DNA of 31,597 bases from a virus. The notes under the pieces were generated by a model that did no database searches, was not told the origin of the DNA, and saw only the letters and a list, made by a program, of their open reading frames with translations. Shown piece after piece: positions 1 to 31,597 of this stretch (within the stretch, counting starts at the first letter, position 1; the number at the start of each line of letters is the position of its first letter). The stretch lies in IMG/VR virus record IMGVR_UViG_3300032073_000138, positions 1 through 31,597 of that record, one strand, 5' to 3'. The position numbers were made by a program, and so were the translations under genes.

Positions 1-3000
1 GGAGACATTCCTTCTTTCTTAGTCAATTCATTATATCTATTTCTATACCAAGTAGCACCACCAGAAGCTATTGCAAAGCTATCCATGAACTTAGTAGGTG
101 TATATCCCTTTTCTAATATATAATTAATAATAGCTTTAGCTTTGTTTTTACTAGTTCCAGCAGCATCAGCAATTTCACTTTCAGATATATTTAATTTCAA
201 TCCATTTCTTCTGTCTACTAAGTAATCCGAATTCATTATTTTAACAAAGTCTTTAGAATACTGAGGCATGTTTGCTAATGCTTTGCCAGCTTTTATAGGA
301 TTATTAAAACCCATGTTAATATAGTTGGCAGAAGATATAGATTGTAACAATGCTGATCTCATATTTAAGAACATAATGGTTCCTTGAGCTCCGTTAATAT
401 AGTCTAGTAAGCCATCACTAAATTTATTTCCAGTGGAGGTTCTATTAACACCAGTTTTCATTCGTTTAATAGAATTTTCTAAAGCTTCTCTATATTTCTT
501 TCCGTAAACTGCTTCAAGTTTATTTAAGTTCTTTTCAGAAAAAATAACTTTAACATTATCATTCCACTCTTCTAAAAATTTATTTCTTTTAGTAGTATTA
601 AGAAGATTAATTAAATCAGTAGTTATAGTACCACTTAACCATTCTTTTTTAGGTTCAAAATATTTATCCCCTTTAGTAATAGTTTGAAGCTGTTCAGCGA
701 AAGCTTTTAGTTTTGGGTTGTTTTCAATAATATCAGTAAGTTCTTTAAGATCTTTTTTAGACAATCCTGGTATCTCGTTTCCTTGAGATTTCCAAATGAA
801 AGCTCTTACAGCATGTTCGTTTGTAAAACCAGATTTAGTAGTTTCTCTTAAGTCTTTAGGAACTTCTAAATCTTTTTTCAACTGTTTAAAGTCTGCCATT
901 AGAGTAATTTTAGCAGAAGCCATACTTCTCACACCTCTGTTGTATGGTTTAAATAAATTATTTTCATACCACTTCAATTGATTCTCTCCTAACCTACCCT
1001 TACCTAACGTAGGGTATACTAATCCTAGAAAATCTTCTGCACCTGGCGGTAAGAAAAACTTTCCTTTTCCTTTCCTCTTACCTAACACTTCTGCTTTAGC
1101 TGGAGAAAATTCCTTAAACCATTCTATACCTGTACTAGCTTCTAATATTCTATTAAATTCTCCATCTAAATCTTTAGATTTACTAGCTATAGCTTGTTGT
1201 ACTTGAGACTTAACATCTATCTGAGACAACACATCTTTAACTGCTTTAACATTTTGAACAGCATCATCTGCAAAGTAAAAGTCATTGTAACCTTCTGCTG
1301 CTTTATCTAAGATCCATTCAGCTTTAGCTGCACCAGTGGAATTACCTAAACCTTTGATATGACTTAATGGTATATCAATACCCATTTCCTTTAAGAAAAG
1401 TTTTATAGCTGGAGCTGATTCTTGAGCTCGAGCAGTTAAGATAAACATGTCTCTATCACCAGCGGCATCTTTCATCTTCTTCATTAAGTCAAACAACGGT
1501 CCTTTCTTACCTTCAACCACTCTGTTGAAATCAGAAAAATCCATTTTCCAACCTTCTCTAACTAATTGTTCTCCTTGTTTAGCAAACTCTTCAGCTGTCA
1601 AAGTCTTTTTGTTTCCATCCTTAGTAGCAAATACTTTACTATTAGTTCTAGCTACAGTATCATCAAAATCAAACACTCTAGCTTTTTTAACGGGTTTATT
1701 TAACTTTCTTCCCCTTCTCGCAGCTTCATCCGCTTTAACTAATTTTTCTATAGATACACTTACAGGATCTAAATCTTTTGATTGACTTTTTATTGGGTTT
1801 AATTCTTTGTTTTCACTAGAGATTTTCTTAAGATCATTTCTTCTTTCTAATGCTTTTTTCAAAATCAACTCACCAGCTTTAGTTTTCCCGCTTTTTAAGT
1901 ATAAACTTAAACCATCGGTTAACCATGGTTCTCTTAAAACATTTAACTCTGCTTTAGAAAGATTTAAATCTTTAGCAGTTCTATTTACTATAGCATCGTA
2001 ATAGGTTTCTTTAAATCCGCTATCTACAGTTCTATAGTTCTTTAGTTCTTTTAAATCTAAAGCCATTCGCGCTAGGGTAGAAGTGTTAGTAGTACCTCCG
2101 ATTTTATCTATTACATCTAATAACCTTTTAGGAGACAATACGCCAACGTAATCTTCCATGGATTTCTTACCTTGTGTATCCCATTTTCCCTCCACAATAG
2201 CTTTAGCGCTTTGCATTGATTGATCTACTGATGTTTTTAAATGCTCTAGTTTTAACGTTTCTAAATCTAATCTTTTTCCTTTTGGCCAATATATAGCTTC
2301 AATAGGAACAGCTTGTCGATCTAAACCTTGTACTAAATTTGTGTTTTCTTTAGCTTTACGAAGCACGTATTCTACTCTATCTAAGACTTCCGCTTCTGTT
2401 TTAGCTTCAGCTATATATTCTTCTTTAGCTTTTTGAATAGCATCATACACTTCTCTTCTTAGTGCATTGTTTCCTTCATTGATTTTTTTAGATACAAACT
2501 CTGCTATCTCTGCGTCAGTTAAATCTTTAAACTCTTTACCCATTCGAGTTTTCATCTGGGAATCTGAATAAAAGTCTTTTAATTTTTCTTTTAAACCTTT
2601 AAAAGCTTTAGATTCATTTTTGCCCAAAGCATCCATAACTCTAGTTCCTTGACTTTTAACAAATGGATTGTCAAACATTTCTGATAATTTTCCACCAGTC
2701 TCTTTGAGCATTTTAGGTGTAGGATCTATTGCCTTGAGTTTTTCTATTCTCTTATTGTTTTCCTCTATCTTCTTTTCCCAATTCTTAGGTTTTTTAAAAA
2801 ATAATTCTGCATTATTTTCTCTATATTCACTTATCTTCTTGTCTGCTCTTGCTATAGCTTCTTGAACACTTAAAGAGGATTTACCTGTTGGAGTAGTTCC
2901 TAATCCTACAGTTTGTAATATAGCTTCTTTATTAGCCATTTCACGTAACCAAGGTGGAAGCTTTTCAGCAAACTTAACAGCATTATCTATGTATTTTGAT

Positions 3001-6000
3001 AAAACAGCTTCATTAAAGAAATAAGCCTTCTGTTTACCTTTACCTGCTGAAGTACCATACATCGAAGCTTCTGAAGATTTTAAATATTCTTTTAATTCAG
3101 AGATATTATACTTTTTACCCTTAATAGTTACTTCATTTGGTAGAGCATCAATTCCTTTTGAAAAACTTGCACCACCTTTTTCCTTAGCAGCTTTAGCTAT
3201 AGCTTCTAGATTTTTAAGTATAGGTACTTCAAAATGTTTTATGTGTTTAGGATTTGCAGATAACCATTCTCCCAAAGTGTTAATACCAACGCCAACATCA
3301 TAAGACATTTCAGCAAAAGCTTCTGGATCTGCAGCTCTTAATGATTCCATTGAATCAATCATTCTACGAAATGCAGGGTCTTTACTATTATCTTTTAACT
3401 CCTTGAATGCGTCTTCAATTCCCTTTAGATCTTTACTTTTAGACAATATCAAATCTGGATGACGCATGATATCATTAGCAATTTGCTCTGCTAATAAATC
3501 TCTTTCCACTTCTTTACCTAAACTTTCTTTATTTCTTTTGATGGCTTCAGGCATTGCATCTTTAAAAATAGTTTCTGCCATCATGTCTACCATCTGAGTT
3601 CTCAATTCATTAGGTCTAGCACCTCCTTTAAATTCGCCTGTACTAAAGTGAAAGTCTACCCAGTCTTGTTTACTTATTTGACCTGGCTTTTCTCCAAACT
3701 CTTTAAAGTCATATGCAACTGTTTCTTTTCCTTTCCTTACTTGCACTCTTTTGGGAGCTCCACTTTTAGTAAAACCTTTTTCACTGTATATAAAATCTTT
3801 ATAACCTTTTCCTCCAGGTTTAATGAAAACAAAAGGATCTCCTTCTAATCTTCTACCTCCTTCTGCAAGTTTAAAGTTAGCTAAGTTTTTAAATTCTTCG
3901 TACGTTTCTTCTAAGACTTTCTTATATTCTTCAACCTTACGAGCTTGTGGAACTTTTTCTAATAATATATTTTTTATTTCTTTTCTAACCTCTTGTCTTA
4001 ACTTAGTAGTCAAAGCTTTTTTGGAATACTTTTTAGATAAAGTAGGAATTGTTTCTTTTACAAACTTATCCGCTACTTCTTCTACTCTTTGTTTTTCTTT
4101 AGGACTAAGCTTAATGGGTTCACTTTTCCTCATAGTAGATTTAGGAGCAGGACCTTTAACTTCAGTTGATCCTACTTCAGGTGTTGTATCTGCTATTTTA
4201 TCTCCTTTAGTTACAACCCTTCCTTCATCTTTACTCACTGGCTTATCTAAAGAAGTCGTTTTCTTTCTAACCGCCTGCTTACCTACATCACCTGTTCTTT
4301 GTTTTAACTTTGTATTAACAAAACTTAATAACGTAGATTTTCCTTTTCCAGCCACCTCAGTTGGATCAAACCTAGCAAACTCATCTATTAATTTATCAAA
4401 AGCTTTTCCTTGAGCTATTTCTCTATCTCCTCCCTCTAAACTGCTACTTAATTTTTTATCTATGTTAATTTTTACTTTAGGAGAGTTATACAAGAATTCT
4501 AAAGCAGCGGCATATTCTGGACTATTTTGCCATTCTTCTTTTGTTTTATATTTCCTATAATCTACCTTAGCCAAGTCGTCAAAAGAATTCACTTTAACAT
4601 CTAATGATTTTATTTTATCAGCGTTCTCTTTCATTTTGGCCTGCCATCCCTCAGGTTTGTTAGCAAACAATTCTTTATTCTCAGATACAAGTTGCTTTTT
4701 TAATTCTCTAGATTTCGATGCTACTGATTCAACGTTAGTTTTTACTGGTATATTTTTTAGCGTTTTCCCACCAATGATCATAGTAGCTACTTGATTACCT
4801 TTACCATCTATAGTAACATCTACTAATTCATTTTGAGATCCTATCGCATTTTCCTCTGCCTCTTTTATTTCCTCTAAAGATTCTTTATCTACTACTTTCA
4901 AATCTTTAATTAGTTCGCTAGGACTTTTGTATTTTCTTTTTTCTTTAACTGTAGTTGATTCAGGAGCTTTTTCTTCTACCACTTCTTCAACGTCCAATTT
5001 TTCTTCTACTTCAGCTGTTTTCTTTTTAGTTTCTGCTTTAGGTTTCTTTTTAAGAGTAGCTTCTGCTTTAGGAGCTTCAGCTGCTGGCTTACCTGGCACG
5101 TTATTTTTAGTAGTAAAGTCTATTATTCTTTGTTTAGCTTTAGCATCAGTATTAGCTTTATTAAAATCTCTTAAAAATTTATAAAGTTCTTTACCAGAAC
5201 TTATACCAACTTGTTTTCTAAAATTAGACCCCATTTGGTCAGCTAACTTGTTAAAAACTTTGTCACTGTATTGAATCTCCCCTCTTTTAATACCATCCAC
5301 AAAAGCATTTAAGTATTCTTCATAATACCTTTCTTTAGGCACAACACCATCTTTAGAGTAATTGTCTTTTATCCTATCATTTATTAATCGTTGTTGATCA
5401 GGAGGTAACATTTCTTTAAACGAATCTATAATTCCTATACCTTCAGCAGTTATAGTACCATTAGGATTTTTAAAAGAATTTTTTAATACAGCATGCAGTA
5501 ATTCGTGGGACGCTACACTATTAGCTTTTCTACTTTTAGCTAAATCAGTGTTGATGTATAAAGTGTTATCTCTAAATTGTCCTTCTGCACCTTTGTCTAA
5601 TTTTAAACTTTTCCATTCTTCCGGTGTTAATTCTTCCAATTTAATCTTTTCTCCAAAAAACCCACCTTTCTGGTTAATAGCATCGATCATGGATTGAGTA
5701 TTTTTTATATCTTCAGTTAACATTATATCGGAAACTTCTTTAGCTTTCGCTTGAGTATCCCTCATATTGTTTTCGCTTGCGATGATTTGCTCTTTTACTC
5801 TAGCGATTTGAGGATTTAACACTGATTCTAGAGCAGGGTTTTCTTTAAGTTTTTTCTCTAAATTTCTTTGTTGTGCATCTAAGTTTTGGCGATTGGTTAT
5901 ATGGTCTACCATTTGTAAACCTTCTTCGCTCTGAGGATTTATTCCAGCTTCTTGTAAAGCTTGATAGATGCGACTATTGCTGCTATACTGACTTTCTACA

Positions 6001-9000
6001 ATAGCTCTCATTTGTTCTCCAGCTTGTCTATTGCCCGAGGCTTTATAAGAAATATATTCTGGACCTAGCTTATTTAATATAAACATGTCAGTAGAATTTA
6101 ACTTTTCTCCCTTTAATATTTTTCTAGAAACTGTGTAAGCTTGGGCGTCTAATCCCTGCATGTAGTTCGCTGTCTGTTTAGCTTTTACTACATCGTTAAA
6201 ATAATTTAACGATTCACCTGCGTCTTGCAGTTCTTTTATTTTTCTATTTTGTTCTGGAGTAATAGGTCCTACTTCTGGGAGATCTAAATCTTTAAATATT
6301 TTTTCCTCAACTTTAGCTTGGATTTCTTCAGGTCTTCCATAATATCCATCCTTACCCTTTTGTAGTCCTAGTAACTTTGCAGCTTTCATTGCTTCTGGGG
6401 TATTGCCACTAAGTCTTAAAATATCTCTTCCAACATCTTGAATACCTGGTTTCATTTGACCTGGTAAATTAAATGCTAGAAACCCCATGTAATCTCCTAT
6501 TACTTGTTTAGCAGAGTATTGTTCTGTAATTCCTTCTAATCCAAAATTTTCTTTACTTGAATCAAAGTTTGATGCAAAATATTCCACACCTTTAGCTCCT
6601 TCAAATACACTAGTTGAAACTCCTGTTCTACCTAACACTTGACCAGCTCTTTCTACATTACTAAAATAACCTAATTTATTTAAAACCGGAGCTGCATATT
6701 TGCCATATCTTCCAGTAAGTTTATTAGCAATTTGAGAGTACATAGAATTACCCGCACCTAACGATGCTATGAACACTTGATCTGCTTTATGAGCTCCATA
6801 CACCTCGTGACCAACTTGATCTACTACCGAGAACATCATAACTTCGTTTAAAGCACTAGCATTGTATTTAGTAGAACCTATAAAAGTATTAACTATTCCG
6901 TTCCACATTCTAGATTTACCTCGACCTTTCAACGCGTCTCCTACTCGGTTTATAGCATTCGCTTTACCGGTAGGAAAGAATTTTCCCATTGCTGTCATAC
7001 TTCCTATCAAAGGAGCTAGACCGGTTACTACGTCTGCACCAACCTCTTGCCAACTGTCATAATGCATAGAAAGAAGTTCTTCTGGTACGGCATATCCTAG
7101 TTCTTCTTTAATACCTTTCATTATATCAAATCTCTCCTCTTGATCAGTATTACCAGTACTTAATCCAATATTATATGCTTGTTGAAAAGGATCAACCCCT
7201 GTCACCATGTCAAATAAGTTGCCGAATTGTCTCCTTGCTTCTCCAATTTCCCCCAAAGTAGTAGGATCTGAATCTAGTTGTAAAGCTCTATTAAGCACTA
7301 GCATTTTATCTTGTGCTTGTTCAAATTGTGCAGCTAAAGGATGACTACCGGGTAAGTTTAAAGCTTTACCTAACTTACCTGATGAAATCATTTTTTGAAT
7401 ATTCTTAGTATCATCATACCAAGTGTCTTTATCCTTATTTAAAAGTGGGTGTTGAAATAAATTGTATTTATCATATCTTAACAATCCAGCTCCTTTCTCA
7501 ATTAAACTTCTTTCTTTACCTATATCAACTACATTATCTCCTACTTGTTTTAGTAACTCCATATAGTCATAGTAAGCTACATTAAGACTTCTTTTAATTT
7601 GATCTCTTCCCTGGTTCTTAACTATTTCTTCTGCTTCCGCATTTAATTCCTGTTCTTGATGTTGAGCTATAGAATTAAGTAAATTCCCGTTTTCATCAAA
7701 CAGTCTTTCACCTAGATTTAACTCTTCTCTTTTTTGGTTTATAGTATTTTCTAACTGGAGTATTGCTTCTTTATCTCCTCCTTCAGATTTTAACCTAGCT
7801 AATTCTTTTTCTTGATCAATGTACTGTAATTCATTTTCTGTTAAGAAAGTAGAAACTTCATTTATCGAATTATCAATTTGCTTTTCTTCACTACCCATTT
7901 CTGCTAATGCCGATATTCTACTGTTTTTGGCATTACGCTTATTATAGTAATTTTGTAATTCAGGATTATGGAAATATTCATATGGTACTTTTCTCCCATC
8001 AGGTAACTCATAATGATACTTTTTATTAGCCATACCTAATGTTAATGCTTGACCTAAGGTAGTGCTTGAACCACCTCCTGGGCCACTAAGCCCATCAAAG
8101 CTAGCAATGTTATGTACCATAAAATCCCATGCAGCACTTGTAGAACTTCTACCTGGAGTTCCTAAAGGAACGTTACCTTCAATTAATTTAATCCCGTTAT
8201 CATAAGTTCTAATAACAGGGTTATCATACCCAGTGACTAAGTCAAATCTAGTAGATCCTTCTTCTCCAAGAACGTTACCAACTCCATATCGTTCACCACC
8301 AATCTTTTCGTTTTGCATAGATGTGTTCCTCTCCACTAACTCCGCATTTTCCAACCATGGATTTATTCCAACTTCCTCCATCATATCCAGCTTATAGTTT
8401 ATTTCGCCAGTGGGATCTGAAGCGTTATCTATACTGTAAGCCATAGATGGATTATTAATGAGCATATTTTCAGTTAAGCCATTAATCTCTCTATTTTTTT
8501 TAATTTCCTCAGCGTGTAATCTAGCTTCTGCATTCTCAGGAGAATCATCGTTTAGTACATTTTGAAATTTAAGTTGCTGATAATAATCCATTAAAGGATC
8601 ACTTCCAGTAAGGTTATTAAAGCCCATAGAGTTAACACTACTTCTTGAAGAAAAATCCATATTCTCTTGAGCAATTTCCATTAATTGATCATCTGAATAT
8701 TGAATATTTTTATCAAGAATTTCTGATGGAACAGGTGTTTGATAATTAGAGTCTTCCTGTTGCGAAGTTAAACTTACTAACTCTTCTTTTGTAGGAGTAA
8801 TTTGAGTTTTTAATTCGTTAAGCTTTTTCCATTTTTGATAATTGCTAGCGTCTACCGTAGGTCCTTGATTAGCATAGTACTCATCAAGCTTAGCTTCTTC
8901 TACATTTTGGTCAGGGAACCATTCTCCTAAGTCTGTTTTAAGAACTTCAATTTCCTTATTTACTTTTTCTATTCTTGGAGTAGTAGGTCTAGAGTCTTGT

Positions 9001-9194
9001 TCGGTTACAACTTCTTCCTCTTCTTCCACTATAGTTTCATCAGGAGTTTCTATTACTTCTTCTTCTTCTATAGCTACTTCTTGAGTAGGTTTATAGTCTG
9101 GGTTACTTGTGTAATACTCTATAACTTTACGTATATTAGTTTTACTTTGCCCCGCGTCTAACATACGTTGCACTATAGCTTCTAAGTCTTCCAT
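1..9194 (-). CDS. Giant polyvalent virion/ejection protein, >3064 aa, C-terminus beyond window
   Basis: One open frame runs from an ATG at 9194 off the left edge, giving 3064 complete codons and no stop. It begins 13 nt after the stop of the 563-aa gene. The N-terminus is followed by a strongly acidic stretch (EEEEV, EEEEEV; residues ~40-65) and then a long helical, charged region. Residues ~715-870 are rich in Gly/Ala and hydrophobic residues and could contact a membrane. A zincin motif HELLH lies at 1230-1234 and a complete HAD phosphohydrolase motif set at 2509-2644. Between them are Lys/Glu/Ala-rich linkers (~1350-1410, ~1620-1700) and unrecognised helical domains. After the HAD domain comes a region (~2790-3064) with LDYINGAQGTIMFLNMRS and IASGGATWYRNRYNELT, a pattern I recall from very large marine phage proteins. 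Position last in the structural cluster, and size, suggest an internal protein ejected with the DNA, analogous to T7 gp16 or crAss-like cargo proteins. I saw no lytic transglycosylase motif in the visible part. The open frame is certain; the role is inferred. Confidence 0.9.
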   Translation of the reverse strand, partial: MEDLEAIVQRMLDAGQSKTNIRKVIEYYTSNPDYKPTQEVAIEEEEVIETPDETIVEEEEEVVTEQDSRPTTPRIEKVNKEIEVLKTDLGEWFPDQNVEEAKLDEYYANQGPTVDASNYQKWKKLNELKTQITPTKEELVSLTSQQEDSNYQTPVPSEILDKNIQYSDDQLMEIAQENMDFSSRSSVNSMGFNNLTGSDPLMDYYQQLKFQNVLNDDSPENAEARLHAEEIKKNREINGLTENMLINNPSMAYSIDNASDPTGEINYKLDMMEEVGINPWLENAELVERNTSMQNEKIGGERYGVGNVLGEEGSTRFDLVTGYDNPVIRTYDNGIKLIEGNVPLGTPGRSSTSAAWDFMVHNIASFDGLSGPGGGSSTTLGQALTLGMANKKYHYELPDGRKVPYEYFHNPELQNYYNKRNAKNSRISALAEMGSEEKQIDNSINEVSTFLTENELQYIDQEKELARLKSEGGDKEAILQLENTINQKREELNLGERLFDENGNLLNSIAQHQEQELNAEAEEIVKNQGRDQIKRSLNVAYYDYMELLKQVGDNVVDIGKERSLIEKGAGLLRYDKYNLFQHPLLNKDKDTWYDDTKNIQKMISSGKLGKALNLPGSHPLAAQFEQAQDKMLVLNRALQLDSDPTTLGEIGEARRQFGNLFDMVTGVDPFQQAYNIGLSTGNTDQEERFDIMKGIKEELGYAVPEELLSMHYDSWQEVGADVVTGLAPLIGSMTAMGKFFPTGKANAINRVGDALKGRGKSRMWNGIVNTFIGSTKYNASALNEVMMFSVVDQVGHEVYGAHKADQVFIASLGAGNSMYSQIANKLTGRYGKYAAPVLNKLGYFSNVERAGQVLGRTGVSTSVFEGAKGVEYFASNFDSSKENFGLEGITEQYSAKQVIGDYMGFLAFNLPGQMKPGIQDVGRDILRLSGNTPEAMKAAKLLGLQKGKDGYYGRPEEIQAKVEEKIFKDLDLPEVGPITPEQNRKIKELQDAGESLNYFNDVVKAKQTANYMQGLDAQAYTVSRKILKGEKLNSTDMFILNKLGPEYISYKASGNRQAGEQMRAIVESQYSSNSRIYQALQEAGINPQSEEGLQMVDHITNRQNLDAQQRNLEKKLKENPALESVLNPQIARVKEQIIASENNMRDTQAKAKEVSDIMLTEDIKNTQSMIDAINQKGGFFGEKIKLEELTPEEWKSLKLDKGAEGQFRDNTLYINTDLAKSRKANSVASHELLHAVLKNSFKNPNGTITAEGIGIIDSFKEMLPPDQQRLINDRIKDNYSKDGVVPKERYYEEYLNAFVDGIKRGEIQYSDKVFNKLADQMGSNFRKQVGISSGKELYKFLRDFNKANTDAKAKQRIIDFTTKNNVPGKPAAEAPKAEATLKKKPKAETKKKTAEVEEKLDVEEVVEEKAPESTTVKEKRKYKSPSELIKDLKVVDKESLEEIKEAEENAIGSQNELVDVTIDGKGNQVATMIIGGKTLKNIPVKTNVESVASKSRELKKQLVSENKELFANKPEGWQAKMKENADKIKSLDVKVNSFDDLAKVDYRKYKTKEEWQNSPEYAAALEFLYNSPKVKINIDKKLSSSLEGGDREIAQGKAFDKLIDEFARFDPTEVAGKGKSTLLSFVNTKLKQRTGDVGKQAVRKKTTSLDKPVSKDEGRVVTKGDKIADTTPEVGSTEVKGPAPKSTMRKSEPIKLSPKEKQRVEEVADKFVKETIPTLSKKYSKKALTTKLRQEVRKEIKNILLEKVPQARKVEEYKKVLEETYEEFKNLANFKLAEGGRRLEGDPFVFIKPGGKGYKDFIYSEKGFTKSGAPKRVQVRKGKETVAYDFKEFGEKPGQISKQDWVDFHFSTGEFKGGARPNELRTQMVDMMAETIFKDAMPEAIKRNKESLGKEVERDLLAEQIANDIMRHPDLILSKSKDLKGIEDAFKELKDNSKDPAFRRMIDSMESLRAADPEAFAEMSYDVGVGINTLGEWLSANPKHIKHFEVPILKNLEAIAKAAKEKGGASFSKGIDALPNEVTIKGKKYNISELKEYLKSSEASMYGTSAGKGKQKAYFFNEAVLSKYIDNAVKFAEKLPPWLREMANKEAILQTVGLGTTPTGKSSLSVQEAIARADKKISEYRENNAELFFKKPKNWEKKIEENNKRIEKLKAIDPTPKMLKETGGKLSEMFDNPFVKSQGTRVMDALGKNESKAFKGLKEKLKDFYSDSQMKTRMGKEFKDLTDAEIAEFVSKKINEGNNALRREVYDAIQKAKEEYIAEAKTEAEVLDRVEYVLRKAKENTNLVQGLDRQAVPIEAIYWPKGKRLDLETLKLEHLKTSVDQSMQSAKAIVEGKWDTQGKKSMEDYVGVLSPKRLLDVIDKIGGTTNTSTLARMALDLKELKNYRTVDSGFKETYYDAIVNRTAKDLNLSKAELNVLREPWLTDGLSLYLKSGKTKAGELILKKALERRNDLKKISSENKELNPIKSQSKDLDPVSVSIEKLVKADEAARRGRKLNKPVKKARVFDFDDTVARTNSKVFATKDGNKKTLTAEEFAKQGEQLVREGWKMDFSDFNRVVEGKKGPLFDLMKKMKDAAGDRDMFILTARAQESAPAIKLFLKEMGIDIPLSHIKGLGNSTGAAKAEWILDKAAEGYNDFYFADDAVQNVKAVKDVLSQIDVKSQVQQAIASKSKDLDGEFNRILEASTGIEWFKEFSPAKAEVLGKRKGKGKFFLPPGAEDFLGLVYPTLGKGRLGENQLKWYENNLFKPYNRGVRSMASAKITLMADFKQLKKDLEVPKDLRETTKSGFTNEHAVRAFIWKSQGNEIPGLSKKDLKELTDIIENNPKLKAFAEQLQTITKGDKYFEPKKEWLSGTITTDLINLLNTTKRNKFLEEWNDNVKVIFSEKNLNKLEAVYGKKYREALENSIKRMKTGVNRTSTGNKFSDGLLDYINGAQGTIMFLNMRSALLQSISSANYINMGFNNPIKAGKALANMPQYSKDFVKIMNSDYLVDRRNGLKLNISESEIADAAGTSKNKAKAIINYILEKGYTPTKFMDSFAIASGGATWYRNRYNELTKKEGMS
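1215..1712 (-). other. HAD-superfamily phosphohydrolase domain within the giant protein (residues ~2495-2660)
   Basis: All four HAD motifs are present in order. Motif I is ARVFDFDDTVA, with nucleophile D2509 and acid/base D2511. Motif II is MFILTAR, with T2587. Motif III is the lysine in SHIKGLGN, K2614. Motif IV is FYFADDAVQNVKAV, with D2643 and D2644 for Mg2+ binding. The spacing (78, 27 and 29 residues) fits a compact HAD with a small cap inserted between motifs I and II. In HAD enzymes the first Asp forms a phosphoaspartate intermediate and hydrolyses phosphate from small molecules, nucleotides, nucleic-acid ends or proteins; the substrate here cannot be told. A stand-alone HAD gene is ordinary in phages, but an embedded one about 1,280 residues after a zincin in one virion polypeptide is unusual. 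The motifs leave little doubt about the fold; catalytic competence is likely because no key residue is missing. Confidence 0.85.
5295..5657 (-). other. Zincin-like metallopeptidase domain within the giant protein (residues ~1180-1300)
   Basis: The encoded stretch reads ANSVASHELLHAVLKN, with the zinc-binding HExxH motif as HELLH at residues 1230-1234 (5507 down to 5493). About 58 residues later, YYEEYLNAF (E1292, E1293; codons at 5316-5321) offers an acidic residue on a helix that could be the third ligand. Just before the motif, FRDNTLYINTDLAKSRK resembles the strand segment that commonly precedes the active-site helix in zincins. HExxH followed by a distant EExxxxA helix is the pattern described for metallopeptidase domains of phage and conjugative-element polyvalent proteins. 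The substrate is unknown: it could be self-processing of the giant protein, other virion proteins, or a host protein after ejection. The motif is read directly; domain borders and activity are inferred. Confidence 0.65.
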
Positions 9195-9207
9195 ATAGTT
9201 ATTAAAT

Positions 9208-10899
9208 TTACTTACTGAACATTTTTATTAAGTCAGTTGCAGATAACTCTTCAAAATCTACATCTTTAATTGTTTCAAAATAATCTCCCCCTACTTCATT
9301 CTTTGCTCCAATAGCTCCTACATTAGCCGTGCTTGACCAAGGTCTATATTTTCCAGGATCCTCATTACTCGTCTTTGGTACTTTGTTTTTCTTAATTCCA
9401 GTTTTTGATCCATCAATTAAAACTTCTCCATCTTCGTCTATTGTGATTGTCTTAGCTACTTCAGTGACATTACCATCTTTATCTTCTACTTTGTTTGGAG
9501 GTAATTGTCTTCTAAGCAAGTCCATCATCATTTCATCTCCCTCTGGAGAGTTAGGAATACCTGACAATTCTTCATTAAGCTTAAGAGCGTATTGTTTTTG
9601 CAATTCTTTCTTCTCATCTCCTTTGGCATTTTTAAGTCTTTGCAATGCTAGATCAGCTCTATTGTTTCTATTACTTTGAGCGTCTTTCATTTGTTGCAAC
9701 TTGTATGCATCGGTTTGTTCAAACGCAGGGTTTTTAGTTATATCAGTAACTTGATCTTCTAAGAAGAAACCTTCAGGAGCGTTTAATTGAAAACCAAGAA
9801 TAGCTAACTCATCCATCTTGCCTCTCGTTGGCCAAGAAGGATCGCTAACCCATGGACCTAATTCTGCGTTAGCATCTGCGGCTTTCATTTGTTCCATTAA
9901 GCCTTGATTTGCTTTTCCATCTCCTCCTTCTACCATGTCTTCACCATATAATATCTTTAAAGCTCTATCTTTAATTGGACCATCTTCACCTTGAGAAGCC
10001 ATTGTAACTTGGTCAACTAGTCCAGGAAAAACACTTCTCATATAGTTTTGATCTTTTAAAGTATTTTGCCACGTTCTAGGATCGTCTAACGCTGTTTGAA
10101 TCTCTTGTTTTCTAGCTTGTTTTAATTTTAAAAGTTCTTCAGGATTGGTATTATCGTTTACGTTTATATCTGGATAAGCTTTCTCTAAACCATTATATAC
10201 CTCTTCGGCAACGGGAACAGGATCTCCATTAGTGTTAAAGAAACTTGTTCCTTTCAATCTTTTTTGAGTGTAAAATCCTGCATTTAAATCATATGTCTTT
10301 CCATCTACATCACTTTGAACATGGAAATTTAACTCTCCAGTATCATAGTTATAATCCCATGTTGTATTTTCGTTATTGTTACTAACAGCGTCTCGCATGA
10401 ATGCTGAAGCAGTGGGATCTGTATTCCTCATGTCTATAGATCCAGGTTGACCTTTCTCAATTTCCAAACCTGCCGTCCATGCTTTTTGATCTACATCAAA
10501 AGCTCCTTGTGCACCGGAGAATTTTTCAGGCAACCTCATAATGTTTCTTCTTTTTTTATTGCACTCTGGCGTATCACAGTTTCCTAACTTATACAAGTCT
10601 TCTCCAATTTTCTCAAAATTTTGATAAGATTTATCACTAAAGCCATGACCAGTCTCTTTCTTTAAAGCATCTTCTTGAGTGTCTACAGTACCCCAGTAAT
10701 CATCCATGAAGTTGTCCAACCCTTCTGCTTGTTGTTTTCTATTAGCTTCTAAGAACGCTTCGTTTTGTGCTGTTCGAGCATTTTGCGCGTCACGCATAGT
10801 TGCAAATACATCGTCAAACTTAGCTTGATTAGCAGATAGCGCTGTGTTAATAGCACCTAAACTTTGGTTTATATTTTTTGCCGGATCTCTATATCCCAT
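9208..10899 (-). CDS. Candidate internal virion (ejection) protein, 563 aa
   Basis: The ATG at 10899 is followed by a charged, Asn/Gln/Asp-rich protein with no signal peptide or membrane segment. Residues ~1-60 (INQSLGAINTALSANQAKFD onward) look like a long helix or coiled coil. The middle contains a single CDTPECNKKRR cysteine pair. The C-terminal ~150 residues are helical (around ADLALQRLKNAKGDEKKELQ), then acidic. I do not recognise a named domain. The gene starts 10 nt after the 204-aa gene stops and ends 13 nt before the giant protein starts. It therefore holds the middle place in a three-gene set (204, 563, >3064 aa) that copies the order and size gradient of T7 gp14, gp15 and gp16, which leave the head and form a channel through the cell envelope. 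A role as the soluble, gp15-like member is inferred from context only. Other possibilities are a minor structural or scaffolding component. Confidence 0.9.
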   Translation of the reverse strand: MGYRDPAKNINQSLGAINTALSANQAKFDDVFATMRDAQNARTAQNEAFLEANRKQQAEGLDNFMDDYWGTVDTQEDALKKETGHGFSDKSYQNFEKIGEDLYKLGNCDTPECNKKRRNIMRLPEKFSGAQGAFDVDQKAWTAGLEIEKGQPGSIDMRNTDPTASAFMRDAVSNNNENTTWDYNYDTGELNFHVQSDVDGKTYDLNAGFYTQKRLKGTSFFNTNGDPVPVAEEVYNGLEKAYPDINVNDNTNPEELLKLKQARKQEIQTALDDPRTWQNTLKDQNYMRSVFPGLVDQVTMASQGEDGPIKDRALKILYGEDMVEGGDGKANQGLMEQMKAADANAELGPWVSDPSWPTRGKMDELAILGFQLNAPEGFFLEDQVTDITKNPAFEQTDAYKLQQMKDAQSNRNNRADLALQRLKNAKGDEKKELQKQYALKLNEELSGIPNSPEGDEMMMDLLRRQLPPNKVEDKDGNVTEVAKTITIDEDGEVLIDGSKTGIKKNKVPKTSNEDPGKYRPWSSTANVGAIGAKNEVGGDYFETIKDVDFEELSATDLIKMFSK

Positions 10900-10909
10900 A
10901 TCTTAACTT

Positions 10910-11524
10910 TTATAATGTTGAACCAATGTTACTCATACCACTAGTAACAGCACTAGCTGTATTCCCTACAGCAGCCCACTTCTGAGCTTCATTGTAGTTA
11001 GCTTGAGCTTCAAATTTATCAGCCATATTTTGAGCTCTATCTAATTCCATGAGATCTCTATTTTCTTGTTGTTGCCATTGCCACATACTACCTTCTGCTT
11101 GTGCTTGTTGAATAGCCATAGCAGCTTGAGCTTCTGCTTTTCGATTAGAAAGTTCTTGTTTTTGTAGATCAGCAGAAATACCTTGTTTACTTCTTAAAGC
11201 CATTTGAGCTAACGTTGTAGCTCCACCCTGTGCATATCCAGAAGCTCTCATAGTGTCTAATGTGTTAGCTAGCGCAATATCTGCTTCCTCAGCTTGGAAC
11301 TCAGAAGCTTGTGTAGCAACACCTACTTTAGCAGCTTCGTTAGTTAATCCTTTCATAGGATTATAAATAGCTTGTCTACTACTTTCTAAATCTGCTATTA
11401 TATTCTCTTGTTGTTTTTGCTTTGCTCTAAATTCTTTTTCATCATCATTTGCTTTAACTGCGGTCATAACTGGACCAGCAACCCCTGCTGCAGCTCCTAT
11501 CACTGCCATTGTCGTAACTGCCAT
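10910..11524 (-). CDS. Candidate internal virion protein, T7 gp14-like, 204 aa
   Basis: The protein opens with a hydrophobic, Gly/Ala/Val-rich segment at residues 2-25 (VIGAAAGVAGPVMTAVKA) that could span or enter a membrane. A long Gln/Ala/Glu-rich helical region follows at residues ~30-175 (for example KQKQQENIIADLESSRQ and QAAMAIQQAQAEGSMWQWQQ), suggesting coiled-coil assembly. The C-terminus is Ser/Gly-rich. T7 gp14 has a similar length (about 196 aa), a hydrophobic N-terminus and helical body, and is the first of three ejected proteins; here too it comes first, before a mid-size and a giant protein. The start ATG lies 4 nt after the acetyltransferase stop, with an AATTAATATT leader, so translation is probably coupled. 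The analogy is structural and contextual. No catalytic motif is seen. Confidence 0.9.
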   Translation of the reverse strand: MAVTTMAVIGAAAGVAGPVMTAVKANDDEKEFRAKQKQQENIIADLESSRQAIYNPMKGLTNEAAKVGVATQASEFQAEEADIALANTLDTMRASGYAQGGATTLAQMALRSKQGISADLQKQELSNRKAEAQAAMAIQQAQAEGSMWQWQQQENRDLMELDRAQNMADKFEAQANYNEAQKWAAVGNTASAVTSGMSNIGSTL

Positions 11525-11528
11525 AATA

Positions 11529-11933
11529 TTAATTTAAAATTTTAACTAATTCATGAGACGGTTTGTTGTCCACATTCCATCCAAGTTTTTTATGTGTATT
11601 CATTAAGTTTTTATTTCTTCCTATACTAAACATATACTTATATCCTCCAAGTTTAACAACTTGTTCACATTCATTAATGAGTAGCTCTAAGGCTTGTTTT
11701 CTGTCAGTTTCCCTATAATCGGGATCTGATACTATCCATTCTAATAAAACTGCCTTAGAATTAGTTAAATAAATAAACCCCGCCACGATAGGGATGTTAT
11801 CTTTTTCTACTATAAAACCACCAGTTCCGTTTTCTGGAAAAAAATCTTTAGTTGGAGTTGGCCACTCAGGCCATGATTCCCACCATTTTACAAGTGTACT
11901 CCAATCATTGTCTGTTAATTTACGAAAATTCAA
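11529..11933 (-). CDS. GNAT-like N-acetyltransferase, 134 aa, TTG start
   Basis: The layout is that of a small GNAT enzyme: a helical start (LTDNDWSTLVKWWESWPEW), a beta hairpin (GGFIVEKDNIPIVAGFIYLT, residues 38-57), the central strand LLEWIVSDPDYRETDRKQAL (residues 63-82) with the helix after it, then MFSIGRNKNLMNTHKKLGW, the usual end of the fold where a residue with poor or changed loop still packs against the cofactor. The acetyl-CoA pyrophosphate loop, normally R/Q-x-x-G-x-G/A, reads RETDRKQA here and lacks both glycines, so activity may be altered. No ATG is available: the frame has a TAA at 11942-11940, so the TTG at 11933-11931 is the only plausible start. It lies 10 nt after the preceding stop in the A/T-rich run AATTAAATTAAATTG. 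The gene sits between nozzle and ejection proteins, an odd place for an enzyme. The substrate is unknown; the target could be a protein or small molecule. Confidence 0.8.
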   Translation of the reverse strand: MNFRKLTDNDWSTLVKWWESWPEWPTPTKDFFPENGTGGFIVEKDNIPIVAGFIYLTNSKAVLLEWIVSDPDYRETDRKQALELLINECEQVVKLGGYKYMFSIGRNKNLMNTHKKLGWNVDNKPSHELVKILN

Positions 11934-11943
11934 TTTAATTTAA

Positions 11944-14061
11944 TTATCTTGATGATACTACAAATGTAGTTCCTACTGCGTATAGTTCTTTCATTCCACC
12001 TACATCAGTAGCGCTATCTGTAGACATTGTAACTGTGGTAAAAAATCCTTTTATACCACTCATGCTATTTCCATAAACAATTTCTCCTGGTTGAGGTTGA
12101 GAATTATTTATTAGATTAGCAACGTATCTATTTTCTTTTCTATAAAAACCTGAGTGTTCAGGCATCTGAGTATTAGGGTTTATGTAAGCTCCCATATCAT
12201 AACTAACCACAGGGTTTGTTACATCTACACTAGGTATCCACGAAGGTGAACCAGAACTAATAGGTATTAAAGGATATGGTGTTTGGTTGGGTTCCGTTGC
12301 ATCAGAGTAAAAATGATCTACTTGCCATCCAGAACTTCCTTCATAGTTAACAGTTTGAAAATTCTTTTGAATAGAAGGTTGTTCATTAAATATAAATTGA
12401 ATACTAGATGGATAACTTTTGTCATAAAAATTACCTCTATTATTTGAAACAGTATCTACATAATGTTGATATATTTTATATCCATTTGTAGAATAATATT
12501 TATTTTTTAAACTACCAATCCAAACTGGAGGGTAAGAATAAAAACTAACCCATCCATTAATGCTTTCATCAAAAGATATAGTTGCGTATTCTCCGGGAAT
12601 AGGAGGGATAGCTGAATCATTTTGGCCAACCCATTCATCTCTCAGTTTAGGACAAATGCCTTCTGTTGTAACTTCTTGTAACGAAACTACATATGCTTTA
12701 TTGTTGATATCAAAACCACCTACTATTTTGTCTTTTAAGTACCAAACAAAATCAACGTCAGTAGGATAGCTGAAAGGAGGAGGAGTTATACCAAAAGTTG
12801 CTCCATTAAACAATGTGTTTGTAGTAATCCTACATTTACCTGAATAAATACCACTTGTCATTAATTGATTATCTACAACGTAAATACCTACTACATCAAT
12901 TCCATTTAAAGCAACTGTTGCACCTAGCGGTATTTGTTCACAGTCACAACCTGCAGCATTTTGTGCGTCAACATATATAGTGTTAATAAATTCATTTAAA
13001 GGGTTTGCAGTAACTGTTGGGTATAAAGCATTAGTGGCAGACCAAGAATGTAAAATCCAGTCATCATTAATTGTAGACAATTCATCTCTAAAATAATCCG
13101 TCATTCCATAAGTAGATATCTCGGTGATACCATCTCTAGACAACCTTAAAACAGCGGATCTAAATCTATCCACTAAGTACCTTCTCATCCCATAAAAAGC
13201 AAAAGATTCAGGGTTTGTACTAATTCCATACTTACCTAAATAAGGAATTACTTGGCCTATTACAGTATTAGATGAAGTTACTGTCCCGCCTCCTTCAGCA
13301 GAATATATTGCGTCTTTATCTATTAAAGCATGACTGCATTTATTTTCTTGAAATATATCTAAGTTAGAATCAAAGGCAAATAGTTTCTGAATGCTTCCAT
13401 TTGCTGGATCTACTGACCTTGTTATGTTTTCAGCAGAGTTAAACACGTTGGTATCATTGATCCCCGTTCTAGAGTTAAACACTCCAGAATAAATCAATGA
13501 ATTAAATCTATGCTGTTGCGAATCATTGTCGTCATCAACTATATAAGCTCTAACTCCAAAGTTAACACTTAGATTGTTATAACCACCTCTTATTCTAGCT
13601 TCTTCAACAAACCAATTCCTCGATTGTCCTTCTTCCCAATTCTCAACTCTATTAGTTAAACTACCTCCTCTTTTGTATATCGTTCCACCTTGGTTAGTTG
13701 GATACTCTTGACAACAAATAAATGTCCCAGCACTTAAACATTCAGTATATGGTTTACCTCCAGTGTATTGTGTCCAATCAGATACACCACCCCAAGGAAA
13801 ACAAGGATATGCTTTCCATATTGTAGGATCACTTGGATCTTCAGCAGCTAATCTACTTCCCCAAGGTAGACCTGGCCAAGTAGATAAAAACCACTTAGAA
13901 GAACCTGACACTGGAATAGGACCTCCACTAACGAAAGTAGTCACCGTAGACTCGCCAGACCAACAATCAGCATATTCATGATAAGGATCTAACTCATCAT
14001 CTCCAACAGCTTTTTTCAACCAAAAAGAATTAAAGTATTTTACAGGTAATATATATGCCAT
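11944..14061 (-). CDS. Tail nozzle (muzzle/stabilization) protein, C-terminal part, 705 aa
   Basis: Residues ~148-335 carry the segment I associate with crAss-like muzzle or 'stabilization' proteins: RIRGGYNNLSVNFGVRAYI, RFNSLIYSGVFNSRTGINDT, DPANGSIQKLFAFDSNLDIF, HALIDKDAIYSAEG, RLSRDGITEISTYGM and TDYFRDEL. This is beta-rich and fits one face of the propeller-like nozzle that closes the tail tube. The remaining ~370 residues are Tyr/Ser/Pro/Asn-rich beta structure ending with a conserved-looking GFFTTVTMSTDSATDVGGMK. The first 130 residues contain five cysteines (C33, C87, C108, C116, C117). In relatives I recall, these motifs occur in the same polypeptide as the N-terminal nozzle domain, which here is encoded by the previous gene. 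This gene starts at its own ATG 35 nt after that stop, with a TTATAAAATT leader. No signal peptide or enzyme motif is seen. Confidence 0.88.
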   Translation of the reverse strand: MAYILPVKYFNSFWLKKAVGDDELDPYHEYADCWSGESTVTTFVSGGPIPVSGSSKWFLSTWPGLPWGSRLAAEDPSDPTIWKAYPCFPWGGVSDWTQYTGGKPYTECLSAGTFICCQEYPTNQGGTIYKRGGSLTNRVENWEEGQSRNWFVEEARIRGGYNNLSVNFGVRAYIVDDDNDSQQHRFNSLIYSGVFNSRTGINDTNVFNSAENITRSVDPANGSIQKLFAFDSNLDIFQENKCSHALIDKDAIYSAEGGGTVTSSNTVIGQVIPYLGKYGISTNPESFAFYGMRRYLVDRFRSAVLRLSRDGITEISTYGMTDYFRDELSTINDDWILHSWSATNALYPTVTANPLNEFINTIYVDAQNAAGCDCEQIPLGATVALNGIDVVGIYVVDNQLMTSGIYSGKCRITTNTLFNGATFGITPPPFSYPTDVDFVWYLKDKIVGGFDINNKAYVVSLQEVTTEGICPKLRDEWVGQNDSAIPPIPGEYATISFDESINGWVSFYSYPPVWIGSLKNKYYSTNGYKIYQHYVDTVSNNRGNFYDKSYPSSIQFIFNEQPSIQKNFQTVNYEGSSGWQVDHFYSDATEPNQTPYPLIPISSGSPSWIPSVDVTNPVVSYDMGAYINPNTQMPEHSGFYRKENRYVANLINNSQPQPGEIVYGNSMSGIKGFFTTVTMSTDSATDVGGMKELYAVGTTFVVSSR

Positions 14062-14096
14062 AATTTTATAATTACTTATTTTTTAACGTAGTTACA

Positions 14097-17000
14097 TTAA
14101 CATTCAAACCAATTGTCTTTAAAAGGTTCTCTACCTCCATCTTCACTTCGTGTTGGACGACAGCAGAAGTTTTGTCTACCTTTCTCTCCACTGTTGTTAA
14201 AATTATTACAACAACATGCGCTATTAATAGGTTGGTCTAGATCAGGTCTTGATTCCGGGAAACGTGGATTGTCACAATCAATACAACAATAATTATACAC
14301 TTCCCAACCTTGTATTTGAACAGGCATGTCAAACTCTATGTACTCTCCTAATGGATTTGAAGGAGAAACAGTGCTTCTATCTGTAGCTCTTAATGTTACA
14401 ACATAACGTCCTCCAGGAACTCCATTCCCGGGATTACTAAATTCATTAACTCCCCATCTTAATACTTCTTGACTAAAATCTCCAGCGTGAATAGTACCTA
14501 CTTTGCTTTGATTAATATTAGTAGCTGGTAGTGCTACGTTTCCATTCCAAAAAACATCTCCACTTTGTAAAGGAAAGAACTTCTGTCTACTATTAACTGG
14601 TCCATCACCATTTCCATCTATACCACCAAGCCAATTTCCAAAGCCTTGAGAATTAGGAGTAGTAGCATAATTAACTGTAACTGTTCCACCGTAATCTGCA
14701 CCAGCTTTAGCTGGAAATATTTGGTAAAAAGTATTAGATCCATTTATTATTTTCATAAATTCAGGCCAAGTAGTAGGGTCGTTTGGATCGTAACTAGGGT
14801 CGTTATTTGCAATGTAATCTTTTGCCATATCTAAATCAGCCCAATAATGGAAAGCTCCATTAGTACTTTGATTGTATTTATAACCTACGTAAGCTTCACC
14901 ACCTAAACTAGGATTTGTTTGGTCTGAATCATTCGCCCAATATATAGGGTTTGTAGGTAAACTATCTAAGAAACCTGGATAGTAATAATCTTCTACATCA
15001 GGATATGTTGCTTTAATTCCTGCGGGTGTATTTAAACCAAAAACGTACTCTACTGGTCCTCTATTTTCTCCCCAATTAGGATCTCCACAACCAGCTTTAG
15101 CTAAGGTCCATGAAGCGTCATCCCATTTGCTCCCACCACCATAACCAGAATAATCAGATTCTAGAAACATACTAACTTGATACATTCGTGCAATTTCAAA
15201 AACAATATCTTGTCCTATGAATTGAGATCTAGGCCAAGTACCATTATCAAACGAACCATTTACTACTTTAAAGCAATGTCTTGGAGTAGTGCCTGGTTCT
15301 CTATAACCATAATTAGCAAAAGGAACAGGGTTTTCTAGCTCCCAACGATTACCATCCGCGTTATCTGTTTTAGGTCCTGTGTTATTAAGGTAAGTAGCAG
15401 AACATCCTGCGGCTCCATAAGATGGAACTTTAGGGTTAACATTGCCAAATCCAGCAGGGTCTGTGTAAGTAAAACCTATATCTACATTAGTATATGGACT
15501 ATAAGTGTATTCATAGTCAGGATTAATAGGTCCGTTTGTGTTTTGACAATAACCTACATTAGGATACACCGGATTTCTAGTAGCTTGAAAAGTATCTAAC
15601 CATCTAGGTTGATTACCGAAAGCGTCATCTGGATTTAAAAATGTTGTAAACTGATAACTAGGAGAATTGTTTCTTGCAATTTCCTGTACACCACCTTTGC
15701 CACTACGTTTCCAAGGTGTAGTAACAGATCCATCTACAGGAGCACCAACACCTGATGTTTGATCTATAGCTCTGTACCACCACCATAATGGTCCAAAACC
15801 AGGCTGCATTCTACTTCTGTCAATAAAGAATTCCCATTCTTCACAAGTACCATTGTTATTGCAATTTGGTTTCGAACATCTAGCGTTTAAAAACGGTCCT
15901 TGAGGATAAGCATTATCATTATCTCTAGAGCCTGCACTAAGTAATCCATATGTATGAGGAAGAACGTCAGCATCAACAAGATACTCATCTGTATCATATC
16001 TTCTTACTAGTTTTTTAATAACTTCCCTGTCTGGATAGTTTCTTTCCTCAGGTACGTCATTAAATAATTGGCCATTTTCATAAACTGTAGTAGTGCTACC
16101 ATCTGCCAATCTTGTAAGTAGAAATTCAAAAGTAAAAGTGTTTTCATTTTCATCTGCGGAAGATGCAACACCTTGATTAACCGGCCAATCGTTTGTCCAG
16201 ATCTCATAAAGACCTTGTGCTGGGTTTTCTAGTTTAAATAAATTACTTCTATCTATATTATTTAAATCTAAAACGCTGATTAATTCTATATCGTATTGAA
16301 GTTGCAAGCTTAAACCTTGATCGTTTTCTACAAAGAACGTTGAAGAAATAGGCAAATTGAAATCATCTCCTTCTCTAAATGTTATACTAGTATTACTTAA
16401 TTGAGTTCCAATAGTATTGTCTTCATTTAAAATTAAATAATTTAACTCACCAACTAGACCAGATGTAGAAGTTTCCCAATAAATATCTAATTTAGATTCT
16501 ACAGGTTTTGTTTCATATATAGCTAAGCCAGGACCAGAAGGCCAACCTCTATAATCATCTGTTTCGTATGGTCCGGTGGGTGGAGGAGTAAGGTTACATA
16601 TGCCATTCAAGGGACCTGGTCCTAATTCTATTCCAAATTTATTGAAGGTTTCTATCCTTGCTATTTTTGGATTTGTTTCAGCTTTGTAGAATATAGCAGG
16701 AACAGTAGGAGCTACGGGATTTGTTACTGTATCTCCTAATTTTAAATCATTCATTCTTCCAACCTCAACCGCGATGTCCCATTCTTGACCAGGATTTACT
16801 TGCTCATTGAGATAGCTTCTTCCGCCACCACTTGGAATCCATAAAATAGGATTAACTCTTTGGTACATTACCACTGAACTCCTAAACTTTTCATCTAATG
16901 GCCCAACTTCTTGCAAATCTCTAGGGACTTTGTTTATATTATCCCCAAACAATACTATATGAGATGTATTATTCTCTGTGTTTTTTGGATAGGTTAAAGT

Positions 17001-19427
17001 AGGGTTACTAAAAACAGTGGTAACAGTGTTAGGTGTACCTAAAGTGTTGTTACTATCTTCTGTAGTTTCTTCAGTACCTTCTTGATTACATGGATATCCG
17101 GCTAAAGCTCCTGGTAAATATACATTATAATATTCTTGTTCAGTTTGTTTTACTACGATGTGATAAGAATGCCATCCTAATGGATTGTAAGGACATGTAA
17201 CTACTGTAGCTTTCCATGCTCCGTCTCCACATGGGTAGGGTAGTGGATCTAAAGGAGTATAACTAAAAAATACAGTGTCACCATTATTATAATTCCACTC
17301 AGATTCACTACTAGTAATAACAATAGTTGCAGGATCAACATTCCCACTTGCATCTACTTCAAACTGTACCGTAATTCCAGGGGTTCCACTTTTAGTAAGA
17401 GCGGTCATAGAAATAGGACCACATGGAGCTGTAGTAAATGGGACCTGTGTTTCCACATTTACTAAGCCACAAACTGCTCCGTTAGCTTCTGAGTATATAC
17501 CTGGATAACCTTCTGGTCCTTGCTTGGGTATAATATTTTTAAAAAGAACATTTAACATATCACCAGCCCATGTTTCAGGTTTTTCTGGTGTTGGACACAC
17601 CCATGGATCTCCATCATAAATACCAAATTTGTCTAGTATCATAGGATCTTCAACAGACTTATAATCATGATAGAAAGTAGAAGCTTTAGTACCATCATTA
17701 CTTTCTAAATTAGAAAGAATAATATCAGAACTTCTTCCGTATCTATCAGTTAATCTCACGCCAGCTTGATAAGTTCTATTCTGTTTAAGAGTATGATTTT
17801 GATACTCCATTCTAACATAGTTGTTAGGATTTAGTCCTTCATCAGTAGAAGCTTCAGTAGGCTCCGGTAAATCTATTTTTTCTGACACCAATATTTCATA
17901 CTCTAAATGTAAAGGTGAAGTATGTTTATCTATATAATTTCCATAAATAACTCTATTTCCAGAAGATTCTTGTGCAAGATTTCTAACAGGAATTATATCT
18001 GTATTTCTTGTTACTTCATTTTCTGGTAAAGTTTTCCAAGGTTTTTTACTTTTATAATCATACGTATAATATTTATCATTTATGCTTCCAAAATCATCTA
18101 CAGTTAACGTATCAACTACAGTTAACTTAGGAGATCCAGCTTCAGAATATACAATATCAATTTCAGTTACATGAAGTTTTTCTGCTAACTCGCTAAACAA
18201 TATAGGTTCATAATCATTACCTTGAGTTGGCGCAATGATAGTAATACCAACATCATTTATTTTATTTTGCATAAACTTAACAACGGTACTGTCAAAAGTT
18301 TCTCCCTCCTGCCCTACTACAACGGTATCGTCCGTAGCATTAGTTCCAATAAAATATCCATCTTGTTCAGGTACAAACGCTATTTGAGTAAATGGAGCTA
18401 TTAACGAGTATTCATTGTCGTCAAACTTAAACCTGTAACTAAATCTAACAAACTTTTCTTTTAAATAGTTTTTATCACCAGACCAATTAGCGTCATACAG
18501 TGGGTTTTGACGTTGGAAATAAACTATATCTCCTACACTTAAATCTGGAATAGAGTTACTAGGAGTAGCGTATATTTTAGTCCATGGAATAGGAGCTGCA
18601 TTGACATCCATGACAACTTGATCCACAGTAACATTAATCTCTTTAGGTATGTTTGCTCCAGTTATTTTATCTCCATTATTTAAACCACCAACGGCAGGTC
18701 TAATATTAAAGTATTCTCCATCTAACTTAAACTCACCAGGTCCAGCGTCTATAGATTGCACTTTAGCAGCTGCGTGAATAGGTAAATATTCGCTAGTTAC
18801 ATCTTTCATAGAAGATAACCACTTTCCTTTCCACCTTAACGTATCGCTGGAAGAGGGTTGTTCATTTAATAATAAAGGTGCTGTATAGGGGTAGTATTTA
18901 GCCACAGAAACGTGGTCTTCGTGAGTGTAGTATCCAGGAATAGCTAAGTTTACGTTTATTTTTCTAGGTTGATTTCTATTATCGCTCCAAAAAAGTAAAC
19001 CTTCTATCAGATTAATTCCAGTTACTGGATGTGTTTTAGAAAAATTTAAAAAATTACCTTCTACTAAGATTTTAAAGTTTTGGTTTTTTATATTATAGGA
19101 AACTATATAACACTCACCTGTTGCTGCACCGGCTATAGGGTGACTAAGTTTACTTGCAGAAGTATCAGTATAATCAGTTAATAGAGAAAATATAGTATTA
19201 GTAGTATCATCTATATAATACCCAATACTTTCTAAGTTTTCGTTAGTTAACCCAAAATCGGTTAGCATTAGATTACCTAAAACATTCTCTAATGCACCTA
19301 CATCATCTCCTTCTGATCTACTAATTTGAACATTTTGCCCATCCCTGTATTGACCATTAGGTAATATCCTCCCATCCAAATCTTTATTCATTTTGGACTG
19401 GATAAAAGTATTCTTACTTTCTGCCAT
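14097..19427 (-). CDS. Large tail nozzle/stabilization-like protein, 1776 aa, cysteine-rich C-terminus
   Basis: The N-terminus (IQSKMNKDLDGRILPNGQYR, then DGQNVQISRSEGDDVGALEN, residues ~9-48) matches the opening I recall for the 'stabilization protein'/muzzle of crAss-like and marine podoviruses. Further typical segments follow, such as QNRTYQAGVRLTDRYGRSSD (from residue ~546). From about residue 600 on the protein is a long beta-rich chain full of Gly, Pro, Asn and aromatic residues. It contains stretches resembling Calx-beta or Ig-type strands, a CSKPNCNNNGTCEEW cysteine cluster, and near the end an Ig/PKD-like strand set (GRYVVTLRATDRS). The last 63 residues hold nine cysteines, including CC, CCC and CC runs. 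It lies between ring proteins and the second nozzle gene, so it probably joins the neck to the distal tail. The long C-terminal part could form tail appendages or bind the host surface (inference). It starts 5 nt after the ring protein stop. Confidence 0.9.
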   Translation of the reverse strand: MAESKNTFIQSKMNKDLDGRILPNGQYRDGQNVQISRSEGDDVGALENVLGNLMLTDFGLTNENLESIGYYIDDTTNTIFSLLTDYTDTSASKLSHPIAGAATGECYIVSYNIKNQNFKILVEGNFLNFSKTHPVTGINLIEGLLFWSDNRNQPRKINVNLAIPGYYTHEDHVSVAKYYPYTAPLLLNEQPSSSDTLRWKGKWLSSMKDVTSEYLPIHAAAKVQSIDAGPGEFKLDGEYFNIRPAVGGLNNGDKITGANIPKEINVTVDQVVMDVNAAPIPWTKIYATPSNSIPDLSVGDIVYFQRQNPLYDANWSGDKNYLKEKFVRFSYRFKFDDNEYSLIAPFTQIAFVPEQDGYFIGTNATDDTVVVGQEGETFDSTVVKFMQNKINDVGITIIAPTQGNDYEPILFSELAEKLHVTEIDIVYSEAGSPKLTVVDTLTVDDFGSINDKYYTYDYKSKKPWKTLPENEVTRNTDIIPVRNLAQESSGNRVIYGNYIDKHTSPLHLEYEILVSEKIDLPEPTEASTDEGLNPNNYVRMEYQNHTLKQNRTYQAGVRLTDRYGRSSDIILSNLESNDGTKASTFYHDYKSVEDPMILDKFGIYDGDPWVCPTPEKPETWAGDMLNVLFKNIIPKQGPEGYPGIYSEANGAVCGLVNVETQVPFTTAPCGPISMTALTKSGTPGITVQFEVDASGNVDPATIVITSSESEWNYNNGDTVFFSYTPLDPLPYPCGDGAWKATVVTCPYNPLGWHSYHIVVKQTEQEYYNVYLPGALAGYPCNQEGTEETTEDSNNTLGTPNTVTTVFSNPTLTYPKNTENNTSHIVLFGDNINKVPRDLQEVGPLDEKFRSSVVMYQRVNPILWIPSGGGRSYLNEQVNPGQEWDIAVEVGRMNDLKLGDTVTNPVAPTVPAIFYKAETNPKIARIETFNKFGIELGPGPLNGICNLTPPPTGPYETDDYRGWPSGPGLAIYETKPVESKLDIYWETSTSGLVGELNYLILNEDNTIGTQLSNTSITFREGDDFNLPISSTFFVENDQGLSLQLQYDIELISVLDLNNIDRSNLFKLENPAQGLYEIWTNDWPVNQGVASSADENENTFTFEFLLTRLADGSTTTVYENGQLFNDVPEERNYPDREVIKKLVRRYDTDEYLVDADVLPHTYGLLSAGSRDNDNAYPQGPFLNARCSKPNCNNNGTCEEWEFFIDRSRMQPGFGPLWWWYRAIDQTSGVGAPVDGSVTTPWKRSGKGGVQEIARNNSPSYQFTTFLNPDDAFGNQPRWLDTFQATRNPVYPNVGYCQNTNGPINPDYEYTYSPYTNVDIGFTYTDPAGFGNVNPKVPSYGAAGCSATYLNNTGPKTDNADGNRWELENPVPFANYGYREPGTTPRHCFKVVNGSFDNGTWPRSQFIGQDIVFEIARMYQVSMFLESDYSGYGGGSKWDDASWTLAKAGCGDPNWGENRGPVEYVFGLNTPAGIKATYPDVEDYYYPGFLDSLPTNPIYWANDSDQTNPSLGGEAYVGYKYNQSTNGAFHYWADLDMAKDYIANNDPSYDPNDPTTWPEFMKIINGSNTFYQIFPAKAGADYGGTVTVNYATTPNSQGFGNWLGGIDGNGDGPVNSRQKFFPLQSGDVFWNGNVALPATNINQSKVGTIHAGDFSQEVLRWGVNEFSNPGNGVPGGRYVVTLRATDRSTVSPSNPLGEYIEFDMPVQIQGWEVYNYCCIDCDNPRFPESRPDLDQPINSACCCNNFNNSGEKGRQNFCCRPTRSEDGGREPFKDNWFEC

Positions 19428-19432
19428 TTAAT

Positions 19433-20749
19433 TTAATGTTTAATCCATTTAGATTTACCTCGCATAACTTGAACAAATTCACTAGGTTTAATATTTTGTA
19501 GTCTTATTTTTGCATTCCTCAAAGCTGCTCTTCTATCTTTTTTAAATCTCTGAACTACATATTCATTTACATTAGCTCTACCTGCTAGAATAGAATAAGC
19601 AATATGCATGTACATTGCTTCTTCTGCCATTTTAGGAACCTTAGTGTCTTCCTCATAAGCCAATCCATCAGATATGTATTCTAATATAATCAACTTCATA
19701 GCAAGATTACTACTAAAAGAAAACTTTCCTTCTCTAGTGTTTTGAGTAAACCACCCATTTTTATTAGCCAACTCTGGTTCTAAACCATACTTTTGACCTA
19801 ATAAATAAGCGTCTCTCCAACCATAATAACTCCAACCTAATCCACTATATATAATAGGTTCTATTGGAACGTTTTCAAATGGTGGTATATTAGCCCATTT
19901 TTCCTCAGTCAAAGATGTGCCTTCTAAATTTTCACCAAACTGATCTTGCATAGGTATTCCATACCCAGAACTAGGAAAATTAAATCCAAACGGAGAAGTA
20001 GTTATGTTAGTATCTTGTAAAGGAGAATTAGTTGGATTACTAGTTAGAGTTGTAGGATATATTGGATGTTTTACACCAGCTTCATCAACCCACGACAAAC
20101 TAACGTAGTTCACGTAATCTTGTGGTATAATAACAGAGAGATTTGGAGGTATAGTTAATTCTTGAGATTTTATATTAGGTAAAGTGTCATAAGAGAATTC
20201 TTGTAATCCTCTCTTAGCGTGAAACATTACATCTGTTCTCTTACAACTTGGTATTAATTTGCCTTCACCCACATAACCTATCATAAAATTATTTACAACG
20301 TCAAATAGGGATATATATTGATAATCACCATAGTTAGGAGCTCCGTCTACAAGATCAGACTTAAGTCTAACTCTTACATAGTAACCGTCTTCTACAGCAT
20401 CTGGATTGTTAAACTTTACTACACTGAAGTCGTGAATGTTTGAGAATTTAGATATAGTAAAACCACCACCAGTACCAGCTGGTCCAGAAGCTACGTTACC
20501 TCCAACACCGTCCCATAAAGTCCATGGATGTAACCCTGTAGGACTTGTTTCTAAATAGAAGTTGTTTAAGTGATATTCATAGTCGTTAGGGTCCCACGAA
20601 GTACTAGATCCTAAACTTAGTACTTCATCAAAAGTATATACCATTGAATCAATAACTCCACCTGTGTAACTCACTATATTGTTTTGAGTACCTACGTAAT
20701 ATTGTTGGTTAGTTTCGTTTATCAAACCACCATTTGGAGAATTTGCCAT
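19433..20749 (-). CDS. Ring (head-tail connector) protein, 438 aa
   Basis: The central segment (residues ~158-240: GYVGEGKLIPSCKRTDVMFH, AKRGLQEFSYDTL, then IPQDYVNYVSLSWVDEAGVK) and the C-terminal helical segment (LAMKLIILEYISDGLAYEED; NEYVVQRFKKDRRAALRNAK; FVQVMRGKSKWIKH) are the pattern I know from crAss-like ring proteins. These stack beneath the portal and are comparable in fold to P22 gp4 or T7 gp11 adaptors. The first ~145 residues form an additional Gly/Ser/Asn/aromatic beta-rich domain (NFYLETSPTGLHPWTLWDG), which may be exposed on the collar. The gene starts 6 nt after the 269-aa protein stops and ends 5 nt before the 1776-aa protein, as expected for three proteins building one neck. 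The assignment rests on remembered family motifs and context. Confidence 0.9.
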   Translation of the reverse strand: MANSPNGGLINETNQQYYVGTQNNIVSYTGGVIDSMVYTFDEVLSLGSSTSWDPNDYEYHLNNFYLETSPTGLHPWTLWDGVGGNVASGPAGTGGGFTISKFSNIHDFSVVKFNNPDAVEDGYYVRVRLKSDLVDGAPNYGDYQYISLFDVVNNFMIGYVGEGKLIPSCKRTDVMFHAKRGLQEFSYDTLPNIKSQELTIPPNLSVIIPQDYVNYVSLSWVDEAGVKHPIYPTTLTSNPTNSPLQDTNITTSPFGFNFPSSGYGIPMQDQFGENLEGTSLTEEKWANIPPFENVPIEPIIYSGLGWSYYGWRDAYLLGQKYGLEPELANKNGWFTQNTREGKFSFSSNLAMKLIILEYISDGLAYEEDTKVPKMAEEAMYMHIAYSILAGRANVNEYVVQRFKKDRRAALRNAKIRLQNIKPSEFVQVMRGKSKWIKH

Positions 20750-20755
20750 AATTTA

Positions 20756-21565
20756 TTAGGATTTATCGTTTTGTTCTTCAGCTTGAACTTGCGCAGCTGC
20801 AGCTTGAATTATTTGTGGATCTCTAATTACCACACCAGCGTACATTAATATTCTTAAAATAACTTCTGTTTGCTCAGTTGCATCAATTTCAAAATTGACA
20901 GATCCACTTGCTGGAACAATAGCGCCAGGAGGTAAAATAATACTTTTATCCCAAACATATACTCCATTACTAGGATCTTGAACATACGCCCAGATTACAT
21001 CATTAGGCTTTCTAATATAAGACACAGATATCTGTGACGTTATCTCTTCAGGGTACACAAATATTCTATCACAGTCTTCACATAAAAATACACCAGGGTT
21101 AAGTGGATCTTCTGGAGTAACTGTTCCTTGAAATATGTATATAGGGTAATTAGTAGTAGGACGAGTTAGTTTAGACATGTTTAAATGGAGAAATTCACTA
21201 CGGTTCGTAGCTTGTAACTCTTGTTCTCCTTTATATATAATAGCTCCCAACCTGTGTAGATTTTCAGGTAAGTAGAAATAGGGATCTATTATTGGACCAC
21301 TAGGATCTTGATTATAGTATGATGCGTCAGTATACTCTTTAAATAGCGCGATTTTATTTTCTATATTTTGTACTCTATCTGCAAATTCACTATCGTTTCT
21401 AGGAATACGCCATTGTTGATTGAGATCCTCAAAGTATTGTTCAAAGATTTCTAATTGGACTTGCGTTGCTATTTTGTTAAACTCGTTTGGTGTAATATAA
21501 CCTCTTTGTTCTTTATTTAAAATTAACAACACAGTTTGATATACAGTGTTTACGTTTATCGCCAT
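20756..21565 (-). CDS. Ring/adaptor protein (tail tubular A-like), 269 aa
   Basis: The N-terminal helices (VNTVYQTVLLILNKEQRGYI, then TPNEFNKIATQVQLEIFEQY) followed by a beta-rich middle and a terminal helix (EVILRILMYAGVVIRDPQII) fit the four-helix adaptor fold of P22 gp4, T7 gp11 and crAss-like ring proteins, which dock to the portal. The middle contains a CEDC pair (LCEDCDRIFVYPEEI) and the IRKPNDVIWAYV strand often seen in such adaptors. Its place directly before the second ring protein and the nozzle genes supports this. It is the first gene after a strong terminator, so it probably has its own promoter or depends on read-through; no consensus promoter could be recognised in the short gap. 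The leader is AT-rich (AATAAAAATAAAATA) without a Shine-Dalgarno sequence. Confidence 0.9.
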   Translation of the reverse strand: MAINVNTVYQTVLLILNKEQRGYITPNEFNKIATQVQLEIFEQYFEDLNQQWRIPRNDSEFADRVQNIENKIALFKEYTDASYYNQDPSGPIIDPYFYLPENLHRLGAIIYKGEQELQATNRSEFLHLNMSKLTRPTTNYPIYIFQGTVTPEDPLNPGVFLCEDCDRIFVYPEEITSQISVSYIRKPNDVIWAYVQDPSNGVYVWDKSIILPPGAIVPASGSVNFEIDATEQTEVILRILMYAGVVIRDPQIIQAAAAQVQAEEQNDKS

Positions 21566-21580
21566 TATTTTATTTTTATT

Positions 21581-21608
21581 ATAAAAGAAAGGCGGCGCAT
21601 GGCCGCCT
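21581..21608 (-). terminator. Rho-independent terminator after the 256-aa gene
   Basis: A GC-rich inverted repeat (GGCGGC at 21591-21596, GCCGCC at 21602-21607, extended by an A-T pair, 5-nt loop) stands out in AT-rich DNA. On the minus strand it is followed by TTTCTTTTAT. It lies in the gap between the 256-aa and 269-aa genes, so it ends or attenuates head-gene transcription ahead of the tail genes. On the plus strand no T-run follows, which fits the minus orientation. Confidence 0.88.
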
Positions 21609-21626
21609 ATCTAATACTATCACATA

Positions 21627-22397
21627 CTAATAGAGTTTTTTCTCTATTGACTTATAAACTTCCACACCTTCATCTGTTTTAAACCACGCAGCTAAAGCTG
21701 AGTATGGGTTTTCTTCAAAAGGAACAGTCATTAATTTTTTACCATTACTAGCCCATTTAAATGTTCTTTGATCTTGAGCTAATGAAATTATTGAAGCTTC
21801 AACAGCTTTAATCCCAAAGTTTCTAAGTTGAACATTATCATCGTTAACTAAAGCAATAAAAGTACGAGGTTGATTTTTTGCAAAAAGCAAACCATCTCTC
21901 TTCAATTCCTTAGTTGACATCTTAGATACTTCTGAACCTATTTCAACTCTTAATATAGCTTCTAGCATTTCAACTTCCATTGTTCTAGCTAGGTTCATTG
22001 CATCAAGTTGTGTTTCTAATACATCAACTTCATTAATAGCTTGTTTTTGAGGATCAAGTTCTGCGTATCTTTTGTTTTTGTCTGGATGGTAAAGTGTTAA
22101 TAATTTTTGCAAAGCTTGCATTTCTTTAGGAACGAATAACACTCCTTCTTTAAATACAATATGCGCTAAAGTTACTTGTCCTTTTTGTTCATCAACAAAA
22201 ACTGAAGATTGGTTAGTGGCAAATCTAATTTCACGTTGTTTTCCTGATTCCATATCAAAATGTAATAATGGGAACCTTCTTGTGTGTTTAGATGGTAAAG
22301 TATATGTCAATGGAGACATATCTCTCAATAGATAGTAATTTCTATCTTTAATTTCCCAACCAGTTTCAATACTAATTGGGGCTGTTGTTTCTTCCAT
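21627..22397 (-). CDS. Conserved-looking virion-module protein of unknown function, 256 aa
   Basis: I do not recognise a named domain, but the protein has the look of a conserved head-neck component of marine crAss-like phages: PLLHFDMESGKQREIRFATN, VFVDEQKGQVTLAHIVF, VPKEMQALQKLLTLYHPDKN, GSEVSKMSTKELKRDGLLFA, DNVQLRNFGIKAVE and, at the end, AAWFKTDEGVEVYKSIEKKL. The N-terminal ~100 residues are beta-rich and the remainder mainly helical. There is no membrane segment, signal peptide or cysteine. It begins after an AATAT-repeat leader, 35 nt downstream of the 149-aa gene, and is followed immediately by a GC-rich terminator, making it the last gene of the head transcription unit. A structural or head-completion role is likely from position; an assembly factor is possible. 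It stops at TAG. Confidence 0.88.
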   Translation of the reverse strand: MEETTAPISIETGWEIKDRNYYLLRDMSPLTYTLPSKHTRRFPLLHFDMESGKQREIRFATNQSSVFVDEQKGQVTLAHIVFKEGVLFVPKEMQALQKLLTLYHPDKNKRYAELDPQKQAINEVDVLETQLDAMNLARTMEVEMLEAILRVEIGSEVSKMSTKELKRDGLLFAKNQPRTFIALVNDDNVQLRNFGIKAVEASIISLAQDQRTFKWASNGKKLMTVPFEENPYSALAAWFKTDEGVEVYKSIEKKLY

Positions 22398-22416
22398 AAT
22401 ATAATATAATATAATT
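22398..22416. repeat. Short AATAT tandem repeat in an intergenic leader
   Basis: Three copies of AATAT followed by AATTATT occupy the gap directly before the start of the 256-aa gene. They form the A/T-rich, unstructured leader that replaces a Shine-Dalgarno site. The repeat is too short to suggest more than low-complexity leader sequence. Confidence 0.4.
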
Positions 22417-22432
22417 ATTAATTAAAATTTAA

Positions 22433-22882
22433 CTACGCTCCTTTTGTTGTAATTTCAGTACTTGTAAAGCAAGTACAATTCCACAATGGTTTAACACCAT
22501 CCGCTTCAGCTTCTCCAGCTACTTCAAAAGTTAAATATGTTTTACCAAATGTAATTAAATCCGTATTTATTCTTTCTACACTTTTTACCAATACCTCGTC
22601 AAAAGCTGATAAACTTCTAGGCGCGCTATCTTGATCTCCAATGCTAGCTTCTACTTTAATAGTTTCAACATCTCCCACATCTAAAGCTCCGCCATTCATT
22701 TTTTTAAACTTAAGAGTCCAGGCAAAAAACCTTCCTGATTGTGACTTAAGATCTATTACATCTACCTTTAGATCGTCCTGTATTCCATAAACTAATGGAA
22801 ACCTTGGTTCTAAAGCTTGGCTATTAGTCTCCACACCATCTCCTGGAGGTTTTGAATAATAACACATTTCTATATATTTCAT
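22433..22882 (-). CDS. Hypothetical head-module protein, 149 aa
   Basis: This is a small beta-rich protein of unrecognised family. Visible segments include VYGIQDDLKVDVIDLKSQSG, RFFAWTLKFKKMNGGALDVG and ITFGKTYLTFEVAGEAEADG. It has three cysteines (C7 and the WNCTCF pair near the end) and no signal peptide or membrane segment. It lies between a terminator and the 256-aa gene, in the region where crAss-like phages encode head auxiliary or fibre proteins, so a capsid decoration or completion role is possible but not shown. The gene starts 12 nt after the T-run of the upstream terminator, which suggests translation from read-through transcripts or from a promoter inside the preceding gene. It ends at TAG. 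Confidence 0.8.
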   Translation of the reverse strand: MKYIEMCYYSKPPGDGVETNSQALEPRFPLVYGIQDDLKVDVIDLKSQSGRFFAWTLKFKKMNGGALDVGDVETIKVEASIGDQDSAPRSLSAFDEVLVKSVERINTDLITFGKTYLTFEVAGEAEADGVKPLWNCTCFTSTEITTKGA

Positions 22883-22894
22883 ATTTTCAATTTT

Positions 22895-22923
22895 AAAAAA
22901 GACTCCCTAATTAAAGGGAGTCT
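22895..22923 (-). terminator. Rho-independent terminator after the 158-aa gene
   Basis: A perfect 8-bp stem (GACTCCCT at 22901-22908 with AGGGAGTC at 22915-22922, extended by an A-T pair, 6-nt loop) is followed on the minus strand by TTTTTT. It lies 12 nt downstream of the 158-aa gene stop and close to the next start. It probably confines the strongest transcription to the capsid and decoration-type genes. Confidence 0.9.
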
Positions 22924-22935
22924 CTTGAGTTATTA

Positions 22936-23412
22936 TTATGCTACGGGACCAATACTCACATTGTCAAAAATGTGATTGTAATAGTTCTCATTAACGTCAT
23001 CGCCTGCTGCAACTTCGGCTGAGCATTCTTTACTACCAGCACCACCTACACAAGTACATTGAGTACTCATAACAGATATATGTGCAGTTTTATCATCACG
23101 CTCTAAAGCGTCAGCAATAACTTCACCAACAGCTTTATTCCAGAATACAGTCGACTGCTCGTCTGCTTCAGCACAACCTACAGGCGAAGCACCAGCCATG
23201 CAGTCTGTATTATGTTGGTGAGCTGCAGGTATCGTCAACTTCAAATAATCTGGAGTTGCATCATCGTTCAATGGTATGATAATTGAATTTGCATTGTCAT
23301 CAGTATCGCACTGTAAATCTGGGTCATATGACCAAGATGTAGGTGCAATAGTAGTTGATTGAGCAATCAATGTGCTACCATCTGTCTTTTTTACTTTTAT
23401 ATATAAACTCAT
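22936..23412 (-). CDS. Putative capsid-associated protein, 158 aa, six cysteines
   Basis: The gene follows the major capsid protein by 27 nt and precedes a terminator, so it is likely expressed at a level similar to capsid. The protein is acidic, beta-rich at the N-terminus (MSLYIKVKKTDGSTLIAQST), with Asp/Asn-rich loops and six cysteines (LQC, TDC, VGC, TQCTC, KEC) in its middle and C-terminal parts, a high count for 158 residues. The central VFWNKAVGEVIADALERDDK is helical. A head decoration or auxiliary protein is a reasonable guess given the position and probable abundance. The cysteines might bind metal or form disulfides in the mature particle. No family was recognised. Confidence 0.82.
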   Translation of the reverse strand: MSLYIKVKKTDGSTLIAQSTTIAPTSWSYDPDLQCDTDDNANSIIIPLNDDATPDYLKLTIPAAHQHNTDCMAGASPVGCAEADEQSTVFWNKAVGEVIADALERDDKTAHISVMSTQCTCVGGAGSKECSAEVAAGDDVNENYYNHIFDNVSIGPVA

Positions 23413-23439
23413 AACTTGTATGTTTTAAAGGTTAAAAAA

Positions 23440-24903
23440 TTACGCAGTAAACAATACAAAGTTATTAGCCGCTTGTACACAAAGACATCTTTCAGAAAGA
23501 TAATGAACTTCCATCGCATCCAAATCAGAAGTGTAAGCACCTCCAACGGAACCAGTGATCCAAGATTTTAATCTTCTATCATCTGTTTCAGAAGCTCTAT
23601 ATCTAACGTGTAAGAATGGACGTCTGATATTTTGACCTAACATTTGATCATATACTGTAGATGTACCAGCAGGTACTAAAACTCCAGTAATATTGTTCAC
23701 CATAACTCTAGTAGAAGCATCGTTTAAATATTTCCAGTCAGTTTTGTAGAAGTCATAAGAACCTCTTCTAAAACCAGAGAAACCAAAGTTTAACGCCATG
23801 TCAGCTTCATTGTCAAAAAGACCATAAGAAGCAGCGTTAGTTTGATTGTAACCTCCACCGGCCATAGCTCCGATCATGTCATCGAAATCTAAAGCAGTAG
23901 ATCTGTCTAAGAAAAGCATGTTTTCTTCAATTGCACCTTGGAAATCCAACCATTGTAGAATAGTATCGAAATCTTCTAATGCACCAGAACCTGGGTTAGC
24001 AGCACCAGCAAAACCTTGGTATACGTTACCTCTATCCTCTAGAGCAGCAAATAAACCTTGAGTACCAGTACCAGATAAACCAACACCTGTACCAACAGCA
24101 GAACCAACAGCAGCTAATTCACCTTCAACCATGGCCATTTCAAGGTAATCTTCATATCTCAAACGAGTTTCAGATTCAGCCTTCATATACCATAAGTATC
24201 CAGATGTTCCATCTTCAGTGGCAACTTCAACCCAACCAATTTGAGCAGTATCAGATCCAGACACTTCGTATCTATCTTTGATAATGATTGGTTTGTTGTG
24301 AAATTGAGTGAAAGAAGGATTAACTCCACCTATCATTCCCTGAGTTCCTTTTGCGAAATCAGAACCGTAAACGAAGATTCTTAAACCAGCAGTTCCTGCA
24401 GGAATACCCGCAGCTGCAATAGAAGCGGTAGTATAAGAAGCTACAGTTAATGAAGTAGCTAAAGCAGCGTTTGTAGCATCTGAATCAATAACCAAACATT
24501 TTACTGTTGTGTTAGTTGCAGGATCAAAAAGTACAATAGTTTGATTTGGTCTAATAACATTTTCTCCTTGACCAGCAGGAAGAACAATATTAATAGTATC
24601 AGGAGCAGCAGCCGCTACATAAGTAACGTTGTCATATCCTACGTGTAATCTATTTTGTTCAGACCAGATTACTTGATCTGAGGTCATTGGCATTTCTGCA
24701 CCAACCATTCTTAAGAAGCCAGATAAGGTTCTATTACCAAATCTTTCTACTTCTTGTTCGTATAATTCAGGAAGGTATTGTTGCGCGAAATCAGCGAAGT
24801 TTCCTCCAGCTGCATCTGTCCACTGTAAATAGTTAGACTGCAAAACCACCATATCCTGAGCAGGTAGTAAACCTGCATTTTGTACTGTAAAAGCACCAGC
24901 CAT
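23440..24903 (-). CDS. Major capsid protein (HK97-fold, crAss-like), 487 aa
   Basis: It lies immediately downstream of a scaffold-like gene, in the usual place for the capsid gene. The sequence has the Ala/Gly-rich, low-cysteine composition of capsids and segments I recall from crAss-like capsids: VLQSNYLQWTDAAGGNFADF, LPELYEQEVERFGNRTLSGF, QVIWSEQNRLHVGYDNVTYV, then LDFDDMIGAMAGGGYNQTNA and LNFGFSGFRRGSYDFYKTDW. Its length agrees with that group (about 490 aa). The N-terminus shows no obvious cleaved delta domain; assembly is probably directed by the separate scaffold. The ATG is preceded by TAAAACTATACAATT with no Shine-Dalgarno site. The HK97 fold is inferred from family resemblance and position. 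Confidence 0.92.
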   Translation of the reverse strand: MAGAFTVQNAGLLPAQDMVVLQSNYLQWTDAAGGNFADFAQQYLPELYEQEVERFGNRTLSGFLRMVGAEMPMTSDQVIWSEQNRLHVGYDNVTYVAAAAPDTINIVLPAGQGENVIRPNQTIVLFDPATNTTVKCLVIDSDATNAALATSLTVASYTTASIAAAGIPAGTAGLRIFVYGSDFAKGTQGMIGGVNPSFTQFHNKPIIIKDRYEVSGSDTAQIGWVEVATEDGTSGYLWYMKAESETRLRYEDYLEMAMVEGELAAVGSAVGTGVGLSGTGTQGLFAALEDRGNVYQGFAGAANPGSGALEDFDTILQWLDFQGAIEENMLFLDRSTALDFDDMIGAMAGGGYNQTNAASYGLFDNEADMALNFGFSGFRRGSYDFYKTDWKYLNDASTRVMVNNITGVLVPAGTSTVYDQMLGQNIRRPFLHVRYRASETDDRRLKSWITGSVGGAYTSDLDAMEVHYLSERCLCVQAANNFVLFTA

Positions 24904-24932
24904 AATTGTATAGTTTTAAGTTTAAAAAAAGT

Positions 24933-26162
24933 TTATTTCCTTTTTTTGATTTTTAGTTTAGAACTGTCCACACCTGAAACCGCCTTAAGCTTCATTCCAT
25001 TAAGGTATATACCATCATCTGGAGCTTGAGTTGCACGGGCGTTGTTGCTTATATTCTTAGAATTACTAATCATACTTCGAGTACCATCAGCAATCCCTTG
25101 ATCATAAAAATGTTTAGCTATTTTATCAGCATTACCTGCTGCGTACATAGCTTTGTGATAACCAGCATAATCTGTTATTTCTCCTTTGTCGTTTAAGAAC
25201 GTCTTTATAACATTAGAGATATCAGCTTGCTTCTCTGCTATCTTTTGAGGATTATTAACTCCGTATCTAAACTTTTTATCGGCAAGGTTAAACTCAAAAC
25301 CTTTGAAACCCTCTCCGAAAAAATTATTAGTCGTTTGTTTAAAAACCTCGTGTTTTTGTTTAGCTGTTTCTTGTTCTTTGTTGTATCGGTTAAAAAACTC
25401 AGTTGCTTTTTGTTGCTCTTGTGTTACACCTGGTCTCAACTTGATTTCAGTATAGTAATCATCTTTAAGCTTGTTTAAAAACTTCTTTGCTTTTTGAACT
25501 TCTTCTTTTTTCGCTAATTTTTTTCTACGGACTACTTTTTCATCGTCATAATCTGCATCATAACCAAAATTTTCTTCCATTAAAAAATTAACATCATCTC
25601 CCTCTAAGTGGGATTTTGTTTGTGTGTAGAACTCCCTTAATAAGGTGTCATCATCTACGCTACTATAATCAGCATTTAATCTGATGTAGTCTTCTATATT
25701 ACCACCAGTTTGTTCCATGAAACTTACTAGTTTATCAACACCTTCTGGCAGTTTAACCTCAGGACTTGATTCAATCTTGTTTTCAATAGGTGGTATAATT
25801 TCTTTTGTTTCTTCTCCGGTTATTTCTTGGATTGGCGACCCACTCTCTTCTTGCTTTTCTTCTTTTTTCTCTTGGGTAATTTCTTGCAGTCCTGATTCGG
25901 ATACTCCGCTTTCCACCTTTTGTACATTTCCGGCTTGTTTATTCTCATCCACGTGCACTGGTTTTGACTCTGAAACGGCATCTCCTTCTTTTTTAAATTC
26001 TAATTTTGCAACGTCAGGTTTTTCTGCGTCTTTTTTAATAACCATTTTCGGAGGATCTTTTTTAGTATTACCTAGATTTTTAGGTTTTTTCTTTACTTTA
26101 AAATCTCCTTGCTCTAACACACCATCTTTTCCGGTGGTTATTTCTTCTTGTGTTTCTGACAT
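24933..26162 (-). CDS. Capsid scaffolding protein (probable), 409 aa
   Basis: The first ~165 residues are disordered and highly charged, rich in Lys/Glu/Pro/Ser (KVKKKPKNLGNTKKDPPKMV, EITQEKKEEKQEES). A conserved-looking acidic core follows (LVSFMEQTGGNIEDYIRLNA; DDTLLREFYTQTKSHL; EENFGYDADYDDEKVVRRKK). The rest is helical, with KKEEVQKAKKFLNKLKDDYY and FNRYNKEQETAKQKHEVFKQ, and the basic tail ends KLKIKKRK. Acidic disorder, helices and a basic C-terminus directly before the capsid gene are the classic signature of tailed-phage scaffolds, which bind capsid subunits through the basic tail and leave or are degraded before DNA packaging. It starts 21 nt after the portal gene. No protease motif is seen here. 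Confidence 0.85.
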   Translation of the reverse strand: MSETQEEITTGKDGVLEQGDFKVKKKPKNLGNTKKDPPKMVIKKDAEKPDVAKLEFKKEGDAVSESKPVHVDENKQAGNVQKVESGVSESGLQEITQEKKEEKQEESGSPIQEITGEETKEIIPPIENKIESSPEVKLPEGVDKLVSFMEQTGGNIEDYIRLNADYSSVDDDTLLREFYTQTKSHLEGDDVNFLMEENFGYDADYDDEKVVRRKKLAKKEEVQKAKKFLNKLKDDYYTEIKLRPGVTQEQQKATEFFNRYNKEQETAKQKHEVFKQTTNNFFGEGFKGFEFNLADKKFRYGVNNPQKIAEKQADISNVIKTFLNDKGEITDYAGYHKAMYAAGNADKIAKHFYDQGIADGTRSMISNSKNISNNARATQAPDDGIYLNGMKLKAVSGVDSSKLKIKKRK

Positions 26163-26183
26163 AATATGATATTATAAAATTTG

Positions 26184-28583
26184 TTAAACAGGATTCATAG
26201 GGTTTAAGTTTGTATTTGCACTTAAATCACCTTGAGACTCAAAATTTCTCGGTAATAATCCTTTTTCTCTTTGCTCTATCATCCAGCTCTGTTGACTAGC
26301 TTCTTGAGCACTTCTTTTGTCTTTTCTATCTTCGATAGATTTTTCTCTATCTAAGTCTTTTTGTATATCTGCTTTAGTTAACTCCATATCGTATTCAAAC
26401 TTCTTTTGAGCCATTTGCATTTTTAGTTTATATTCTTCTTGAATTTTTTGAATATCAAACTGAACTTTACCTTGTTCTATTTGCAATGTGGTTTGAGCAA
26501 TAGCTTGTTGCTTTTGAACTTCAGCAGCGGCGGTTTTTTCAGCTGTTTCAGCTTGGGCCTGTGCTTGCATTTGGATCATTTTCTCTTGCTGTTTGTTATC
26601 TGCTTCTCTCTTTTTCTTTTGTTTAATTTTAAGAAGCTGATTTGCTAGTTTTAAGTTTTTGATCTCTCGTATATCTATAGCATCTTCTAGTCCTATAGTT
26701 TGAGTTTTTAAAGCGATTTGAATATCTTGCTCGAGTAAAGCTTTTTCTTCTTCGTCAGGTTCTAGTTCTAAGAATATACCAAAATCATACAAATGAATAT
26801 CTTTTATTTCTTCTAAAGTGGCTACATTATATAAACTTATGCTGTTAATTAAAGCTTCTCTAGTTAAAGCATATTCTAAACTATCACCAACTCTTAGTGC
26901 TACGTTTTCACAAGCTCTTAGCGTTAAATACAAACTCGCATCTAACAAGTTTCTTGTTGCTACATTAGACTGAGCTACAGCTAATTTTTGCAATCCTAAT
27001 AACGCATCTTTATCCGGCTGGCTGCCATCCCTCGCCTCGTTCAATCCGGTGACATCTCTGATCATTTGAAGGTAATACTGATATGTTTGTATCAGTGACT
27101 GTATTTTAGCTTGTCCAGCTGAAGATTGTAACTCTTGAATAGGCACTTTACCTGGGTTCATATCTCCATCCTGTGTCATAGATCTACCTACAATACTACC
27201 AGTTTGAAAATACATATTCAATGCTTCCTTAGGATTATAGTGTGTACCATTACCTAAGTCTACTTCAGCTAACCCGTCTACATCTAAATATATCCCATCA
27301 GGGACCATGCGAGATAAAACTTGTTGTAGCTTTAGAGATGTTATTTGAATCATATCTGCAAAAGGCATCATTCTTTCAACTAAAGAATTAATTCTTCCTT
27401 TATACATACTAGGTGCACACAAAACGTAATTCATTTTAACTTTTGTTAAATCTGACTTTGGGCGTGTCATGTTACGTGCCATTTCCCACTTTAACATTAT
27501 AGGATGTCCTAATATTTTAGCTCCACTATATAGTACCTCTATTGATCTGCTTACTCTTTCGAAGTTGTCGTTTTCGGGTGGATTAAAAGTATCAGGTTTT
27601 TCCAAAGCTTTTTCTAAACCAGTTTCTGTCTGCTTAATCTTAAAAACTTGATCCATGTAGGTTTTATATTCAAAATATAAAACTTGAACCGTATCATTGT
27701 CGTATCTTCCTGTCCAATTTCTACTATAATTTTGATTACCTGGAAATTTTTGAATAGTCTCTAACTCTTCATTAGTTAAGTTAGGGAATTCTTTTTTCAG
27801 TTCTGGAAGACTTACGCTTTTCACTTCTCCTACATAATAAATATCTTCAAAATTAGGATCAGTAGTATATGACCATACTAAATTAGCAGGATCACAATAA
27901 TCTACTACAACGCCATTAGAAGCGTTCCAATTTGTTTTAACTGACCCTATTCCTAGCTCGACAATATCTTTATTAAATCTTCCTTTTACAAGTTCAAACT
28001 TGTTTCTATCTAAAACGTTATTTATTAATTCTTCTTCCGCTATTTCAATAGATTGCTTGTAGTCTAGCTGCAAGTGAATTTCTAATTCTTGTTCAGTTTG
28101 AGGAGCTTCTTCTTGATTAACTTCTGAGATGTCAACTCCTAGCTGTTCTTGAAGAGTATTAACATACTCTCTAATCTTAATGTTTTTATGTAATTTTCTT
28201 GCGTAATCCGTTCTCGTTTTTTGAGAAGCTGGATCTTGTGCGTAGGCTTTAATGTCATAAATCTTTTCATTCATTCCATTAACAACTATATCTACAAATT
28301 TAGGTATAATCGGAACTGGTTGCCAGTCTAGATTTAAATAAGATAAATCTCCATTTATAGCTAATTCATCTTTATATTTTTGAATATTCTGTTCTCCTCT
28401 AGCGTATAATCGTCTATTGTGAAAAATGTTATAGTTGTTAGAATATCTCATACCACCCATGCCGGTACTCCACCATTCTCCTTCTATAGCTCTAGCAACT
28501 AACAATCCATACTCCAAGGATTCTTTCTCTTCCTGCGGTACCACCTGATCAGGAAATGAACTTCTCGTATTAGTATAAATCAT
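26184..28583 (-). CDS. Portal protein, 799 aa
   Basis: The dodecameric portal occupies one capsid vertex and admits and releases DNA. The N-terminal region (residues ~54-110: FHNRRLYARGEQNIQKYKDE, LNLDWQPVPIIPKFVDIVVN) is the signature I recall for crAss-like and marine podovirus portals. Further segments include KTNWNASNGVVVDYCDPANL and IQSLIQTYQYYLQMIRDVTG, followed by LNEARDGSQPDKDALLGLQK, the usual portal clip/crown helices. Residues ~650-770 form a very long Gln/Lys/Glu/Ala coiled coil (MIQMQAQAQAETAEKTAAAE, KIQEEYKLKMQMAQKKFEYD), which would build an elongated barrel projecting into the head, as in P22. The start overlaps the terminase stop by 4 nt (ATGA), indicating coupled translation and matched stoichiometry. 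Confidence 0.93.
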   Translation of the reverse strand: MIYTNTRSSFPDQVVPQEEKESLEYGLLVARAIEGEWWSTGMGGMRYSNNYNIFHNRRLYARGEQNIQKYKDELAINGDLSYLNLDWQPVPIIPKFVDIVVNGMNEKIYDIKAYAQDPASQKTRTDYARKLHKNIKIREYVNTLQEQLGVDISEVNQEEAPQTEQELEIHLQLDYKQSIEIAEEELINNVLDRNKFELVKGRFNKDIVELGIGSVKTNWNASNGVVVDYCDPANLVWSYTTDPNFEDIYYVGEVKSVSLPELKKEFPNLTNEELETIQKFPGNQNYSRNWTGRYDNDTVQVLYFEYKTYMDQVFKIKQTETGLEKALEKPDTFNPPENDNFERVSRSIEVLYSGAKILGHPIMLKWEMARNMTRPKSDLTKVKMNYVLCAPSMYKGRINSLVERMMPFADMIQITSLKLQQVLSRMVPDGIYLDVDGLAEVDLGNGTHYNPKEALNMYFQTGSIVGRSMTQDGDMNPGKVPIQELQSSAGQAKIQSLIQTYQYYLQMIRDVTGLNEARDGSQPDKDALLGLQKLAVAQSNVATRNLLDASLYLTLRACENVALRVGDSLEYALTREALINSISLYNVATLEEIKDIHLYDFGIFLELEPDEEEKALLEQDIQIALKTQTIGLEDAIDIREIKNLKLANQLLKIKQKKKREADNKQQEKMIQMQAQAQAETAEKTAAAEVQKQQAIAQTTLQIEQGKVQFDIQKIQEEYKLKMQMAQKKFEYDMELTKADIQKDLDREKSIEDRKDKRSAQEASQQSWMIEQREKGLLPRNFESQGDLSANTNLNPMNPV

Positions 28584-30808
28584 TTGAAATTTATTTTTGA
28601 CATATTACCATCGTTATTATATTTTACTAGTCCTAGCTGCATTTTTTTCATTGTTCTTGGTGCAGTAGGTTTATATCTATTTTTGTGACAAGCCATTAAG
28701 GCTAATCCAGAACTTATAGAGGCATCGTGTTTAGTTCTATTGTTTATATCAAATCTCGCCCAATCTTCTAATGTTCGTTGGAAATGCATGTCTCCGTAGC
28801 CCATATCTGTTTGACCAATAAAAGTATCAATATAAGTTTCAATAGCAGCTGCGTGAGATTGTTTCATATCTTCACTAGAGTTAGGTACTCCTCCTACTTC
28901 TTTTTCTGTTACAGACAGTTTGTTCCAAACTCTGTCAGGTCTGTTCATACTGAACTGTCTATATCCTCTTCTTTTTAAGTAGTATAACAATCTAGGTTTA
29001 TTGTTTTCTGCTAATATCTGCATACCATAAAAATGCAAAGCCATTAATACATCTTCAAAAAATATTTCAGCAGTAGGAGGTCTTTCTATATATTCTAAAA
29101 AAAACTTGTTAGGAGGAACGTCTGCCATACAAAATTTAGTCAACCCATGTAGTGATCCTTTCGACCCTTTACCATCTACTGTTCCAGATATATCATAACT
29201 ATCACATCCAAAAGCTCCAATCCACTCATTACCAGGATATTTAATCCCATTTTTTATAATCACTTGATTTTGCAATTCTTTAGGTGGAACCCATGAAACA
29301 AAAAATCTACCTTGATTGTTAGGAAAAAACATTACTCTAGTATCTTTAACACCGTGCTCCCATTGGAAGTTGCCTCTTGTTATTTCCGCTTTGTTATTTA
29401 ATTCTTCGTTGTAATCTATTTGTTCGTATATCTTAACTAAATTAAATAAAGAAGCTTTAGTCTCATCTCTAAACGCATGCTTTTCAGTTCTGGGGAATTG
29501 TCTGTAAAATTCGTTTAACGCATCTTGGTCATCTTTTAAACCGTGAGCTTCGTTGTCCCAATGCTCAATAACTCCAATTCTGATAAGTGATCTATCAATA
29601 CCTCGTACGGGGTTTTTTGGAGTGTCGAACACAGGAACTCCATGCATATCAATGTATCCTTCGTAGGACCATTCCATAGGAATGAATAGACTATAGAGGC
29701 CTGAAGCTGTTTGTCCATTTCTATTTCTTTTTGAGACATCTGAATTATAATATAGTTTTTTAAAGTTATCTCCACCCTTATCTAAAGCGTTGGATGTTGA
29801 ACCCATCATGCATTTACCTACAATTCTTGATCCTAATCTTAAGGTGGTTTTTGTAACTCTCCAGTTGTTTAATATGTTATCTGGTCTTTCCCATTTACCA
29901 CTTTCATCATGAGCTAGTAGTTTTAGCTTTTCACCATCATAACTATTATCGCCAGTGTTTTTCCAATCTATAGTGGTATCTAATCCTTCTAATTCTCTAA
30001 GCTCTTCATTGACCTCCAATTTTCTACGTGTAAGTTTAGATGCCGGAACCCTGTATGCCAATTCGGTTTTAGGGCGATCCATACCATCTTGGATTGGTTT
30101 GAAGAAAAACGGATAGTTAACCGAGATTGGTACAACTTTATCTGTGAACATTTTTTTAGCATCTGCACCAGTCTTAGATAAAATCCCGTATCTACTGTCG
30201 GATGATATGGTTGCTTGATTAACCAGTTCAGCGGACGACATAAAGGAAAATCCAGATCGTCTATTTTTAAGGTAGCACATCCCATAACACCTAGTGTCGG
30301 CTTTACAAGCCTCCCAGAAGATAAAGAATAGTCTATTTGATTCTCTGTAATCTGGTGCTCCCACATCAATCTTTGACCACTGCAAGTACATGTAATGAGT
30401 ACCAGTGATATAAGTAGGTTTGCCATTGTTATAAAACCAAAATCCTTCATCTCTTCTTTTAAATTCTTCATCTATATAATCCCACCATTCTTCCCTAAAA
30501 TCTTGAGGATACTTTTCCCAATCAAACCTACTTTTGATTTTACTTAAAACTTTAGGATATTCAGCTTGTTCCCAGTACTGTTCTTTTTTATCTTCATCTC
30601 GTTTAAAAGGATCATTAACTGCTGGTAAAGCTATACGTAAATTTTGAAGTTCAATTATTTGTCCAATTTTACCTGTTTTACTTATACAAACAAAATCGTA
30701 TTCTGGATCATAACCATATTCCCATTTCTTAAATCTATTTTTCTTTTTAAGAATTTTTGGGTTAACTACGTCTTTAATCTCTTTCCAAAGTGCTTGCTTA
30801 TAACTCAT
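28580..30808 (-). CDS. Terminase large subunit (TerL), 742 aa
   Basis: This is the DNA-packaging motor ATPase and headful nuclease. The ATPase part has a deviant Walker A (KNRRSGFSF, residues 181-189) in which a lysine precedes the loop, a Walker B KLKLLAHDE (D301, E302 catalytic), and a coupling motif GSTSN (336-340). The RuvC-fold nuclease part shows the first acidic strand AFGCDSYDISG (D536) and a terminal acidic residue in TKHDASISSGLALMA (D695). Segments such as FWFYNNGKPTYITGTHYMYL and DTRCYGMCYLKNRR are ones I recall from crAss-like and marine TerL proteins. Its length fits that group. The ATG overlaps the upstream 92-aa gene by 4 nt and the stop overlaps the portal start by 4 nt, so the three form one translational unit. 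No intein or intron interrupts it. Confidence 0.96.
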   Translation of the reverse strand: MSYKQALWKEIKDVVNPKILKKKNRFKKWEYGYDPEYDFVCISKTGKIGQIIELQNLRIALPAVNDPFKRDEDKKEQYWEQAEYPKVLSKIKSRFDWEKYPQDFREEWWDYIDEEFKRRDEGFWFYNNGKPTYITGTHYMYLQWSKIDVGAPDYRESNRLFFIFWEACKADTRCYGMCYLKNRRSGFSFMSSAELVNQATISSDSRYGILSKTGADAKKMFTDKVVPISVNYPFFFKPIQDGMDRPKTELAYRVPASKLTRRKLEVNEELRELEGLDTTIDWKNTGDNSYDGEKLKLLAHDESGKWERPDNILNNWRVTKTTLRLGSRIVGKCMMGSTSNALDKGGDNFKKLYYNSDVSKRNRNGQTASGLYSLFIPMEWSYEGYIDMHGVPVFDTPKNPVRGIDRSLIRIGVIEHWDNEAHGLKDDQDALNEFYRQFPRTEKHAFRDETKASLFNLVKIYEQIDYNEELNNKAEITRGNFQWEHGVKDTRVMFFPNNQGRFFVSWVPPKELQNQVIIKNGIKYPGNEWIGAFGCDSYDISGTVDGKGSKGSLHGLTKFCMADVPPNKFFLEYIERPPTAEIFFEDVLMALHFYGMQILAENNKPRLLYYLKRRGYRQFSMNRPDRVWNKLSVTEKEVGGVPNSSEDMKQSHAAAIETYIDTFIGQTDMGYGDMHFQRTLEDWARFDINNRTKHDASISSGLALMACHKNRYKPTAPRTMKKMQLGLVKYNNDGNMSKINFK

Positions 30809-31083
30809 GATGATCTACTTTCTGCAAACCCCTTGAATGGTCGTTGAGTTTTTATCTCTTCTTTAGGTTTACCACTTAGTAAGGTTTCTTCTTCTTCTAT
30901 TCTTTGCAGAATCTCAAAAGCATCAAAAATCGCTAACTTCTTGGTGGCAGCTGCGTTCTTGAGTCGGTCCGCAGTTACATCCTCCCCTGTATCTACAATC
31001 GGTTCCTTCGCTACTTTTATCAACTCGTTGACCGCCATTGCCCCAGCTTGGATTATACTCTTCTTCGTCTCCTTTATATTCAT
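30805..31083 (-). CDS. Small helical protein upstream of TerL, candidate terminase small subunit, 92 aa
   Basis: This small protein is almost entirely helical (SIIQAGAMAVNELIKVAKEP, VTADRLKNAAATKKLAIFDA, FEILQRIEEEETLL) and ends with a basic, flexible tail (QRPFKGFAESRSS). Small terminase subunits are usually helical oligomers that recognise viral DNA and are encoded directly before TerL, as here, with an ATGA overlap. No DNA-binding helix-turn-helix can be identified with confidence, so the role is inferred mainly from position. The ATG at 31083 follows an A/T-rich leader (CCTTAAAAC) and lies inside the preceding gene, which it overlaps for 161 nt in another frame. Confidence 0.75.
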   Translation of the reverse strand: MNIKETKKSIIQAGAMAVNELIKVAKEPIVDTGEDVTADRLKNAAATKKLAIFDAFEILQRIEEEETLLSGKPKEEIKTQRPFKGFAESRSS

Positions 31084-31597
31084 GTTTTAAGGTAATGTTA
31101 CTTGATTTCATACAATAAAATAATTCACTATCTAAAATGAATTCCCAAGCAGCTTGAGGTGGAAAACTAACTAAATCTCCTACTGCTATATTTAATTCTA
31201 ATAATTTTTTATTAACCACTTTAACTACACCTGTTTGTGGTTCAGCTTGCCTATTGACATAGTTAGATAAAGATTTAATAGGTTTAACTAAACACCTATC
31301 ATATACACTTTTCCATTGTCCATTTCTTTTATAAAAATAAACTTGATCTAAAGAACAAAAATACATATCTTCTTTAAAGTAAGATCTACTATTTTGCTCT
31401 TTGCCTTTCATGTTATAAAATCTTCTAAACACATTTTGATGAACAGCTATAATATCACCCACTTTGATTTCGGTAGTAAACGCTTTAGGAAGAGCTATTA
31501 CTCTCGCTGTTTTGTTCACAGCTTTATACTCCTCTATTTTAGTATTAACTATTAGTTCTCTACTTCCTAATTTCTTTGTGTTGTTATATCTTTCTCC
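30923..31597 (-). CDS. GroES-like phage protein, 5'-truncated by the window, 224 aa visible
   Basis: The frame is open to the right edge. The first in-frame start codon inside the window is a GTG at 31519, but the 26 codons upstream of it (for example LGSRELIVNTKIEEYKA) look like real protein, so the true start is probably beyond 31597. The visible part holds two similar beta-rich halves: ARVIALPKAFTTEIKVGDII with VYFYKRNGQWKSVYDRCLVK, and GVVKVVNKKLLELNIAVGDL with AAWEFILDSELFYCMKSSNI. The 'GD.I' turn and '..F.ID.E.LY.M...' ending resemble small GroES-like barrel proteins I recall from marine phages, which may assist capsid folding. The C-terminal ~53 residues, including a CRYRGGCNCG cysteine cluster, are encoded in the region shared out of frame with the 92-aa gene. 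The GroES-like call is tentative. Confidence 0.6.
   Translation of the reverse strand, partial: GERYNNTKKLGSRELIVNTKIEEYKAVNKTARVIALPKAFTTEIKVGDIIAVHQNVFRRFYNMKGKEQNSRSYFKEDMYFCSLDQVYFYKRNGQWKSVYDRCLVKPIKSLSNYVNRQAEPQTGVVKVVNKKLLELNIAVGDLVSFPPQAAWEFILDSELFYCMKSSNITLKHEYKGDEEEYNPSWGNGGQRVDKSSEGTDCRYRGGCNCGPTQERSCHQEVSDF

Follow-up and report, generated by a model that had tools for sequence, protein, structure and literature searches.

An invariant HAD phosphohydrolase domain resembling Pnkp 3'-phosphatases in a giant, probably virion-packaged protein of uncultured marine podoviruses

The stretch of DNA analysed here, called the window throughout, is a 31.6-kb IMG/VR viral record of 31,597 nucleotides. 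The last gene of its structural cassette is a giant open reading frame on the minus strand (3..9194; all features located within it lie on the same strand) that bears a domain of the HAD phosphohydrolase superfamily. It encodes at least 3064 amino acids, a lower bound since the reading frame is open at the window edge and the C-terminus runs off it. Preceding the giant gene are a 563-aa gene (9208..10899, minus strand) and a 204-aa gene encoding a small internal-protein-like product (10910..11524, minus strand), the latter being conserved ahead of the giant gene at 74 of 80 loci. Positions 11529-11933 encode a 134-aa relative of phi40:1 gp98, a virion protein by MS/MS; the homologue of this protein in MW202828 is annotated as an acetyltransferase-complex subunit.

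The giant gene is syntenic with gp101 of the Cellulophaga phages phi38:1 and phi40:1. In phi40:1, MS/MS proteomics underlies the annotation of the last five structural genes, gp97-gp101, of which the giant gp101 is the final one, and the 134-, 705- and 1776-aa proteins of the window match phi40:1 gp98/gp97. The 204-aa and 563-aa genes are the positional counterparts of gp99 and gp100, respectively; sequence similarity between the 563-aa product and gp100 is not significant, and the two are matched by position. Since the giant protein likewise has no sequence similarity to gp101, the argument for its packaging is one of position. The preliminary description of this DNA had placed the HAD inside a virion protein. 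The domain does lie within the giant polypeptide, and synteny with phi40:1 gp101 indicates that this polypeptide is probably packaged in the virion. By analogy with the ejection proteins of podoviruses, such as T7 gp14/15/16, we infer that it may be injected with the DNA. Comparison with known ejection proteins yielded no sequence similarity above composition-biased noise, and neither an RNA polymerase nor a transglycosylase domain was found in the giant.

All 30 HAD-bearing genomes surveyed carry a single HAD, always within a reading frame of 2.5-3.9 kaa, and in 29 of the 30 contigs the terminase is 72-81% identical to that of the window. The carriers constitute a widespread uncultured marine podovirus lineage, kin to the flavobacterial Pachyviridae, Pervagoviridae and Elemovirus phages. 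The closest named genome is MW202828, with a terminase identity of 62%; the terminases of Elemovirus and Cellulophaga phages are 37-45% identical. Each of these named phages has a long last structural gene at the equivalent position, with no detectable HAD. Homology of the giant protein to elemo gp21, phi38:1 gp101 or the MW202828 giant was considered and rejected, the matches being of low accuracy and compositionally biased. The giant of Elemovirus is without a HAD; a small HAD with the motif FDFDATL is encoded elsewhere in this phage, by a gene of its own (elemo gp51; L083, 8757-9110), and is not detectably of the same family as the HAD described here. The giant gene is also present on contigs from metagenome-assembled genomes (MAGs) labelled Ilumatobacteraceae, Woesearchaeota, Aliivibrio or Clostridiales (L163, L165, L166, L168-L171); these are probably phage sequences that binning assigned to an incorrect host.

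The HAD domain occupies residues ~2503-2680 of the giant polypeptide (1155..1688). Four HAD motifs had been reported in order within 1215-1712; motifs I, II and IV and the numbering of D2509 and D2511 stand, and the lysine of motif III has been reassigned. Motif I is DFDDT (D2509-T2513; 1656..1670), in which D2509 is the predicted nucleophile and D2511 the predicted general acid/base. It is followed directly by a flap beta-hairpin (residues 2520-2533; 1596..1637) that constitutes the C1 cap site. Motif II is LTAR, with T2587 and R2589 (1428..1439), and motif IV is D2643-D2644-x3-N2648 (1251..1268). Motif III had been assigned to K2614 of HIKG (1353..1355), a position that is mostly T, V or I and is K in only 8 of 81 homologues, whereas K2624 (1323..1325), in the context ...GAAK..W, is kept in all 81 and aligns with K258 of T4 Pnkp. 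K2624 is thus the correct assignment.

Motifs I, II and IV are also present in 81 of 81 homologues, and the invariant set comprises D2509, D2511, D2512, T2513, T2587, R2589, K2624, D2643, D2644 and N2648. The earlier statement that no catalytic residue is lost extends to 142 complete distinct homologues, all of which keep the four motifs, although some of the search patterns included motif I/IV peptides and many of the homologues are closely related; D2509 and D2511 in particular are retained in 81/81 and 142/142 sequences. Two of the 142 (L170 and L173) were missed by pattern matching, and reading by eye found the DD pair in both. The first IMG/VR scan had returned 568 stretches encoding a relative. 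Because some scan patterns contained motif peptides, a further sample of contigs was drawn by terminase. The HAD is present in 7 of these 12 contigs, with intact motifs in all seven, one of which (L205/G034) had also been retrieved by the HAD scan; judging from the position and orientation of the terminase, the remaining five seem to end before the HAD part of the gene. The domain is under purifying selection, with dN/dS of 0.07-0.19 in three pairs (dS 0.69 in one, the other two near saturation or saturated).

Invariant residues could in principle serve folding, and the HAD hosts other domains in some relatives, as would suit a module retained for structure or scaffolding after its chemistry had ceased to matter. 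However, it is the catalytic acid, lysine and Thr/Arg positions that are invariant while much of the remainder varies, and we regard such a role as very improbable. The domain is very likely an active phosphatase; both established HAD chemistry and the set of invariant residues favour a Mg2+-dependent phosphomonoesterase.

Conservation in the otherwise hypervariable giant protein is confined to the HAD and an all-helical C-terminal block. From residue ~2489 onward many relatives share 55-70% identity; the ~2,480 residues before the HAD are 20-30% identical or cannot be aligned, and an alignment of 15 giants has almost all of its invariant columns within the HAD and the C-terminal block. The block (3..1157), predicted to be all-helical, extends past the window, is ~780 aa long in L003 and is probably an assembly or ejection core. 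It matched no solved fold, and tblastn against named phages returned no match; as a query it retrieved two loci only, since the patterns derived from it were too specific. The variable N-terminal part contains HELLH, a zincin-type metallopeptidase motif (residues 1230-1234; 5493..5507), and HExxH occurs somewhere in 77 of 81 giants, possibly as part of a self-processing peptidase. Pfam found nothing else in the window's giant protein, metallopeptidase families included.

The location of the gene in the late structural cassette, together with the tie between the HAD and a probable assembly or ejection core, would suit an enzyme that works in the producing cell or at assembly, for instance by treating DNA ends while the genome is packaged, and that is only incidentally present in the particle. 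Proteins at such a position are generally ejected, however, and the kinase and ART-like domains found in the giants of relatives fit delivered effectors (cf. PMC5512222); we therefore consider action in the producing cell or at assembly improbable.

Structure prediction with AlphaFold2 from 26 sequences, a check proposed in the preliminary description, produced a HAD Rossmannoid core with a beta-hairpin flap after motif I (pLDDT 75, pTM 0.70) and no departure from the Rossmann type. The domain almost certainly has the HAD fold. HAD enzymes lead both the Foldseek PDB and the VIA-align rankings for the model. The top VIA-align match is the 3'-phosphatase of T4 Pnkp (Z 12.3, rmsd 2.3 across 126 residues) and the second is clostridial Pnkp1 (Z 12.0); the highest-scoring chain other than Pnkp reaches Z 11.0, a margin of just over 1, and the chains with Z 10-12 are all HADs of varied function. 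Among the first Foldseek PDB matches are MDP-1 and two HAD effectors of Legionella, Ceg4 and Lem4, the last with a VIA-align Z of ~10; these would be in keeping with an injected protein phosphatase that targets host or phage phosphoproteins. VIA-align places Pnkp more than 1 Z unit higher than MDP-1, Ceg4 and Lem4, however, and the sequence profiles do not lead to protein phosphatases, making this function quite unlikely.

Profile comparisons also lead to polynucleotide enzymes. The PHROG family phrog_415 (polynucleotide kinase) is matched by 26 of 26 members (best E 3.3e-10), and the NCBIfam family matched by the largest number of members is TIGR01664, DNA 3'-phosphatase (9 of 26, weakly, best 3.7e-4). 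The PHROG and NCBIfam matches are weak, and the indications from structure and profiles are concordant, each being weak to moderate. For the window copy of the HAD, Pfam gave no match over the cut-off, only sub-threshold chance matches. The profile of the HAD against PDB sequences yielded nothing useful, and hhalign against T4 Pnkp aligned motif I alone. In a phmmer search of PDB sequences PNKP appears only at E ~0.7; the leading matches there, designed PPR repeats aligned in many tiny pieces, were discarded as an artefact.

The catalytic residues D165, D167, K258, D277 and D278 of T4 Pnkp all align with equivalents in the HAD domain. Sequence alignment to the T4 enzyme misplaced motif II, and the S-x-R of T4 was paired with T2587-x-R2589 by motif, by eye. 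Two further T4 residues, R176 and D254, which we take to be essential for its 3'-phosphatase, have no conserved equivalents: K2520, at the first position, is variable, and the second is non-acidic (R2581 in one alignment, T2620 by motif register). Because these two are not conserved, the domain, though it would act like a 3'-phosphatase, is not classed as one. Assignment to the nucleic-acid 3'-phosphatases, taken from the nearest structures and profiles, is plausible but falls somewhat short of an even chance. RNA ligase PF09414 was absent from 17 of 17 contigs in a search whose control worked, which weakens a tRNA-repair reading; a search for RNA ligase PF09511 gave no informative signal, its control being silent. 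The lack of PF09414 favours the healing or priming of DNA ends over tRNA repair.

The substrates suggested in the preliminary description were a nucleotide second messenger, nucleic-acid ends or a phosphoprotein. Nucleic-acid ends are now favoured by the Pnkp structures and the phrog_415 and weak TIGR01664 matches. HAD enzymes typically cleave phosphomonoesters and leave cyclic phosphodiesters unopened, which makes a cyclic second messenger a less likely target of direct hydrolysis. This general property also counts against an injected small-molecule phosphatase, which in the newly infected cell would act on nucleotides, on linear products of nucleotide signalling or on sugar phosphates, for instance to counter a defence signal or alter nucleotide pools, and so does the fact that the closest structures and profiles are nucleic-acid 3'-phosphatases. 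Such an activity is unlikely, although nucleotidases are common among HADs, a HAD with activity on dATP, ATP and IMP serves a type III CRISPR effector (PMC12715507), the substrate-side residues are unlike those of T4 Pnkp, and the cap site is variable among relatives.

In some relatives the HAD match is split. Reading of the inserts ruled out an intein or a HAD duplication; depending on the relative, the split is due to a P-loop kinase, to an ART-like or 40-aa stretch, or to a domain that lies downstream and has a repeated linker. In nine relatives (L267 (=L262), L268-L273 and the MAG contigs L168 and L169) a P-loop kinase of ~190 residues with an intact Walker A motif lies in the turn of the flap hairpin. 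It matches Pfam AAA_33 (3.3e-13) and Zeta_toxin (3.7e-13) and, among PDB sequences, zeta (0.009), PezT (0.02) and T4 PNK (0.14), values by which it appears equally close to zeta toxin and polynucleotide kinase. AAA_33 was found nowhere else in the genome in 14 kinase-free genomes. The same hairpin turn contains an ART-PolyVal-like insert in L265 (E 0.011, below the family cut-off) and a 40-aa insert in L160. On a HAD tree of 142 rows, insertion-bearing rows require at least five changes and kinase rows fall at three places; this scatter indicates that insertion or loss has recurred. Six relatives (L016, L019, L022, L026, L041 and L074) have an extra domain of ~130 aa between the HAD and the C-terminal block. 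It is flanked on both sides by a repeated VLNVxDIKSKxQ-like linker (VLNVxDIKSKVQ-like), which looks as though the linker had served in its insertion; the domain has no Pfam match, and by eye only we would call it GNAT-like.

Our preferred, though tentative, reading is that the domain is an injected phosphomonoesterase, likeliest a nucleic-acid 3'-end healer, within a polyvalent ejection protein. The giant protein would be packaged with its HAD and delivered along with the genome. Following the canonical HAD mechanism, D2509 would take the phosphoryl group with D2511 as acid/base, T2587 and K2624 would hold the phosphate, and D2643/D2644 would bind Mg2+. The likeliest substrates would be 3'-phosphates at nicks or cleavage sites in nucleic acid, and the resulting 3'-OH ends would be usable by a polymerase or ligase prior to phage gene expression. 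A more speculative extension, to which we give rather little credence, is that an injected nucleic-acid end-healing enzyme forms the invariant catalytic core of the ejection protein and has been repeatedly upgraded by a kinase in the cap hairpin, the nested kinase-phosphatase repairing ends before phage expression. Injected enzymes precede any phage protein and transcription-dependent countermeasures and thus reveal the first host barrier to be beaten; here the sole enzyme that the lineage never loses, in a hypervariable giant, is a predicted phosphatase with Pnkp-like features. The question is testable with one purified domain, and the cap hairpin that hosts a kinase or ART-like domain is a natural case of domain nesting in a catalytic fold.

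The last three structural genes of the window run from small (204 aa) through medium (563 aa) to giant (at least 3064 aa), an arrangement resembling T7 gp14/15/16. Compared with podovirus ejection proteins such as T7 gp14/15/16, the N4 vRNAP and the crAss-phage cargo proteins, which are thought to be ejected together with DNA (PMC10136315), the conserved enzyme in the giant is instead a HAD. A literature search of incomplete coverage found no account of a HAD within a virion or ejection protein. Zincins, ARTs, GNATs and zeta-like kinases are known components of polyvalent proteins, which occur in phages and conjugative elements (Iyer et al. 2017, PMC5512222); the text of that paper mentions neither haloacid, HAD nor phosphatase. 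The giant is likewise very long, multidomain and hypervariable, has a zincin-type HExxH motif, and has ART-like and zeta-like kinase inserts in its relatives; no LPD or MPTase Pfam model was matched (an LPD38 profile matched 0 of 10, its control likewise being silent). In jumbo phages, PKN-HAD and Swiss-army-knife HADs are the products of ordinary genes (PMC7824862), and a 462-kb uncultured phage (LR756500; L173, about 9970-10527) encodes a standalone ~180-aa HAD with motif I DLDDC that belongs by sequence to the same HAD family at 26.6% identity. Such standalone phage HADs are free enzymes made after infection, whereas that of the giant lies within a structural protein.

T4 Pnkp (PseT) and bacterial Pnkp1 have in common with the giant's domain the HAD fold and the catalytic set DxD, S/T-x-R, K and DD, with motif I being DVDGT in Pnkp and DFDDT in the giant. 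Unlike Pnkp, the domain sits inside a giant probable virion protein, with no RNA ligase found alongside. The nested kinases recall the kinase-phosphatase pairing of Pnkp: the window protein is without a kinase, but in Pnkp and in nine relatives of the giant kinase and HAD share one polypeptide, the kinase being N-terminal in Pnkp and nested in the cap hairpin in the relatives.
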